Below, piece by piece: positions 1-64,000 of a stretch of DNA of 64,000 nt. Source of the DNA: Aquificota bacterium (GTDB taxonomy: Bacteria > Aquificota > Aquificia > Aquificales > Hydrogenothermaceae); contig JAADDZ010000020.1 of the NCBI GenBank assembly GCA_013153635.1, forward strand, positions 35,379 through 99,378, in the 5' to 3' direction. The position numbers and the translations under genes were made by a program. The notes below the pieces were generated by a model. That model was not told the origin of the DNA and made no database searches. It saw only the letters and a program-made list of their open reading frames with translations. Position 1 is the stretch's first letter; every line of letters starts with the position of its first letter.

Positions 1-1624
1 CAAATTTTATGAGTGCTAATGGGTGAATACCGATATAGTTGTTTATTATAAACTCTTCTCTAGCTAAACCTACACCATCATTTGGCAAAAACGAGTAATC
101 AAATGCGCCTTCTGGTGTGGCTATGTTCATCATGATAGGTGTTTTTGTTTTTGGTAGGGTACTTATGTCTACTTCTTCTATCTCATAATCTATTTTGCCG
201 TCGTAAACATAACCTACTTCTCCTTCTGCACAGGATACTGTTACTTCTTGACCGTCTTTAAGAACTTCTGTAGCTTTTCCTGTCCCTACAACAGCTGGTA
301 CTCCAAGTTCTCTTGCTACTATTGCGGCGTGACATGTTCTTCCTCCTCTATTTGTAACTATGGCTCCTGCTTTTTTCATGATAGGTTCCCAATCTGGGTC
401 TGTCATATCTGTAACTAGTATATCTCCTGCTTCGAATTTTTTTGCATCATCTAGGGAGTTTAAGATTTTTACTTTTCCAAATGCTACCTTATCTCCTACT
501 GCTATACCTTCTAGTATTCTTTTTTCTATTCTGCTTTCTATTGGTTCTGTTATATGGTATATGGTTATTTTTGAGTGGTCTTTCCTTGAATGTACCGTCT
601 CTGGTCTCGCTTGCACGATAAATAGTTCGTTTAGCTCTCCATCTTTTGCCCATTCAACGTCCATAGGTGTCCACTTTTGATACTTGTCTGAATAGTATTT
701 CTCTATCTCTATTACCCATTTTGCTAGTTTTAATACTTCATCGTCTTCTAAACAGAACTTAGCTTGGTCTTCTTTTGAAACTGGAACTATTTTGACTCTT
801 TCTTCTTCAGTCGTTCCATATATCATCTTTTGGGTTTTTACCCCTAGTTTTTTTTCGATTATGGCTTCATATCCTTCTAAAAGGGTTGGTTTAAATACAA
901 GCCACTCATCTGGAGTAACCGCTCCTTGAACTACTAATTCTCCTAAACCGTAAGCTCCATTTATAAGAACTACATCTTTAAAGCCGCTCTCTGTATCCAA
1001 AGAGAAAGCCACTCCTGCTGATGCTAGGTCTGAACGAACCATCTTTTGTACTCCTACAGCTAAACCTATAGAAAAATGGTCAAAACCAAAGGATTCTCTG
1101 TATGAGATGGCTCTATCTGTGAATAGAGAGGCAAAACAACTTTTGATTGCTATAAGGAGGGATTCTTCTCCTTTTATGTTTAGGTACGTTTCTTGCTGTC
1201 CTGCAAATGAAGCATCTGGTAAATCTTCTGCTGTAGCAGAAGACCTTACAGCTACATCTACTCTGTGTTTTCCATACATTTTGCTAAGTTCTATGTAGTA
1301 CTCGATGATTTTTTCTCTTAGGTCAGGAGGAAAATCTCCTCCTTTTATCATTTCTCTTATTGTTAGTCCTCTTCTATGTAAGTCTTCTATATCGTCTACA
1401 TTAAGTCCTGCTAATGTTTCTCTTATTTTTTGGTCTAATTTATTGTATTTTATGAAGTAATAGTAAGCTTCCGCTGTAACAACATAACCCATCGGAATTT
1501 TTATGCCTTTGGGTGTAAGTCCTCTAATCATTTCTCCTAACGATGCGTTTTTTCCTCCTACTAGGTTTACGTCTTCTATCCCAACTTCGTTTAACCAGAG
1601 GACTAGCTTTTTTTCATTACTCAT
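1..1624 (-). CDS. ppsA: Phosphoenolpyruvate synthase (partial, C-terminus outside window)
   Basis: Catalyses ATP + pyruvate + water to PEP + AMP + phosphate, the entry to gluconeogenesis and carbon fixation in autotrophs. About 541 N-terminal residues are present; the family is near 800, so the PEP-binding barrel lies beyond base 1. The N-terminal ATP-grasp region carries VGGKNASLGEM near the start and VRSSATAEDLPDASFAGQQE. The swivelling phosphohistidine domain has GGRTCHAAIVARELGVPAV with the catalytic His near residue 432. The ATG at 1624 shares its A with the TAA of glyS (TAATG), so translation is probably coupled to glyS. Confidence 0.95.
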   Translation of the reverse strand, partial: MSNEKKLVLWLNEVGIEDVNLVGGKNASLGEMIRGLTPKGIKIPMGYVVTAEAYYYFIKYNKLDQKIRETLAGLNVDDIEDLHRRGLTIREMIKGGDFPPDLREKIIEYYIELSKMYGKHRVDVAVRSSATAEDLPDASFAGQQETYLNIKGEESLLIAIKSCFASLFTDRAISYRESFGFDHFSIGLAVGVQKMVRSDLASAGVAFSLDTESGFKDVVLINGAYGLGELVVQGAVTPDEWLVFKPTLLEGYEAIIEKKLGVKTQKMIYGTTEEERVKIVPVSKEDQAKFCLEDDEVLKLAKWVIEIEKYYSDKYQKWTPMDVEWAKDGELNELFIVQARPETVHSRKDHSKITIYHITEPIESRIEKRILEGIAVGDKVAFGKVKILNSLDDAKKFEAGDILVTDMTDPDWEPIMKKAGAIVTNRGGRTCHAAIVARELGVPAVVGTGKATEVLKDGQEVTVSCAEGEVGYVYDGKIDYEIEEVDISTLPKTKTPIMMNIATPEGAFDYSFLPNDGVGLAREEFIINNYIGIHPLALIKF

Positions 1625-3711
1625 TATTTGCCTCCTTGGACATTGATTTTTGTAAAATCAGATAGTTTTTTAAATAAATCATTTATTCTCTTTAGTAGAG
1701 AGAGCCTATTTGTTTTTATTCTGTTTTCTTTTACCATTACCATAACATTATCAAAAAATCTATCAACGTGGGGCTTTAGCTCTAAAAGTTTTTCTAAAGC
1801 TTTCTTGTATTCTTTTTCTTCTAATAATTTTAAAACTTCTTTTTCTGTTTTTAAAAGTTTTTGGTACAGATTTTTCTCTTCTTTTTTTGTAAGATACTTT
1901 TTATCAAAGTTTTCTTTAAAATCTGAAGGTATGATATTGCCTATTCTTTTAAATGTTATCATAATATCTTCAAATTCTGGATTGTGTTTTAGGTCTGATA
2001 CTGCTTGAATTTTGAGGTATGCTCTGTATAGATTTGGTTCTTTTGTGGATAGGACTGAATTGATTATATCTGTGTCTATCCCTTTGTTCTTTAAATAGAA
2101 GACAAATCTTGCATTTATAAAATCTAATACTTGGTCTTTGAGGGTTTTATCTATATTCGGCAATTTTACCTGCTCTATGGTCTGTTCTAAGATTTTCTCT
2201 AAGTTTATATCTAGCTTGTTCTCTACTAAGATTCTTACAATACCTAATGCTAATCTTCTAAGTCCAAATGGGTCTGCTCCTGCTTTTGGTTTTTCTCCTA
2301 TGGAGAAAAATGCTGTTAAGGTATCTAGTTTGTCTGCTACTGCTAGTATTGTACCTATTTTTGTTTTTGGAAGGGGGTCTTCAGCTGTCTTTGGTAGATA
2401 GTGTTCATATATAGCTTTGGCTACTTCTTCTTTTTCTCCTTGCTTTAGTGCATAGTACATGCCCATTATACCTTGTAGTTCGTCAAACTCCTTTACCATC
2501 TCTGTGAGTAGGTCTGTTTTTGACAGCTTGTTTGCTCTATTTATATCTGATTTTTGTTTCATTTTAAGTGTTTTTGCGATTATTTGAGCTATTATCCCGT
2601 TTCTTTTTACCTTGTCTAGCATTGTTCCTAATTTTTCGTGGAATAGGATACCTTTGAGCTTGGGATATAGGTCTTCTAGGTTTTTTTTCAGGTCTTCTTC
2701 GTAGAAGAACAATGCATCTTCAAGACGAGCTTTTAACACTTTTTCGTATCCTGCTTTTACTACATTTTTATCTTTTACTGCTGTATTTGAGAAAGCTAAA
2801 AATTTTGGAATTAGTTTTCCATCTTTTTCAAAATTGAAAAATCTCTGGTGATGTTTGCATACCACTATGATGACTTCTTTCGGCAGTATTAGATATTCTG
2901 GGGAAAAATCCCCGAGTATACCTACTGGAAATTCTAGGAGGTTTGTTACTTCATCTAGAAGTTCTTCATCTAATATAGGAGATGCGTCTATACTGTTTGC
3001 AAATCCTATCACCTGTGTTTCTACAGCTTTTTTTCTGTCTTCATACCTTGGTACTATAAATCCTAATTTTAGGATTTCTTCATATCTTGTAGGCGTAGCT
3101 ATCTCTTTTTTTTCTCCTCTTCCTATAGGTTTTGTCATAAACCTGTGTAGGTAGGTGTATCTGCTGGATTTTATGCCTGCTATCTCTATATCTATTATGT
3201 CTTCGTTTAGGAGAGATACTATCCATCTGATAGGTCTTGAGAATCTAAAGTTTGTACGATTCCACCTCATTGTTTTTGGGAATGGTATGTTTGATATTAT
3301 GCTAGGAACTGCTTGTTTTATATGCTCTTGAAGAGGTTTTCCCTCTTTTTTTATCACTGCTCCTATATATACACCCTTTTCTGTTTCTATCTTCTGGAGG
3401 TTTTCTATAGGTATATTATTTTTCTTTGCAAATCCTATAGCCGCTTTTGTAAATCTACCTTCATTGTCTACTGCAACTTTGTAGGGAGGTCCGATAATAA
3501 GCTCTTCTTTGGAGTCTTCTTTTTCTTTTAGGTTTTCTAACAGTACTGATAGTCTTCTAGGAGTTGCAAATATGTTTATATTTTGAGGTGTATCATACAT
3601 AAAAAAATTTTCAAAGCTTTTATGAAAGCTCTGCTGTAGGTATTCTCTTCCTATGTTTATACTTTGGGAAGGTAGCTCTTCACACCCTATTTCTAATAGG
3701 TATCTATTCAT
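1624..3711 (-). CDS. glyS: Glycyl-tRNA synthetase, beta subunit
   Basis: Beta chain of the bacterial alpha2-beta2 glycyl-tRNA synthetase, responsible for tRNA recognition. At 695 aa it matches the usual size. The N-terminus LLEIGCEELPS and the following ATPRRLSVLL are family hallmarks, and the helical C-terminus is the DALR-type anticodon-binding domain. It starts directly after the glyQ stop with no gap and its own stop overlaps the ppsA start, giving a glyQ-glyS-ppsA operon. Nothing looks truncated. Confidence 0.97.
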   Translation of the reverse strand: MNRYLLEIGCEELPSQSINIGREYLQQSFHKSFENFFMYDTPQNINIFATPRRLSVLLENLKEKEDSKEELIIGPPYKVAVDNEGRFTKAAIGFAKKNNIPIENLQKIETEKGVYIGAVIKKEGKPLQEHIKQAVPSIISNIPFPKTMRWNRTNFRFSRPIRWIVSLLNEDIIDIEIAGIKSSRYTYLHRFMTKPIGRGEKKEIATPTRYEEILKLGFIVPRYEDRKKAVETQVIGFANSIDASPILDEELLDEVTNLLEFPVGILGDFSPEYLILPKEVIIVVCKHHQRFFNFEKDGKLIPKFLAFSNTAVKDKNVVKAGYEKVLKARLEDALFFYEEDLKKNLEDLYPKLKGILFHEKLGTMLDKVKRNGIIAQIIAKTLKMKQKSDINRANKLSKTDLLTEMVKEFDELQGIMGMYYALKQGEKEEVAKAIYEHYLPKTAEDPLPKTKIGTILAVADKLDTLTAFFSIGEKPKAGADPFGLRRLALGIVRILVENKLDINLEKILEQTIEQVKLPNIDKTLKDQVLDFINARFVFYLKNKGIDTDIINSVLSTKEPNLYRAYLKIQAVSDLKHNPEFEDIMITFKRIGNIIPSDFKENFDKKYLTKKEEKNLYQKLLKTEKEVLKLLEEKEYKKALEKLLELKPHVDRFFDNVMVMVKENRIKTNRLSLLKRINDLFKKLSDFTKINVQGGK

Positions 3712-4596
3712 TTATACCTCTATTTCTCTTTTTTTTATTAATGGGTATCCTAATTCTTTTCTGTGCTTTAAAAAGGCTTTGGCACATTCTTTTGATATGT
3801 TTCTCACTCGTGCTATATATCTAGCCCTTTCTGTTACAGATAAAGCTCCTCTAGCATCTAATAAGTTAAATACGTGAGAACATTTTAAGGCATAATCATA
3901 TGCAGGTATGGGGAGATTATGTTTTATCAATCTATGTCCTTCCTTCTCGAATAACTCAAATGTTTTTTTTAGCATTTTGACATCTGCAAGCTCGAAGTTG
4001 TATATAGACCACTGTCTTTCTGCTTCTTTGTAGATGTCTCCATATGTAAGACCTTCAGCCCAAACTATGTCGTACACACTATCTACACCTTGAAGGAACA
4101 TAGCTATTCTCTCTAGACCGTATGTTATTTCTACGCTTATATCTTCTAAATCGATACTTCCTGCTTGCTGGAAATATGTAAACTGGGTTATTTCCATTCC
4201 ATCTAGCCAAACTTCCCAACCAAGTCCCCATGCCCCAAGGGTAGGACTCTCCCAATCATCTTCTACAAATCTAACGTCATGTGCAGTAAGGTCTATGCCA
4301 AGAGCTTGTAAACTCTTTAAGTAAAGTTCTTGTGGATTTTCTGGAGCTGGTTTTAGAATAACCTGAAACTGATAGTAATGCTGAAGTCTATTTGGATTTT
4401 CTCCATATCTTCCGTCTTTGGGTCGTCTTGACGGTTCAACATAACAAACGTTCCATTCTTCTGGTCCTAATACTCTCAAAAAGGTAGCAGGATTCATCGT
4501 TCCTGCACCTACTTCTATGTCGTAGGGTTGCCATAAAATACATTTATTTTCTGTCCAGAAGTTTTGAAGAGTCAGGATTATATCCTGAAATTTCAT
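3712..4596 (-). CDS. glyQ: Glycyl-tRNA synthetase, alpha subunit
   Basis: Catalytic alpha chain (class II core) that activates glycine for the heterotetrameric enzyme. It is 294 aa, the normal length. Recognisable blocks are [21 protein letters not shown] near the start and [17 protein letters not shown], followed by [22 protein letters not shown]-type core sequence. It is the first gene of the glyQ-glyS-ppsA unit, 42 bp downstream of hemE on the same strand, so hemE may also be co-transcribed. Confidence 0.97.
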
Positions 4597-4638
4597 ATAT
4601 TTTCCTCTTTGTTTATTAACCTAAATATTTTAACAGAT

Positions 4639-5682
4639 TTAGCGGATACTTTCCTGTTTGACTACATCTACTAAAAACTTTACGTTTTCTACAGACATAT
4701 CTGGCATAAGCCCATGTCCTAGATTAAATATGTGTCCTGTTTCTTTGCCCCATTTTTGTAAAATCTTTAGTGCTTCTTTTTTTATGGTTTCTTTAGAAGC
4801 GTATAGGACTATAGGGTCTAGATTTCCTTGAGCTGAAGCTTTTGTGTTTAGTTTTTGTTTGACTTTTTTTAGGTCTATCATCCAATCTACACTGTATACG
4901 TCTGCTCCTGAAGTAATCATCTCATCAAAAAATCCTGCTACTCCTTTTGTAAAGTGAATAATCGGCTGATAGTTTCTTTTAATAGATGTTATAATCTTTT
5001 TTATAGGTGCTAACGCAAACTCTCGATAATCATCTGGGGTTAGATACCCTGCCCAGCTGTCAAATATCTGTACTGCATCTGCTCCAGAGTCTATCTGGAA
5101 GTTTAGATATTCTATTAACATATCAGAGAGTTTATCTAGTAGATTTTTAAATGCAGTAGGGTTTTGATACATAAATTTTTTGGTTTTTTTAAAATCTCTA
5201 GATGTTCTTCCTTCTATCATGTATGCGGCAAGGGTAAAAGGCGCTCCACAGAATCCTATAACTGGAAGTTCATAGTCTATACTCTTTCCTGTTTGCTTTA
5301 TGATTTCTCCAACATAACTTATGTCTTTTGTATCAAACTGTTTTAGATTGTGTATATCTTTTTCATCTTTTATTGGGTTTTGAAAAACGGGACCTTCTCC
5401 TTCTTTAAAATCAAACTCCATACCTATAGATTCTAGTGGTGTTAGAATGTCTGAAAATATGATTAATGCATCTACTCCTAGTAGATGATAGGGAAGCAGG
5501 GTAGCCTGTACTGCTAGATGTGGGTCTTTATAGAAATTTTTAAAATTTCCAGCCTTTTGTCTAAGTTCTCTATATTCGGGCATATATCTTCCTGCCTGTC
5601 TCATAAGCCATATTGGTGTTCTTTCTATAGGTTCTCTTTTTGCGGCTCTTATCAAAAGGTCATTTTTAGGATACTTTTTCAT
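4639..5682 (-). CDS. hemE: Uroporphyrinogen III decarboxylase
   Basis: Removes four carboxyl groups from uroporphyrinogen III to give coproporphyrinogen III in haem synthesis. It is 347 aa, standard for HemE. The signature PIWLMRQAGRYMPEYRELR sits at residues 23-41, and the other conserved block GFCGAPFTLAAYMIEG is intact. The ATG at 5682 faces the divergent SCP2 gene across 114 bp of AT-rich DNA that must hold both promoters. No other haem gene is visible in the window. Confidence 0.97.
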   Translation of the reverse strand: MKKYPKNDLLIRAAKREPIERTPIWLMRQAGRYMPEYRELRQKAGNFKNFYKDPHLAVQATLLPYHLLGVDALIIFSDILTPLESIGMEFDFKEGEGPVFQNPIKDEKDIHNLKQFDTKDISYVGEIIKQTGKSIDYELPVIGFCGAPFTLAAYMIEGRTSRDFKKTKKFMYQNPTAFKNLLDKLSDMLIEYLNFQIDSGADAVQIFDSWAGYLTPDDYREFALAPIKKIITSIKRNYQPIIHFTKGVAGFFDEMITSGADVYSVDWMIDLKKVKQKLNTKASAQGNLDPIVLYASKETIKKEALKILQKWGKETGHIFNLGHGLMPDMSVENVKFLVDVVKQESIR

Positions 5683-5732
5683 AGAATTTTCCTCTGATTT
5701 TTTTGAAAATTATACACTTTAGATGTTTAAAA

Positions 5733-5760
5733 TTGAAAATTTTGGTGCTATATTTATTCT
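5733..5760 (+). promoter_or_regulatory. Putative sigma-70 promoter of the SCP2 gene
   Basis: TTGAAA at 5733-5738 and TATTCT at 5755-5760 are separated by 16 bp and lie upstream of a strong AAGGAGGG ribosome-binding site just before the ATG at 5797. The match is by eye in AT-rich DNA, so it is only suggestive. Confidence 0.35.
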
Positions 5761-5796
5761 TAATTATTAATAAAAATTATTACAAGGAGGGTTACG

Positions 5797-6180
5797 ATGG
5801 CAAAGTTTCTTTCTGAAGAATGGATAAAACAGTATGCAGAAGTTTGGAACAATGATGAGGAACTGGTGAGCGGACTAAAAGGTTTTAATGCTACTATCAA
5901 GTACTTTATCGAAGGGAGCGACCAACCTCCTGTTTACATCAAGGTAGAAGATGGAAAAGTTGTAGAAGCTGGCTTGGCTGAAGAAGGTAAAGAGTATGAT
6001 TTTGAGATGTGGGCAAGCATAGATAACTGGAAAAAACTAGCCACTGGAGAGTTAGGTCCTAAAAAGGCTATGATGTTTAGAAAACTTAAATTTAAAGGTG
6101 ATATGGCTACAGCTATGGCTAAAATGGGTCCTTTTTCAAAATCTCTACAAGATATGTCTCAAGTTCCTACTGATTGGTAG
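5797..6180 (+). CDS. SCP2 sterol-binding domain protein
   Basis: A 127-aa single-domain protein resembling the SCP2 sterol-carrier fold (lipid or hydrophobic ligand binding). The pattern SGLKGFNATIKYFIEGSD, VEDGKVVEAG and WKKLATGELGPKKAMMFRKLKFKGD is typical of stand-alone bacterial SCP2 proteins. The physiological ligand is unknown. It has a strong AAGGAGGG ribosome-binding site and its own intrinsic terminator, so it is probably monocistronic. Its last 14 bp overlap the 3' end of the convergent motB2. Confidence 0.8.
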   Translation: MAKFLSEEWIKQYAEVWNNDEELVSGLKGFNATIKYFIEGSDQPPVYIKVEDGKVVEAGLAEEGKEYDFEMWASIDNWKKLATGELGPKKAMMFRKLKFKGDMATAMAKMGPFSKSLQDMSQVPTDW

Positions 6181-6880
6181 TAACCACAGGCGCTTTTTTA
6201 GCGCCTTTTTTTGCATCTGATAGGTCTGTTCTTACTTTCTTTATCTGTATCAATATCTCTACTCTGTCGTTCCTTCTATTTAAAAGTGGGTGGTTCCATG
6301 TATAAATAGGTCTTGTATCTCCGTATCCGGAAGCTGATATTTTTCTTGGGTCTACTCCGGTGTTTATTAGATACTGTGCTACTTCTACTGCCCTTTTTAC
6401 TGATAGATTCCATGGGTTTTTGTGGTTACTTGTGTGTCCTTCTATTCTTATTTCTAAATCATCTTTAGATAGGGCTTTTAGTACTTGAGATATGTCTTTG
6501 AGGGCTTTTTTTGACTTTTCTGTGAGTCTATAATCGCCTTCCTCAAATGTTATGTCGTTAAAGAGTCTTATAAGTACATAGTTCTCTATAACCGCTATCT
6601 GGTAAGCGTGGATTGGTAAAACTCTCTGTATTCTTTTTTTTACTTCTTTTGCTATGTCTTTAGGTAGTAAGTTTATCGGGGGCAAAATAGCGACTGTTTT
6701 AGTAGCGAATGTTACTTCTTCTCCTTGGAAATACCACAAAAATTTCATCAATTTTTTTATGTCTAGAACACTCATTGAGTATAGAAGTATAAAAAATGTT
6801 AAAAGGAGGGACATTAAATCACTAAAACTTATAATCCATGCTGGTGCGCTAGGGCATTCTTCTTTCTTTTTTCTTGGCAT
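6167..6880 (-). CDS. motB2: MotB-type flagellar stator protein (second paralogue)
   Basis: Stator B subunit anchoring MotA to peptidoglycan and carrying the ion-binding Asp. It is 237 aa. A basic N-terminus is followed by one membrane helix (about 14-35) with SFSDLMSLLLTFF, placing the ion-binding Asp at D21. The C-terminal OmpA/MotB domain has IEGHTSNHKNPWNLSVKRAVE and SGYGDTRPIY. The ATG directly follows the motB1 stop. Relatives in Aquifex are called MotB1 and MotB2; which is used with MotA here cannot be read from sequence. The last residues are Lys/Ala-rich because they overlap the convergent terminator. Confidence 0.9.
   Translation of the reverse strand: MPRKKKEECPSAPAWIISFSDLMSLLLTFFILLYSMSVLDIKKLMKFLWYFQGEEVTFATKTVAILPPINLLPKDIAKEVKKRIQRVLPIHAYQIAVIENYVLIRLFNDITFEEGDYRLTEKSKKALKDISQVLKALSKDDLEIRIEGHTSNHKNPWNLSVKRAVEVAQYLINTGVDPRKISASGYGDTRPIYTWNHPLLNRRNDRVEILIQIKKVRTDLSDAKKGAKKAPVVTTNQ
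6188..6212 (+). terminator. Rho-independent terminator after the SCP2 gene, inside motB2
   Basis: AGGCGCT, a TTTTT loop and AGCGCCT, followed by a run of T to about 6212. The T-run lies on the + strand only, so it stops SCP2 transcription. It is embedded in the last codons of the opposite-strand motB2, where it encodes the KKGAKKAP tail. Confidence 0.85.
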
Positions 6881-7576
6881 TTATCCACCTACATCTATAA
6901 CAAATTCTATTCTTCTATTTTTAGCTCGCCCTTGTGGTGTATCGTTTGGAGCTATTGGTCTGTATTCTCCGTAACCTCTAGCTGACAGTATTTTTTCTGG
7001 GTATCCGCACTTGATAAAGATTTTTAAGATGTTTACTGCTCTTTCTACTGACAGCTCTAAGTTTGTCTTCCCAGAGAGTATTGGGAGATTGTCGGTATGT
7101 CCTTCTATCGTTAGTGGAAGATACAGTATTTTTAATCTATCACATATCTGGGTGAGTAATGGAATCACAGTGCTGTATGGGTATGCCTTTCCTACTGGGA
7201 ACATTTTATCAGTATTTAGTCTTAGCCTTATATTAGAACCATGAGATTGTATCTGTGTATCTATACCTGCTGATTTTAGTATATTTTGGATTTCTCGAAG
7301 TTCTTTTTTTAATCTCTTTTTCTTTTCTAACTTTGGGTACATGTCTGGAAACTGGACTACTCCTTTAGGAGCATTTAGTATTTTTGATTCATGAATAACT
7401 TTTCTACCTCCTAATGATTCTGTAATACCTTTTATTACCATATGGAATTTTTCAAGGGAGATTGTACCCATAGAAAATAGAAGTATAAAAAATGTTAAAA
7501 GGAGGGACATTAAGTCCCCAAAGCTTATTAGCCAACCGGGTATGCTTTTACATTCTTGTTTTTTTTTACGAGCCAT
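6881..7576 (-). CDS. motB1: MotB-type flagellar stator protein (first paralogue)
   Basis: Stator B subunit of 231 aa: basic N-terminus, one membrane helix with SFGDLMSLLLTFFILLFSM and the ion-binding Asp at D21, then a periplasmic OmpA/MotB peptidoglycan-binding domain (IEGHTDNLPI, ARGYGEYRPIAPN, AKNRRIEFVID). Its ATG shares a base with the motA stop (TAATG), so it is translationally coupled to motA. The linker between helix and OmpA domain differs clearly from motB2, which argues for separate roles rather than a recent duplication. Confidence 0.92.
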   Translation of the reverse strand: MARKKKQECKSIPGWLISFGDLMSLLLTFFILLFSMGTISLEKFHMVIKGITESLGGRKVIHESKILNAPKGVVQFPDMYPKLEKKKRLKKELREIQNILKSAGIDTQIQSHGSNIRLRLNTDKMFPVGKAYPYSTVIPLLTQICDRLKILYLPLTIEGHTDNLPILSGKTNLELSVERAVNILKIFIKCGYPEKILSARGYGEYRPIAPNDTPQGRAKNRRIEFVIDVGG

Positions 7577-8337
7577 TATTCTTGTCCAGATTTGACACCT
7601 AAAAGTGCCATAAGTTTACTTCTTAGTAGATTTGGATTTACTCCTTTGTTTATGGCGTCTACTACTAGGAGATAACTTTCTTTGTATATCATTGTTAGGT
7701 CTTTGTAATATTTTAGTTTTTTAGATAATGGTACACAAAGAGCGTTTGCTAAAACTGCTCCGTAAAGGGTTGTTATCATAGCTACTGCCATACCGGGACC
7801 AAGGGCTGATGGGTCATTTAGGTTTTGGAGCATCTGTATCAACCCTATAAGAGTTCCTATCATTCCAAAGGCTGGAAATAGTTCTCCTAGTGCTTCCCAT
7901 ACGCTTACCTCTGTGGTGAGTTCTTGTTCTATTTTTGTCAGTGCGCTTTCGGCGTTGCTTTTGATTTCTTCAATGTCTTGACCGTCTATAAGCATTCTCA
8001 TAAGGTCTCCAAAGAATGAATCCTTTTGGTAGTAGTTATCTATGTCTGATTCTAATGCTAGGATTCCTTCTTTTCTTGCTTTGTTGGCTATCTCTACTAG
8101 GAAGTCTATATGCTCCATAGGATTTGGAAGTCCGGGATTTAGAGCTTTTTTTACAGATACTAGACCAGTTATAAAATCTTTTAGTGGAAAAGAGGTCATA
8201 GAAGCGGCTAGTCCTCCGCCTACTGTAATAAGTAAGGACGGTATGTTTACAAAGGCTAATGGACTTCCTCCTATTGATATAGCTATTATGATTAGTAAAA
8301 ATGCTCCTGCTACTCCTATTATTGTTGATATATCCAC
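7576..8337 (-). CDS. motA: Flagellar motor stator protein MotA
   Basis: Inner-membrane stator A subunit that forms the ion channel with MotB and pushes the rotor. It is 253 aa with four expected membrane segments. The conserved block ELFPAFGMIGTLIGLIQML around the essential proline and the cytoplasmic loop rich in charged residues are present. The start is GTG at 8337 (reads MDISTI), preceded by AGAGGT. The gene order motA-motB1-motB2 follows a PilZ-domain gene 10 bp upstream. Confidence 0.95.
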   Translation of the reverse strand: MDISTIIGVAGAFLLIIIAISIGGSPLAFVNIPSLLITVGGGLAASMTSFPLKDFITGLVSVKKALNPGLPNPMEHIDFLVEIANKARKEGILALESDIDNYYQKDSFFGDLMRMLIDGQDIEEIKSNAESALTKIEQELTTEVSVWEALGELFPAFGMIGTLIGLIQMLQNLNDPSALGPGMAVAMITTLYGAVLANALCVPLSKKLKYYKDLTMIYKESYLLVVDAINKGVNPNLLRSKLMALLGVKSGQE

Positions 8338-8347
8338 GATAGACCTC

Positions 8348-9403
8348 TTATTCTATGTATTTTCCGCGGTATTGTTTTAGAATTTCTTTTTGTTTTTCAC
8401 TTATGAATGTTTTGAGAAATTCTTTGTCTTCTTTGTCTATTTGGTCAAATTTTGCTCCAAAGCAGAGTTTTTTCCCAACTTCTCGTACATTTTTTATTAC
8501 AGCTTCACCTTTTATGGTTCTGTTATCTATTTTTAACTGTGCTTTTATTTTTGTTTCTACTGACAATTTTTTATCCCTCGCTTCCAAAATAGGTAAACAA
8601 AATCCAAATCCTTCTATACTTATATCGGTAGTTTCTGTGTTTATTTTTACTTTCTTTCCTTCTTTTGTTTCTAATTCAAGTATTATTGGGATATGTTCCC
8701 TAAGTCTAAATTCTTCTCTTCTGTTTATTGATTCTAGTTTGAAGGTGTGAGGTAGTTTTACTATGTATTTGCCGTCTTCGTGGATTATATCTTGGATTGT
8801 CTCCTCAAATGAATAGATAGCATCGTCCTTTCTTATGAATCTTATTTTTACTTTTGAACCTACTTCAAAATCAAATGGAGGTTTTTTGTCTATAACCCAC
8901 CAATATGTAAAAAGTTCGTCTTTATCGTATAAGGCTACTGGGTATATCTGTTTGTTTGGCGATATAAGGTTTCCTGTTTGGTATATGTCTATATCTTTTG
9001 TTGATATTAAAGGAACATATGGGGGAATTTTGTCAAATCCTAGCTTTCTTCTAATTCGTCTGATGAGTTTTTCGTCAAAGTTTGGATTTTCTTTTATATA
9101 GAGGTCTATAACTTTTTCAAATGGAGCTTTAAACTCTAAAACTAAAAAAGGGTCTCTTTTTAATTTTTTAGAGTAGTTCCATAAAAGCTGGGCTTCTTCT
9201 TTTGTCAAACCTAAATCTTGTGCGTATATAAAAAATAGTCTCTTTAGGTATCTGTGGTTTATGAACTCTTTTATTTTATCTATGTAGTAAAGACCTAGTC
9301 CTAAAAGTATGAATATTACAACTATAAGAAAAAATATCTTTAGATTCTGGGTTTTTATGGTGCTTTTGAATGCATCTGTTACTATGTTGACTCTTTCGTC
9401 CAT
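8348..9403 (-). CDS. Membrane-anchored PilZ (c-di-GMP-binding) protein
   Basis: A 351-aa protein with a membrane helix at about 23-42 (FFLIVVIFILLGLGLYYI), a long cytoplasmic region, and a C-terminal PilZ domain. The PilZ motif pair is visible: NRREEFRLRE supplies the RxxxR arm and DISIEGFGF the D/NxSxxG arm, both needed for cyclic-di-GMP binding. Lying immediately before motA, it probably links c-di-GMP level to stator function, as YcgR-type proteins do. That role is inferred from position; the N-terminal part is not a family I recognise. Confidence 0.75.
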   Translation of the reverse strand: MDERVNIVTDAFKSTIKTQNLKIFFLIVVIFILLGLGLYYIDKIKEFINHRYLKRLFFIYAQDLGLTKEEAQLLWNYSKKLKRDPFLVLEFKAPFEKVIDLYIKENPNFDEKLIRRIRRKLGFDKIPPYVPLISTKDIDIYQTGNLISPNKQIYPVALYDKDELFTYWWVIDKKPPFDFEVGSKVKIRFIRKDDAIYSFEETIQDIIHEDGKYIVKLPHTFKLESINRREEFRLREHIPIILELETKEGKKVKINTETTDISIEGFGFCLPILEARDKKLSVETKIKAQLKIDNRTIKGEAVIKNVREVGKKLCFGAKFDQIDKEDKEFLKTFISEKQKEILKQYRGKYIE

Positions 9404-9459
9404 GTTAAAAGTTTCCTTTGAAGTGTTTTATATCTAATCGGATATTTTTTTCTTGAGTA

Positions 9460-12150
9460 TTAGTTAGTATTTTTTGAAGGTAGATGGTCTTTTGGACAAA
9501 TGTCTAAAAATTGGCAGTAGTTACACTCGTCAGTTTGTATAGGGGTAAAGTTTTTACTGATTAATCTGTGTAGTATCTCTTTTAGGTGTTGGTCTAATTC
9601 TTCAGTTGGAGATACTGTATAGTAGGTGCGTCCTGTTTTGTCATTTATGGATATGATTCCTATATGTTTTACTTTTTTTCCTTTTTGCTCTAGGAGCTGT
9701 TTATATATGATAAGCTGGACATATTTGGTTTGTACCTCTTTTTTTATATTTTTAGGAGGAGTTTCTCCTGTTTTGTAGTCGTATATGTAGTAGTTATCGT
9801 TATCTTGGTCTACTCTATCTAACCTTCCTATAAACATTCTGTTTTTTAGTCTTTTCTCTAAAAACTCTTTTGCTATTTTTATATTTTGGGCTTTTAGTCT
9901 ATCTATATCTTCTTGTAGGAAAAGTATCAATCTATTGAACAAGTCATAGGCTCGCCTCTCTTCAAAAGGTCTGTAAGAGGGGGGTATCTGGGATAAGAAA
10001 TGGTTTATACCTTTTTTGTCGTTTATACCTTCGTAAAACTGCTTTTTTAGTTTTTGTTTATCAATGATAGGTTCGTCTAAATCTAACTCTAAGAAAAACT
10101 CTTTTAGTATTTCGTGGATAAGTAACCCTTTTTCATAGGGAGGAATTTTGGTTCTGTCTAAGATGGGATATTCTTCTATCTGTAGTATCTTTTCCAAAAA
10201 GAATCTGTATGGACAAACTGCAAATAGCTGAAAATCCGTAGCATACATAGGAAATCTCAATTCAATATCTATCACAAAATCTTCAGTGGTAGGATTTTCA
10301 TACTTTTGTTTTCTCTCTAATATGCTTTTTAGGTCTTTTAGAATCTCTTTTAGCTCGTTTGCGTATTGGATTCTAAACTCTTTTTCTAGATATATCTGTT
10401 TTGGAGTATAAAGATGCTTTTTTTCTTTGTAGAACCAATCTGGATAAAGAATCCTTTTTATCTCTTCTAAAAATGTAGAAGTAGATGTTTGCTGGGTATA
10501 GATAGAGCCTGTCAGATAGGATAGATATATATTTTTGTTTTTATCAAAGATAGCTGAAAAGTTGGCAAGTTGTTGAAAGATGATATGAAATTTGTAATCA
10601 AGGTTGTTTAGCTCTAGAGGTGATGTTAATAATTCTTCTCTTAGTGGTTTTGGAAATATGTCCTGATTTAGACCGACGAAGAAGATATATTCAAAATTAT
10701 TTCCCTCTGCTCCTGTTGGTTTTAGAACAGAGATGATATTCCCTCTCTGTTTTTTGGTTTTGTTTTCTTTTTGGAAAAAGGTTTTTATCACTTTTGTAAA
10801 ATCTTCGTACGATATTTCTTTAAAAAGCGTTTTATAAAAGGAATTTGTTTTCAAAGAAAAAAGTATATCTTCTAGATATGCTCTCTCTTCGCAAGGTTTA
10901 ATAAACTCTTTTATGAAATTATCAAAAAATGTTACATAGTTTTCTATACTGTCTTTATCTGGCAGGTCTAAAAGCTGTTGTATAAGAGATAGAATCACTG
11001 GATTTTTGATATATTTCTGCCACTGTTTAGGGTCTTCTATTGAAGGCAAAGAGATGATGTGTGCCTCTAGCTGTTCTATATCTGGTATAGAAAAAAGAGT
11101 TTTTGAAAGTATATGAAGTATACTCTCTTTTGAAAAAGATTTTAGTTTTATCTCAAAGAGCATGTAGAGTTTTCTATAGTTTGGACTGTTTATGTATCTG
11201 TTCTCTTCAGCGAGATAATAAGGTATGTAGTACCTATTTAGTATCTCTTTTAAAAATGGAAGGTATCTATTAAAATCTGGGATTATTATACATATCTTAT
11301 CCCAAGAGACTCCGTTAATAACGAGGTGTATAATCTCTTTTGCTACGTTTTCTATCTCTTCTTTTTCTGAATTTGCTTCCATAATTTTTATACTGTGATT
11401 TTCCAATTTTGGGATATTGTAATCGTGTTTGAAGAGGTAACTTGCTATCTTTGAGTTTTTATCGAGTTCTTTTTGAGTTACTGCAAAACTTTCAGTTAGG
11501 GTTTCATAAAAATGTCTCACTTCTTTAAAATGGTTGTAGTTTTGGTAATAACCACTATCAAATATAAATGGAGCAAAAACGAGTAATTCCCTTTTGGTTA
11601 ACTTTTTTAATTTTTTAAACAGAGCTTGATGTAAGCTAGGTACAGATTTTATCCCAAATATAAAAAGATAATCTGTGAAAGGTTCTTTGTCTTTCTTTAT
11701 CGCTAATTCGTGTACATCTTCTCTATCAAAGTAACCGTTATCTTTTAGAAATATTTGATATTTTGTTAATATGTTCCTTACCCAGTTTGATTTTATCTTT
11801 TGAAAAGGGATTTGATACTCTTTTAACTGCTGGAGAAGGAGGTTAAAATCTTCACTTAGAGTATCTAATTTTATACCTTCATCGTAAAGCAATTTTTTTA
11901 AGATAAGTTCTTTTTCAAAATCTCCCAGAGGCTCTATATTTGTTAATTTTTTGGAAATATCGATAAGAGTATAAAATTCTGTATTTGCCAGTATCTCTAA
12001 ATTCTCGGCAAGAGTCTCCTTTAGGTAGATTTTCTGCTGGTTTGTATGCACTACAAACGTTAGTTTGGAAAGAGGTTCTTTTTGTTTTATCTGTTTTATC
12101 TTTTTGGTTAAAACTGTTTTTAAAAAATCATAATCACCACAGAAGAACAT
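9460..12150 (-). CDS. AddB-like PD-(D/E)XK nuclease/helicase-like protein
   Basis: An 896-aa protein resembling AddB. The long N-terminal part looks like a superfamily I helicase relic without a clear Walker A. The C-terminal RecB-type nuclease has GLLIHEILKEFF, FIGRLDRVDQ and YIYDYKTGE (Asp and Glu-Lys of the active site) near residues 770-790. One Cys near 646 (CPYRFF) plus CNYCQFLDIC near 876-885 form the AddB-type iron-sulphur cluster set. I choose ATG at 12150, with GAGGAA upstream, over the GTG at 12153. It is coupled to the exonuclease gene upstream. No AddA partner is visible in the window. Confidence 0.75.
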   Translation of the reverse strand: MFFCGDYDFLKTVLTKKIKQIKQKEPLSKLTFVVHTNQQKIYLKETLAENLEILANTEFYTLIDISKKLTNIEPLGDFEKELILKKLLYDEGIKLDTLSEDFNLLLQQLKEYQIPFQKIKSNWVRNILTKYQIFLKDNGYFDREDVHELAIKKDKEPFTDYLFIFGIKSVPSLHQALFKKLKKLTKRELLVFAPFIFDSGYYQNYNHFKEVRHFYETLTESFAVTQKELDKNSKIASYLFKHDYNIPKLENHSIKIMEANSEKEEIENVAKEIIHLVINGVSWDKICIIIPDFNRYLPFLKEILNRYYIPYYLAEENRYINSPNYRKLYMLFEIKLKSFSKESILHILSKTLFSIPDIEQLEAHIISLPSIEDPKQWQKYIKNPVILSLIQQLLDLPDKDSIENYVTFFDNFIKEFIKPCEERAYLEDILFSLKTNSFYKTLFKEISYEDFTKVIKTFFQKENKTKKQRGNIISVLKPTGAEGNNFEYIFFVGLNQDIFPKPLREELLTSPLELNNLDYKFHIIFQQLANFSAIFDKNKNIYLSYLTGSIYTQQTSTSTFLEEIKRILYPDWFYKEKKHLYTPKQIYLEKEFRIQYANELKEILKDLKSILERKQKYENPTTEDFVIDIELRFPMYATDFQLFAVCPYRFFLEKILQIEEYPILDRTKIPPYEKGLLIHEILKEFFLELDLDEPIIDKQKLKKQFYEGINDKKGINHFLSQIPPSYRPFEERRAYDLFNRLILFLQEDIDRLKAQNIKIAKEFLEKRLKNRMFIGRLDRVDQDNDNYYIYDYKTGETPPKNIKKEVQTKYVQLIIYKQLLEQKGKKVKHIGIISINDKTGRTYYTVSPTEELDQHLKEILHRLISKNFTPIQTDECNYCQFLDICPKDHLPSKNTN

Positions 12151-12986
12151 CACAGTTCCTCTATAGTTGGCTCTTGTTTCTGTATCTGTTCAAAAGAGCC
12201 AAACTTATATACATCTCCAAGTAGATACTTGTTTATATAGGCAAAAAGCATAGCTGTAGCTTTTACATCTTCGGCACAGTATCTAGCTATCTGGGTTAGA
12301 TTGTTTTCATTAAAAAGCTGAAAAACTATATCCCCCTCTCCTTCTTGTTTTACTGGAATATTACACAGATAGCACAGCTTCTTTAGGGATACTTTTCTAC
12401 CTCCAAATATATCTACAGAAATATCTATATGATAAGGGGTATATCTGTTTGTATATCGGGGAAAAACTTCTTCCCATTTATCAAACTTGTCCATATACAT
12501 GTTTATAAAACGCCTTATACTAAGGCTTTTTTTGTTTGTGTCTAATCTCTGTTTGTCATCTATGTATCTCATATATTTTAAGGTTCTAAGCTTCAAAACA
12601 GGCAAATCAAAATCTTTTCCGTTAACTGTTATCAAAACTGGAAAGTTCTTTATATAGATTCTGTTTTTATCTTTGATAGTAAATTGGTGGGATTTTCTAA
12701 AAACCTCCCAAAACTTAGATATGACCTTTTTTTCATCTTTACTTACATATGCACAGAAAGAATCTATCTTTTTATTTTTAACTAAAAGATAGCTAAAGGC
12801 TACTACCTTGTGGTAGGGATTTGGTAGGAATTCTCCATTTTCTTTCTTTTCCTTTTCTCTGCTGTCTGCTATAGATTGAAACATATCTTCATCTATAACT
12901 GTTTCTATGTCTAAAACCAGAAAGCTAAAAAATCTATCCCCAAATTCTTTCCTTTTTTGGAGTATGTCTTCCCCTGTCCATTCCAT
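12150..12986 (-). CDS. PolB-type 3'-5' exonuclease family protein
   Basis: Resembles the predicted 3'-5' exonucleases related to the PolB proofreading domain. The DEDD-type motifs are visible: FLVLDIETV near residues 22-30 (D26, E28), [15 protein letters not shown] in the middle and [12 protein letters not shown] near the C-terminus. The reading frame also opens at a TTG (13029-13031), but the ATG at 12986 starting [10 protein letters not shown] is more likely and gives 278 aa. It overlaps the AddB-like gene, suggesting a shared role in DNA end processing, and is divergent from uvrB. Confidence 0.75.
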
Positions 12987-13101
12987 AAGTATTACCAAGT
13001 TTTTCGTATATACAAAAGATAATTTTATCAAAGATAATCTATCTTGGTCTTACAAAATAATGAAATATATTATTAAGCTAAAAAATTATAGGATAAAGAG
13101 A

Positions 13102-15090
13102 ATGAGCAAAAGTCCTTTTAAATTAATTTCTGAATTTGAGCCAAAGGGAGACCAGCCAAAAGCTATACAACAGCTGTATCAAAATCTGAAAAATGGAGTT
13201 AATGAACAAGTTTTATTAGGTGCTACAGGAACAGGAAAAACATTTACTATAGCTAATGTTATCCAAAAGTATGGAAAACCTACTCTTGTAATATCCCACA
13301 ATAAAACCCTTGCGGCACAGCTATACAGGGAGTTAAAAGAGTTGTTCCCGAATAATGCGGTAGAGTATTTTGTCTCTTACTATGACTATTACCAACCAGA
13401 AGCTTACCTCCCAGAAAAAGATGTGTACATCGAGAAAGACAGTTCTATAAATGACGCTATAGATAGGCTTAGACATTCAGCTACAAGAAGCTTGATAGAG
13501 AGACCAGATACAATAGTAGTTGCTTCTGTATCATGTATATACGGTCTAGGTACTCCAGAATTTTACGAAAAGCTTAGACTACATCTCTATGTAGGACAAG
13601 AGTTGGACAGACAAAATTTACTAAAAAAACTGGTAGACCTTCAGTACACAAGAGATGATTTTTCTTTTAAGAGGGGTACTTTTTGTGTAAAAGGAGATAC
13701 TGTTGAGATTTTGCCGTCTCATACTGAAGACATTATCTTAAGGGTTGAGTTTTTTGGTGATGAGATAGAAAGCATCACCGAGCTAAATCTATTTAACAGG
13801 AATGTTAAAAGAACCTTAGAGAGAACTGTTATCTTTCCTGCTAGTCATTATGTTATACCAAGACCTGACATGGTAGATGCTATAAAACATATAAAGGCAG
13901 ATTTAGAAAAAGAGGTAGCAGAGTTTAGAAAAGAAGGAAAAGAGATAGAAGCTAATAGGCTATGGCAAAGGACTAATTACGATATAGAGATGATGTTGGA
14001 GTTAGGTACTTGTAAAGGGATAGAGAACTATTCTAGATATTTTGATGGTAGAAAACCGGGAGAACCTCCGTATACTCTTATAGACTACTTTCCTGAAGAT
14101 TTTCTACTAGTGGTAGATGAATCTCATGTCACAATACCTCAAATAAGAGCTATGTACAACGGAGACAGAAGAAGAAAAGAAAATCTAGTTAAGTATGGTT
14201 GGAGGATAAAATCTGCATTTGACAATAGACCTCTAAAATTTGATGAATTTTTGAAAAAGATACAAAAGGTTATATATGTGTCAGCTACCCCTGCTAACTG
14301 GGAGATAGAAAGGAGCAAAGGGGTTATCGTAGAGCAGATAATAAGACCTACAGGTCTTCTAGACCCAGTAGTAGAGGTAAGACCTACCCAAAATCAGATA
14401 GACAACCTTGTAAGTGAAATATGGGAGCTGAAGAAGAAAGAAGAAAGAGCCATAGTTATAACCCTAACAAAAAAGATGGCAGAGAATCTAGCTGACTATC
14501 TAGAAGAGAGAGAGATAAAGTCTATATACCTTCATTCAGAGATAGACACGATAGAAAGGGCAAAAATAATAAAAGAGCTAAGAGAAGGTAAATATGATGT
14601 TGTAGTTGGGGTAAATCTCCTAAGAGAAGGTTTGGACATGCCAGAAGTCTCTTTGGTAGCTATTTTAGATGCAGATAAACAAGGCTTTCTAAGGTCTAAA
14701 ACAGCTCTTATCCAGATAATAGGAAGAGCCGCAAGAAATATCCATGGAAAAGCTATCTTATATGCCGACAAGATAACCCCAGCAATAGAAGAGACTCTAG
14801 AAGAAACAAACAGGAGAAGACAGATTCAAAAAGAGTACAACCAAAAGTATGGTATAACTCCAAAATCAGTATCAAAAGAGATAAAAGAGCTTATAGCTTT
14901 AGAGGATATAGGTCTGATACAAGAGTACAACGACCTTCCTGAAGGTATCCAAACTGAAGAAGAGCTATTAAAAGAGATAGACAAACTAGAAAAACAGATG
15001 TGGGAACATGCTAAAAACTGGGAATTTGAAAAAGCCGCAGAGTTAAGAGACAAGATAGACAAACTTAGAAAACTTATTGGGGTTGTTTAA
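13102..15090 (+). CDS. uvrB: Excinuclease ABC subunit B
   Basis: Damage-verification helicase-like subunit of nucleotide excision repair. It is 662 aa, close to the usual 660-675. Walker A GATGTGKT is at 40-47, the beta-hairpin block [15 protein letters not shown] follows, then DESH, and a C-terminal UVR motif closes the protein. The open frame extends upstream to 12907, but the start at 13102 (MSKSPFKL) matches the family N-terminus. The 3' end overlaps the convergent glycosyltransferase gene by 17 bp. Confidence 0.97.
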
Positions 15091-17959
15091 CAGTTTTTTT
15101 CTCTAAAAGCTTAGAAAACATTTTAAAAAACTCTTTAGTTAGTTTTTTGTCTCTAGGTTTTTGAAAAAGCTCCAAAAAGGTTCTATCTAGCTCTTGGTTT
15201 CCGTAGAGTTCTTGTGTATAAATTCTGGCTTTTACAGTCTGCTCTATATTTTCTCTTTTTCCTTTTTTACCAAGTAAAAAATCGTACATTCCTAGATACA
15301 TAGCTCTTAAGAGATGTTTGCTGTGTTTTATTATTGGATAAATATCTAATAACTCTTTTAAAGAACTAGAATATTCAAAATCTTTCGTTTTTTCTTCTAA
15401 CAGAAAGATATTTCTCGAAAAGTAATATACTGAAACTACCGATTTTAAAAATCCTCCTATAGAACCTCCTCCTTTGTGATATATATGGGTGTAAGGTGTG
15501 TACAGATGAAGAATATTTCTTCGCTTTACGTTTTGGGTAAAGTGGTTATCCTCAAAGTACAAGAAAAAGTCCTCGTCCCAGTAACCAACATCTTCTATAA
15601 GGTCAGTTTTAAACAAAATGTTAGCTCCAGATAAAATCAATGGTATTTTAATGATGTCTAGACTGTCCGTTTTACCACCTAGAGATACAACTTTTCCATC
15701 ATACTGAACTTTTGTCCTATCTTTGAAATCCTTTATTTTACAAGTTACTAAAGGAGCATCATAAACAGCAGAGGTTTTTAACATCTCTTCCAAAGTATCT
15801 TTTTGTACAACTGTATCCGGATTCAAAACCCATATATAGTCAGCCTTATTATTTTGGGCTATCTGGATACCTAGATTATTCCCTCCCCCAAAACCTAGGT
15901 TCTCTTTTGACTTTACTACAATCACATCTCTATCAAAAGATATAACTGCGTTTTGTATCTGTTCTTGATACAGATATTTTGTATCTACTCCTAAGTCCTG
16001 TATCTGTTTGTACAGACTTTTTGGATATTCCTCGCTGTGAGAATTATCAATCACTACAATAGATAAATTAGGGTAGTCCTGCTCTAACAAAGATTTTATA
16101 GAAAAAAAAGTGTCTTCTATGTTTTGATAACTTACTAAGATAACTACTACTTTTTGGTTTATCCTTGTATCGAGTTTGGAAAGGTCTGCATTTTTACCTC
16201 TAATACTAAACATAAATTTATATCTCTCTCCTTTTGGGATAAACCAGTCTATACCCCATAGTTCTGTAGGGTGTGGCACATTTCCATATCCGTAATACTC
16301 TATCAGCTTATCTGCAAGTTTGTCTGTACTTTCTTGTACCAGTTTATCTATTTTTAAACTGTTTTGGGTTTTGAAAGATTCTTGACCTTTATGGTATATG
16401 TAACTATCTAAAGCTACTTTTAGTTTGTAACCATTTTCTCTAAGTCTCCAGCATATTTCAAGGTCGTCATTCCCTAAAAATAGGTCTTCATCAAAGTAAC
16501 CTACCTCCTGTAAGATTTCCCTTTTGGTTGCAAAGCAAAAACCTATGAGTAGTTTTGAAAAAACTGATTTTTTATAATTTTTATTTTTTATATAGTTAGC
16601 TAACAAATCTACATTCTTCTCATCAAAATCTACAAGTTCTGGGAAATATGAGATATACTGTTGAAAAGGAACAGCGTAACTGGACAACGGAGCTACCCCT
16701 CCAATATCCTCTGAAGTAAAATGCTGTAAAAGGCTGTCTATCCAACCATCAGGTACAATAGTATCTGGATTGAGAAAAATAATGTTTGGGTTTTTGGAAG
16801 CTTTAATCCCTATATTTATAGCCTTTGGATAACCTAGATTCTGCGGATTTAATATGATTTTTAGATTTTTGTGGTTTAATCCTTTTAGTAGTTTTACTGT
16901 ACCATCTGTAGAGCTGTTATCCACTATGACCAGCTCATCTTCCTCTGAAAGGGAAGGCAAAACAGAGTTTAAGAAATTTTCCAAAGTCCTTTCAGAATTA
17001 TAAGTTACAGTAATCACACTCACCGGCTCTCTATCTTGTTTTTTGTACAGTCTTTTATTGTACTCTACAGCTTTGGTTACGAAGTTTTTAAATCTCTGTC
17101 TTATATCCTTTTGGGTGTCTAAATCTGGATATTTTGAAAGATTTAACAAACCATAGATAAAAGATGTTAACTGATATTTTTTTTCTTCTTTGGTAATATT
17201 AAATTCCCTATTAAAAAAGTCATTTTCTACGAAAAAAAAGGTTTCTTCAAACCCCCTCATCATCACATCTGGGTTACATTGGTCGTTAGTCCCATCTATC
17301 CTAAATAAAGACAAAGGCTCTGATATATATGCAACTTTACCTTTCTTTGCTAGCATCAACCATGTAAACCAATCTGCATTTGCTCTAAAACTAAATTTAC
17401 CTAACTTAAAAAGTTCAAAATCTACGTCCCTTTTTCTAAATAAAAAGGTAGAAAACTCTCCAATATAGTTAGACAGATTTAATAAAGTAACTTTACCTAC
17501 AACCTTTCCATCTATTACAGTATCCTCATTAAACAGTTTTCTGGTAGCTGGAATATCATCTGTTGATAAAGGATTTAGATACTTATCTACCGCTATCCTA
17601 GCAGAGGTTGCTACTTTTACTTCTGGATATGTATCTAAAAAATAGGATAGTCTCTCCAAAGCTTGCGGTAAAAGATAATCATCTTCAGCTAACCATTTTA
17701 TATAATCTCCTGATGCATGATTAAATAAAGCTCTAAAGTTAGCAACTGGACCGATATTCTTTTTATGTTTTATATATCTGATAAAATCGTATTTTTTTAT
17801 ATAGTCTTTTATAGTTTCATAATTTTGGCTATCTTTTGGGTTGTCATCTGCTATTATTACCTCATCTGGTAGCCGTGTCTGTTTTAGTACACTTTCTAAT
17901 GCTTGTTTTAAGTAATCTGGACGGTTATAAGTTGGAATTAAAACAGATATTTTTGACAT
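15074..17959 (-). CDS. Three-domain family 2 glycosyltransferase
   Basis: A 961-aa protein with three GT-A (GT2) domains in series. Domain 1 (about 1-270) starts [20 protein letters not shown] and has the acidic AEDDYLL. Domain 2 (about 317-590) starts [18 protein letters not shown] and has [12 protein letters not shown]. Domain 3 (about 618-880) starts [16 protein letters not shown] with [12 protein letters not shown] and VLNPDTVVQ. Domains 2 and 3 resemble rhamnosyltransferase-like GT2 enzymes. Sugar and acceptor are unknown. With the methyltransferase upstream and the flagellin genes nearby, surface polysaccharide or flagellin glycan synthesis is likely. Confidence 0.85.
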
Positions 17960-18024
17960 TAGGTTACCTACTTAGGTTTTTCTTTATGTTAGACTTATCG
18001 GTCTAAGCTAGATGCTGAATTAAT

Positions 18025-19581
18025 CTATCCCAAAATAGAAGATTGGAATGTCTGCTCTATATCTATATGATTTTGAAATCTCTTAATATCGTATTTAGGA
18101 AATATAGATTGTATGGTTGAAAATATGAACTGTTCTTTTGTCATACCTTGTACGAAAGGTGCAAAATCTTCCCAGAGATACAAAAGATTTCTAAACAGTA
18201 CAAAATCAATGGTTATATCTGTTTTTAATCTCCATTTTTTATCAAAAAAGTGCCATCTTCCTTGTTCATCTTCTTTCAGATTCCAGTAAGTAAAATCAAT
18301 AGCTTCCCCATTTACCAATGGGTATCCTTGTAAATCTTCTCTACCTGTACCAAAACTTTTTACCAAATTCTCTAAAAGAGTATTATTTATCTGGTGTAAT
18401 GTTTTGAAGCTGTCTTGGGCAAATAGAGCTTTTAGGGCTTTTATGTATATGCTAGTCCCTTTTACCCAATTTTGATTTAACAATCTGTATTCAAAAATCT
18501 CGTTTTCTTGTTTTTTTGTATTTGTGTAGAGAGGAGATTTTTTAACTTTTATCTGATTTTTATCTTTTATTACATCTACAAAGTGGTGATACTCTTTTTT
18601 TATAAAAGGTTCATTCCAGTATTTTCTAAAAATCCATCTGGTTTTTAGGTTTTTATTTTTTGATTTAGAAGCGAGTACTAAGAAAGAGTTAGAAAATTCA
18701 AAAAAAGTTCTAGATTTTAGGGTGTTTTCTATAAATAAAGGGTCTGAAAATAAAAACGCTCTACTTCCTGAATAATCATTAAAAGAGCCTCTCCATATAC
18801 CACTTGGATTTAAATCATAAAATTCTGTAGTTTCTCTAACAAATATCTTTGGAAGTTTGTAGTCTGGTAGGAGATGATAAAATTGGATATTTTCAAAACC
18901 AGCATCTTTTAGTAAGCTCTCCAACTCATACCTACTGTAAGTAATAGGCGATTTAAATGGGTAGTCGATAATCCCAGAGAACAATACTCCGTTGTGGTCT
19001 TCTCTACACCCAGAAAAATATTTTGCACCTAATTTGTTCTCTATTGAGATTAACAATATCCCTTCTTTGTCTAAGGTATGATACAGATTCTTTAAAAATC
19101 TACTAACAGCAGTTTTTCTGTCTTCTTTTGAGTAAAAAGGTATGTACTCTAAAACACCTACCAATGTAACTAACTGATAGAACTCTTTAGGATAGTTTAT
19201 CTGTGTAATATCTGCAGTTGTTACATGTACATTGTCGTATCTTTTGGTTCGCTCTTTTATTATGGAAGACCTAGCACTGCTCCCCTCTACAGCATCTACA
19301 TGTTTAAAATTCTGTGCTAGATACCATGTTATAGCCCCTGCACCTGCTCCTAGTTCTAGCACTGTACTATTTTTATCCAAAAGTTCTTGAACACTGTGAA
19401 TAACAGCAGTTCTCTCTACTGTAAGATGGTACTTAGAAGCCCAATCTTTTATATATCTATGTAAGTCAAAAGAGTCTCTGTAATTTTTTCTTTTGAAGAT
19501 TTTATAAAGGTATTTCTCTCCTCCGTCCATATAAGCTATTTCTGTATTTTGATTGCTGTCTAACACACCTTTTTCACTCAT
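18025..19581 (-). CDS. SAM-dependent methyltransferase, class I
   Basis: A 518-aa protein. The N-terminal Rossmann methyltransferase domain has the SAM-binding glycine motif TVLELGAGAGAITWYL at about 73-88, the acidic DAVEGSS and a later LVTLVGVLEYIP block. The C-terminal half (about 260-518) has no family I recognise; its WRFFDKKWR-like and AIDFTYWNL segments recall lipopolysaccharide or glycan modification enzymes. It lies 65 bp upstream of the triple glycosyltransferase on the same strand, so it probably methylates a surface glycan. The target is not readable from sequence. Confidence 0.75.
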   Translation of the reverse strand: MSEKGVLDSNQNTEIAYMDGGEKYLYKIFKRKNYRDSFDLHRYIKDWASKYHLTVERTAVIHSVQELLDKNSTVLELGAGAGAITWYLAQNFKHVDAVEGSSARSSIIKERTKRYDNVHVTTADITQINYPKEFYQLVTLVGVLEYIPFYSKEDRKTAVSRFLKNLYHTLDKEGILLISIENKLGAKYFSGCREDHNGVLFSGIIDYPFKSPITYSRYELESLLKDAGFENIQFYHLLPDYKLPKIFVRETTEFYDLNPSGIWRGSFNDYSGSRAFLFSDPLFIENTLKSRTFFEFSNSFLVLASKSKNKNLKTRWIFRKYWNEPFIKKEYHHFVDVIKDKNQIKVKKSPLYTNTKKQENEIFEYRLLNQNWVKGTSIYIKALKALFAQDSFKTLHQINNTLLENLVKSFGTGREDLQGYPLVNGEAIDFTYWNLKEDEQGRWHFFDKKWRLKTDITIDFVLFRNLLYLWEDFAPFVQGMTKEQFIFSTIQSIFPKYDIKRFQNHIDIEQTFQSSILG

Positions 19582-19638
19582 TGAAAAACTCCTAAAGCTA
19601 CTTTTATTGAAGATTTTCGTTAAAAGCTACAGCTGACT

Positions 19639-19666
19639 TAAATTTTTGTACTCAAAGATTCGATAA
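19639..19666 (+). promoter_or_regulatory. Possible sigma-28 (FliA) promoter for the following glycosyltransferase
   Basis: TAAA at 19639-19642 and TTCGATAA at 19659-19666 resemble the flagellar sigma consensus TAAA-N15-GCCGATAA, but with 16 bp between. It sits about 30 bp before the GTG start at 19696. The longer spacing makes this a weak call. Confidence 0.35.
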
Positions 19667-19695
19667 ATATTTCATAAGATAGTTGGAGGTGTTTT

Positions 19696-20991
19696 GTGAA
19701 AATATCAGCTTGTATAATAGCAAAAAACGAAGAGAAGAATCTCCCTAGGTTACTAAAGAGTATAAAAGATAAATTTGATGAGATTATCCTTGTGGATACA
19801 GGCTCTACAGACAAAACTATAGATATAGCCAAGAACTTCAGCTGTAAAGTCTTCCAGAAAGATTGGAAAGGTTTTGCTGATGCTAGAAATTTTGCAGTCT
19901 CAAAAGCTACAGGTGATTGGATATGGCATTTTGATGCAGATTTTGAGTTAGAGAACTCCCAATATCAAAAAGCGGTATTCTTTTTAAAGAACATTCCCCA
20001 AAGCTATGACGCAGTTATGATAGGAGTCAAAAATTTTGATAAAAACGGAATAGTTACCACATACTCTTCACAGATTTTTATCCACAGAAATAAACCTAAT
20101 ATAAAATGGGTAGGAAAAGTTCACGAATATATAAATGTAGATGTATCCTATGGAATACCTGTTTTTGTGAATCATTACGGTTATCAAGATAATGAGATTT
20201 TGTACAAAAAAGCTCAAAGAAATCTTAAGCTTTTGGAAGAAGAGATTAAAACATTAGAGAGAGATTCCCAAGAGTATCTTTTTAAGCTGTTTTACATAGT
20301 TCAATCATACGTAGTTTTTTTTAGTACGAAAAAATCTGACAGTACTCTTTACAAGAAAGTAGAAAAATATATAAACGAATATCTAAACATAAAACAGACC
20401 TTTCACAAAGGAAGAGGTATCACTATTTTTGATAATCACATATTCTCATACGCTTTAACCGTATATATCTCTCAAAAAGAGTTTAAAAAAGCAAAACAGA
20501 TGCTAGAACATCAACTTATAAAAGATAGTTCATATCCAGATATTGTGTACTATCGAATCCTTGTAGAAAATCACTATAAGAATTACAAAGAGTTAGTAGA
20601 GCAGATAATAAATTTTGTAGAAATCCTAGATAAAGCCAAAAAAAACCTCTTTTTAAATGGGGAAAACAAAGTTATAGAATCTGCAAACAAGATAAACCAA
20701 ATTTTAAACTTACTACAAGAGCCTCTATCAAAACTAGACACAGTTACCAAAGAATCTTTTGAAAAAAAAGCTTTACAGATTTTCAAAGCTACAAAAGGGG
20801 AAAATTCTGGATTAGTTTTGTACAAGATTTTAAAATCCCTAAAAAAAGACCACCAAGCCAAAACATTACTGAAAAAACTCTCCCGATTATCTAATGACAA
20901 ATTATCTACCTTAAGGGTAGCTGTAGAGATGGTAAAAGAAGGGGAAAAAGAACAAGCAAAAAAGATACTTCAAACTATCCATAAAGTCTAG
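19696..20991 (+). CDS. Family 2 glycosyltransferase (SunS/TPR-type)
   Basis: A 431-aa protein. Residues 1-230 form a GT2 catalytic domain: ISACIIAKNEEKNLPRLL, ILVDTGSTDKTIDIA and the DAD motif in WHFDADFE (80-82). The C-terminal half is helical and repeat-like, as in TPR-fused GT2 enzymes that modify proteins. The GTG start at 19696 follows GGAGGT. It ends against the flagellar block with a 4-bp convergent overlap, and a sigma-28-like sequence lies upstream, so flagellin modification is a reasonable guess. Confidence 0.8.
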   Translation: MKISACIIAKNEEKNLPRLLKSIKDKFDEIILVDTGSTDKTIDIAKNFSCKVFQKDWKGFADARNFAVSKATGDWIWHFDADFELENSQYQKAVFFLKNIPQSYDAVMIGVKNFDKNGIVTTYSSQIFIHRNKPNIKWVGKVHEYINVDVSYGIPVFVNHYGYQDNEILYKKAQRNLKLLEEEIKTLERDSQEYLFKLFYIVQSYVVFFSTKKSDSTLYKKVEKYINEYLNIKQTFHKGRGITIFDNHIFSYALTVYISQKEFKKAKQMLEHQLIKDSSYPDIVYYRILVENHYKNYKELVEQIINFVEILDKAKKNLFLNGENKVIESANKINQILNLLQEPLSKLDTVTKESFEKKALQIFKATKGENSGLVLYKILKSLKKDHQAKTLLKKLSRLSNDKLSTLRVAVEMVKEGEKEQAKKILQTIHKV

Positions 20992-21230
20992 AACTTGTAT
21001 TCTTTTAGATTCGACTTGTCAGAGATAGCTTTTACAATCTCCATCTGTTTTTCTGAAATTTTTGATATTACATAGTCTACTTTTTTCAACAGGAAATCTA
21101 CCTCTTCTTTATTGAGAGAAGAAAGGTCTATATCCCCAAATGAAAAATCCTTAGGAATCTCCCCATTTTCTAACCTTATTAGTATCTCATCTAACTTCTG
21201 CTCTATAGCTTTTTTTCTATTTCCTCCCAT
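20988..21230 (-). CDS. Small protein after fliS, possible FliT-like chaperone
   Basis: 80 aa, charged and helical (VDFLLKKVDYVISKISEKQ), with an N-terminal amphipathic segment. No family is recognised with confidence. It is the last gene of the fliC-flaG-fliD-fliS block and overlaps fliS by 28 bp, the slot where fliT-like export chaperones usually sit. The ATG follows AGGGAAGG. Position is the only functional argument. Confidence 0.55.
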   Translation of the reverse strand: MGGNRKKAIEQKLDEILIRLENGEIPKDFSFGDIDLSSLNKEEVDFLLKKVDYVISKISEKQMEIVKAISDKSNLKEYKF

Positions 21231-21571
21231 CCTTCCCTCAATAGTTCCATAATCTCTATTAGCTCTCTCAATAGAGTTACATCATTTCTTGCATTTACAA
21301 TTACCATCTGGTCTAGAATAAATGTGTATAACATGTGTAAATTTTGAGCAATCTCTCCACCTTTCTCAAAATCTAAAAATGAATCAAGAGCATTTATCAC
21401 CCTTTCTATCTCATAGATACTTTCTATCTTTCCTTTCAAATCTCCTGTTTGGATACTCTCGTCAGCAACTTTCATAAGGGTTATAACTTTCTCATACAGG
21501 AGAACTATCTGTTTTATCGGAGAAGCTGTCTCTACACTTGTTTTAACATATGTATCATATGGATTTACCAT
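21203..21571 (-). CDS. fliS: Flagellar export chaperone FliS
   Basis: Binds the flagellin C-terminus in the cytoplasm and prevents early polymerisation. It is 122 aa, the usual size. The N-terminus NPYDTYVKTSVETASPIKQI followed by VLLYEKVITLM is characteristic, and the rest is an all-helical bundle. It starts 4 bp after the fliD stop, in the same operon as flagellin. Confidence 0.93.
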   Translation of the reverse strand: MVNPYDTYVKTSVETASPIKQIVLLYEKVITLMKVADESIQTGDLKGKIESIYEIERVINALDSFLDFEKGGEIAQNLHMLYTFILDQMVIVNARNDVTLLRELIEIMELLREGWEEIEKKL

Positions 21572-21575
21572 CTAT

Positions 21576-22886
21576 CTATCCTCCCTGATTTATTGAACCA
21601 AAAGATTGAGAAAGTCTAGATTTTACATCTTCCATCTGTGCCATAAGCATCTGAAGAGAGATAAACTGTTTTTTTAATGTTTCTATCTCTATATCTATCC
21701 TTTTTGTCATAAGTTCTATTCTTTCTTCTATGTTATCTATCTGTTTGTCAAAAGATTTCTCTTTTAGCTTTACTGGACTTTGTGTTCCTGTGGCGTATAT
21801 AAAGTAGTCATAAAGGTTATTTTTTAGGTCTTCAACAACGGTTTTTACTTGAGAAACATCTGTAGAAAGCAAGTTATCTAACTGTAGGGTATCTAAATTG
21901 ATGTGACCGGTGTTTTTATCTACAGATATAAGATTTTTGTCCATTAAAGGCTGAAGCTTTTTAAAAATCGTACTCCTTATCTGCTGAAGAGAAAATTCTC
22001 CAGATAAAATCCCGTCTTTCCCTGTATTTTCTGTTATAAAATCTACCATCTGGTTGTACTTATCTATAAACCCTTTTAAATCTTCTTTGAAATCTGTATA
22101 GTCATTTTGAACTGTGATATTAACAGGAGAAGATGAGACAGCCTTTGCAGTTATAGACAGTCCTGTTATAACATTATCAAATCTGTTTGTTTGGCTTGTT
22201 ACTGTAACACCATAAACAGAAATCTCTGCATCTTGGGCAGTTTGAGCATGGTTTAAACCACCAAGAGTAGATATTAGATTTCCATTATCAGTGATGTTTA
22301 TTGTATTGTCTGCTCCTGTATCTAGACCTTTTATAAGTAATCTATAATTTGTCCCATCATAGAATATAGATGCTTTTATGTTCAAGTTATTATCCACTGC
22401 TTGGGCGTTTATCTTATTTACGATACTCTCCAAAGAATCTGTGCTATCGTAATTTACAGTAATACTGTTCCCTCCATACGATATATCTAAAGACGAGGAA
22501 ACTAAAGAAGTTATAGGAGATGTTTTATCTGTTAGTCCTGAACCTGTCAACCAAACGTCATTTTGGGCTAATTTGTTAACAGTTATGTCGATGTTAGAGC
22601 TAGATAAAGCTAGGTCATCTGTTATATTTGCCTCAAGCACTGACTCATCAGACACAAATACCGCTTTCTTTTCTAATTTTGTTATGTCTGAAATCTTATC
22701 TAAAGAGTCTTGCATATCTTTTAAAATGTCACCAAAACTAGAGATAGCTTCTTTTTTAGCTAATATCTGACTTTCTCTTTGCTGTAAAAAGACTATCTGC
22801 TGGCTTTTTATAGCTCTTATATTTTCTAACATCTGGGCGTAATCAAAATTTCCTGCAAGGTTGCTTAGATAAATTTCGCCAGCCAT
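21576..22886 (-). CDS. fliD: Flagellar filament cap protein FliD (HAP2)
   Basis: Filament cap that guides flagellin polymerisation at the tip. It is 436 aa, at the short end for the family. The N-terminal coiled region (about 15-90) leads into a beta-rich middle, and the C-terminal coiled coil (about 370-436) has LMTKRIDIEIETLKKQFISL. It lies between flaG (3-bp gap) and fliS (4-bp gap). Confidence 0.92.
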   Translation of the reverse strand: MAGEIYLSNLAGNFDYAQMLENIRAIKSQQIVFLQQRESQILAKKEAISSFGDILKDMQDSLDKISDITKLEKKAVFVSDESVLEANITDDLALSSSNIDITVNKLAQNDVWLTGSGLTDKTSPITSLVSSSLDISYGGNSITVNYDSTDSLESIVNKINAQAVDNNLNIKASIFYDGTNYRLLIKGLDTGADNTINITDNGNLISTLGGLNHAQTAQDAEISVYGVTVTSQTNRFDNVITGLSITAKAVSSSPVNITVQNDYTDFKEDLKGFIDKYNQMVDFITENTGKDGILSGEFSLQQIRSTIFKKLQPLMDKNLISVDKNTGHINLDTLQLDNLLSTDVSQVKTVVEDLKNNLYDYFIYATGTQSPVKLKEKSFDKQIDNIEERIELMTKRIDIEIETLKKQFISLQMLMAQMEDVKSRLSQSFGSINQGG

Positions 22887-22889
22887 TAT

Positions 22890-23249
22890 TTATGCCTCCT
22901 TATTAAATAGTAACCCTACAAGCTCATCTAACTTTTTTGCTAATTCTAAGAGATGTTCTGGAGGAATCTGCCTAATAACTTTATCTGTTTTTTTGTCTAT
23001 TATCTTTACTACAGGTTGGTGAAGTTCTTTATCAATCTCGATTTTCAGATATTTATTCATGTAATCAAACTTATCTTTCATCTTTTTGAATAAGTCTTCT
23101 AACTCTTCTTTTGAGAACTCTTTTAGAGATTGCTGATTCTCTTTTTGGACTGTAGTTGTACTTTTCTGTAACTGATTTTTTATCTCTAAATCAGAAGAAC
23201 CTTGAGATACTGCCTTATTTAAAACATTATCAATGCCTTTGATTTCCAT
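22890..23249 (-). CDS. flaG: FlaG family protein
   Basis: 119 aa. The C-terminal FlaG domain is clear: LKIEIDKELHQPVVKIIDKK followed by TDKVIRQIPPEHLLELAKKL. The N-terminal half is a Gln/Ser/Lys-rich linker. FlaG proteins influence filament length in some bacteria. It is the second gene after fliC, separated from it by a hairpin that probably lowers downstream expression. Confidence 0.9.
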   Translation of the reverse strand: MEIKGIDNVLNKAVSQGSSDLEIKNQLQKSTTTVQKENQQSLKEFSKEELEDLFKKMKDKFDYMNKYLKIEIDKELHQPVVKIIDKKTDKVIRQIPPEHLLELAKKLDELVGLLFNKEA

Positions 23250-23276
23250 GGCATCACCTTTAGAGTTTAATTAAAA

Positions 23277-23293
23277 GGGGAGACCCCCTCCCC
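23277..23293 (-). terminator. Partial terminator hairpin after fliC
   Basis: On the minus strand GGGGAG, loop GGGGT, CTCCCC is followed by TTTTAATT. The stem is GC-only in its outer part and the T-run is short. It lies between fliC and flaG, where a leaky terminator would give flagellin in excess over the cap and chaperone genes. Confidence 0.65.
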
Positions 23294-23300
23294 ATATTTT

Positions 23301-24164
23301 TTATCGGAGTAACTGTAGAACAAGTTGAGGAAGCTGATTTGCTTGAGCCAGCATAGCTGTACCAGACTGCATTAATATCTGTCTTCTTGTGAACTCTGCC
23401 ATCTCTTTGGCAAAATCAACATTTCTTATACGAGATTCTGCTTCTTCAGTATCGATTTTTGCTGATTGATTATTACTTATGATTTTTTCTAACTCTATCT
23501 GATATGCACCAAATTTTGCCGCCATATCGTCAACCGCTTTGATTAAAGCATCTACTACTGATACTGCATTATTAGCTTTTGTTTGAGAAGTTACATCGAT
23601 AGTATAAGCTGTAGCTCCTATTGTTAAAGTTGCTGGTGCAGTACTAGAACCTTCGGCACCTGCCGCCGCCGCTGTGGCTACTACCATAGCTAACTCTTGG
23701 TCTACTCTTCCTCCATAGTGGATAGTAAACGTCTGTGCGCCTGCAGAAAAAACTTTTCTACCGTTGAACTCTGTATCTGCGAATATCTTTTCTATAGCAT
23801 CTATTAGACCGTTGATGTCCTGCTGGAGCTGTTTTCTATTGGTTGCATCATTCGTTTCGTTTGCGGCTTGGATAGCTTTTGATTTTACATCGTTTAAGAT
23901 ATTGTAAACTTCTGATAACGCACTTTGAGCTATCTGGGCTAAGCTAACTCCATCTTGCGCATTTTTTATACCTCTGTCTAAAGATACTGCATATGTTCTA
24001 AGCTGATTGGCGATGTAGTAACCTGCCGCATCATCAGCCGCTCGATTGATTCTATACCCAGTAGCTAACCTTTCTAAAGATTTGTTCATGTAAAATTCGT
24101 TCTTTAGAAGGTTAACATGGGTAAAGTTAGCTTGGAAGTTGTAGTTGATTCTTAAAGCTCCCAT
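23301..24164 (-). CDS. fliC: Flagellin
   Basis: Filament subunit, 287 aa. The conserved D0/D1 N-terminus has LERLATGYRINRAADDAAGY and the C-terminal D0/D1 has RIRNVDFAKEMAEFTRRQIL and QLPQLVLQLLR. The variable centre (about 140-200) is short and rich in Ala, Ser and Thr, so the exposed domain is small but offers O-glycosylation sites. AGGAGG precedes the ATG and a sigma-28 promoter lies 40 bp upstream. It is the first gene of the fliC-flaG-fliD-fliS block. Confidence 0.96.
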   Translation of the reverse strand: MGALRINYNFQANFTHVNLLKNEFYMNKSLERLATGYRINRAADDAAGYYIANQLRTYAVSLDRGIKNAQDGVSLAQIAQSALSEVYNILNDVKSKAIQAANETNDATNRKQLQQDINGLIDAIEKIFADTEFNGRKVFSAGAQTFTIHYGGRVDQELAMVVATAAAAGAEGSSTAPATLTIGATAYTIDVTSQTKANNAVSVVDALIKAVDDMAAKFGAYQIELEKIISNNQSAKIDTEEAESRIRNVDFAKEMAEFTRRQILMQSGTAMLAQANQLPQLVLQLLR

Positions 24165-24203
24165 AATGTTTACCTCCTTGGATTTTAATTTCTTTGATTT
24201 TGA

Positions 24204-24230
24204 TTATCGGAGGCGTTTATAAATTTTTTA
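24204..24230 (-). promoter_or_regulatory. Sigma-28 (FliA) promoter of fliC
   Basis: On the minus strand TAAAAAAT (24230-24223), exactly 11 bp, then TCCGATAA (24211-24204). The consensus is TAAAGTTT-N11-GCCGATAA, so the spacing is perfect and the -10 differs only at the first base. It lies 40-66 bp upstream of the flagellin ATG, as expected for a late flagellar gene. Confidence 0.85.
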
Positions 24231-24286
24231 GTTTTTAAAAGTTTTTTAAAATGAAAAACTTCAGGGAGCTTTTTTTATAAAAACTT

Positions 24287-24616
24287 CTAAGGAGTTTCTT
24301 CTTTTATTACCTCGTAAACCTCTATAGATATTTTGCCTGCAAAAATATCTCTTGGTGGCTGTTTTTCATGAGCTTTTCTAAAAGCTTCGCTTCTTGTGTA
24401 GTTTAGAAAGTCTTCCAAGCTTTCCCAGTATGTAACGATGATAAAAGTATTGTTTTCTGGGATATGAGGGATAGGGAGTTTTTTCGGCTCTAGTATTTCC
24501 ATTTTTATGAAACCTTTTTGTTCTTTTATCCCTTTTTGTCCAAAGTTATCTACAATAGTTTTGAACTGTTCAAAGTACTCTGGATTTACTGGAAATTTTG
24601 TCATAACTACTATCAT
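24287..24616 (-). CDS. ABM-domain (antibiotic biosynthesis monooxygenase-like) protein
   Basis: 109 aa, a single dimeric alpha-beta barrel (ABM) domain: MIVVMTKFPVNPEYFEQF, QKGFIKMEILEP, TFIIVTYWESLEDFLNYT. Relatives include IsdG-like haem-degrading enzymes and quinol monooxygenases; the Asn-Trp-His set needed for haem degradation is not obvious, so a specific activity cannot be given. It lies between waaF and fliC on the minus strand. Confidence 0.7.
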   Translation of the reverse strand: MIVVMTKFPVNPEYFEQFKTIVDNFGQKGIKEQKGFIKMEILEPKKLPIPHIPENNTFIIVTYWESLEDFLNYTRSEAFRKAHEKQPPRDIFAGKISIEVYEVIKEETP

Positions 24617-24640
24617 TTTTATTCCTCCTAATGTTTGTTT

Positions 24641-25648
24641 TTAACAGTTTTGTAAACAGTTTTGTACGTTTTCTAAAACTAAATCTGGACTTATTTTTTC
24701 CATACATTCATGGGTACCTATTGGACATTCTCTATGTCCGTGAAGTCCACAAGGGCGGCATTCTAAATTTTTGATTTCTACAACTTTTCCTTTTCTATAA
24801 GGATAAAATCCAAATTCTGTTACTGTGGGTCCATAGATGTCCACCACTGGTGTACCATACGCTACTGCCATATGTACAGGTGCAGAATCGTTAGATATTA
24901 AAAGCTTGCCATGTTTTATTATTGAGAATGTCTCCCGTAGATTAGTTTTTCCTACTAGGTTTTTAACGCTGTCTTTATGCTTTGTATACTGTAAGACCTT
25001 ATCTGTAAACTCTTTATCTTCAGGACTTCCTATTGTAACGATATTTTCTCCCTCTTGTAGTAATCTGTCTATAACTTGTCCGTAACCTTTGGCTGTCCAT
25101 CTTTTGGTTTCCCATTTTGAACCGGGTGCGATTATTATATAATCTTTGTCTTTTAGATTAAATCTTTTATAAGAGTTTTCTTCTCTCTCATCTAGAGGTA
25201 ATTTTGGAATTTTTTCTAGTTTTTGGGAATCATATTCAGGTAATACAGAGAGGAGTTTTAGATTCCTCTCTATTTCATGAGTACCGTCAAATCTGTGAGG
25301 AACTTTTTTTGTGTACAAGAAGGAAAACCCTCCTTTATCAAACCCTATTCTTTCTGGTATCCTTGCTAAAAACAGAGAGTATGAAGCTCTATGGGAACGA
25401 TGGGGGGATATTGCAAGGTCATATTTTTGAGACTTTATCGATTTTATAAGCTCCCAGTTTGACATTGTTTTTTTATTGAAGGTTATAAGATGGTCTACAT
25501 CTGGATTGTTCTTTAGAACCTCTTTACCAAAAGGTTTCGTTATTACAGATAGATATGCTGATGGGTACAGTTTTTTTAATGAGGAGAACAAGGGAGTAGT
25601 CAGTATTAAATCACCTAAGAAAGCTGTCTGCCAAACTATTATCTTCAT
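24641..25648 (-). CDS. waaF: ADP-heptose:LPS heptosyltransferase (GT9, WaaF type)
   Basis: Adds heptose to the LPS inner core at the cytoplasmic face. It is 335 aa. The N-terminus IIVWQTAFLGDLILTTPLF and the C-terminal GT9 block LISNDSAPVHMAVAYGTPVVDIYGPT are diagnostic; a Cys-rich segment (CRPCGLHGHRECPIG) follows, as in many WaaF proteins. The choice of WaaF over WaaC rests on overall resemblance. It overlaps rsgA by 4 bp. Confidence 0.85.
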   Translation of the reverse strand: MKIIVWQTAFLGDLILTTPLFSSLKKLYPSAYLSVITKPFGKEVLKNNPDVDHLITFNKKTMSNWELIKSIKSQKYDLAISPHRSHRASYSLFLARIPERIGFDKGGFSFLYTKKVPHRFDGTHEIERNLKLLSVLPEYDSQKLEKIPKLPLDEREENSYKRFNLKDKDYIIIAPGSKWETKRWTAKGYGQVIDRLLQEGENIVTIGSPEDKEFTDKVLQYTKHKDSVKNLVGKTNLRETFSIIKHGKLLISNDSAPVHMAVAYGTPVVDIYGPTVTEFGFYPYRKGKVVEIKNLECRPCGLHGHRECPIGTHECMEKISPDLVLENVQNCLQNC

Positions 25649-26544
25649 TTTTTACCTTCTGGACAGATATGTTTTAGGTCTTCTACGAAAGATTTTGTTA
25701 TTTTTAGATAGTTTTTGTATCTATGGCAGGATATTTCTCCTTTTTCAACAGCTAGTTTAACGGCACAGTAAGGCTCTTTGGTATGACTACAGTTGGGATA
25801 TTTACATCGGTAATTTAAGAACTCTCTAAAGTAGTTTTTTATCTGGTCTTTTTTCACAAATTCTAATGCATTTACTTTGGAAAACCCGGGAGCGTCTCCT
25901 ACAAATGAGTTTTTACCAAATGGAATAAGCTTTACTCCTGTTGTTGTATGTTTTCCTCTTTTTAATTTTTTGCTAATCTCTCCTATCTCTAATTTCGTTC
26001 CTGTTAGTTTGGATAGTATGGAGCTTTTCCCTACCCCAGAGAGTCCTGCTAGTATACATATCTGCCCTTTTACAAAATCTTTTAATTTTTGTATCCCTTC
26101 TCCAGATTTTGCACTAACCCATATCACTTGATACCCTACTTTTGCGTAGATTTTTGTCCATTCCTCTAATTTTTTTAGTTCTTGCTGGCTTAATAGGTCT
26201 ACTTTGTTGAATACGATTATAGGTTCTACCTGAACTCTTTCGTAAACTACGAGAAGGTTATCTAGAAAAAAGCTATCAAAGTCTGGTTGTTTAAAAGTCT
26301 CTACTATGATAACTGTATCTACATTAGATATAGGTGGTCTAATGAGTATGTTTTTTCTGTCTTCTATCTGTTCTATAACAAAGTTTTTTTCATCTTCTAA
26401 AAATCCGTAAACATAGTCTCCTGCATATATTTTTGTTTTTTTCTTTATGTTACCTCTAGGAATTCCTCTATAGGTTTTGCCTGTATCAGGAAGATAAACT
26501 CCTATCATCTGGGCTTCTCTATCTACTACTAATCCTTTGTGCAT
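25645..26544 (-). CDS. rsgA: Ribosome small subunit-dependent GTPase A
   Basis: Circularly permuted GTPase that checks late maturation of the 30S subunit. It is 299 aa. An OB-fold N-terminus is followed by the permuted G motifs: FNKVDL (G4, 112-117), GLSGVGKS (G1, 167-174), the T-rich switch KHTTTG and DAPGF (G3, 217-221). A zinc finger closes the protein, with C247, C252, H254 and C260. Start and stop codons overlap both neighbours. Confidence 0.96.
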   Translation of the reverse strand: MHKGLVVDREAQMIGVYLPDTGKTYRGIPRGNIKKKTKIYAGDYVYGFLEDEKNFVIEQIEDRKNILIRPPISNVDTVIIVETFKQPDFDSFFLDNLLVVYERVQVEPIIVFNKVDLLSQQELKKLEEWTKIYAKVGYQVIWVSAKSGEGIQKLKDFVKGQICILAGLSGVGKSSILSKLTGTKLEIGEISKKLKRGKHTTTGVKLIPFGKNSFVGDAPGFSKVNALEFVKKDQIKNYFREFLNYRCKYPNCSHTKEPYCAVKLAVEKGEISCHRYKNYLKITKSFVEDLKHICPEGKK

Positions 26545-27398
26545 TATTTTCCTTGTTTTACATTTGGTATATTTATGATTGGTGCTAGATTCGTATCATA
26601 AGGAAGCAAAATTACTGTGTTATTGTCTCCTTCTGCATAAGATTTTATGTTTTCTATAAATTTCCATTGTAGATACTCTTTGGTTAAAGAGCCAGCTATT
26701 ATCCTGTTAGCATCTGCTATTCCTTTAGCTTCTACTCGTTTTCTTTCTGCTTCTAGTTTCTCTTTTTCTACTACGAATTTCATCTTTTGCATCTCTTCAA
26801 AGGCTCTTCTTTTTTGTTCTATGGCTTCTACTACTTTTGGAGGGAGTTTTATATCCCTTAGGAGAATCTCATCAAGGTTTATGTACCTTTTTTTCAGCTC
26901 TATAGATACTCTTTCTACTAGTTTTTTTCTTATTAGCTCCCTTTCTTGATATACTTGGGAACTGTCTAGCATAGCTATTACATCTCTTACTGCTGAACGG
27001 ATAACAGGTTTTATAATTTTATCTTCATATTCTAGACCATACTCTACAAATATCTCTGCGGCTTTATCTGGTTGTATCTTGTATAGTACAGTAAGCTCTA
27101 TTCTTATCGTTAGTCCATCTTTTGATAGAGCTTCAATTGCTCTTTGACCTCTAAGGTCGTAGGACTGGGTTCTTACACTCATTTTTATAACTTTTTGAAC
27201 ATAAGGTATTATAAAATGAAGTCCCGGAGGTAGCTCTTCCATATCTGCTTTGCCTAAGGTGAGTTTTACTCCTACAAATCCACTAGGAACTATAGCTATA
27301 GGTGGAGCTACTACTGCAAATAGTATGATAAGAACTACAACTATTGGAAGTATACCTTTGAACATATTTATTAGAGGATTAAACTGTTTATCAGCCAT
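26544..27398 (-). CDS. Prohibitin/SPFH-domain membrane protein
   Basis: 284 aa with one N-terminal membrane helix (about 15-35, GILPIVVVLIILFAVVAPPI) and an SPFH/band 7 domain (VPSGFVGVKLTLGK, PGLHFIIPYVQKV, SVRTQSYDL) followed by a coiled coil (EEMQKMKFVVEKEKLEAERK). It resembles bacterial prohibitins rather than HflK/HflC because no HflK partner lies next to it. Likely scaffold for membrane proteases. It overlaps the next gene upstream by 8 bp. Confidence 0.85.
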   Translation of the reverse strand: MADKQFNPLINMFKGILPIVVVLIILFAVVAPPIAIVPSGFVGVKLTLGKADMEELPPGLHFIIPYVQKVIKMSVRTQSYDLRGQRAIEALSKDGLTIRIELTVLYKIQPDKAAEIFVEYGLEYEDKIIKPVIRSAVRDVIAMLDSSQVYQERELIRKKLVERVSIELKKRYINLDEILLRDIKLPPKVVEAIEQKRRAFEEMQKMKFVVEKEKLEAERKRVEAKGIADANRIIAGSLTKEYLQWKFIENIKSYAEGDNNTVILLPYDTNLAPIINIPNVKQGK

Positions 27399-28623
27399 TT
27401 AAAATCTCCTTATTGTCTTTTTCTACACACTGCATAAGCTTCTCTGAAATATCAGGAATCGCGGCTCTAACTCTAACCCATGCAGATAACATAGGTATTC
27501 CTATAGGATTTTCTATAAACTCTTTCTCTGCTAACTTTAGAGCTTCTACAAAAGCTTCTACAGCTTCTATCTCTCCATGTCTATCGTATTCTAGACCGTT
27601 TATCAGGGATAAGGCGTTGTACTTTTCTACTGCTATTCGTGATTCTTGTAGGTATGTGGTTAATAGTGTTCTGAAAAATGATTCAGACATGATTATTCCA
27701 TCATGGCTCAAAACTCTAAACAGGGTTTTGGATATATCTTTTGCCATTCTGATTAAACCTGTCTCTGGTTTTTCTTTTTTTAGCTCTTGATGTTTATGTT
27801 CATAAGTTTCCATTATCTCTACTTGACATATTCTATTCACTGAAGTGTTCTGGTATACTTCACTTAACATAGAAACTTCTAGTCCCCAAGTGGGAGATAT
27901 TCTTATACCTCTAGCCAAAGTTCTTATAAATGCAAACTCACCTGCCAAAGCATATCTAAAACTATCTAGGTACTCTAAGAACTCTAAGTCTTTTTCTCTA
28001 ACGAGCTTTTTTAAGGCTCTTATCAATGGGGTATAGAACAGTCTAGTAACTCTTCCATATAATTTGTTTGTAACTCTTGCGTAGTATCCCTTGCTAAACT
28101 CAAAATCTAAAGCTGGGTGTACCACTGGATATACGAGTCTAGCTAAGAGTTCTCTAGAATAGTTAACGATGTCAGAATCGTGCAAAGCGATAGCGTATGC
28201 TGATGTATCAGACAGAATATATCCCAAAGTTAGCCATACAGAACGACCTTTTCCGGGAAAGTCCACTTTGAAACCTGCTTCTCTTAGCTCCTTGTACAGC
28301 TTTTGTAGTCTAGGACCATCATGCCATACTATCTTTGTTTCTACTGGGAGAGAGGATAGCATATGCTTCGCTTTTTTGAACTGTTCTTTGTCTGCTTTAT
28401 CTAGAGAAACTACAATACGGTACAAATAGTCTGCTCCTTTTAACTCTTGTATAATCTTAGGCATAGCTGGTCCTTCAAATTCTGAATAAAGAGCTGGTAA
28501 TAGAAGTACTATATTTCTTCGTCTTTTTGCAAAAGTCCTCAATTCATCTTCTAGCTGTTCTAAAGGTCTTTTATTTAGCTTTTGTAAAGTAGTGATAACC
28601 CCATTTTGAAAAAAATCAGCCAT
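27391..28623 (-). CDS. GT81-type glycosyltransferase, glucosyl-3-phosphoglycerate synthase-like
   Basis: 410 aa. The GT-A motifs follow the GpgS/GT81 order: VLLLPALYSEFEG, FPGKGRSVWL (PGKG 123-126), HDSDI with the metal-binding DSD at 149-151, KGYYARVTNKLYGRVTRLF, ALAGEFAF and TWGLEVSMLSEVY. GpgS transfers glucose to 3-phosphoglycerate, the first step to the compatible solute glucosylglycerate, known from Persephonella marina. The C-terminus is longer than in actinobacterial GpgS. It is preceded by a GT78-like transferase and glycerate kinase in one operon. Donor and acceptor are inferred. Confidence 0.72.
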   Translation of the reverse strand: MADFFQNGVITTLQKLNKRPLEQLEDELRTFAKRRRNIVLLLPALYSEFEGPAMPKIIQELKGADYLYRIVVSLDKADKEQFKKAKHMLSSLPVETKIVWHDGPRLQKLYKELREAGFKVDFPGKGRSVWLTLGYILSDTSAYAIALHDSDIVNYSRELLARLVYPVVHPALDFEFSKGYYARVTNKLYGRVTRLFYTPLIRALKKLVREKDLEFLEYLDSFRYALAGEFAFIRTLARGIRISPTWGLEVSMLSEVYQNTSVNRICQVEIMETYEHKHQELKKEKPETGLIRMAKDISKTLFRVLSHDGIIMSESFFRTLLTTYLQESRIAVEKYNALSLINGLEYDRHGEIEAVEAFVEALKLAEKEFIENPIGIPMLSAWVRVRAAIPDISEKLMQCVEKDNKEILNG

Positions 28624-28633
28624 AATATCTCCT

Positions 28634-29893
28634 TTATTTCCATAGTTTCAAAAGATAATCTTTCATATCTTCAAATCTTTGGGCTTGTTTTTCATAGTAT
28701 TCTTCTGCTTCTTCAGTTGTTTTTTCTTTTAGTTCATTGTAGATAGAGGCTACTTTGGCATTATAAAGGGGAATCATCGTATTTAAAAGCTTAAATTTCT
28801 GTCTTGGTGTTATATGAAAATGGTACGCATATCTATAGACTATTCGAACCCATGTATCTATCGGCATAATAAACTCATCTAAATCTTCTAATGTGAACAA
28901 TCTTTCGATAACTTTAAAATCCTGTTTTTCTAGTAAGCTTTTCCAAATAGGCGAAAAATTATTATATCCAATTCTAAAATACTCAATGAGAGAATCTCTA
29001 TCTATATCAAATGGCTCTGGCTCAATGCCTACATATTTACCAACTATAGGTACTGGTTCAGACCCTCTTACTTTTTTCCAGTAAGCTTCATATTTTTCCT
29101 GTTCCATCAATCTAAAAATAGTCCCTACTACTTCCCTGTACATATCACTTAGGTCTTTGGAGGGGTCTTTTTCTTGATGTATCTTTGCTCCTAATCTAGC
29201 TTGGCAGATATTATAATTTTCTACTATAGCGGTGGTAGTCATCCATATATCTATACCAAACTTTGCCACTTCTGTTTCCCAAACATCTTTGTCTAAGTAA
29301 TCTTTAACTAGTTTTGAAGACATTCCAAAGTCTCCACCTATAGGTTGTCTTATTCTTTTGCCATACAAGGCTCTTGTAAGATTGTAAGCTATAGTATTTG
29401 TTATCGTCCCATCAAATTTCCATCGTTTATAATAGGGACAGACATAATCAAACTCATCATATATCGGCTCTATTATATTTTTTACCCATTCTGGAGTTAT
29501 TGAACGAAGGTCAGAATCAAAGGTCGCTACCGCCTGTGCCTTTAGGAATTCGGCGGCTTCAAAAACAGCTCTCAATGCTGAACCTTTTCCCGGAATCCCT
29601 CTGTATATAGTTACGATTTTTTCTATATTGTACTGGGAGACATCTACCTCTTGTGCTACTTCTCGTGTATCATCTGTAGAACCTCCATCAGATACAAAAA
29701 TCAAACTTTTTTTATCTGGGAAGTACCTTTCTAGCCCTCTTGCTACTTGCTGGATAACGTAAGCTATCGTATCTTGACTAAAATAAGAAGGGATACCTAC
29801 TACTATATCCACATATTTTAGCTTTTCTATTTTTTTTCTTGCATCTTCCCTTAACGCAGTAGAAAATCTCACCGAAGGCAAAACTAGCATCAT
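28634..29893 (-). CDS. GT78-like glycosyltransferase (mannosylglycerate/MggS type)
   Basis: 419 aa. It has VVGIPSYFSQDTI, VSDGGSTDDT, YRGIPGKGSALRAVF (PGKG 101-104), a DSD at 126-128, RQPIGGDFGMS and FGIDIWMTTTAI. The last three blocks line up with Rhodothermus mannosylglycerate synthase (EQPLGGE, WGIDTLYTFV as I recall that family). It therefore probably glycosylates glycerate or glucosylglycerate. The ATG overlaps the glycerate kinase stop (ATGA), so it is coupled to that gene. Function is inferred from family and neighbours. Confidence 0.68.
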   Translation of the reverse strand: MMLVLPSVRFSTALREDARKKIEKLKYVDIVVGIPSYFSQDTIAYVIQQVARGLERYFPDKKSLIFVSDGGSTDDTREVAQEVDVSQYNIEKIVTIYRGIPGKGSALRAVFEAAEFLKAQAVATFDSDLRSITPEWVKNIIEPIYDEFDYVCPYYKRWKFDGTITNTIAYNLTRALYGKRIRQPIGGDFGMSSKLVKDYLDKDVWETEVAKFGIDIWMTTTAIVENYNICQARLGAKIHQEKDPSKDLSDMYREVVGTIFRLMEQEKYEAYWKKVRGSEPVPIVGKYVGIEPEPFDIDRDSLIEYFRIGYNNFSPIWKSLLEKQDFKVIERLFTLEDLDEFIMPIDTWVRIVYRYAYHFHITPRQKFKLLNTMIPLYNAKVASIYNELKEKTTEEAEEYYEKQAQRFEDMKDYLLKLWK

Positions 29894-31188
29894 CTCCCCT
29901 CCACTAACAACATAGTTATGTCCATAACATTTGTGCCAGTATACCCTGTCTTTATTAATTTTCCTACTTTTTTGAAAAAATTGTAAGAGTCGTTATTCTC
30001 AAGAAACATCTCCAAATCCAGTCCTCTCTCCAAAGCTTCTTTATAAGTGCTACAGTCTGCAACTGCACCTGCCGCATCTGTTACTCCATCAATTCCATCA
30101 GTACCAGCACTTAATACATGTATACCACAATTATCTTTTATCTTTAAAAGAGCAGACAAAACTAACTCTTGATTTCTACCTCCTTTACCAGAGCCTTTTA
30201 CTGTGACAGTCGTCTCTCCACCAAATAGCAGAACTACAGGAGGAAAAAAATAAGAGCTTCCCTTTTTTATATCCTTACCTATACCTACTATAACTTTTGC
30301 TACTTCTTTCGCTTCTCCTTCTATCTCACTAGATAGGATAAAAGCTTTTATCCCTTTTTTAGTTAAAAAATCTTTAGCTCCATTTAACGCTGTAAGATTA
30401 TTCCCAATAATATAATGTTTTATTCTCTTTGGAGGCTCTTTTGGAGTTTCTTCTATCTCACCTTTTAACCCCTTTTCTATGACTGTGAGTACAGTACTAG
30501 GTATTTTGTTAAGAAGACCGTATTTATCCAAAACAAGATATGCATCTTTATAAGTAGATTTATCAAAATAAAAAGGTGCAGAACCTATCGTTTCAAGGTC
30601 ATCTCCAATAACATCAGAAAGTACCAAAACTATACCTGACGCTTTGGTAGCTTTTGCAAGCCTTCCCCCTTTTATTAAAGATATATGCTTTCTTATAATG
30701 TTTACCTCATCTATAGAGACACCACTTTTAAGTAGTATATCTGTAGTTAACCTCAAATCCTGTAAAGATATAGGAGGGATAGGATACTCTATCAAAGCAG
30801 AACTTCCCCCAGACAAAAGATATACAAAAAAATCATCTTCTTTCAAAGAAGAAAGCTTTTCTAACATATGTCTACCTGCTTTGATGCTCCTTTCGTCTGG
30901 TATTGGGTGAGAAGACTCGAAAACTTCGACTTTTTTTAGCTCTTTTTTATAGTTGGAAACAATCAAACCTCCTTTGATATAATCCTTGAACAAATCCTCT
31001 ACAGCTTGAGCCATTTTTATAGAAGCCTTCCCACTTCCAAACAGGTAAAAATTTTTTAAAGGGTACTTATCTTCCTGTATAGAAAAAAAATGGTTATCGA
31101 TTTTAATATTTTTATAAATGATTTTATCAGGCAAGACTTGATTAACAGCATTTTTAAAAGCTTGTATCAGTAAATCGGTATAATCCAT
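29890..31188 (-). CDS. Glycerate 2-kinase (MOFRL family)
   Basis: 432 aa. Phosphorylates D-glycerate to 2-phosphoglycerate. N-terminal DUF4147-type domain with YLFGSGKASIKMAQAVE, GGLIVSNYK, ESSHPIPDERSI and YLLSGGSSAL; C-terminal MOFRL domain with GGETTVTVKGSGKGGRNQEL and SAGTDGIDGVTDAAGAV. It heads the operon with the two solute-type glycosyltransferases, so it may control the supply or recovery of glycerate for glucosyl- or mannosylglycerate. Confidence 0.88.
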   Translation of the reverse strand: MDYTDLLIQAFKNAVNQVLPDKIIYKNIKIDNHFFSIQEDKYPLKNFYLFGSGKASIKMAQAVEDLFKDYIKGGLIVSNYKKELKKVEVFESSHPIPDERSIKAGRHMLEKLSSLKEDDFFVYLLSGGSSALIEYPIPPISLQDLRLTTDILLKSGVSIDEVNIIRKHISLIKGGRLAKATKASGIVLVLSDVIGDDLETIGSAPFYFDKSTYKDAYLVLDKYGLLNKIPSTVLTVIEKGLKGEIEETPKEPPKRIKHYIIGNNLTALNGAKDFLTKKGIKAFILSSEIEGEAKEVAKVIVGIGKDIKKGSSYFFPPVVLLFGGETTVTVKGSGKGGRNQELVLSALLKIKDNCGIHVLSAGTDGIDGVTDAAGAVADCSTYKEALERGLDLEMFLENNDSYNFFKKVGKLIKTGYTGTNVMDITMLLVEGR

Positions 31189-31274
31189 AAAAATAATCTT
31201 ATGTTAAAATGGTAGAATTAGCAAAAGCTTTCTCTTAAAATATTGATTTGTATACTCACCACAAGGAGATAAAA

Positions 31275-31703
31275 ATGAAAAAAGATAAATTCAAAATTAT
31301 TGAAACAAACCACCCAGAATACCGATATATTATCGAACCTACCATGTACATATCTATAACTAGATACTTACCCCAAATAGCCGAATTTTTGAAACTAAGA
31401 GGATACAAAGGGAAAGTCATTTTTGACAATGGGTTAATCACTGGAGATACAGTAGGAAGGTTTATAGAAGCTTACTTTAATGGAAAAACATTTGATTCTT
31501 CTTCCTTTATTACGATGGTTGAAGTCCCACCAGAGATAAAAAAGATAGCAGACCAAGCTCTAGAAGAGATAAAAAAAAGTATAACAAAACCTCCAGAAAC
31601 ACAAAAGAAAAAACCTACCCGAAAAGCACCACCAAAACAAACACAAAAAACAGAAAAATCTTCAAAACCTACAAAAACAGAAAAACCTCAAGAAGAAAAA
31701 TAA
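31275..31703 (+). CDS. Hypothetical protein with Lys/Pro-rich tail
   Basis: 142 aa from the ATG at 31275, which follows AAGGAGAT; an upstream in-frame start at 31248 lacks such a site. The first 100 residues look like a small globular domain (ITRYLPQIAEFLKLRGYKG, VEVPPEIKKIADQALEEI). The tail from about 105 is Lys, Pro, Thr and Gln rich and probably disordered, possibly nucleic-acid binding. No family is recognised. It is divergent from the glycerate kinase operon. Confidence 0.7.
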   Translation: MKKDKFKIIETNHPEYRYIIEPTMYISITRYLPQIAEFLKLRGYKGKVIFDNGLITGDTVGRFIEAYFNGKTFDSSSFITMVEVPPEIKKIADQALEEIKKSITKPPETQKKKPTRKAPPKQTQKTEKSSKPTKTEKPQEEK

Positions 31704-31801
31704 CCTAAACCTTCCCTTCGTTATGACAAATCTTATATATACATAAGGTATACCTACTGTACAATCTGTATACTCAAGACTGTACATAAAAGGAATACAA
31801 A

Positions 31802-33877
31802 ATGGAAAACCAAAAACCAAATAGACTTATACATGAAAAAAGCCCCTATCTACATCAACATGCGTACAACCCTGTAAACTGGTATCCATGGTCACAGGAA
31901 GCATTCCAAAAAGCAAAAAAAGAAAATAAGCCAATCTTCCTATCTATAGGATATTCTACGTGTCATTGGTGTCATGTTATGGAAAAAGAAAGCTTTGAAG
32001 ATGAAGAGATAGCGAAAATACTAAATGAACATTACATACCTATAAAAGTAGATAGAGAAGAAAGACCAGACATAGATAGTATATATATGAAAGTCTGTAT
32101 GCTTGTAACAGGACAGGGAGGCTGGCCTTTGACTATAATAATGACTCCTGACAAAAAACCTTTCTTTGCCGGAACTTATTTTCCTAAAGACAGTAGATAT
32201 GGAAGGGTTGGTCTAAAAGATATTCTTTTACATCTAGCTGACCTGTGGGAAAAAGAAAGAGATACCTTATCCCAAAAAGCCCAAGCAATAATAAACTATA
32301 TAAAAGAAGACATAGAAGAAAAAGAAGAAAAAAACATAGACCCAGAAAAATTAGTCCATAGAGCCTTTTTAGAATTAAAAAGCCGATTTGATAGGTATCA
32401 TGGAGGTTTCGGAGATAGACCAAAATTCCCTTCACCTCACAACTTAATGTTTTTACTTAGGTACTGGAAAAGGTACAAAAATAGCGAAGCTCTAGAGATG
32501 GTAAAAACAACTTTACAAAAAATGAGACAAGGAGGAATATATGACCACATAGGTTTTGGTTTTCACAGATACTCTACTGACGAAAAATGGAAACTTCCTC
32601 ATTTTGAAAAAATGCTCTACGACCAAGCTATGCTTATGATTGTATATACAGAAACATACCAAGAGACAAAAGAAACATTTTATATAGAAGTTGCAAAAGA
32701 GATAGCTAATTACATAAAAAGAGATATGACCTCCAAAGAAGGAGCTTTTTATTCAGGAGAAGACGCAGACAGCGAGGGAGAAGAAGGAAAATTTTATGTG
32801 TGGAGTTATGATGAACTAAAACAGATTTTAAAAGAAGATTTTGAACTTTTCAAAAAAATTTATCCAATATTCCCAGAAGGAAACTTCAAAGAAGAAGCCA
32901 CAGGAGAAATATCAGGTAAGAACATAATCTACCTAAAAGACAGTATAGAAAACATAGCAAAGAAACTAGGTATCCCAGAAACAAAGCTCAAAGAAAAAAT
33001 AGAAAAAATGAGAAAAAGATTGTTCAAAGAAAGGAAAAAAAGGATACACCCTCTAAAAGATACAAAAATCCTAACAGACTGGAACGGACTAATGATAGTA
33101 GCCTTTTCCAAATTAGCCCAAGTTACTGGAAACGAGGAGTATCTACAAATCGCTCAAAATTCTGCAGATTTTATACTTACCAATATGAAAAAAGAAGACG
33201 GCTCACTATACCACAGATATAAAGACAATGAGCTAAAATACGAAGCTACTTTAGATGATTATGCGTTTTTCATGTGGGGACTTTTTGAACTATATGAAAC
33301 ATCTTTCCAAGAAAGATACCTTTTTGAATTTAAAGGTTTTCTAAACAAACTATTTGAACATTTTTGGGACAAAGAAAATGGTGGTTTTTACATGAGTGCA
33401 GACTATATAAAAGATATAATCGTCAGACCTCAAGAACTGTACGATGGAGCTATCCCATCAGGAAACTCTGTATCCTTATACAACATCGTTAGATTCAGTA
33501 GATTACTTTCCCTTCCAGACTTGGAACAAAAAGCAAAACAAATAGTCAAAGCTTTCTCTAAAGAACTCTCTATAGTTCCTTCTGCATATTCAATGTTTAT
33601 GATAGGTCTAGACCTACTAACAAAAGGCACAAAAGAAATTATCATAGTTGCAGAAAAAGAAGAAAGCAAACCTTTCATACACAAGCTATATCTAGATTTT
33701 TATCCCTTTAACCTCACCGCCTTAAAAACTTCCAATTCAAAACTAGGGTGTATCAGTGGATTTTTAAACTCTCTAACAAAAACAGAAGGAAAACCTACAG
33801 TGTACATCTGCGAGAACTTCAGTTGTAAAGCACCTATTCACTCTCCACAGGAACTAGAAACTATTTTGAAGGCATAA
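31802..33877 (+). CDS. DUF255/YyaL thioredoxin-domain protein
   Basis: 691 aa, the full length of the YyaL/SPATA20 family. The N-terminal thioredoxin-like domain starts [20 protein letters not shown] and carries the CHWC redox motif at 54-57, then [19 protein letters not shown]. The remainder is an N-acyl-glucosamine epimerase-like alpha/alpha barrel ([18 protein letters not shown]). Its biochemical role is unsettled. The 3' end overlaps a 25-codon gene on the other strand. Confidence 0.9.
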
Positions 33878-33938
33878 AGTAGATAAGAGGTAAAGCAAAT
33901 AGAACCATTATTGTTAGAATGATGATGATGTCATACAT
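33861..33938 (-). CDS. 25-residue single-span membrane peptide
   Basis: ATG at 33938 to TAG at 33861 encodes 25 residues: [18 protein letters not shown] then IYFMPSK. Nearly the whole peptide is one hydrophobic helix with a basic end, typical of small regulatory subunits of membrane complexes (KdpF, CydX or YnhF type). The ribosome-binding site AAAGGAGGTGATT is near perfect and correctly spaced. A sigma-54-like promoter lies 38 bp upstream. The last 17 bp overlap the DUF255 gene end. The partner is unknown; no membrane complex gene adjoins it. Confidence 0.65.
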
Positions 33939-33975
33939 TTTAATCACCTCCTTTTTTATCTTCATATTTTTATAA

Positions 33976-33992
33976 TGCAAAAACTATGCCAA
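33976..33992 (-). promoter_or_regulatory. Sigma-54 (RpoN)-type promoter for the 25-residue peptide
   Basis: On the minus strand TTGGCATAGTTTTTGCA fits YTGGCACGRNNNTTGCW with the GG and GC exactly 10 bp apart. It lies between the alpha/beta hydrolase stop and the small membrane-peptide gene, with the -12 element about 38 bp before that ATG. Two direct repeats upstream may bind an activator. Confidence 0.65.
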
Positions 33993-34021
33993 TATCTAAA
34001 TATAGAAATATTAGTATTTTC

Positions 34022-34048
34022 GAATATTTGCATTTTTGAATATTTGCA
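34022..34048 (-). repeat. Paired 11-bp repeats upstream of the sigma-54 site
   Basis: GAATATTTGCA occurs at 34022-34032 and 34038-34048 (TGCAAATATTC on the transcribed strand), spaced 16 bp; a degenerate third copy begins near 34005. The pair is 30-56 bp upstream of the -24 box, a possible enhancer-binding-protein site, though closer than usual. Confidence 0.5.
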
Positions 34049-34092
34049 AAAATTCCAAAATTTTTTGAAAATTTCCAAAACCTGCACTAGGT

Positions 34093-34761
34093 CTATCTAG
34101 ATACTATCTCTAGTATAAGTTGAGGGTTATCTAAGAAAGGAGCATGATGAGAATCTACCACCTGTAGAGTAGAATTCTCCAAGAATTGGTTCGCATAGAT
34201 AGAACCATTTATAGAAACGATTTTGTCCTGTTTTCCATGTATAAAAGTCGTTCTAGCCTTTATATCTTTTATTTTTTCTTTTAAATCTAGATTTATATAC
34301 TCTTTTAAGACTTCTATAGAACCTTCTTTAGACGGTAATGGTATGTTATCAAATCTATCTCCTACAGCTGTTTCTCTAAAAGAAAACACAGTTTTCTCAA
34401 AATCTATCTTCAACCCTAACAAAAAAGCTTTCACAAGGATAGGATTGTGACCTAGTGATTTGTCCAAAAACTTTGGTGTAAATCCTACAAGTACCAAATC
34501 ATTTATCCTTTGCTGGTCTATCTCTAACACTGATAAAACAGCAATAGATGCTCCCAAAGACCAACCTATCACATTTACTTTCTTGTTAGAACTCTCTATC
34601 AAACTAGAAACTTCATAAGAAAAAGTTCTTAATATATCAGATTTATATAAATTTTTATTACTGTTATGATAAGGTAAATCTAAAAAAACAGAATCTTCTA
34701 GACAAAAAAAATCCTTCCAAACTTCCTTAGAAAAACCCCAACCATGAATGAAAATATTCAA
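34093..34761 (-). CDS. Alpha/beta hydrolase, BioH-like
   Basis: 222 aa. Nucleophile elbow GWSLGAS, acid block HGKQDKIVS and the terminal His in SHHAPFLDNPQL form an intact catalytic triad; the N-terminal FIHGWGFS is the oxyanion segment. BioH-type esterases free pimeloyl-ACP in biotin synthesis. It follows bioW by 12 bp in the same direction, which supports a biotin role but makes the route unclear because BioW uses free pimelate. The start is TTG at 34761, after AGAGGT. Confidence 0.7.
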   Translation of the reverse strand: MNIFIHGWGFSKEVWKDFFCLEDSVFLDLPYHNSNKNLYKSDILRTFSYEVSSLIESSNKKVNVIGWSLGASIAVLSVLEIDQQRINDLVLVGFTPKFLDKSLGHNPILVKAFLLGLKIDFEKTVFSFRETAVGDRFDNIPLPSKEGSIEVLKEYINLDLKEKIKDIKARTTFIHGKQDKIVSINGSIYANQFLENSTLQVVDSHHAPFLDNPQLILEIVSR

Positions 34762-34773
34762 AACCTAACCTCT

Positions 34774-35514
34774 TCAAAGCTGTACATTCTTAATCAAGAT
34801 AGGCTTCGATTGAAGGTAATCATACAGCTTATCTAAATCTAACCCATCTTCCACAAAATAGATTCTCCCCCCAAAAGAATTACCAAAATTTTTCAACGGG
34901 GTGAGCCTAAAATAAGTCCCATCAACAGACACATATCCAGTAATATAGTCTGCCTCATCAGATATACAGTATTCAGCTAAAAACCCTTTATAAGATAGAT
35001 TTTTTGTAGATACTGCCAAAGCATCTAAAGTCCTATCTGTAAAACCTTTTCCCTTAAGAACTGATAACGCTTTATCTCTATTTACAAAATCCACCATAGA
35101 TGTTCTTATCCCCCTTTGTCTATCCTTTTCTATTCTTTCTCCTTTTAGATTTACTATCATAGCCCCTCTCATATTCTTTTTATCTCCTGCCCCACTATGA
35201 ACTTGTCCTATCAGACTTTCCAATACTTCCTTTGGGATTTTTAGATACCTAAAAAGTAAATCAATGGCAAACTCGTTAGCCTCTATAAAAGTAGGAAATT
35301 TAAGGTCTTTTATTTTTAAAGATTTTTTTATCATTTTTATAGGTTGTTTAATCTTTTCTACCTTTATATTTAACAAATCAAACTCTTTTCTACTTCCTCT
35401 TTTATAAAACTCAAAAATCACATCTTCAATATGAGATTTTTCAACTATCCTCTCATGACCAGAGGTATGCTCCTGACCTAAAGACGCACGCATTTTTACA
35501 CTAAAATAATCCAT
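34774..35514 (-). CDS. bioW: 6-carboxyhexanoate-CoA ligase (pimeloyl-CoA synthetase)
   Basis: Activates pimelate with ATP and CoA to pimeloyl-CoA for biotin synthesis. It is 246 aa, typical. The N-terminus has the family block VKMRASLGQEHTSGHERIV, and the ATP-binding RQRGIRTSMVDF follows in the middle. It is the first gene of a bioW/bioH-like pair; bioF lies about 11 kb away on the other strand. Confidence 0.92.
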   Translation of the reverse strand: MDYFSVKMRASLGQEHTSGHERIVEKSHIEDVIFEFYKRGSRKEFDLLNIKVEKIKQPIKMIKKSLKIKDLKFPTFIEANEFAIDLLFRYLKIPKEVLESLIGQVHSGAGDKKNMRGAMIVNLKGERIEKDRQRGIRTSMVDFVNRDKALSVLKGKGFTDRTLDALAVSTKNLSYKGFLAEYCISDEADYITGYVSVDGTYFRLTPLKNFGNSFGGRIYFVEDGLDLDKLYDYLQSKPILIKNVQL

Positions 35515-35897
35515 AAAAATATAATATAGAAAGATTTAGTTAAGGTGAACTAGTTAATTATTATTTTTATAAAGCAAAACAGATACCCAAAGCTCGAAGA
35601 TATAGAGCTTTTGATTGTGGATAGCAAATCTTATTGAAGACTACATAGAGATATACGAAAACTTAGAAAAAGGAAAATACACAGAAATTTATATAAAAAC
35701 TTTGGAGAGAAAATTTAAAGTATTCGAAAAAAACTAAAAGTAAAGGAAATATTAGGACATCACAGAAATCAAAAATAATAAAAACTGCAAATTCATAAAA
35801 ATTAGAAGTTCTTTTTAAAAATTTTATACATTGTATTGAAGCCTTTTACTTTAGGATTTATACTAAATTTGAACAACCTAACAAAGGAGGGGAAATC
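35515..35897. other. 383-bp intergenic region with a gene remnant
   Basis: Near bioW a direct repeat TAGTTAA (35537-35543 and 35551-35557) could be an operator. Further right, a + strand frame 35615-35737 (TTG start) encodes about 40 residues ending EIYIKTLERKFKVFEKN; it is hydrophilic and ends in a normal stop, looking like the tail of a lost gene. The last 60 bp hold the promoter and the AAGGAGGGG ribosome-binding site of the dienelactone hydrolase gene. Nothing else is recognised. Confidence 0.4.
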
Positions 35898-36593
35898 ATG
35901 GGAAAAGATATAACCTTTGAAAAAAATGGAATTAAAGTTAGTGGCTATATCGCAGAACCCACCACAAAAGCTCCAGCTGTCATAATAATCCACGAATGGT
36001 GGGGTCTAGATTCACCCTTATCTAACATAAAAGAACTAACAGATAAACTAGCCCAAGAAGGATTCGTAGCATTTGCACCAGATTTTTACAATGGGAAAAA
36101 TGCAGATAACCCTGACGACGCAGGCAAACTTATGATGGATATGTTCGAAAATAGAATGGAAGAAGTTACCGCTATATTCAAAGCATCAGTAGACTATCTA
36201 AAAGAATGTGATAAGACCTCTCCAAAAAAAGTAGGAGTTACTGGTTTTTGCTGTGGAGGAACATTATCTATGTACTTTGCAGATAAAGCAAACGACATAA
36301 TAGATGCTAGCGTACCTTTTTATGGATTGCCCCAGCTAGCTCCTATCGACGCTTCTAACATCAAAGTACCTATATTCTTCATACTTGCCGAAAAAGATGA
36401 ATTCGTAAAAAATGACGATGTTATAGATATGGCAAAGTCAGTATGGAAAAACAGTGTAGATGTCCAGCTAAAGGTGTATTCTGAAGTGACCCATGCTTTC
36501 TTAAACACAAAAAGACCTGATGTCTATAACGAAGAACAGGCACAAGACGCATGGGATTTAGCGGTTAAATTTTTTAAAAGATATTTATCATAA
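35898..36593 (+). CDS. Dienelactone hydrolase family protein
   Basis: 231 aa alpha/beta hydrolase. The oxyanion-side block IIIHEWWGLDSPL, the nucleophile motif TGFCCGG with Cys at 118, the acid in AEKDEFV and the final His in VTHAF match the Cys-Asp-His triad of carboxymethylenebutenolidase. The natural substrate is unknown; these enzymes are often general hydrolases. It has a strong ribosome-binding site and a terminator shared with the convergent regulator. Confidence 0.9.
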   Translation: MGKDITFEKNGIKVSGYIAEPTTKAPAVIIIHEWWGLDSPLSNIKELTDKLAQEGFVAFAPDFYNGKNADNPDDAGKLMMDMFENRMEEVTAIFKASVDYLKECDKTSPKKVGVTGFCCGGTLSMYFADKANDIIDASVPFYGLPQLAPIDASNIKVPIFFILAEKDEFVKNDDVIDMAKSVWKNSVDVQLKVYSEVTHAFLNTKRPDVYNEEQAQDAWDLAVKFFKRYLS

Positions 36594-36606
36594 AAGAGTT
36601 ATAAAA

Positions 36607-36630
36607 AAAGGGGGGTTACTATCCCCCTTT
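36607..36630. terminator. Bidirectional terminator between convergent genes
   Basis: AAAGGGGG, a short ttactat loop and CCCCCTTT form a stem flanked by A-rich and T-rich ends, so it can act on both strands. It lies between the dienelactone hydrolase stop and the near-KaiC regulator stop. Confidence 0.75.
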
Positions 36631-36635
36631 ACTTA

Positions 36636-37289
36636 TTAGTCTATACCTTTCATCTGTAAATATTCTTTTATTTCATGAAGTAGCTGGGCAGGAGACTTTA
36701 TAGGATAAGTTAATCCTTCTACAACTTCCGCTCCATCAATCCCTTTTATATTTACTCCTGCCAACCTATCCTTTAGCTCTGCTGGAGATTGGATTGGATA
36801 CTTAGTTCCTTTAATTCTTTTTAGTACAGCATAAGCCCATGGAACATCGCAAACTTGAGCTATCTGCGCTCCAGAAGTAGCACAAAACTCTAGCAACACT
36901 TGAGCCTCTTGTCCTTCTTTTACCAATTTGTATGCTAATTTCGCTATTCCCCCTGCTGTATGCACTCTAAGATGCTGTTTTTCTTCTTTTGTAAGCTCCT
37001 CAAAATGCTCTATTTTGTAGAGTGCCAATTGAGGGTCTGCTCTCAAAATATTTCTTACTGTACTCTTTGCGATACCTACAAATTTTGCTATCTCCTCTTC
37101 TGTTTTTAGATACTCCTCCCTTAAAACAATAACAAAAGAAGCTCTCGCCAAAGAAGGAAGCCAAGTCAAAGCTCTATACTCTGCCAGCCTACTTAAACCA
37201 CCAAGCAGGTCTATAGCTTTGAAGAACACTCTACCAACCAAATGCTCTAGGTCAGTTTCGTTTACACTCTTTGAAATAACTACTACCAT
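36636..37289 (-). CDS. Near-KaiC-type regulatory protein
   Basis: 217 aa. Residues about 40-120 (LTWLPSLARASFVIVLREEY, TEEEIAKFVGIAKSTVRNIL, HTAGGIAKLAYKLVKEG) match my recollection of the probable regulatory domain (TIGR03879 type) that is normally encoded next to a KaiC-like ATPase; it includes a helix-turn-helix. The C-terminus has two short repeats (YPIQSPAELKDRL and YPIKSPAQLLHEI). A KaiC-like gene does lie upstream on the same strand, but 1.4 kb away, separated by an inserted cassette. Confidence 0.6.
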   Translation of the reverse strand: MVVVISKSVNETDLEHLVGRVFFKAIDLLGGLSRLAEYRALTWLPSLARASFVIVLREEYLKTEEEIAKFVGIAKSTVRNILRADPQLALYKIEHFEELTKEEKQHLRVHTAGGIAKLAYKLVKEGQEAQVLLEFCATSGAQIAQVCDVPWAYAVLKRIKGTKYPIQSPAELKDRLAGVNIKGIDGAEVVEGLTYPIKSPAQLLHEIKEYLQMKGID

Positions 37290-37310
37290 CTTTACACCTT
37301 AAAGCCAAAG

Positions 37311-37392
37311 CGTTAATGCTTTGGGCTGGGTTATTTGTATTCCGCCTTCCAGTGCAGGCAGTCCCCAGCAGGCGGTATTATGCCTGCATACT
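37311..37392 (-). mobile_element. Structured relic, possibly an IS200/IS605 (TnpB-type) end
   Basis: On the minus strand, CCGCCTGC...AAGGCGG pairs form one stem-loop, followed by a second hairpin AGCCCAAAGC-ATTAAC-GCTTTGGCT. A GC-rich, structured tract of about 80 bp ending in a subterminal palindrome, in otherwise AT-rich DNA, resembles the right end and omega-RNA region of IS605-family elements. No transposase or TnpB frame remains. It marks the left border of the inserted cassette. Confidence 0.4.
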
Positions 37393-37429
37393 TTTATTAT
37401 AATAATCGTTTTTCTATTTGGCAGTACTT

Positions 37430-37510
37430 ATGCTGAAAAACTATCCGTTTAGATTTCAAAAACTTGACGTAGATATACAAAAAGATATATTTAAAGATAT
37501 AAAACAATAA
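37430..37510 (+). other. 26-codon mini-ORF, probable gene remnant
   Basis: ATG at 37430 reads MLKNYPFRFQKLDVDI then QKDIFKDIKQ and stops at 37510, 14 bp before the antitoxin gene. A TATAAT-like -10 (37398-37403) lies upstream. It has no clear ribosome-binding site and no recognised family, and may be a leftover or a leader of the toxin-antitoxin operon. Confidence 0.3.
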
Positions 37511-37524
37511 ATAGGTAGGTAAGA

Positions 37525-37758
37525 ATGTCTACAGTAAAAAAACTTATAAGTATGGACGAAGGTCTGGCAAAGGAACTGGAAAACCTATCAAGGATTTTAG
37601 GCACTTCCCAGAGTGATATAGTTGAAAAAGCCCTTGACTTTTATATGGATTACATTGACGGGATATTGGCAGAAAAGGTAATCAAGGGGATAAAAGAAGG
37701 GAAGATAAAGGTAAAAGACGCTGACCAAGTGTTTAAAAAACTGGGAATAGATGTATAA
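37525..37758 (+). CDS. Ribbon-helix-helix antitoxin-like protein
   Basis: 77 aa. The N-terminal 45 residues (KKLISMDEGLAKELENLSRI, SQSDIVEKALDFYMDYI) fit an RHH (CopG/ParD-like) DNA-binding fold; the acidic and basic C-terminus would wrap the toxin. It overlaps the RelE-like gene by 8 bp, the classic antitoxin-first arrangement. The pair probably represses its own promoter. Confidence 0.8.
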   Translation: MSTVKKLISMDEGLAKELENLSRILGTSQSDIVEKALDFYMDYIDGILAEKVIKGIKEGKIKVKDADQVFKKLGIDV

Positions 37759-38038
37759 ACTGCTTTTTTCCGAAATTGCAGAAAAGGATTTGGAAAAGTT
37801 TTCCACCGACGAAAGGATTTTTATAGCCCAGAAGCTAAAGTATCTGGCACAAAATTTTGACCTGCTGAAAAAAACAAAGAAGGTCAAAAAACTCCAAGGC
37901 TACGAGAGATACTACAGGTATGTTATATCCAGAAAAATCAGGGCAATACTTGAGGTTGAAGGGGACAAACTGGTAATTCTCATATTAAGGGTTGGAAAAA
38001 GGAAAGATATATATAAGGACTTGGAGTTTTTAGAGTAA
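37751..38038 (+). CDS. RelE/ParE family toxin
   Basis: 95 aa. YKLLFSEIAEKDLEKFS, the helical hairpin and the C-terminal beta strands GYERYYRYVISRKIRAILEV and LVILILRVGKRKDIY match the RelE superfamily, with the basic residues RKIRAI and GKRKDIY where RelE mRNases keep theirs. ParE (gyrase-poisoning) activity is not excluded. It is translated from inside the antitoxin gene. Confidence 0.8.
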   Translation: MYKLLFSEIAEKDLEKFSTDERIFIAQKLKYLAQNFDLLKKTKKVKKLQGYERYYRYVISRKIRAILEVEGDKLVILILRVGKRKDIYKDLEFLE

Positions 38039-38090
38039 AGGCTGGTTGTTATATTTAATTAATATAATACTTAAGACACGAGGGAAAACA

Positions 38091-38627
38091 ATGCTACCAA
38101 AAGAGTATATACCCAGATATACGGTTGAAGATTATAAGCAGTGGAAAGGGGACTGGGAGTTGATAGAGGGAATTCCTTTCGCTATGACGCCGTCTCCCTT
38201 CGGGAAACATCAGAAAATCGCAGGTAGGATTGTCCAGCAGATTTTAAACTATGCTGACCAGTGTAAAAATTCACAGCTTAATACTTATGTTGAACTTGAC
38301 TGGATAGTAAACGAAGAAACGGTCGTAAGACCTGACGTTTCCGTTTTGTGTAAAGAAGTCCCTGAACACATAAAAACTCCGCCGAAAGCTGTCTTTAAAG
38401 TCGTATCAAAATCAACTGCAGTAAAAGACGAAAAGATAAAGTTTGAACTTTACGAAAAGGAGGGCGTGGATTACTACATACTCGTATACCCGGATATTCA
38501 AAAGGTAAGGGGCTTTAAACTACAAAACAAAAAGTATGAAAAATTCTTTGACGGAGACGAAGGAATTTTGGAAATAGACGCCTGCCAGTGCAAAATAAAG
38601 ATAGACATTAAAAAAATCTTCTCTTGA
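38091..38627 (+). CDS. Uma2 family (DUF820) restriction-like protein, catalytic Glu apparently lost
   Basis: 178 aa from the ATG at 38091, after GAGGGA (an upstream in-frame ATG at 38046 lacks one). The Uma2 core is visible: ETVVRPDVSVL, PPKAVFKVVSKSTAVKDEK and LYEKEGVDYYILVYPD. In most members the strand before SxST reads EVLSPST, giving the PD...ExS active site; here the Glu position is Lys (FKVVSKST), so nuclease activity may be lost. The gene follows the toxin-antitoxin pair in a visibly less AT-rich cassette. Confidence 0.75.
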   Translation: MLPKEYIPRYTVEDYKQWKGDWELIEGIPFAMTPSPFGKHQKIAGRIVQQILNYADQCKNSQLNTYVELDWIVNEETVVRPDVSVLCKEVPEHIKTPPKAVFKVVSKSTAVKDEKIKFELYEKEGVDYYILVYPDIQKVRGFKLQNKKYEKFFDGDEGILEIDACQCKIKIDIKKIFS

Positions 38628-38673
38628 AAATCTCTCTGTCCCATTTCTAAAAAACCACTTGAAACGGTGAAAA

Positions 38674-38700
38674 TTATCGGGACAGTGGTAGAGCCGTTTA
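38674..38700 (-). promoter_or_regulatory. Sigma-28 (FliA)-like promoter after the KaiC-like gene
   Basis: On the minus strand TAAA (38700-38697), exactly 15 bp, then CCCGATAA (38681-38674). Spacing is perfect and the -10 differs from GCCGATAA at one base. The TAAA includes the stop codon of the KaiC-like gene. It would transcribe leftward, now antisense to the Uma2 gene, toward the near-KaiC gene 1.4 kb away. Confidence 0.55.
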
Positions 38701-39552
38701 TGAAGAAATCGGCTGTAAAATCCTTACCAGTCCTGTTTCTGTAATTTCAAGATAGTGGGTTTTTGTATCATGTCCAGCCATACGACAACCATCTATCCTA
38801 AAAAGCCTAACAATATCTCCAATTTCTTTTTTATACAGTTTTGCCTTATACGGACTATCTATAAGCTCCTTTGCCAAAACCATCGTTCCATCAACGATAT
38901 GTCCTACAGCATATCCCCCTGCGGCTTCCGCTGTAAGCTCCTCATGACCACTCCTTTTTTGAGAAACAAAAAAAGAGGTCTGATACCACTTTTTCATAAA
39001 GTTAAACAATCTTCTAACAATACTTCTTGCTAACATTTCTTTATTTTCAAATAGACCAGTTACAGAATCAATAATAGTAAACTTTGCATGGTAAGTTTTG
39101 ATAGCATAAGCCAAAGTAGCTAATAGTGTAGGTATATCTTCTCGAAGTTTAGAATGAGAAGCCGCATCAACAAGGATTATATTATCTTCAAATTCTTCAA
39201 AATTTAATCCCATGGCAGAAGCTCTAAGTTTTAAAGAAGCCGCAACAAAATTTGCCGGTGCTTCCACAGTAACAAAAATGACTTTTCGTCCTTCACTCGC
39301 CTGCTTAACTGAAAACTGTTCTACCATTAAAGATTTCCCTGTATCACTTACCCCAGTTATATTACATACAGCATAAGCCGGAATACCGTTTAATGACTTT
39401 TTTACAATACGCCCATTTTCAGATTTTACAATAAAAAAAAGTTCATCTAATCCTTCAATACCTGTAGGAATACCATAGAGTTTAGGGGCTTTTGCTAAAG
39501 CTTGCCCACCAGTAAAAATCCCTTCTTTTATTACTTGAGCTTCTTCTGACAT
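38698..39552 (-). CDS. KaiC-like RecA-superfamily ATPase
   Basis: 284 aa, single KaiC domain. GIPTGIEGLDELFF is the typical entry, Walker A is GVSDTGKS at 67-74, Walker B lies in KFTIIDSVTGLF, and the C-terminal half has FVSQKRSGHEELTAEAAGGY with VGHIVDGTMVL. This matches the small archaeal and thermophile KaiC-domain family (TIGR03880 type) that co-occurs with the near-KaiC regulator. Signal transduction is inferred. AAGGGGGT precedes the ATG; it is divergent from acyP. Confidence 0.75.
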   Translation of the reverse strand: MSEEAQVIKEGIFTGGQALAKAPKLYGIPTGIEGLDELFFIVKSENGRIVKKSLNGIPAYAVCNITGVSDTGKSLMVEQFSVKQASEGRKVIFVTVEAPANFVAASLKLRASAMGLNFEEFEDNIILVDAASHSKLREDIPTLLATLAYAIKTYHAKFTIIDSVTGLFENKEMLARSIVRRLFNFMKKWYQTSFFVSQKRSGHEELTAEAAGGYAVGHIVDGTMVLAKELIDSPYKAKLYKKEIGDIVRLFRIDGCRMAGHDTKTHYLEITETGLVRILQPISS

Positions 39553-39619
39553 ATGTACCCCCTTAAATGAAACTTACAGTTAATTTACAGTGGCTAAATT
39601 TTAATTTCAATAGAACAAT

Positions 39620-39640
39620 AATAAAGAAGCTTTCTTTATT
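39620..39640. promoter_or_regulatory. Inverted repeat in the divergent KaiC-like/acyP promoter region
   Basis: AATAAAGA, AGCTT, TCTTTATT is a perfect 8-bp inverted repeat with a 5-bp centre, 68 bp from the KaiC-like start and 76 bp from acyP. Could be an operator for either gene, or a weak hairpin. Confidence 0.3.
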
Positions 39641-39715
39641 GAAAACCTTACAAGTACGAAATATAATTAAATATTCTTAAAAGAAATGTAACTTTACCGA
39701 GGTAAGATATAAAAA

Positions 39716-39985
39716 ATGCTCCTTCATGCAGTAATCTCTGGCAAAGTTCAAAATGTGGGTTTTAGATACTTTACCAAAGAGGTAGCAGAGAACTTAGGAT
39801 TAAAAGGTTATGTTAGAAACCTTCCAGACCAAACAGTAGAAGTAGTAGCCGAAGGAAAAGAAGAAACCTTAGAAAGATTTTTAGAAGAGCTAAAAAAAGG
39901 ACCACCTCTAGCAAAAGTTACAAACATAGAATATAAACTAGTAGACAAAGAGGGAGGTTTCAGTAATTTTGAAATTAGGTATTAA
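39716..39985 (+). CDS. acyP: Acylphosphatase
   Basis: 89 aa, the normal size. Hydrolyses acyl phosphates. The substrate-binding loop GKVQNVGFRYF supplies the catalytic Arg and GYVRNLPDQTVEVVAEG supplies the catalytic Asn. It overlaps the LysM gene by 17 bp. Confidence 0.95.
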   Translation: MLLHAVISGKVQNVGFRYFTKEVAENLGLKGYVRNLPDQTVEVVAEGKEETLERFLEELKKGPPLAKVTNIEYKLVDKEGGFSNFEIRY

Positions 39986-41129
39986 AATATTTTTAACGAT
40001 TATTTTTACAATTTCTTTATCATTTGGTCTTACTTACAAAGTAAAAAGAGGAGATACCCTTAGCGAGATAGCTCTTAAATATGGTGTTACTGTAGAAGAC
40101 ATCATAGAAGCAAACAACCTAAAACCTCCCTACACAATTTACAAAGGTCAGCGTTTAAAAATACCTGTAGACAGGAAAGAATACAAATATTACAAAGTAA
40201 AACCCGGAGATACTCTTAGTGAGATAGCTCTAAAATTTGGAGTGTCTATAAAAGATATAGTAAAAGCAAATAATCTAAAAAAACCTTACATAATAAGGAC
40301 AGGTCAAGTCCTAAGAATCCCTATAAAAACCCACTCAAAAAGAATTTCCCTATCTGAATGCGAGATAGTCCACAAGGTAAGACCCGGAGATACAATAATA
40401 GAAATCGCCAAAAAGTATCACGTATGGGTAAAAGACCTCAAAAGATTAAATAACCTAAAAGGAGATACATTAAGAGTAGGACAACTTCTCTGTATTAAAA
40501 AGAAGAGAAATGTAAAAAGACAAAAGACCAAAGATGTAGTAAAAGTCGTAAAAAAGAAGATAATAATCCACAGAGTAAAACCCGGAGAGAATCTAAGTAT
40601 CATAGCTAAAAAATACAAAACCTCCATAACACAGATAATAAAAATAAACAAACTAAAAAAACCTTATATAATCCGCCCGGGACAAAAACTAAAAATACCT
40701 AAAAAAATAGTAAAGTATGTAAAAAAAGAAAATATCATAAGAAAAAAAGTAAAATTATCTTTTCAATGGCCTGTAGATGGAGTGATAATCAAAAAATTCG
40801 TTAATAATCATAAAGTAAGACATCTAGGTATAGACATAGCAACCACATGTAACGCTCCGATTAAAGCTTCCGAAGACGGAAAGGTTATCTACGTAGGAGA
40901 TAGCATAAAAACATATGGAAACCTGATTATTTTAAAACACGAAAAAAGATTAACAACGATATATGGACATGTAGGAAAAATACTAGTTAAAGATGGGCAG
41001 TACGTAAAGAAAGGACAGATAATAGGAAAAACAGGAAAACTAAATAACTCTGATACCTGTGGTCTTTATTTTGAAATTAGGAAAAATGCAGAGCCTATAA
41101 ACCCATTAGTTTTTTTAGAAAAAAAATAA
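39969..41129 (+). CDS. LysM-repeat protein with degenerate M23 (LytM) domain
   Basis: 386 aa. Signal peptide about 1-19 ([19 protein letters not shown]), then four LysM repeats (near 22-66, 74-118, 132-175, 198-245; e.g. [19 protein letters not shown]) and an M23/LytM domain (about 265-385). The domain keeps HLGID and YGHVGK, but the final HxH zinc motif is replaced (CGLYFEIR), as in EnvC/NlpD. It is thus more likely an amidase activator in cell separation than a protease. The start is TTG at 39969, preceded by GGGAGG. Confidence 0.85.
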
Positions 41130-41142
41130 AAGAGGTACACAT

Positions 41143-42354
41143 ATGGAAGAATTTCCCCGTATAAAAAGACTCCCTCATTATGTCTTTGCTACAGTTAACG
41201 ACCTAAAAGCAAAGCTAAGAAGAGAAGGAGAAGATATTATAGATTTGGGAATGGGAAATCCAGACTTAAAACCAGCAGAGCATATTATCGATAAACTGTG
41301 TGAATCAGCAAAAAAGAAAACAACCCATAGATATTCTTCGTCAGAAGGAATACCTAGATTAAGAAAAGCTATTAGCGATTACTACAAAAGGAGATTCGAT
41401 GTTGATTTAGACCCAAACAAAGAAGCAATAATGACAATAGGCTCAAAAGAAGGTATATCCCACCTTATGTTGGCAATGCTTTCCCCGGGAGATATGGCTT
41501 TAGTCCCTAGTCCTAGGTATCCGATTCATTACTATGCCCCTGTAATAGCCGGAGCAAGTGTTCTTACAGTACCCTTACCTCTAGAAGGTAGTGATGAAGA
41601 GAAACAAGAGACATTCCTAAAAAACATATACGAATCATACGAAGACAGCTATCCAGAACCAAAAGTCCTAATACTAAACTTTCCAAACAATCCAACCACT
41701 ATGACTGTTAATCTAGACTTTTTTCAAGAAATCGTTTCTTTCGCAAAAAAGAAAAAAATGTGGATAATCCACGATTTTGCATATGCAGACTTATGCTTTG
41801 ACGGTTATAAAGCTCCTAGCATACTCCAAGTCAAAAACGCAAAAGATATAGCTGTAGAAACCTACTCATTAACAAAAGGATATTCAATGGCTGGCTGGAG
41901 GGTAGGATTCGTAGTAGGAAATAAAACCCTTATCCATAACCTAAGAAGACTAAAAAGTTATCTAGATTACGGAACTTTCACCCCTATACAGGTAGCGAGC
42001 ATCATAGCTCTAGACAGTGATTACTCTATAGTAGAAAAGGCAAGAGATATATATAGTAAAAGACTAGATGTCCTTGTAAAAGGACTAAATAGAATAGGTT
42101 GGCAAGTAGAAAAACCAAAAGCAACAATGTTCCTATGGGCAAAAATACCAGAAAAATTTAGACATCTTGGCTCTGTAGAATTTAGTATGATGCTCCTAAG
42201 AGAAGCAAAAGTAGCAGTTGCCCCGGGAGTAGGATTCGGAGAACACGGAGAAGGATACGTAAGATTCGCAGTGGTAGAAAATGAAAAAAGAATTAGGCAA
42301 GCGATAAGAAACATGAAAAAATTATTTAAAAGTCAGCAAGAAGTAGCAAAATGA
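41143..42354 (+). CDS. PLP-dependent aminotransferase (alanine/aspartate type)
   Basis: 403 aa, fold type I class [16 protein letters not shown], the [16 protein letters not shown] block, [12 protein letters not shown] and the PLP lysine K245 in [15 protein letters not shown] are clear; the C-terminal Arg in [15 protein letters not shown] closes the site. It resembles AlaC/AlaA-type alanine transaminases and LL-DAP aminotransferase relatives; the substrate is not decided. It overlaps lptB by 4 bp. Confidence 0.88.
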
Positions 42355-43085
42355 AAGAACTAGCAAAACTAGAAGTTGACCACTTAAAAAAAAGGTACAA
42401 AGAAAAAGTCGTCTTAGAAGATATATCTTTGTATGTTCAAGAAGGAGAAATCGTAGGGTTGTTAGGTCCCAACGGAGCAGGAAAAACAACAACATTCAAA
42501 TGTCTATTAGGATTCATAAAACCAGACAGCGGAAATATATACCTCAACGGTGAAGATATAACAGACCTACCTGTATATGAAAGAGCTAGAAAAGGAATAT
42601 CTTTCTTACCTCAAGAACCTTCTATTTTTGGAGAACTAACTGTATGGGATAACCTTATGATATTTTTAGAATTTCACGTTCCAGACAAAAAAGAAAGAGA
42701 AAGACGAGCTAAAGAGCTTCTAGAAGAGTTCCATATCTATGACCTAAAAGACCAAAAAGCATATACCTTGTCAGGAGGACAAAGAAGGAGATTAGAGATA
42801 GCAAGAAGTTTGATAATAAACCCCTCTTTTTTGTTACTTGATGAGCCTTTTGCTGGAGTAGACCCTATTTCTGTAAAAGATATAAATAAACTTATAGTAG
42901 AGCTGATACATAGAGATATAGGAGTTATAATCACTGACCACAATGTAAGAGAAACACTGAAAATAACAGACAGAGCTTACATAATAGCCCATGGCAAAGT
43001 AATAAGCGAAGGAACTCCACAACAGATAGTAGAAGACCCAATAGTCAGAAAAATATTTCTCGGTGAAGACTTTACCCTTGCATAA
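42351..43085 (+). CDS. lptB: LPS export ABC transporter ATPase LptB
   Basis: 244 aa. Walker [12 protein letters not shown]-loop [17 protein letters not shown], signature [13 protein letters not shown], Walker [16 protein letters not shown] and the switch His in [10 protein letters not shown] are those of LptB, which powers LPS transport from the inner membrane with LptFG. It ends 2 bp from the convergent DUF4416 gene. Confidence 0.93.
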
Positions 43086-43087
43086 AT

Positions 43088-43603
43088 CTATGTATACTTC
43101 ATTTTTTCAAAAAATATCTTTCGAACACTGTTAAAAAAAGGAACAAACTTTTTATAATCAAGATAAGTCCAAACCATAGGTTGAAATGAGCCATTATAAT
43201 AAAGAAGCTCTAAATCAGCATACACTCCATCACAAAGATAAATTCTACTTCCTCTATACTTAGATGTAGCAACAACGACTTGAAATTCCTCCAGATATAT
43301 AGGGTCTATATTAACTGTTCGATTTCCATTTATGCGGTGGTGATTCTCTAAATCGATGGAAAATTTCTTTAGATTTGCCATTTCCTCTTTTTGAATCAAT
43401 TTATCTAAAACAACAAACTTTTTAAGCAAGTTTTTCCCCATCTCTTTCTCATAATATTTAGAATAAGGAAGAGAGAATATCTCTGTTTGAGATATAATTT
43501 TTCCAAACTGTCCCTTTATAGTAATCTCAACATCTTTTAGATGGTTTTCATAGCTAGGTTGCCACATTAAAGCAAATAAAAGTAGAGCCTTTTGCCTGTC
43601 CAT
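43088..43603 (-). CDS. DUF4416 family protein
   Basis: 171 aa. The pattern FALMWQPSYENHLKDVEITI, FVVLDKLIQKEEMANLKKFS, INIDPIYLEE-like (VNIDPIYLEEFQVVVATSKY) and YYNGSFQPMVWTYLDYKK fits the uncharacterised DUF4416 family. Function is unknown. It starts 2 bp after the moaCB stop, so it is probably co-transcribed with the cofactor gene. Confidence 0.8.
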   Translation of the reverse strand: MDRQKALLLFALMWQPSYENHLKDVEITIKGQFGKIISQTEIFSLPYSKYYEKEMGKNLLKKFVVLDKLIQKEEMANLKKFSIDLENHHRINGNRTVNIDPIYLEEFQVVVATSKYRGSRIYLCDGVYADLELLYYNGSFQPMVWTYLDYKKFVPFFNSVRKIFFEKMKYT

Positions 43604-43605
43604 TA

Positions 43606-44526
43606 TTAATGTTTCTTTTCACCTTTAGCCATTCTAATAGCATGCTTTAACAAAGGAGCTAACATTCTAAGATTATCTTTTACTCCTCCAGTACTACCCG
43701 GAAGATTTATAATGAGCGTACTATCTCCAATAACTCCAGCAGTAGCCCTAGAGAGCAGAGATTTGGGAGTAAATCTTACCCCAATTATCCTAACTGCTTC
43801 TCCAAACCCTATCATCTCTTTTTCTACTACTTCTTTTGTAGCTTCTGGAGTAACATCTCTTTTAGAAAAACCTGTTCCTCCAGTAGTGAATATAATATCT
43901 ACTTTATCTTTTAAAGATTCAAACTCATTAATAATCATATCTTTGTCATCAGGAAGAACCTTATAATGAACTACCTTCCCTCTAAACTCATTTTCAATAA
44001 TATCGATAGCTGTTTTTCCGCTTCTATCTTCAGCTTCCTTTTTGTAACAGGTATCGCTTAACGTTATCACCGCACAATCTAAACCAGATAAATCCTCTTC
44101 ATAATCAGATTTCCCCCCTCTTTTCTCTACCAATCTAATATCAGAAATCACCATATTCTTATCAAAAGCTTTGAGCATATCATACACATTTAAAAGAGCA
44201 GATGATACAGCTGTTAGAGCCTCCATCTCAACACCTGTCCTTCCTATACATTTAACTTGAGCAGTAACATAAACACCATCTTCATGAAGATGAGCATCTA
44301 CTAGAACATGGTCAATCATTATATTATGGCAAAAAGGTAATATATCCGCTGTCCTCTTAGCTCCAAATATACCTGCCATTTGAGAGGCAGATAAAACATC
44401 ACCTTTGGGAACTCTTCCTTCTTTTATCATCTTTACAGAATCATCACTTAAGTATATCTTTCCTTCTGCTTTAGCTGTTCTTATCGTCTCAAACTTGTTA
44501 GAAACATCTACCGGCTTAAATCCCAT
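43606..44526 (-). CDS. moaCB: Bifunctional MoaC-MoaB molybdopterin protein
   Basis: 306 aa from the ATG at 44526 (AGGAGG just upstream; a TTG at 44529 also opens the frame). Residues 1-150 are MoaC (cyclic pyranopterin monophosphate synthase): GRTGVEMEALTAVSSALLNVYDM and LPFCHNI. Residues 155-306 are MoaB/MogA: ITLSDTCYKKEAEDRSG, TGGTGFSKRDVTPEAT and INLPGSTGGVKDNL. The fusion joins two steps of molybdopterin synthesis. The start overlaps yifB by 11 bp. Confidence 0.93.
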   Translation of the reverse strand: MGFKPVDVSNKFETIRTAKAEGKIYLSDDSVKMIKEGRVPKGDVLSASQMAGIFGAKRTADILPFCHNIMIDHVLVDAHLHEDGVYVTAQVKCIGRTGVEMEALTAVSSALLNVYDMLKAFDKNMVISDIRLVEKRGGKSDYEEDLSGLDCAVITLSDTCYKKEAEDRSGKTAIDIIENEFRGKVVHYKVLPDDKDMIINEFESLKDKVDIIFTTGGTGFSKRDVTPEATKEVVEKEMIGFGEAVRIIGVRFTPKSLLSRATAGVIGDSTLIINLPGSTGGVKDNLRMLAPLLKHAIRMAKGEKKH

Positions 44527-46045
44527 CAAAAACCTCCTGTGAAAGTTTAAAATTTATCGCTTCTATTATATGCTGGGTTTTAATCTTATCAGATGTATCC
44601 AAATCTGCTATAGTCCTAGCTACCTTCAAAACCCTATGAAAAGTTCTAGCAGTAAAATTATATTTCTTTGACGCCATGTTTAAAATATTTTCCGCGTCTA
44701 AATCCAAATTAACAAATCTATCAATCATAGAAGGAGTCATCTCACTGTTAAAATTTATAGGTAAGTCTTTATATCTGTCCCTTTGTATGTCTACAGCCTT
44801 TAACACCCTTTGTTTTATATCTTTAGAACTCTCTCCATAAGACATAGAAGACAGCTCTTGTGGTTTTACACTAGATACATAAGTTAAAATATCGATTCTA
44901 TCAAGAAGAGGTCCCGATATTTTACCCAAATATCTTTTGACTTCTTTTGGGGTACATGTACACTCTTTATGGGAATCATTTTTATACCCACACGGACAAG
45001 GATTTGCCGCCGCTATAAACTGAAATTTTGCTGGAAATTCAAACCTACCTGATGCCCTAGAGATAGAAACCACCTTATCCTCGAGAGGTTGCCTCAAAAC
45101 TTCTAAAACTGACCTCTTGAACTCTGGAAGCTCATCTAAAAACAAAACCCCGTTATGTGCCAAACTAACCTCACCGGGTTTGGGATAAGTTCCACCTCCT
45201 ATCAACGCTATGTCAGATATAGTATGGTGTGGACTTCTAAAAGGTCTAGACCTTACAATAAAACCCTTCAAAATACCTGCAACACTATGAATTTTTGTAG
45301 TTTCTATCGCCTCTTCGAAAGTCATATCAGGTAAAATAGAGGTAAACCTTCTAGCTAGCATTGTTTTTCCAGAACCGGGAGAGCCTATCATCAAAACATT
45401 ATGAAAACCAGAAGCCGCAATCTCCAAAGCCCTTTTTACAGAGTGCTGACCCTTCACTTCAGCGAAATCTAGATTATTATCTAAATCCATAGACAAAAGC
45501 TCATCTTTGTCCAAAGAGATTGGATATTTTTGAATCTCCCCATTTAAAAAAGAAACTATGTCCTTTAAAGACGAAAAACCGTACACCTCTACACCATCTA
45601 CTAAAGCCGCTTCTTTACCATTTTCTATAGGAAGAATAACTTTATTTATACCTTCCTCCCTAAACTTTAAAATGATAGGAAGTATCCCTTTAACAGCTCT
45701 CAAAGACCCATCTAAAGCTAGCTCCCCAATAAAAGCGTACTTTTTTACATTTTCCGAAGAAACCACATTACTACCTGCAAGAATACCAACTGCAACAGGA
45801 AGGTCATACAAAGTACCTTGTTTTTGAACATCTGCAGGAGCAAGATTAACCACTATCTTTTTAATAGGAAAAGAAAGACCTATATTAGAGATAGCAGATT
45901 TTACTCTCTCTCTACTTTCTTTTACCGCTGTATCTGGAAGACCTACCGTTATAAATTGAGGTAAACCTGAAGATATATTCACCTCAACATCTACCACATA
46001 TCCATCAACCCCTAAAGTACCACCACTTTTGACAATAGATAGCAT
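44516..46045 (-). CDS. YifB/ComM family Mg-chelatase-like AAA+ ATPase
   Basis: 509 aa. The N-terminal Lon-protease-like domain (about 1-170, FITVGLPDTAVKESRERV) is followed by the AAA+ core: Walker A GSPGSGKT (221-228), SHHTISDIALIGGG-like motif, Walker B GVLFLDELPEF and the Cys motif CPCGYKNDSHKECTC. ComM is a branch-migration helicase in natural transformation; a comEC gene is also in this window. It overlaps moaCB. Confidence 0.93.
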   Translation of the reverse strand: MLSIVKSGGTLGVDGYVVDVEVNISSGLPQFITVGLPDTAVKESRERVKSAISNIGLSFPIKKIVVNLAPADVQKQGTLYDLPVAVGILAGSNVVSSENVKKYAFIGELALDGSLRAVKGILPIILKFREEGINKVILPIENGKEAALVDGVEVYGFSSLKDIVSFLNGEIQKYPISLDKDELLSMDLDNNLDFAEVKGQHSVKRALEIAASGFHNVLMIGSPGSGKTMLARRFTSILPDMTFEEAIETTKIHSVAGILKGFIVRSRPFRSPHHTISDIALIGGGTYPKPGEVSLAHNGVLFLDELPEFKRSVLEVLRQPLEDKVVSISRASGRFEFPAKFQFIAAANPCPCGYKNDSHKECTCTPKEVKRYLGKISGPLLDRIDILTYVSSVKPQELSSMSYGESSKDIKQRVLKAVDIQRDRYKDLPINFNSEMTPSMIDRFVNLDLDAENILNMASKKYNFTARTFHRVLKVARTIADLDTSDKIKTQHIIEAINFKLSQEVFDGI

Positions 46046-46101
46046 TAAAACCCCTTTTTATTTAAAATTTTATAATAAAAAGAAAACAAAGGAAGAATAA
46101 A

Positions 46102-46533
46102 ATGCTCCAAGAAGGAAAAACAAAAGTCTATACACAATACATAACCTTTAACACAAAAAAGAAAAGAGAACTGATAAGAATAACTGACAAAGTAAAAAAA
46201 GCTGTAGAAAAATCCAGCATAAAAGAAGGTCTTTGTCTTGTATCTTCAATGCATCTTACCAGTTCAATAATTATCCAAGATGATGAAGAAGGCTTGCATC
46301 AAGACATTTGGGAATGGTTAGAACAGCTAGCCCCTTTCAAAAACAATTACAAACATCATCTAACTGGCGAAGATAATGCAGATGCACACCTTAAAAACCT
46401 TCTTGTGCATCTTCAAGTAATATTACCTGTAACAAATGGTCAGCTAGACTTAGGAACTTGGCAAGAGATATTCTATGCAGAATTTGACGGCAGAAGACCC
46501 AAAAAAATAGTGATAAAGATAATCGGTATATAA
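46102..46533 (+). CDS. YjbQ/UPF0047 family protein
   Basis: 143 aa, full family length. [39 protein letters not shown] and [20 protein letters not shown] are the conserved His/Glu/Asp blocks. Members have weak thiamine phosphate synthase activity; the main role is unclear. Eleven bp before bioF. Confidence 0.9.
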
Positions 46534-46543
46534 TCTATAAGAT

Positions 46544-47668
46544 ATGTTTACACACAGACTAAAAGAAGAGTTAAAATCTCTAAAAGAACAAAATATGTAT
46601 AGAAACCTTTCAATTCTTAGGGAAAACATCATAGACTTCTCATCTAACGATTATCTTGGTTTAAAAGACTGTAAAAAAACAAAAAAACAACTGTGCCAAA
46701 AAATAGATACTCTACAATTAGGAAGTGGAGCTTCTTTATTAGTATCAGGATACACAAAAATCCAAAACCAGTTAGAAAAACATCTCTCAAACTTAAAAGA
46801 AACCCAAAAATGTATCGTTGTAGGAAGTGGTTACTTAGCAAACATAGGAATGTTACAAGCCCTAATAAAAAAAGAAGATACTGTCCTTAGTGACGAGCTA
46901 AATCACGCATCAATAATAGACGGTTTGAAACTTACAAAAGCTGAAAAACTGATATATAAACATAAAAATACAAAAGACCTAGAGACAAAACTAAAAACAA
47001 GAAAAAACAAAGGTCAAATATTTATAGTCACAGATGGGGTTTTTAGCATGGAGGGAGATATAGCCCCCTTAGACGATATTTACAAAATATCCAAAAAATA
47101 CGATGCTGTACTTATAATAGACGATGCTCATGCAACAGGAATCTTAGGAGAAGGGAAAGGAACATTATTTCATTTTGGTTTGAAACCTGAAGAAAATATA
47201 ATCCAAATGGGAACTCTATCCAAAGCAGTAGGAAGCTACGGAGCTTTTATATGTGCCTCGGAAGTTGTAATAGAGTATCTTATAAACAAAATGAGAACAG
47301 CCATATTTACCACAGCTTTATCCCCTATCCAAAACTATATATCCTTACAAAACCTCCAAATAATGCAGGCAGAACCTCACAGAAGGCTAGAAGTATTACA
47401 AAAGGCAAAATATCTTGCAGAAGGCTTAAAAAAAGCCAGATTCAAAGTAACATTCAACGGTACTCCTATAATCCCACTAATAGTTAATGAAGAAAAAAAA
47501 GCCATAAAAATAAGAGATTTCTTACTGCAAAACAACATATTCCTTCAAGCGATAAGACCTCCTACTGTCCCAAAAGGAACATCTAGACTTAGGATAACCA
47601 TATCCTACAAACACTCTTACGAAGATATAGAAAAGCTACTCTCTCTTTTAACAAAATTCCAGACTTGA
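46544..47668 (+). CDS. bioF: 8-amino-7-oxononanoate synthase
   Basis: 374 aa PLP enzyme condensing pimeloyl-CoA or -ACP with alanine in biotin synthesis. FSSNDYLGLK, GSGASLLVSGY, SDELNHASIIDGLKL, DDAHATGILGEGKGT and the PLP lysine K227 in MGTLSKAVGSYG are all present. With bioW at 34774-35514 it gives the pimeloyl-CoA route; bioA, bioD and bioB are not in the window. Confidence 0.94.
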   Translation: MFTHRLKEELKSLKEQNMYRNLSILRENIIDFSSNDYLGLKDCKKTKKQLCQKIDTLQLGSGASLLVSGYTKIQNQLEKHLSNLKETQKCIVVGSGYLANIGMLQALIKKEDTVLSDELNHASIIDGLKLTKAEKLIYKHKNTKDLETKLKTRKNKGQIFIVTDGVFSMEGDIAPLDDIYKISKKYDAVLIIDDAHATGILGEGKGTLFHFGLKPEENIIQMGTLSKAVGSYGAFICASEVVIEYLINKMRTAIFTTALSPIQNYISLQNLQIMQAEPHRRLEVLQKAKYLAEGLKKARFKVTFNGTPIIPLIVNEEKKAIKIRDFLLQNNIFLQAIRPPTVPKGTSRLRITISYKHSYEDIEKLLSLLTKFQT

Positions 47669-47707
47669 TAAATTACCTAAATTATTTTAAGCTAAAGTAC
47701 CCTATAT

Positions 47708-47782
47708 CTCCTAAAAGGAGGAATACTCCTAACTATGCTTATTATCATAGCTTATAGTAATAAAATAATATATATTCCATAA
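47708..47782 (+). promoter_or_regulatory. Structured leader of prfB with a 15-codon mini-ORF
   Basis: AGGAG at 47716-47720 can pair with CTCCT at 47708-47712 or with CTCCT at 47726-47730, giving mutually exclusive hairpins. An ATG at 47735 then reads MLIIIAYSNKIIYIP and stops at 47782, 24 bp before prfB. A translation-sensing leader is possible, but the mini-ORF may be chance. Confidence 0.3.
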
Positions 47783-47806
47783 AAAAATAAAAACCCATAG
47801 AAAAAG

Positions 47807-48922
47807 ATGGTACAAGATTTAAAGCTAAAAATAGAAAAACTTGATAATAAGTTTAAAAACATAAAGGATATTCTAAAACCTGACGAGATAGAACAACAGA
47901 TAAATCAGTTAGATAATAAAATGGGCAAACCAGACTTTTGGGATAACCAAAAATCAGCCCAAGAGATAGCCTCTAAGAGAAATCTATTAGCACAGAAATT
48001 AGAAAAGATAAGAGAGTTAGAAAATAAAATAACAGATATAAAAGATTTTATTGAACTATTAGAAACAGAATTTGACGAAGACACCCTAAAAGAGTTAGAA
48101 AAAGAGATAAACCAATTAGAAAAAGACATAGAACAGATAGAATTAAGTAGCTTACTCTCTGGAGAATACGACGAGAAAGATGCTATAGTCACCTTACAAG
48201 CTGGTTCTGGAGGGGTAGAAGCCTGTGATTGGACAGAAATGCTACTTCGAATGTACTTAAGATGGGCAGAGAAAAATGGATACCAGATAGAGATGATAGA
48301 CTACCAACCTGATGATGTAGCAGGAATAAAAAGTGCTACATTTATAGTAAAAGGAGCTTATGCATACGGAAATCTAAAAGGAGAACAGGGAGTACATAGA
48401 CTTGTAAGAATCTCCCCTTTTGATGCTAATAAAAGAAGACATACATCTTTTTCTGCTGTTTCAGTGATACCAGACATAGGAGACGATGTAAAAATAAACA
48501 TAAAGGAAGAAGACCTAAGGATAGATACATTTAGAGCTTCAGGAGCAGGAGGACAGCACGTAAACACAACTGATTCAGCAGTAAGAATAGTACATATACC
48601 CACTGGAATAACTGTAACATGCCAAAGCGAAAGGTCTCAAATCCAAAATAGAGCAAAAGCTCTACAGATGCTAAAAGCGAAACTATACCAGTATGAGCTA
48701 GAAAAGCAAAAAGAAAAACAGAAAGAGCTAGAAGGTGAAAAAAAAGAAATAACATGGGGAAGCCAAATAAGGTCATATGTTTTTCACCCTTATCAAATGG
48801 TAAAAGATTTACGAACAGGACACGAAACAGGTAACATACAAGCTGTTATGGACGGAGAGCTAAACGACTTTATCAACACTTACCTAAAGTGGAACACTAA
48901 ATCATCAAAAGAGGATAAATAA
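47807..48922 (+). CDS. prfB: Peptide chain release factor 2
   Basis: 371 aa, terminating at UGA and UAA. The specificity motif SPF is at 203-205, the peptidyl-hydrolysis motif GGQ at 248-250 ([14 protein letters not shown]). Unlike many bacterial prfB genes the frame runs uninterrupted from ATG, so there is no programmed +1 frameshift. It shares a base with the next gene (TAATG). Confidence 0.95.
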
Positions 48923-49509
48923 TGAAAGCAACTATCATCTATGCTCACCCGAACCCAAAAAGTTTCAATCATGCCATAAAGGATACAGTAGAAAATAATT
49001 TAAAAAGAAAAGATATTACATACACTACTAGAGACTTGTATAAGCTAAACTTTGAACCAGTTCTAAAACCAGAAGATTTCATAGCAATACAAAAAGGAGA
49101 CTATCTTCCAGATGTAAAGCAAGAACAAAACCATATCAAAAATTCAGATACTTTAATTATAATCCACCCAATATGGTGGTATTCTATGCCAGCTATACTA
49201 AAAGGTTATATAGATAGAGTATTTGCAAAAGGTTTTGCTTATGCACAGATAAACGGTCAGATAAAAGGTCTTTTAGAAAATAAAAAAGTACTAATATTTA
49301 ACACCCTAGGAGAGTCAAAAGAAGTATGCGAAAAAAATCAGATATGCCAGTGTATAAGAAAAACTATCGACAGTATATTCGAATTTTGTGGTATGGAAGT
49401 ATTAGAACATAAATTCTTCTTTTCTGTTCCATACGTAACAGATTCCCAAAGGAAAGAGATGTTAAAAGAAGTAGAAACTATTTTAGATACTTATTTTCCA
49501 CAAAAATAA
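48922..49509 (+). CDS. NAD(P)H:quinone oxidoreductase, flavodoxin-like fold
   Basis: 195 aa. IIYAHPNPKSFNHAI at the start binds FMN/FAD phosphate; IIIHPIWWYSMPAILKGYIDRV is the isoalloxazine-side block, and KGLLENKKVLIFNTLG follows. This is the KefF/MdaB/NQO-type family, two-electron quinone reductases. An added Cys cluster (CEKNQICQCI) near 135-145 is unusual. It overlaps the convergent DUF389 gene by 32 bp. Confidence 0.87.
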   Translation: MKATIIYAHPNPKSFNHAIKDTVENNLKRKDITYTTRDLYKLNFEPVLKPEDFIAIQKGDYLPDVKQEQNHIKNSDTLIIIHPIWWYSMPAILKGYIDRVFAKGFAYAQINGQIKGLLENKKVLIFNTLGESKEVCEKNQICQCIRKTIDSIFEFCGMEVLEHKFFFSVPYVTDSQRKEMLKEVETILDTYFPQK

Positions 49510-50476
49510 CAAAAGCCAGTATTACCAAAAGAACCGTCCACAAAAACATAGCTTTTCTTCTATAGGATTGTGCCTTTTTAGCTTCCCACCACTTCATAGG
49601 TCTTATTCCTTGAAGAGTAAAAGTTAAAACACCAGCAAGATTTAAACTTGCAAAGTTAGCCAAAAACAAAAGCATACTTCCTAAAGCATAAAATAAATAT
49701 CCACTTCCAAGTAAAAGACCCGAGGTAACTAGTGGAGGTAACAAAGATATAGCAACCATAACTCCTACTAAACTCAATGCCGCCCCTGTAGTAAAAGCTA
49801 AAACACCAGCAATACCAGAAGCCATAGCCACAACTATATCCCAAAAACTAACATAAATTCTCCTGTTTATCTCATTAACAAAAGGGTCTACAGGAAAAAT
49901 AAAACCTACAGATACAGCGAAGATATAAGCAATAACAGCTCCAACTAGAAAAGTAAAAAAAGCCTTCCTCTCTAACTCTATATCCCCAAGAACAGTAGCT
50001 AAAGCTATAGCTATATTAGGACCTAAAAGAGGAGCTATAACCATCGCCCCTATTATCACAGCTGTGTTATTCGTAATAAGACCAGTAACAGCAATAATAG
50101 ATGAAAGTATTACTAAACTTAGATAGATATAATTAAGTTCAGCAGCGGAGGAGATGTTTGTATACAATTCCTCCCTGCTGATTCGAAGTTTTCCTATCTT
50201 TGATTGTTTCTTTTTCTTCTCTTCCTCTTCAGATACAGGTATTGTAGCTGTGATGTCATATAAAACTATTCTAAAACCTTCTTCTTTTCCAAACTTTTTA
50301 AACAGTTTGTCTACTAACTTCTGCGAGAATTCAGTTTTAACCAAAACTTTGTATATACTCTTATTCTCAAATAGTTCCTCTCTCCAAAAATCAACAACAC
50401 CATCAATGTTAAATAATTTCTCAACTTCTTCTTTTTTCTGTTTTGGTATAACTATTTCCGCAACTCTATAAGGCAT
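49478..50476 (-). CDS. DUF389 (TIGR00341 family) membrane protein
   Basis: 332 aa. Cytosolic N-terminal domain (about 1-105), then at least five membrane helices with IAVTGLITNNTAVIIGAMVI and APLLGPNIAIALATVLGD, the signature of the DUF389 family. Substrate and role are unknown. It is the last of a run of minus-strand envelope genes. Confidence 0.88.
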   Translation of the reverse strand: MPYRVAEIVIPKQKKEEVEKLFNIDGVVDFWREELFENKSIYKVLVKTEFSQKLVDKLFKKFGKEEGFRIVLYDITATIPVSEEEEKKKKQSKIGKLRISREELYTNISSAAELNYIYLSLVILSSIIAVTGLITNNTAVIIGAMVIAPLLGPNIAIALATVLGDIELERKAFFTFLVGAVIAYIFAVSVGFIFPVDPFVNEINRRIYVSFWDIVVAMASGIAGVLAFTTGAALSLVGVMVAISLLPPLVTSGLLLGSGYLFYALGSMLLFLANFASLNLAGVLTFTLQGIRPMKWWEAKKAQSYRRKAMFLWTVLLVILAFVIFVENKYLK

Positions 50477-50479
50477 TAC

Positions 50480-51199
50480 TTAGTAATCAATAATCAGCGA
50501 AGTCAAGAAAGTAGTATCAGTACTTTTTACACCGGGAGGAGGTGTATTTTGGTAAGCTATCCTGTAACCTACTCCTAAAGAAAAATGCGTATTAATCTTA
50601 ACCTGTAAAGATGTGTCTGAATTTATATAATACATCTCAAAATCATCTAAACTCGTTTGATAGTTAAAATCCTCTTTAAACTTTAGATTTTCTAAAATCT
50701 GCCAAACATAGTTAAAACCAAGACTTGCAGTAGGATAGTCATCAGAACCACCATCTTGATAGCTTTGGTAAGCATAACCTAAAGAAGCAAGTCCTTTTAA
50801 AAAGTGTTTATCTGTTTTTATAATGTCATATCCAAGACCACCTAACCATACTGTCCTATATTCAAAGCCTGCAAACTTATCATTTAGCAAGTCACCTTGC
50901 AAGAACCAAAATAGCCTTTCAGTGATAGTCCTATCCCATCTACCTAACAGATACCATCTACTTGCAGTTTCAGTACCGTCTGCTTTGGCATATAAACCAC
51001 TCGCCTTTGCTGTAAATCTGTTTTTATTCTTTATTTTTGTAGCTTCTGCCTTTGCGGCAAAGGTCTCTGCTTTAGAGTTTCCAGAAGTTTTTACATAGGA
51101 AAGCTCTGCATGTAGATTCCAATCTTTCTTTTGTTCCTCTGCAAAAGAGATTCCTACAACCGTAGGAATCAATAATGCTGATACTACAAGTTTTTTCAT
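50480..51199 (-). CDS. DUF481 (YdiY-like) outer membrane protein
   Basis: 239 aa from the ATG at 51199 (GGAGG seven bp upstream; a TTG at 51202 is less likely). Signal peptide about 1-20 (KKLVVSALLIPTVVGISFA), then alternating beta strands with aromatic girdles (HAELSYVKTSGNSKAETFAAK) and a C-terminal aromatic residue, an outer-membrane barrel. Lies 3 bp upstream of the DUF389 gene. Confidence 0.82.
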   Translation of the reverse strand: MKKLVVSALLIPTVVGISFAEEQKKDWNLHAELSYVKTSGNSKAETFAAKAEATKIKNKNRFTAKASGLYAKADGTETASRWYLLGRWDRTITERLFWFLQGDLLNDKFAGFEYRTVWLGGLGYDIIKTDKHFLKGLASLGYAYQSYQDGGSDDYPTASLGFNYVWQILENLKFKEDFNYQTSLDDFEMYYINSDTSLQVKINTHFSLGVGYRIAYQNTPPPGVKSTDTTFLTSLIIDY

Positions 51200-51218
51200 C
51201 AAACGCCTCCTTTTTTGT

Positions 51219-52814
51219 CTATTTAATTTGAATAACTACTACTCTTCTATTTTTAGCTCTACCTTCTTCTGTCTCATTTGAAGCGATTGGTTGACTTTCT
51301 CCATAACCCTTAGCGATTATTCTGTCTGGGTCTATTCCAAACTCTTCCACTAATATTCTTTTAACCGCTTCTGCTCTTGCTTGAGATAGTTTTAGATTGT
51401 ATTCAGCAGGACCAAGACTATCTGTATGTCCTTGAATCTCTATTTTTACATCTGGATTTGCTTTTAGGTATATAGCTAATTTTTCAATTTCTGAATAGTA
51501 TTCAGGCTTAACTTCTGCACTGTCTAGGTCAAAATATATCTCTAATCTTACTTGAACTAAACAACCTTTTTCATCAACTTGAGCTCCTTCTGGTGTGTTA
51601 GGACATTCATCTTTATAATCAGGTACTCCATCTTTATCGCTATCTAGCGGACAACCTTCATTGTCAACTACTGCACCAGCAGGAGTGTTAGGACATTTAT
51701 CTTTGTAGTCTGGTACTCCATCTTTATCACTGTCTAATGGACAACCTACACTATCTACTACTACACCAGCGGGGGTATTTGGACATTTGTCTTTGCCATC
51801 AGGAACCCCATCTTTATCACTATCTAATGGACAACCTTCATTATTAACCAAAACACCAGCAGGAGTGTTAGGACATTTGTCTTTATCATCAGGTACTCCG
51901 TCCTTATCACTATCTACTAATACAGGACAGCCATTTTCGTCGACTTTTACACCTGTTGGAGTGTTAGGACATTTATCTTTGTAGTCTGGTATCCCGTCTA
52001 AATCCTTGTCTTCAGGACAACCATATCTGTCAACTTTCACTCCTTCAGGAGTATCAGGACATCTATCTTGGTAATCAGGCACTCCATCTTTATCACTATC
52101 TAATGGACAGCCTTCATTATTAACAGAAGTTCCTACAGGAGTATCGGGACATTTATCTTTGTAGTCTGGTACCCCATCTTTATCACTGTCTAATGGACAA
52201 CCTACACTATCTACTTTTACTCCTTCAGGAGTATCAGGGCAGTTATCCTTATCATCAGGCACACCATCATTGTCTTTATCTGCTATTCTCCCAGAGCTAT
52301 CTATCCCAAATGCATAACCTATACCTAAAGTGGTAACTATATCATTTTTACCTTTAAAAAGATGAAAATCTTTTATAGATAGATTTACAGCCCAGTTTCT
52401 TTTAAAAAAGTATAAAGCTCCCAATGCTCCGTACAATCCAGCAAGATTTTTACTTCCAAGTCTACTTGCACCAAATCCCAAAGATAGATATGGTAGAAAC
52501 TTTTTATCAGTATTGAAGTACTTTGACCCATAAAGAGCAAAATCAAAAAAGTCTCTATAGTCTGGGTTTCTAAGCATACGAGTTCTACCGTAACCTAAAT
52601 AAGCTCCTAATCCCCAGCCATCTTCAATAATGTGGTCTAAAGATAGCCCAACTGTAAATTTTTCCCTGTCAAACACATATCTGTCTTCATCAAAGAAATG
52701 GTAACCAATTTGGGGAATAATTAATGTTACATCTTCCTTTTCATGGTTATGAGAATAAGAAATTGTAGAAATAGTTAGAGCTGATAAGAAAGCGGACAAA
52801 AGTTTCTTGTTCAT
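51219..52814 (-). CDS. OmpA-family porin with eight thrombospondin type 3 repeats
   Basis: 531 aa. Signal peptide about 1-21; beta-barrel 25-175; eight 30-residue TSP3 repeats at 179-420, each with a calcium-type DxDxDGxPD loop, a CPxTP and a GCP Cys pair; C-terminal OmpA domain 421-531 with IEIQGHTDSLGPAEYNLKL and RAKNRRVVVIQ binding peptidoglycan. Repeats 5-8 are nearly identical. A calcium-stiffened spacer between outer membrane and cell wall is the likely job. It forms an operon with the DUF481 and DUF389 genes. Confidence 0.93.
   Translation of the reverse strand: MNKKLLSAFLSALTISTISYSHNHEKEDVTLIIPQIGYHFFDEDRYVFDREKFTVGLSLDHIIEDGWGLGAYLGYGRTRMLRNPDYRDFFDFALYGSKYFNTDKKFLPYLSLGFGASRLGSKNLAGLYGALGALYFFKRNWAVNLSIKDFHLFKGKNDIVTTLGIGYAFGIDSSGRIADKDNDGVPDDKDNCPDTPEGVKVDSVGCPLDSDKDGVPDYKDKCPDTPVGTSVNNEGCPLDSDKDGVPDYQDRCPDTPEGVKVDRYGCPEDKDLDGIPDYKDKCPNTPTGVKVDENGCPVLVDSDKDGVPDDKDKCPNTPAGVLVNNEGCPLDSDKDGVPDGKDKCPNTPAGVVVDSVGCPLDSDKDGVPDYKDKCPNTPAGAVVDNEGCPLDSDKDGVPDYKDECPNTPEGAQVDEKGCLVQVRLEIYFDLDSAEVKPEYYSEIEKLAIYLKANPDVKIEIQGHTDSLGPAEYNLKLSQARAEAVKRILVEEFGIDPDRIIAKGYGESQPIASNETEEGRAKNRRVVVIQIK
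51555..52280 (-). repeat. Eight tandem ~90-bp TSP3-coding repeats
   Basis: In-frame tandem repeats coding the calcium-binding units of the OmpA protein; two copies have two extra codons or changed positions. High DNA identity among the last four points to recent unequal crossing-over, so copy number may vary between strains. Confidence 0.85.
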
Positions 52815-52847
52815 TATCTTCCTCCATGTATTTTAAGTTCTAAATCT

Positions 52848-53657
52848 TTAATTTTCTTTTTTTAGATGAACATCTAGCTGTGGATAAGGTATAGATATAC
52901 CAACTTCATCAAATCTAGTTTTGATAGTTTCTAATAGGTCAAAGTAAACTGGCCAATAGTCACTACTTTTAACCCAAGGTCTTACCACTAGATTAACACT
53001 ACTATCAGCAAGCTCTGCTACTGCTACAGTAGGAGCAGGGTCTTTTAGTATTCTTTCATCTTCGTTTAATATTTTCCACAACTCTTCTTTTACTTTCTTT
53101 AGGTCATCTTCATAACTAACTCCTATAGTAAGGTCTATTCTTCTTGTATCCTTTGCAGAGTAATTAACGATGTTACCACCAACTATGCTAGAGTTTGGTA
53201 CATATATTAATTTGTTATCACCAGTTCTTAGTTTTGTATTAAAAACTCCTATTTCTTCTACTACCCCTGAAGTACCTCCAGCTTCTATAAAATGACCCAC
53301 TTCAAAAGGTCTAAATATCAAGAGCATAACACCAGCGGCAAAGTTCGATAGATTATCTTTCAGAGCAAAACCAATAGCCAATGTAGCCGCACCTAAAATA
53401 GCTATGAAAGAAGTTGTATCAATACCAAGTGTTTGAAGAGTTATGATAAGAACTACAAATAAAAGAAGAATGTATATCATATTACCTAAGAACTTAACTA
53501 AGGTAGGGTCCCAATTTGCTTTTTCCATAAGCTTTCTTAGGACATTTGTGACTTTTTTGGCAATAAATCGTCCTACTAGGAATATGACTATCGCTATCAC
53601 TACACGCAAGCCATATTCCGTTACATAACCTATTATGGTATTAATGATGTTTTCCAT
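52848..53657 (-). CDS. mscS: Small-conductance mechanosensitive channel (MscS family)
   Basis: 269 aa, minimal MscS. Three membrane helices in residues 1-120, with the pore helix Gly/Ala-rich block AILGAATLAIGFALKDNLSNFAAG, then the beta domain (FIEAGGTSGVVEEIG, LIYVPNSSIVGGNIVNYS) and an alpha-beta cytosolic cage. It relieves osmotic down-shock. Possibly co-transcribed with the OmpA gene downstream. Confidence 0.94.
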   Translation of the reverse strand: MENIINTIIGYVTEYGLRVVIAIVIFLVGRFIAKKVTNVLRKLMEKANWDPTLVKFLGNMIYILLLFVVLIITLQTLGIDTTSFIAILGAATLAIGFALKDNLSNFAAGVMLLIFRPFEVGHFIEAGGTSGVVEEIGVFNTKLRTGDNKLIYVPNSSIVGGNIVNYSAKDTRRIDLTIGVSYEDDLKKVKEELWKILNEDERILKDPAPTVAVAELADSSVNLVVRPWVKSSDYWPVYFDLLETIKTRFDEVGISIPYPQLDVHLKKEN

Positions 53658-53845
53658 GGTGATACCCCCTTTATTTAATTTTTACATATAAAAATTTTAA
53701 TCTTTAAAGATATAATTTTTAGTTATTATGTACTGTAAAATTTTATTATTTTTTATATTGCTTAATTATATTAGTACTAAATATGTTAAAAGTCAATAAA
53801 AATCCCTTATAACTAATATATAATAAGAATTTAGGAGGTATTCAA

Positions 53846-54568
53846 TTGAGTTTAAAAGAATTTATTATTCCAGCTATCGATATAAAAAACGGAAAGGCGG
53901 TTAGGTTGTATAAAGGCAATCCAAAATCTGTCACAGTGTACGGAAATAATCCTGTTGATACAGCAAAAATATGGGAAGAAAAAGGGGCTAAACAACTTCA
54001 TATTGTTGATTTGGACGGTGCTTTTGAAGGAAAACCCAAAAATTTCAAAATCGTGGAGCAAATCGCAAAATCTATATCAATACCGATACAATTTGGAGGA
54101 GGTTTACGGGATTTTGAATCAATAAAAACAATGTTTGACATTGGTGTCCAAAGAGTTATCGTAGGCAGTATGGCTTATAAAAATAGAGAAGAAACTGAAA
54201 AAGCTATCTCATTTTTTCCGCAAAAAATAATAATAGGTATAGATGCAAAAGATGGTAAAGTCGCTGTAAAAGGTTGGCTAGAAAAGACCGAGTATTCTCC
54301 TTTAGAATTTGCTTTAGAATATGATGAACTGGACATTTGGGGGTTTTTGTATACAGATGTAAATAGAGATGGAGCGTTAGTTGGAGCAAACGTAGAGGCT
54401 ACTAAACAGCTTGCAGGAAATCTAAAACACCCAGTTATAGCATCTGGAGGGATAAGTAACCTTAAAGATGTAGAGAAGCTTTATAAAATAAAAGAGTGTG
54501 GTATTTATGGAGTTATCGTGGGAAAAGCCCTGTATGAAGGTAAAATTGAATTAGAAAAAATAAAATAG
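53846..54568 (+). CDS. hisA: Phosphoribosylformimino-5-aminoimidazole carboxamide ribotide isomerase
   Basis: 240 aa TIM barrel of histidine synthesis (ProFAR isomerase). The first-strand Asp in IIPAIDIKNGKAVRLYKG and the second catalytic Asp in YTDVNRDGALVG distinguish HisA; GGGLRDFESIKT and ASGGISNLKDVEKL bind the phosphates. The start is TTG at 53846, with AGGAGGT upstream. Confidence 0.95.
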   Translation: MSLKEFIIPAIDIKNGKAVRLYKGNPKSVTVYGNNPVDTAKIWEEKGAKQLHIVDLDGAFEGKPKNFKIVEQIAKSISIPIQFGGGLRDFESIKTMFDIGVQRVIVGSMAYKNREETEKAISFFPQKIIIGIDAKDGKVAVKGWLEKTEYSPLEFALEYDELDIWGFLYTDVNRDGALVGANVEATKQLAGNLKHPVIASGGISNLKDVEKLYKIKECGIYGVIVGKALYEGKIELEKIK

Positions 54569-54577
54569 GGGATAGCT

Positions 54578-54958
54578 ATGCAAAGAATTTATACAGAAGA
54601 TGCACCTAAGGCTATAGGTCCTTATTCCCAAGCTATCAAGTATGAATCTTTTTTGTTTATATCTGGACAGATTGCTATTAATCCTAAAACAGGAGAGATG
54701 GTTAGCGGTGGAATAAAAGAACAAACACAGCAAGTTATGGAAAATATAAAAGCTATTTTACTAGCTTCTGACATGGACATGGATAATGTAATCAAAACAA
54801 CTATATATCTAAAAGACCTTTCAGATTTTGAGATAGTCAATAAAATCTATGGAGAATATTTTAAAAATCATAAACCTGCTAGAGCTACTGTAGAAGTAAG
54901 TAATCTCCCAAAAGGAGCTTTGATAGAGATAGAAGCAATAGCGGGTATTATAGATTAA
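54578..54958 (+). CDS. ridA: RidA family enamine/imine deaminase
   Basis: 126 aa. [33 protein letters not shown] and [22 protein letters not shown] are typical, with the catalytic Arg in ARATVEV. It removes reactive 2-aminoacrylate. Nine bp after hisA, so one operon; converges on folK. Confidence 0.94.
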
Positions 54959-54962
54959 AATC

Positions 54963-55433
54963 TCAATCTATAATTGAAAATTCAGATAGATTTGAGTATA
55001 GCTCAATGATAGTCTTTTTTATTTTAGGGTGAACAAAATTTGGCTCTAATTCTAATAGAGGTTTTAAAACAAAATCTCTATCTTGGAGTAATGGGTGTGG
55101 TATCTTAAGAACTTTTGTATCTAAAATCAGATTTCCGTAAAAAATAATATCAATATCTATCTCTCTGGGACCCCATCTATATCTTTTTTTCCTACCTAAG
55201 TTTTTTTCTATTTTTTTAATAAAATTTAGTAATTCAAAAGGAGATAAATCTGTATAACCAGACAAAACAGTGTTGATAAATGTTGGTTGATTTTCTACTC
55301 CTACTGGTCTAGATGTATACAAGTTTGCTAAACGAACATTATTTATCTTCTCTTGGAGCAGTAACACAGCATTATAAATATTTTTTTCTTTGTCTCCTAC
55401 ATTTGACCCTAAAGCAAGAAAAACTTTTGTCAT
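54963..55433 (-). CDS. folK: 2-amino-4-hydroxy-6-hydroxymethyldihydropteridine pyrophosphokinase
   Basis: 156 aa HPPK of folate synthesis. LALGSNVGDKEKNIYNAV, the YTSRPVGVENQPTFINTV loop and KRYRWGPREIDIDIIFYGN (metal-binding DxD) are intact, and HPLLQDRDFVLKPLLEL is the C-terminal hallmark. It is a single gene between ridA and the kdsC operon. Confidence 0.94.
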   Translation of the reverse strand: MTKVFLALGSNVGDKEKNIYNAVLLLQEKINNVRLANLYTSRPVGVENQPTFINTVLSGYTDLSPFELLNFIKKIEKNLGRKKRYRWGPREIDIDIIFYGNLILDTKVLKIPHPLLQDRDFVLKPLLELEPNFVHPKIKKTIIELYSNLSEFSIID

Positions 55434-55541
55434 TTTGCTTAAAATTCTAACTTTATAATTTTAGATTAATTATACAACTTTTCATTGTAATTTTAGATAA
55501 TTAGCATATTCTATAACTTATATTCCCCTGAGCCTACCACT

Positions 55542-55576
55542 GAAGGTACTCTCCTTTTAGGAGAGCCTTCCTTTTT
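55542..55576 (+). terminator. Strong orphan intrinsic terminator upstream of kdsC
   Basis: GAAGG, a TA bulge, CTCTCCT, TTT loop, AGGAGAG, CCTTC, then CTTTTT. It points along the + strand, but no + strand gene lies between it and ridA except the minus-strand folK. It thus ends a short RNA begun in 55434-55541, or attenuates the kdsC operon. Confidence 0.7.
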
Positions 55577-55618
55577 GCTAAAATTTGTAAAAGACCTTGA
55601 CTAAAAATGGAGGCTTTT

Positions 55619-56143
55619 ATGATTTCTCTAAAAGAAAGAGCAAAAAAAATTAAATGGTTTTTAATGGACGTAGACGGTGTTTTAACCGATGGAAAAGTTA
55701 TATACGATAGTGAAGGAAGAGAAATAAAACAGTTTTGTATTAAAGATGGACTAGGTATAAGAATGTTATCAAGAGCAGGAATCAAAACTGGAATAATAAC
55801 AGGAAGAACATCTCCAATGGTTTTAAAAAGAGCTTTAGAGCTTGAAATCACAGAAGTATTTCAAGATGCTAAAATAAAACTGCCTGTGTATGAACAGATA
55901 AAAAGAAAATACAATCTAAAAGATGAAGAAATTTTATATATTGGTGATGATTATATAGACCTTCCTATTCTAAGGAGGGTAGGTTTTCCTGTTTGTGTAC
56001 CTTCAGCTCCTACGGCTCTAAAAGAAGTTTGTGCATATATAACAAGGTTAGAAGGAGGTAAAGGTGCAGTGAGAGAAACTATAGAACTTCTTCTTGAACT
56101 CCAAGGGAACTTAGATGAAATTTTAAAAAGGTATTACGAATAA
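55619..56143 (+). CDS. kdsC: 3-deoxy-D-manno-octulosonate 8-phosphate phosphatase
   Basis: 174 aa HAD phosphatase of the Kdo pathway for LPS. DxD motif MDVDGVLTDGK, FCIKDGLGIRMLSRAGI, TGIITGRTS and the final GDDYIDLPIL block are those of KdsC. I use ATG 55619: the earlier ATG at 55607 overlaps the GGAGG ribosome-binding site. Its stop shares bases with the next start (TAATG). Confidence 0.93.
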   Translation: MISLKERAKKIKWFLMDVDGVLTDGKVIYDSEGREIKQFCIKDGLGIRMLSRAGIKTGIITGRTSPMVLKRALELEITEVFQDAKIKLPVYEQIKRKYNLKDEEILYIGDDYIDLPILRRVGFPVCVPSAPTALKEVCAYITRLEGGKGAVRETIELLLELQGNLDEILKRYYE

Positions 56144-56709
56144 TGGAAAAAGATAGATTAAAATGGAACGAGAGATACAAGGAAAATGATTTACTCCCTC
56201 AAGAACCATCTAACATAGTAAAACATTTTTATAACCTTGCCCCTAAAGGAAGAGCTTTGGACATAGCCGCTGGAAATGGAAGAAACTCTCTTTTTTTAGC
56301 ACAGAAAGGTTTCTATGTAGATGCTGTAGACATATCAGATGTTGCTATTGATAAAATCAAAAAATTAAATAACAAAAATATAAATCCAATCCTTGCAGAT
56401 TTAGATTCTTATGAAATTGAAGAAAATAAATATGATTTGGTTATAAATATAAATTTCCTAAATAGAAATCTATTTCCATCGATAAAAGAGAGTCTCAAAC
56501 CTAACGGCGTATTGATATTTGAAACCTTTTTATTGGATAAGTACAGTCATATAAAAACAAAAAATTATCTTCTACGAAAAAATGAACTTCTTCAGTACTT
56601 TATAGATTTTAGAATAATCTTTTATCAGGAAAAAAATGTCCAAAAACTAAACAGGGAAAATGCTACCATAGCTTCTTTAGTAGCAATCAAGGAATGCAAG
56701 TTAATATAA
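56143..56709 (+). CDS. SAM-dependent methyltransferase
   Basis: 188 aa. SAM-binding motif GRALDIAAGNGRNSLFLAQKG, acidic AVDISDVAID and the loop NINFLNRNLFP match small TehB-like class I methyltransferases. The substrate is unknown. Translationally coupled to kdsC and overlapping the MATE gene. Confidence 0.85.
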   Translation: MEKDRLKWNERYKENDLLPQEPSNIVKHFYNLAPKGRALDIAAGNGRNSLFLAQKGFYVDAVDISDVAIDKIKKLNNKNINPILADLDSYEIEENKYDLVININFLNRNLFPSIKESLKPNGVLIFETFLLDKYSHIKTKNYLLRKNELLQYFIDFRIIFYQEKNVQKLNRENATIASLVAIKECKLI

Positions 56710-58019
56710 ATCCAAAAATCAAAAAAGTCCTTTTATTAGCTGTACCTGTAGCTATAAGTAACTTGATAGACATGCTCCAGATGCTTGTTGACTTATTGAT
56801 GGTAGGCAGAATTTCTCCTCAAGCTATAGCCGCAGTAGGAATGAGTATTCAATTTATGGGGCTTATATATGTACTTGCCTCTCCACTGTCCATTGGGACG
56901 AACGCTTTAGTATCTAGGTTTATTGGAGCCAAAAAAAGGGAAGAAGCAGATAAAGTCTTATTTATAGCGGCTATATTTGCGTTCCTTGTATCTATACCTA
57001 TAGCGATAATTGGAGTTTTTTATTCTAAATATATATTTTTGCTTATGGGAACTTCTGAAGATGTGGCAAAAGTTGGGGAACAATATTTTTCTATTTTATC
57101 TCTTACTATATTGATTATCTTTATGGGAGCAGTTTTTTATGCTGGAATCTATGCTTCTGGTGATTCAAAAACTCCTCTAAAAATAGGTATTCTTACCAAT
57201 ATTATAAATGCTGTTTTAGACTACATTCTCATTTTTGGTAAATTTAATGCTCCTGAACTTGGAGTAAAAGGTGCCGCTATTGCTACTTTGATTGCATATT
57301 TTATTGACTTATTACTATTTTTATACATTTTTGTGAGAAATAAAACAAATATAAGTCTAAAGATAAACTCTGAATTTTCATACATAAAAAGGATATTAAA
57401 TGTTGGTATCCCTGCAGGAATAGAAAGATTTTTAACATACCTATCTTTTATTGTTTTTGTCAGAATTATTTCTGAATACGGAACTTACACTCTTGCCGGT
57501 TATCAAGTAGGTCTCCGGATAGAGGGACTTGCTTTTATGCCCGGACTTGGATTTAGCACTGCGGCTATGGCTCTTGTAGGACAAAGTCTTGGAGCAAATA
57601 AACCTAAAGAAGCACAAGAGTACGCAAAAATTACAGCCAATATTGCGGCTATTTTTATGGGCATTTTCGGTATACTCATGATACTTTTTCCTTATCAGCT
57701 AGCATCTATCTTTACTCAAGATGAAAAAACCTTACAAGAGGCTTCTTTATACATAAGACTAGTTGGTTTTTCCCAAGTTCCATTAGCATATGTTTTTGTT
57801 TTGACAGGTGTATTAAGAGGAGCTGGAGCAACAAGATTATCTTTGGTAGTAAATGTAACGTCTCAATGGGTCTTTAGAATTTTACCATCTATAATCATCA
57901 TGAAATTATCTAGTAAAATTATATGGATTTATGTAATAATGAATATGGAAACTTACATAACTGCTTTATGGTTGTGGTATATTTTTAAATTAGGAAAATG
58001 GAAAAAAATTAAGGTATAG
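56694..58019 (+). CDS. MATE family multidrug/Na+ antiporter
   Basis: 441 aa with about 12 membrane helices. The two MatE repeats begin LLAVPVAISNLIDMLQMLV and IPAGIERFLTYLSFIVFVRI; SIGTNALVSRFIGAKK and LVGQSLGANKPKEAQEYAK are the conserved loop motifs. Exports cationic drugs with Na+ or H+. It overlaps the methyltransferase by 16 bp. Confidence 0.9.
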   Translation: MQVNINPKIKKVLLLAVPVAISNLIDMLQMLVDLLMVGRISPQAIAAVGMSIQFMGLIYVLASPLSIGTNALVSRFIGAKKREEADKVLFIAAIFAFLVSIPIAIIGVFYSKYIFLLMGTSEDVAKVGEQYFSILSLTILIIFMGAVFYAGIYASGDSKTPLKIGILTNIINAVLDYILIFGKFNAPELGVKGAAIATLIAYFIDLLLFLYIFVRNKTNISLKINSEFSYIKRILNVGIPAGIERFLTYLSFIVFVRIISEYGTYTLAGYQVGLRIEGLAFMPGLGFSTAAMALVGQSLGANKPKEAQEYAKITANIAAIFMGIFGILMILFPYQLASIFTQDEKTLQEASLYIRLVGFSQVPLAYVFVLTGVLRGAGATRLSLVVNVTSQWVFRILPSIIIMKLSSKIIWIYVIMNMETYITALWLWYIFKLGKWKKIKV

Positions 58020-58023
58020 AAAA

Positions 58024-58320
58024 ATGGGTATCGATTTTGGAGAGCTTTTAAAAAGCAAAGAAGAACTAGAAGAAAAACTAGAAAAAACACAAGACAAATC
58101 CCTAAAACAAGAGATAAAAAAATATCTCCCTGAACCTATGCAAGAAATGTTAGACACCCAAGAAGGAACATATTTACTCATAGCTCTCGCTATTATCCTA
58201 GCATTTATAGCGATAAAAGTAGTAGGATTTGCTTTCAACTTTTTACTTAAGATAGGTTTTATTTTAGCAATTATCGTAGCCGCATACTTTGGATATGTTT
58301 ACTTCTTTTCAAACTCATAA
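58024..58320 (+). CDS. Small membrane protein of unknown function
   Basis: 98 aa. A charged coiled N-terminus (SKEELEEKLEKTQDKSLKQ) is followed by two hydrophobic helices (about 50-68 and 72-95). No family recognised. It starts 4 bp after the MATE stop and overlaps the end of comEC by 22 bp. Confidence 0.7.
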   Translation: MGIDFGELLKSKEELEEKLEKTQDKSLKQEIKKYLPEPMQEMLDTQEGTYLLIALAIILAFIAIKVVGFAFNFLLKIGFILAIIVAAYFGYVYFFSNS

Positions 58321-60017
58321 ACTTTAGTCTCATTTTTTATAAAAAAGATTCTATCCAAAATCTTTACCTTGTAACCGTTTTTCGTTTTGTATATACAAAG
58401 TTCCCTAAAACAACTATTCTCTATAACTGGGAAATAATTCAACTTAACAAAATTACTAGGTCTTTTTGTTAGTACATATACATATCTTGGATTTGTACGA
58501 TTAATGATATTATAAATTCTGTTTGATAAAAAATCTGAAACAATAACAATAAATTCATTTTGTTTGGAAATCAAAAAATAAGGTCTATGCTTTCCTTTAA
58601 AGGAATAAATCCTATAGCCAGAAAAATCATCTTTTGAAAAGAACAAAAATATACTTACAAACATAAAAATCAACGACACTTTAATAAAAACATTTACCCG
58701 TATTAAAAATACAAAAATTAAACTTAATAAAAATAAAAAAACAAACATCTTGTCAGGAGAAAAACCTTTGAAATATCCACTTTCTACATGAAAAAATTCA
58801 ACTAGCTTCAAAAAGAAAAATCCAAAATAATCCATAACCTTAACCAAAGGAGCTACCAAAAATCCTGTCAAAATATTAAATACAGAAAATCCTACAAAAG
58901 CATACATTGGAAGTAAAACCACAGAGGTGGCAAAAATAGAAATTGGAGAAAACGCGCCAAAATAATAAAGTACTATAGGTAAAGTAAAAATAGTCGCTAT
59001 AAAAGATAGCAAAACAGACTGGAGCAAAATATTAAAAGCCCTTACCTCAAAAATGTTCACATTGATTAAATCAAGACCTAATAAAATACCCAAAGTAGCG
59101 ATAAAAGAAAGCTGAAAACCGACAGAAAACAATGTTTCAGGAGATACTAAAATAATAACAAAAGCTACAAAAAAGAGAATATTCAAAGGATTTATCTTAA
59201 GGCTTTTTGACTTCCCTAAAAAATATAGGGAAGCCATAAAAGAAGCTCTAACCACAGGAATATGAAATCCTGTAAATATAGAATATAAAGGCAAAATACT
59301 TAAAATTACCTTTGTCTGTAACTTACTACTTCTTATAAAAAAGAGAAAAAAGGCTACCAATAAACCTACATGTAAACCACTAATAGCTAAAAGATGAATA
59401 AGACCTGTTTCTATAAACTTTTTCCTTGTTTCATAAGAAATCTCATCTCTTTCACCAAATATAATTGCTTTTCCTATAGAAAAAGTATCAGCATTTAGAC
59501 TATTTTTCCTGTAATTTTCTAAAAAATACTCTTTAAGAGTAAATAAAAATTGTACAGGACTATCTTTTTTGGTAAAAAAATTTTCCAACGCATAAACATA
59601 AACATGTTTATCAATAACCTTTGGTTTACCAAAAAAAGCGATTTCAGACAAAAAATAAATTTTCTCTTTTTTAGGTAAAAAAACATAAATTTTCCTCTTT
59701 TTAAGAAAATCTATATCAGAATCTAAAACATAACAGGAAGCTTTTTGATAATTTGAATATTTTTGAGGAATATTAATAACCTTACAGTCCACAAAAATAT
59801 AAGGCTGATTTATAGATTCTACATTTTTATAAATTATCGCCATACCAAAAAGAAATATTCCTATCAATAAAATAACAAATCCAAGTATCCTAGAAAAAAT
59901 GATACTACCTAAAAGGAAAATCATTGAGATAATGATACTTATATCAATGTTAAAAAACGAATTAAAAACAACTCCCCCACTTAAAAACACAAAAAACAAA
60001 ACAAAAGGATTATGCAT
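58299..60017 (-). CDS. comEC: ComEC/Rec2 family DNA-uptake channel, without metallo-beta-lactamase domain
   Basis: 572 aa; full ComEC is about 750. N-terminal two membrane helices and an OB-like region (about 60-165), then the Competence domain: IFGERDEISYETRKKFIETG and HLLAISGLHVGLLVAFFLFF, with about eight helices. The C-terminal segment (about 470-572) lacks the HxHxDH motif, so the nuclease domain is missing or degenerate. It would form the inner-membrane channel for single-stranded DNA. It borders the accessory island. Confidence 0.88.
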   Translation of the reverse strand: MHNPFVLFFVFLSGGVVFNSFFNIDISIIISMIFLLGSIIFSRILGFVILLIGIFLFGMAIIYKNVESINQPYIFVDCKVINIPQKYSNYQKASCYVLDSDIDFLKKRKIYVFLPKKEKIYFLSEIAFFGKPKVIDKHVYVYALENFFTKKDSPVQFLFTLKEYFLENYRKNSLNADTFSIGKAIIFGERDEISYETRKKFIETGLIHLLAISGLHVGLLVAFFLFFIRSSKLQTKVILSILPLYSIFTGFHIPVVRASFMASLYFLGKSKSLKINPLNILFFVAFVIILVSPETLFSVGFQLSFIATLGILLGLDLINVNIFEVRAFNILLQSVLLSFIATIFTLPIVLYYFGAFSPISIFATSVVLLPMYAFVGFSVFNILTGFLVAPLVKVMDYFGFFFLKLVEFFHVESGYFKGFSPDKMFVFLFLLSLIFVFLIRVNVFIKVSLIFMFVSIFLFFSKDDFSGYRIYSFKGKHRPYFLISKQNEFIVIVSDFLSNRIYNIINRTNPRYVYVLTKRPSNFVKLNYFPVIENSCFRELCIYKTKNGYKVKILDRIFFIKNETKVYEFEKK

Positions 60018-60061
60018 TGTTATATTTGTTATTTATTTTAAATTTCAAACTAATAATAACA
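60018..60061. repeat. Possible diverged fourth copy of the island repeat
   Basis: TGTTAT (60018-60023) and ATAACA (60056-60061) form an inverted repeat spanning 44 bp, compared with TGTAATAC/GTATTACA over 42 bp in the clear copies. It sits at the left edge of the island, just where a truncated coding frame begins. Weak on its own. Confidence 0.25.
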
Positions 60062-60512
60062 TACAACAAAAACTCTTGAAGTAATATCTAATGTTTTACC
60101 ACCACAAACACAAGAGAATCCTCAAAAAGTAATTAACAATCCAAAAGTAATTCTATGGGACGAAATCAAGGAAACAAAAAATTCTGGAGAAACTGATATG
60201 ATTGAGTTCTTAATAAAGTCTCAAGTTCATAACATTTTGCAGAAGTTAATAACTATAAAAGAAGGTTTAGAAAATAAAGAGTTTGAAAATCTTGCAACAG
60301 CTATTGATTATGTTTTTGCCCCTGCAGAGATAGATATGTTCATTGGCTATATGGAGCAGTTTAACATAAATACTGCAGATGACCTGACAAAAACACTAAA
60401 CCAGCTTGGTATAAACCTTGAAAATGAGATAAACCAGATAGGAAAAGAGCTTATAGATGATGTGATAAGATACCTAAATGGAGAGGAACAAAAAGAGGTA
60501 AAAAATGAGTAA
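60060..60512 (+). pseudogene. 5'-truncated gene X upstream of HEPN module A
   Basis: The ATG at 60198 starts a 104-residue frame (MIEFLIKSQVHNILQKLIT...NGEEQKEVKNE) with GGAGA upstream, so a short protein may be made. The same frame continues open and sensible for 46 codons upstream to a stop at 60057 (e.g. LPPQTQENPQKVINNPKV) but has no ATG, GTG or TTG there, so the gene probably lost its 5' part. Mostly helical; no family recognised. Its stop overlaps the HEPN-A start. Confidence 0.55.
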
Positions 60513-60849
60513 AGGGTTTTTAAAAGTTGCCGAGGAGTTATATAAGTTAGGGGTAAATTCTAGAGGAGATAAGAGAGAGTTTGCCTTCAGGTCTGCTATA
60601 AGTAGAGCTTATTATGGGGTTTTGTGGTATGTAAGGGATTTTTATAACCTAAAAGGAACTGACCTTCACGGAATGGCAAGGGCTGTACTGGGAAAAAGGG
60701 ATATTGAATTAAAACTTTTGCTGGATAGTTTAGGAAAAGTAAGGAATTATGCAGATTATCAGGAAAATGCCCCTATCAAATTTGACGAAGGTAATACAAG
60801 ATATTATATTAAAATTGCTAAAAAAATAATTTCAGGTGTAAGAAAATGA
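60505..60849 (+). CDS. HEPN-domain protein, module A
   Basis: 114 aa, all-helical. AFRSAISRAYYGVLWYVRDF and KVRNYADYQ match the HEPN (UPF0332-like) pattern with the RxxADY motif near the C-terminus; the classical catalytic Rx4-6H is not clear. HEPN proteins are commonly RNase toxins paired with a nucleotidyltransferase, but here the downstream partner is a different small protein. It overlaps X (8 bp) and the partner gene (ATGA). Confidence 0.75.
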   Translation: MSKGFLKVAEELYKLGVNSRGDKREFAFRSAISRAYYGVLWYVRDFYNLKGTDLHGMARAVLGKRDIELKLLLDSLGKVRNYADYQENAPIKFDEGNTRYYIKIAKKIISGVRK

Positions 60850-61115
60850 GTGCTGTTATAAGTAAAAAACAAAAAAAGAAAAAGGTAAGAGTAGAAAAAT
60901 TAGAAGAATATTTAAATTCTTTATTAAAGAATTATGGAATAGATGGGGAATATAATATACCTGATGAGCCTGATTTTGAAGGTGATTATTTCATAGTAAT
61001 TACTCCAAAAAACAAAATATCCATAGATAGAGCGATAGATATATCAACAAAAATAAATTTGGAAATTCACAAAAAGTTTGGAAGTAATATTTACATAAAT
61101 ATTATACCAAAATAA
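60846..61115 (+). CDS. Small partner of HEPN module A
   Basis: 89 aa. Basic N-terminus, then a predicted helix-strand-helix-strand pattern: GDYFIVITPKNKISIDRAID and IHKKFGSNIYINIIPK. No nucleotidyltransferase GSxxxG/DxD is present. Paralogous to the partner at 62615-62869 (SIDxAI...I(N/T)IxIP), so it is a conserved partner of this HEPN type, probably the antitoxin or its cofactor. Its stop is 4 bp before a 42-bp repeat. Confidence 0.65.
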   Translation: MSAVISKKQKKKKVRVEKLEEYLNSLLKNYGIDGEYNIPDEPDFEGDYFIVITPKNKISIDRAIDISTKINLEIHKKFGSNIYINIIPK

Positions 61116-61118
61116 CCC

Positions 61119-61160
61119 TGTAATACAATCTATCTCTAGATAGTCCCAAAATATATTACT
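61119..61160. repeat. 42-bp imperfect palindrome, copy 1
   Basis: TGTAATAC at 61119-61126 and ATATTACT ending at 61160 bracket a 26-bp centre including CTATCTCTAGATAG. It sits between the stop of HEPN partner A and the stop of a minus-strand operon. Same length and ends as copies at 62876 and 63755. Confidence 0.65.
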
Positions 61161-61401
61161 AACATCTTCTAATTTCTAATCTTATTTCTCTTTCATAATT
61201 TACTGTTTCTACTTTAGTGTTAGATAAGCTAAAGTTTATAAACCTAAAAAACTCTTTTTTATCTACCTTTACTTTCATCTCAAAAAAACTGTCTTCTTTT
61301 TGGAGTGTAAGGTTTACATAATCTATAAATGAGCTTATATATGTAACCTGCCAGCCTTGCTCTACAAGCTTTTTTAGTTCTTTTAAAGTGATAGGTTTCA
61401 T
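61159..61401 (-). CDS. Hypothetical protein, third gene of minus operon
   Basis: 80 aa. N-terminal amphipathic helix KPITLKELKKLVEQGWQV, then beta-rich (MKVKVDKKEFFRFINFSL). No family recognised. The TAG stop lies in the last bases of repeat copy 1. Overlaps the next gene by 4 bp. Confidence 0.6.
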   Translation of the reverse strand: MKPITLKELKKLVEQGWQVTYISSFIDYVNLTLQKEDSFFEMKVKVDKKEFFRFINFSLSNTKVETVNYEREIRLEIRRC

Positions 61402-61646
61402 ATTTCTCTCCTTTTGTTGTATTTTTCTATATATGGTTCTATTTCTTTTTTAAACCAGTTAATAGCTTCTTGCTCTGTATTGAATCCTTTAGAATGTTCT
61501 GATATTGTAAAGTTTAGAAAAGGTTCATCTAAGGCTAGAGGGTCTAAGTAAAATGCCCAGTGGTATTGACCTATAACATATTTTAGTTTTATTGATTTTA
61601 CGTTCTCTAGATTTATTATTGTGTTATCATCAATGGTTATAAACAT
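61398..61646 (-). CDS. Hypothetical protein, second gene of minus operon
   Basis: 82 aa. The beginning (MFITIDDNTIINLENVKSIK) looks like a beta-hairpin, followed by FNTEQEAINWFKKEIEPYIEKY. Reminds of small phage or plasmid proteins with PH-like strands, but no family is certain. Coupled to the downstream gene by a 4-bp overlap. Confidence 0.6.
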   Translation of the reverse strand: MFITIDDNTIINLENVKSIKLKYVIGQYHWAFYLDPLALDEPFLNFTISEHSKGFNTEQEAINWFKKEIEPYIEKYNKRREI

Positions 61647-61656
61647 TTTTATCCTC

Positions 61657-61914
61657 CTAGATTTGTTTTTTTCTTTCTTCTTCCATTTTTACGGCTATAA
61701 AAGAAACTGCTTCTGATGTATCTTCAACGAATTGCTGAAAATTTCTTAGCATAGTAGTAAAAGCCCAAAGGTCATTTACTTCCAGCTTTCCTGCAGTTTG
61801 CCTTCTAAGTATTTCTAAAAAAGTGTAGTTTAAACCTTTTGCTATTAGCTGTAGCTGGTGTACTTGATGCTCCATGTCCAAGAGTTCTGTTGGGGTGTAA
61901 GTTTGGTTTTTCAT
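61657..61914 (-). CDS. Hypothetical helical protein, first gene of minus operon
   Basis: 85 aa, helical, Gln-rich (LLDMEHQVHQLQLIAKGLNY, NDLWAFTTMLRNFQQFVEDT). Family unknown. It is divergent from the RHH/HEPN-B operon across 115 bp that contains two GTTAAC sites, so both operons may be controlled by the RHH protein. Confidence 0.6.
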   Translation of the reverse strand: MKNQTYTPTELLDMEHQVHQLQLIAKGLNYTFLEILRRQTAGKLEVNDLWAFTTMLRNFQQFVEDTSEAVSFIAVKMEEERKKQI

Positions 61915-61934
61915 TTTAGCCTCCTTGTTTATTT

Positions 61935-61999
61935 GTTAACATTTTAACTTATTAAAAATATAAATTGTTATAGTTTTGTTGTCAAGTTTTTTTGTTAAC
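61935..61999. promoter_or_regulatory. Two GTTAAC sites in the divergent promoter region
   Basis: TTTGTTAAC occurs at 61932-61940 and TTTGTTAAC again at 61991-61999; GTTAAC itself is palindromic. Their 59-bp spacing brackets the AT-rich region that must hold both promoters, consistent with an RHH operator pair. Not tested. Confidence 0.4.
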
Positions 62000-62029
62000 T
62001 TTATAATTAATTATCAAATTGGAGGTTTT

Positions 62030-62194
62030 ATGGTGAAAGAAAGAAAAAGTAAAGATATTTTTGCGGTAAGAATTGATAAAGACTTAGTTAAAGAGTTTAA
62101 AAAATTGGCTATTGAACAAGACAAAAAGTATGGAGAACTTCTAGAAGAAGCCATAAAAGACCTACTTGAAAAGTATAAAAAGAAAGAAAAATGA
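62030..62194 (+). CDS. Ribbon-helix-helix DNA-binding protein, module B
   Basis: 54 aa from the ATG at 62030 (GGAGGT upstream; an earlier in-frame start at 61976 lacks a site). KDIFAVRIDKDLVKEFKKLA then KKYGELLEEAIKDLLEKY is a short RHH fold. Overlaps HEPN-B by 4 bp. Likely autorepressor and/or antitoxin of the module. Confidence 0.75.
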   Translation: MVKERKSKDIFAVRIDKDLVKEFKKLAIEQDKKYGELLEEAIKDLLEKYKKKEK

Positions 62195-62631
62195 GCCGAA
62201 AGACTAAATATCTAGAAGTAGCACAGATAATAAGAAGCTCTATAAAGCAAACACGAAACAAACAATTAAAAGAATATTTAGGTAGAACAGCTATATCCAG
62301 AGCTTATGAAGCTGTTTTTTTAGAAATTTATTATTACATTACAGATGACCTTAAAACATCATATACCCAGATGAAAAGGATAGCTAAGGAATATTACAAA
62401 CAAAAAGGTTTAAAAGTTCCTATAAATAAGCATACTGCTGTAGGTGCTTATATTGCTATGAATTATGGTGAGGTTTATGGGAGAATGTATAATGAACTTA
62501 GAAATATGAGGAACAAGGTTGATTATTATATTGAAATAGGTATATTAATAACTATCCCAATGGTAGATATGTATATCAAAATAGCAGAAATAATTTTAAA
62601 TGAGGTTGTTTCTTATGAAGATTTTAAGTAA
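62191..62631 (+). CDS. HEPN-domain protein, module B
   Basis: 146 aa, all-helical, longer than module A by an insertion in the middle. RTAISRAYEAVFLEIYYYI and NELRNMRNKVDYYIE align with AISRAYYGVLWYV and KVRNYADY of module A, then YIKIAEIIL matches YIKIAKKII. The Ala of RxxADY is Val here. Order RHH-HEPN-partner, each start inside the previous gene. Confidence 0.7.
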   Translation: MSRKTKYLEVAQIIRSSIKQTRNKQLKEYLGRTAISRAYEAVFLEIYYYITDDLKTSYTQMKRIAKEYYKQKGLKVPINKHTAVGAYIAMNYGEVYGRMYNELRNMRNKVDYYIEIGILITIPMVDMYIKIAEIILNEVVSYEDFK

Positions 62632-62869
62632 AACCAAAGAAAAAGAAAAAATACTTTTAGCTATAAAAAAACTTCTTGAAAAAGAAAATATATCTGGAGA
62701 AGCTGTCATTTTAGAAGATGAAGAATTAAAAGGAGCATTATCCATAAAAGTTAGAGCTACAAACATAAAAAGTATAGATAAAGCTATTAAAAAGACAAAG
62801 GAATTGAATGAAAAAATAAACAAACTATTCCCAGATAAATATATTACTATTACTGTTATACCAGCATAA
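62615..62869 (+). CDS. Small partner of HEPN module B
   Basis: 84 aa from the ATG at 62615, with GAGG upstream (62600 is an alternative start). Very Lys/Glu-rich. Same layout as the module A partner: GALSIKVRATNIKSIDKAIK, KINKLFPDKYITITVIPA. The shared SIDxAI and terminal I(N/T)I-IP strand identify the family; function is unknown. The stop lies 6 bp before repeat copy 2. Confidence 0.6.
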   Translation: MKILSKTKEKEKILLAIKKLLEKENISGEAVILEDEELKGALSIKVRATNIKSIDKAIKKTKELNEKINKLFPDKYITITVIPA

Positions 62870-62875
62870 TCTATT

Positions 62876-62917
62876 TGTAATACGATTTATGGACCAGGAG
62901 CTACAGAATGTATTACA
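62876..62917. repeat. 42-bp imperfect palindrome, copy 2
   Basis: Ends TGTAATAC (62876-62883) and GTATTACA (62910-62917), a perfect 8-bp inverted repeat over a 26-bp centre. The minus-strand reading of this copy (TGTAATACATTCTGTAGCT) matches the + strand of copy 3 at 16 of 19 positions. The stop of the holin-like gene is inside it. Confidence 0.7.
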
Positions 62918-63231
62918 CTTTTCCTGACCTTTTCTCCAGTGTTCTAAGACCAAAATAAAAGGCAAAAACACCACCTATTAGGTAGTAATCAAATTCTGTG
63001 AGGGGAATACCGTAAACCTTTGCCCCTATGTAAAACCCCACTGCAGATAGGGCTATTGTTGGTCTTACTAATGCCCTTAAAGATTTTACCCATCTATATA
63101 CGCCTTTTTCTTTTAATTCTATCTCATATAAAGCCCTTGCATTTTGCAAATCCTGAAATACAAGCTTTTTCTCCTCAAGGGCTTGCTCCAGTAATGTTAT
63201 TTTTAGCTTTAATTTTATCTCTTCTTTTTAT
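62913..63231 (-). pseudogene. 5'-truncated holin-like gene
   Basis: The frame is open from about 63231. A TTG at 63149 gives 78 residues, but the upstream 27 codons also read sensibly (e.g. LLEQALEEKKLVFQDL), with no ATG, GTG or TTG in them, so the true start is lost. Coiled N-terminus, then two membrane helices: ALVRPTIALSAVGFYIGAKV and YLIGGVFAFYFGLRTLEK. This resembles three-span phage/GTA holins. A prophage remnant is likely. Confidence 0.45.
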
Positions 63232-63352
63232 ATGTATTTGGAGAAATATTTGTTTGTCTTTAATGCTTTTACTCTTTAGATAGTAATAAGCCTGCAGTTT
63301 AGGACTTGAAATGAGTATAAATAACTTGAACGGATTTGAAATTGATTATGAA

Positions 63353-63649
63353 TTAAGATTTAGCTTTTAAAAGTTTATTCTCTGGATAAAAAAGAGTTTC
63401 TATCTGTATGTCCTCATCTAATTCTTCCCAATGAATACCGTATCCATGTCCTATAAGTCTGTAATTTTCCCTCTGTTTTTTTGTGGCTTTTTTAAGCTTT
63501 GGAAATCTATCAATAGGAACACATATTATTTTGCTCTCCTTTAGCTTTACATACATGTATTCCTTATCAAACCATACTTCTTCTGCAAGGGGTATGTCAT
63601 CTTTTTCCATCTGTTGTATTATCTTACTTTTTTTCCTTGAAGTACTCAT
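63353..63649 (-). CDS. DUF2442 family protein
   Basis: 98 aa. EVWFDKEYMYVKLKESKIIC followed by VPIDRFPKLKKATKKQRENY and RLIGHGYGIHWEELDEDI is the DUF2442 signature. These proteins are usually encoded just after a DUF4160 protein, as a presumed toxin-antitoxin pair. Here the upstream partner is only a fragment. Confidence 0.8.
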   Translation of the reverse strand: MSTSRKKSKIIQQMEKDDIPLAEEVWFDKEYMYVKLKESKIICVPIDRFPKLKKATKKQRENYRLIGHGYGIHWEELDEDIQIETLFYPENKLLKAKS

Positions 63650-63764
63650 TCCATTTCTCCAGAAGTTCTTTCTGATACTGTTTAACTATTGTTAATATAT
63701 AATCTATTTCTTTGAAAGCGGCAGAAATAGCAAAAATAAAATATCCACCAAGACTGTAACACAT
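63624..63764 (-). pseudogene. DUF4160-like C-terminal fragment
   Basis: 46 codons from ATG 63764 to TAA 63624. The second half IDYILTIVKQYQKELLEKWN then EYFKEKK looks like the C-terminus of DUF4160 proteins (a helix ending in ELLxxW). The first part (MCYSLGGYFIFAIS) does not match the family and starts inside repeat copy 3, so the gene was apparently cut at the repeat. It overlaps the DUF2442 gene by 26 bp, the usual arrangement. Confidence 0.5.
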
Positions 63765-63796
63765 TCTACAGCTTATAGTTCTTTAACTGTATTATA
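63755..63796. repeat. 42-bp imperfect palindrome, copy 3
   Basis: Ends TGTAACAC (63755-63762) and GTATTATA (63789-63796), with one or two mismatches from copy 2 but the same 42-bp length. It cuts the DUF4160-like gene and lies 4 bp left of a 12-bp match to the tRNA-Leu gene. Confidence 0.65.
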
Positions 63797-63800
63797 AAAA

Positions 63801-63812
63801 GCCAAGGGATTT
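63801..63812 (-). repeat. 12-bp direct repeat of the tRNA-Leu anticodon-arm region
   Basis: GCCAAGGGATTT occurs here and at 63984-63995 in the tRNA-Leu gene, same orientation. On the tRNA strand it covers the 3' side of the anticodon loop and stem into the variable arm. It may be an attachment-site remnant. A nearby AAGGGA/TCCCTT inverted repeat (63804-63832) uses part of it. Confidence 0.4.
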
Positions 63813-63944
63813 ATCGTAAAGTACAGTCCCTTAATATGCCTCAAATATGCATAAAATCTTGTTTTTATCCTGAAAAAAACCTTTTCACAACGATATTACT
63901 TTTTTGTCCATTCGGCGGTATATTTTTTAGCGGAAGTTATTGAG

Positions 63945-64000
63945 TGGTGCGAGCGGCGGGAGTCGAACCCGCACGGCCTTTCGGCCAAGGGATTTTAAGT
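63945..64000 (-). tRNA. tRNA-Leu (UAA), 3' part
   Basis: Read on the minus strand: anticodon loop CTTAAAA with UAA anticodon, long variable arm TTGGCCGAAAGGCCG typical of tRNA-Leu, T-arm GCGGGTTCGACTCCCGC, acceptor end CGCTCGC and an encoded ACCA. The 5' half lies beyond the window. It marks the right border of the accessory island. Confidence 0.9.

What the first reader, a model, noticed from the sequence alone, without database searches (positions are those of the whole stretch)
60018..63812. Cassette-like island bounded by a 42-bp palindromic repeat family
Three copies (61119-61160, 62876-62917, 63755-63796), each exactly 42 bp, share TGTAAYAC and RTATTAYW ends, and a weak fourth lies at 60018-60061. 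They divide the island into blocks: truncated X + HEPN-A + partner; unknown minus operon + RHH + HEPN-B + partner; holin-like remnant + DUF2442/DUF4160 fragment. Gene stops sit 4-6 bp outside or inside the repeats, and three genes are cut at or near them. This is what a site-specific or homologous shuffling of small toxin-antitoxin cassettes would leave, similar in spirit to pdif modules or integron cassettes but with a different site. Alternative: the palindromes are simply terminators between convergent genes, but the constant length and the copy 2/copy 3 sequence match go beyond that.
Basis: partly seen in the sequence, partly recalled or inferred. Interest (0 to 1): 0.8.

Follow-up and report, generated by a model that had tools for sequence, protein, structure and literature searches.

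The report
Viral 42-bp module-joint repeat, decayed provirus
The island is the wreck of a small virus integrated beside a leucine tRNA gene in a heat-loving bacterium; its 42-bp palindromes are a virus-borne repeat family that marks the joints where whole gene blocks, including toxin-antitoxin-like pairs, have been inserted or swapped, though how the swapping happens is not shown.

Summary
The three 42-bp copies are real (0 expected by chance) and belong to a family confined to the host's family (Hydrogenothermaceae, named via related records). I found 14 near-complete copies (13 of exactly 42 bp, one 41 bp) plus one cut by a contig end; none elsewhere in the order. The 'weak fourth' copy is not a member.

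The island is a decayed provirus at tRNA-Leu(TAA). A fuller relative sits on another contig of the same genome (C16, 14.5 kb). That virus carries the site between its HEPN-partner pair and its holin gene, and directly upstream of its Xer-like recombinase operon; relatives carry a third copy beside the tRNA. About a dozen further remnants lie in relatives.

Arms (11 bp) are 82-85% identical between copies with unlike flanks (30-34%); the 20-bp centre varies.

So the copies are viral module-joint elements. Site-specific recombination is plausible but unproven; homologous recombination at terminator-like elements, or a regulator's binding site, remain live. It is neither an integron nor a pdif system.

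The parts
60063..60512 (+). C-terminal remnant of viral protein X (438 aa in C16), 5'-truncated; open part 60198-60512
   Evidence: 66% identity to C16 X residues 280-438 at C21:95441-95887; 79.5% DNA identity to C16
60505..60849 (+). HEPN-A (HEPN toxin candidate)
   Evidence: PADLOC HEPN_IX E 8e-7; aligned with the C16, L007 and L046 homologues
60846..61115 (+). partner A, 89 aa (putative antitoxin), alpha-beta-beta-alpha-beta fold
   Evidence: ORF; family members in many loci; AlphaFold2 mean pLDDT 84
61119..61160 (+). 42-bp site 1, joint partner A | early minus operon
   Evidence: same joint in L007 2192
61159..61401 (-). minus gene 1, stop codon overlapping site 1
   Evidence: 89% identical remnant in L007
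61398..61646 (-). minus gene 2 (DUF3622-like), homologue of C16 early gene 12552-12830
   Evidence: BLASTP E 2e-10; Pfam DUF3622
61657..61914 (-). minus gene 3, unknown
   Evidence: ORF; no family
61957..62007 (.). back-to-back promoter-like sequences between minus operon and RHH operon
   Evidence: 11 of 12 consensus matches on each strand; consensus scan only
62030..62194 (+). RHH antitoxin-like protein
   Evidence: Pfam Antitox_RHH E 1e-6
62191..62631 (+). HEPN-B
   Evidence: homologues in L100, L101, L102 at 57-70%
62600..62869 (+). partner B
62876..62917 (+). 42-bp site 2, joint partner B | holin
   Evidence: same kind of joint in C16 2442 and L007 2735
62913..63229 (-). GTA-type 3TM holin remnant: C-terminus intact, N-terminus lost
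   Evidence: 80% DNA identity to C16 2438-2795; C16 copy Pfam GTA_holin_3TM, PHROG holin
63353..63649 (-). DUF2442 protein, also present beside the remnant in L093
   Evidence: Pfam E 8e-19; L093 63%
63712..63759 (+). last 15 codons of a viral 'rep-like' gene (function guessed), stop codon inside site 3
   Evidence: 81% identity to C-terminus of the L045 238-aa protein
63755..63796 (-). 42-bp site 3, joint tRNA-Leu downstream region | rep-like gene
   Evidence: same joint in L045 228-269
63797..63944 (-). ~150-bp region downstream of tRNA-Leu, with hairpin AAGGGACT..AAATCCCTTGGC; found only in some genomes of the family
63945..64000 (-). 3' part of tRNA-Leu(TAA), cut by the contig end; 91 bp from here on identical to the end of contig C9

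Best explanation
The island is a decayed provirus of a small virus of Hydrogenothermaceae that integrates at tRNA-Leu(TAA). The 42-bp element is a virus-borne joint element: two conserved inverted 11-bp arms (TGTAATACAWT / AATGTATTACR) around a variable 20-bp centre, placed at the ends of the virus's gene modules. Shown: the family exists, was found only in this host family, keeps its arms whatever genes flank it, is cleanly present or absent at one joint, and a whole block (minus operon, RHH, HEPN-B, partner B) is present exactly between two direct copies in the window, and in shortened form in L007, and absent in C16. Inferred: the block is a reduced early/HEPN module of a second, related virus that entered by recombination between two copies of the element. 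Inferred, weaker: the agent is a site-specific recombinase, the best candidate being the Xer-like tyrosine recombinase whose operon starts 11 bp from one copy in C16. My split for the agent is about 0.4 site-specific, 0.4 general recombination at short shared sequences, the rest other. The HEPN-partner pairs are the cargo and seem to be kept under selection.
For: Chance excluded. C16 carries two direct copies, 2442-2483 and 11389-11430, the second upstream of the RHH-integrase operon. The integrase is a tyrosine recombinase, Pfam E 7e-32, nearest to XerA/XerC/XerD. Block gain between copies in window and L007 versus C16. Clean presence/absence at the partner|holin joint: the unit is absent in G048, G020 and G052. 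Arms 82-85% identical between copies with unlike flanks on both sides, flanks 30-34%. Provirus setting: viral sequence beside tRNA-Leu(TAA) in window, G044, G013, G001, G020; displaced tRNA 3' half, 69 bp identical, in G013. HEPN genes: nonsynonymous change far below synonymous, e.g. 0.08 versus 1.39 for G048 and C16.
Against: Integration itself uses the tRNA-Leu sequence, not the 42-bp site, so the recombinase may never touch the site. The 20-bp centre is too long for a Xer/Cre-type core of 6-8 bp (general knowledge). No reciprocal product (integrase|holin) was found. Only one block-insertion event is documented; window and L007 probably share it. Minus gene 1 is not detectably related to the C16 gene at the matching place, so the second-virus reading rests mainly on minus gene 2 and on HEPN/partner. 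C16 is cut off before its tRNA-side copy, so a three-copy virus is an inference from G044 and the window.
Confidence: 0.5

Rival explanations
1. The copies are bidirectional transcription-end elements of the virus. Because they are the longest shared sequences at module ends, general homologous recombination joins unlike modules there, as with the short boundary sequences of mosaic phages. No dedicated enzyme is involved.
For: Almost every copy lies at the 3' end of one or two transcription units and its TAA ends a gene. Several copies fold well: C16 copy a, L007 copy b, L046, L047, RNA z -3.6 to -6.4. Phage boundary sequences are a known idea (PMC3029335).
Against: No U-tract and no terminator call at any window copy. 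Folding is weak in the G001 copies and in several window copies. One copy (C16 11389) sits just upstream of the RHH-integrase operon. Arms vary without compensation in G001 (TGTCATAC against GTATTACG).
Confidence: 0.35
2. The copies are binding sites of a viral regulator, for example the RHH-like protein encoded next to C16 copy b, acting as operator or stoperator. Module joints coincide with them only because both lie between genes.
For: Conserved dyad arms at fixed spacing with a free centre suit a protein dimer; copy b lies upstream of that gene's start, with its ribosome-binding site between.
Against: Copies lie at gene ends rather than starts; block gain exactly between copies is not explained; the C16 protein matched no regulator family, so its RHH assignment is by eye.
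Confidence: 0.2
3. The 42-bp unit is itself a tiny mobile palindrome (MITE- or REP-like) that inserts between genes of this virus group.
For: Clean presence/absence at the partner|holin joint; nearly constant length.
Against: All strong copies lie in viral sequence, no target duplication was seen, no matching transposase is known, and the centre is too variable for recent copying.
Confidence: 0.08
4. A true viral integron-like or pdif-like shuffling system with its own recombinase and its own site type, moving HEPN toxin-antitoxin cassettes. This is the strong form of the site-specific branch of the best explanation.
For: A copy abuts a recombinase operon, a cassette lies between direct copies, and arms are conserved with a variable centre as in pdif (PMC13141974).
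Against: Integron and pdif sequence criteria not met; one insertion event only; no circle or reciprocal joint seen.
Confidence: 0.25

Closest known systems
dif/pdif modules of Acinetobacter plasmids (XerC/XerD sites)
   Same: Conserved 11-bp arms with a variable centre, blocks between copies, toxin-antitoxin cargo, a Xer-like recombinase near by
   Different: 42 bp with a ~20-bp centre instead of two 11-bp arms and a 6-bp spacer; different arm sequence; in a provirus; recombination not shown (PMC13141974)
Integron cassettes with attC sites, including those carried by phages (PMC9892861)
   Same: Imperfect palindrome after each gene block, one copy beside a tyrosine recombinase gene, TA cargo
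   Different: No R-box motifs in any of 14 copies; recombinase scores 79 against a cut-off of 265 for integron integrase
Short conserved boundary sequences at phage module joints
   Same: Short shared sequence at joints between unlike modules (PMC3029335)
   Different: Fixed 42-bp palindromic unit in several copies of one genome, with conserved arms and free centre
Proviruses integrated at tRNA genes
   Same: tRNA-Leu target, displaced tRNA 3' half, decay to remnants
   Different: Nothing unusual, except that the integrase gene seems to lie inside the element and not at its end (inferred from C16 and G013)

Membership tests
dif/pdif module | 11-bp XerC arm, 6-bp spacer, 11-bp XerD arm (28 bp) | tested here: not met
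   42 bp, arms TGTAATACAWT/AATGTATTACR, ~20-bp centre; pdif sites listed in PMC13141974
dif/pdif module | Recombination by XerC/XerD | not testable with these tools
   needs an assay
Integron | IntI-type integrase | tested here: not met
   TIGR02249 79 bits against cut-off 265; best model XerA-like, also below its cut-off
Integron | attC R-box motifs RYYYAAC / GTTRRRY | tested here: not met
   absent from all 14 copies, both strands; motif itself from general knowledge
Integron | Site folds as an imperfect hairpin with extrahelical bases | tested here: inconclusive
   strong in C16a, L007b, L045, L046, L047; weak in the G001 and decayed window copies
Intrinsic terminator | GC-rich stem followed by a U-tract | tested here: not met
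   no terminator call at any window copy
Phage module-boundary sequence | Same short sequence at joints between unlike modules | tested here: met
   unlike flanks on both sides: arms 0.82/0.85, flanks 0.30/0.34; left flanks partner, tRNA region or RHH-integrase; right flanks holin, early gene or rep-like gene
tRNA-integrated provirus | tRNA 3' part duplicated at the two ends of the element | tested here: met
   G013 C26 complete tRNA and C2 partial tRNA, 69 bp identical; in the own genome C9 and C21 share 91 bp, which alone could be a contig overlap
tRNA-integrated provirus | Genes related to phage lysis, structure and integration | tested here: met
   GH108 lysozyme, holin, integrase in C16; capsid protein not identified

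The most novel reading that the evidence does not exclude
A virus-encoded cassette-exchange system with its own site type (11-bp arms, 20-bp variable centre) and its own Xer-like recombinase, moving HEPN toxin-antitoxin modules among viruses and chromosomes of thermophilic bacteria: a third kind beside integrons and dif modules.
Probability: 0.25. Interest if true: 0.8.

Novelty: new variant of a known kind. Interest (0 to 1): 0.55.

Why it matters
[quoted passage not shown] A small virus group with a fixed, recognisable 42-bp element at its joints makes the question of how modules are exchanged directly testable. If the adjacent recombinase acts on it, viruses would have a cassette system comparable to integrons or dif modules. 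The work also reveals a provirus group in Hydrogenothermaceae for which I found no description; in 2020 no virus infecting this phylum had been isolated (PMC7689252).

Tried and rejected
Weak fourth copy at 60018: rejected. 42-bp site as the chromosomal attachment site: first favoured because G013's copy downstream of tRNA-Leu matches C16 copy b at 94% over 37 bp; rejected because the displaced tRNA half shows the exchange lies in the tRNA and the downstream region is not a general host feature. C16 as a closed circle: no end overlap; the rep-like gene runs off its end. Free relatives in IMG/VR: none for integrase, X, transglutaminase protein or rep-like protein. Pattern scans of IMG/VR and genome contigs: only four Aquificota hits share the core; others, many in Nostocales, have unrelated centres. 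CRISPR spacers of L007 and L046 against C16: chance-level matches only. Fold search of the partner: no match at E 0.001. Crossover mapping inside the sites: too few informative positions.
Full report
CHECK OF THE OBSERVATION. The pattern TGTAAYAC-N26-RTATTAYW occurs at 61119-61160, 62876-62917 (both strands) and 63755-63796 and nowhere else in the window; 100 dinucleotide shuffles gave none. Inverted repeats as such are common in this AT-rich window, so the sequence, not the palindrome, is the signal. The proposed fourth copy is not found by either family model.

THE FAMILY. In the own genome the exact pattern has only one further place, on contig C16 at 11389; a profile adds C16 2442. Profiles R1 and R2 and a pattern scan then find copies in G005 (two), G044, G003 (two), G013 (cut by the contig end) and G001 (four): with the window and C16, 14 near-complete copies and one partial, all in the host's family. 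In 112 genomes of the order nothing outside that family reaches E 0.001; one weak further hit (G041, E 4.5e-4) was not pursued. Records named identify some carriers as Hydrogenothermaceae or Aquificota metagenome-assembled genomes. Thirteen copies are exactly 42 bp; one is 41. Column conservation is concentrated in positions 1-9 and 34-41; the centre is nearly free.

WHAT THE ISLAND IS. C16 (14,543 bp) encodes X, a HEPN protein, a 95-aa partner, a GTA-type holin, a GH108 lysozyme, a transglutaminase-core protein, a tyrosine recombinase and a DnaC/DnaA-like ATPase, and by eye a LysM protein and two helix-turn-helix repressors: a small virus or provirus. The window island is colinear with parts of it: X remnant and HEPN start at 79.5% DNA identity, holin at 80%. 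The order X'-HEPN-partner-holin' recurs, complete or in part, at about a dozen further chromosomal places in the family, X and holin usually truncated, HEPN and partner mostly intact. HEPN and partner genes show purifying selection, though this includes viral as well as remnant lineages.

WHERE IT SITS. tRNA-Leu(TAA) adjoins viral sequence in the window, G044, G013, G001 (L092) and G020 (L099); tRNA-Leu(CAA) does so in L093. A ~150-bp stretch downstream of the tRNA is shared at DNA level only by G013, G020, G044, G048, G052 and the window's genome, whereas nearly all other genomes match only the tRNA itself: it is therefore likely viral. In G013 a partial tRNA from the anticodon loop onward, 69 bp identical to the complete copy, lies on another contig next to host genes: the usual mark of tRNA integration. 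The neighbouring viral end there begins an ORF resembling the first C16 gene (9 of 12 residues, not significant alone). So the attachment exchange is in the tRNA and not in the 42-bp site.

PLACES OF THE 42-BP COPIES. Copy a: between partner and holin genes (C16 2442, window site 2, L007 2735, L046, G001 x4; L047 has the same left side). Copy b: between an early minus-strand gene and the RHH-integrase operon (C16 11389). Copy c: between the tRNA downstream region and a rep-like gene (window site 3, L045; G013 left side only). Mixed joint: partner | early minus gene (window site 1, L007 2192). The genes reading into a copy commonly take their stop from it. Flanks are unlike between these classes while the arms stay the same.

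BLOCK GAIN. C16 has one copy between partner and holin. The window and L007 (another genus) have two, and between them an extra block: minus operon, RHH, HEPN-B and partner B in the window; a shortened form in L007. The block's second minus gene is homologous to an early gene of C16 that also lies on the right of a copy, its last two genes are again a HEPN-partner pair, and it has its own back-to-back promoter-like sequences: it resembles a reduced early-plus-HEPN module. Minus gene 1 has no counterpart in C16 at the matching place. At the partner|holin joint the 42-bp unit is absent in G048, G020 and G052, where TAACC runs straight into the holin end.

MECHANISM. Shown: a discrete viral element at module joints, with block gain between direct copies. 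Inferred: recombination at the copies. The recombinase encoded next to copy b is Xer-like (sequence), but the ~20-bp centre is longer than any Xer or Cre core known to me, and the same enzyme must presumably serve the tRNA site. General recombination at short shared terminator-like sequences explains the data almost as well. A regulator-binding role is not excluded.

COMPARISON. It works like pdif modules or integron cassettes only in the loose sense of blocks between repeated sites. Tested criteria of both fail (PMC13141974, PMC9892861). The closest description is the short boundary sequence of mosaic phages (PMC3029335), in an unusually standardised, palindromic, multi-copy form.

LIMITS. 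Most copies outside G001 lie on short metagenome contigs, several near contig ends, so long-range order (three copies a, b, c in one virus) is pieced together from several genomes. One insertion event is documented. No complete free virus was found in IMG/VR.

Noticed in passing
L006 (own genome, contig C16) 1-14543: Nearly complete small virus or provirus with lysozyme, holin, transglutaminase-core, KR-rich and unidentified structural proteins; no relative in IMG/VR by three of its proteins. Capsid type unknown.
   Followed up: partly
L143 1667-10809 (G004 C2): A 9-kb DISARM-type defence island (DrmA, DrmB, DrmC, DrmMII) lies between a complete and a partial tRNA-Leu(TAA): the same tRNA seems to be an integration hotspot for a defence island too.
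   Followed up: partly
L007 63-1023 and L046 1722-3398: CRISPR arrays with nearly the same repeat lie next to the HEPN remnants in two genera; in L046 the X fragment ends within a few bases of the first repeat.
   Followed up: partly
L092 5235-5290: A half 42-bp site lies between two tandem partner genes and seems to supply the ribosome-binding sequence AGGAG of the second.
   Followed up: no
L160, L164, L166, L169, L171, L177 and others (Nostocales): An apparently unrelated palindrome family TGTAATACAYGG..CCATGTATTAC of the same 42-bp span occurs in Nostocales genomes.
   Followed up: no
L045 955-1983: A TnpB-like (IS605 OrfB) gene, named by eye, directly follows the rep-like viral gene beside tRNA-Leu in G044.
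   Followed up: no
L006 9376-10186: A possible HigB/RelE-like toxin and a preceding small gene lie beside the recombinase in C16 (weak Pfam match).
   Followed up: no
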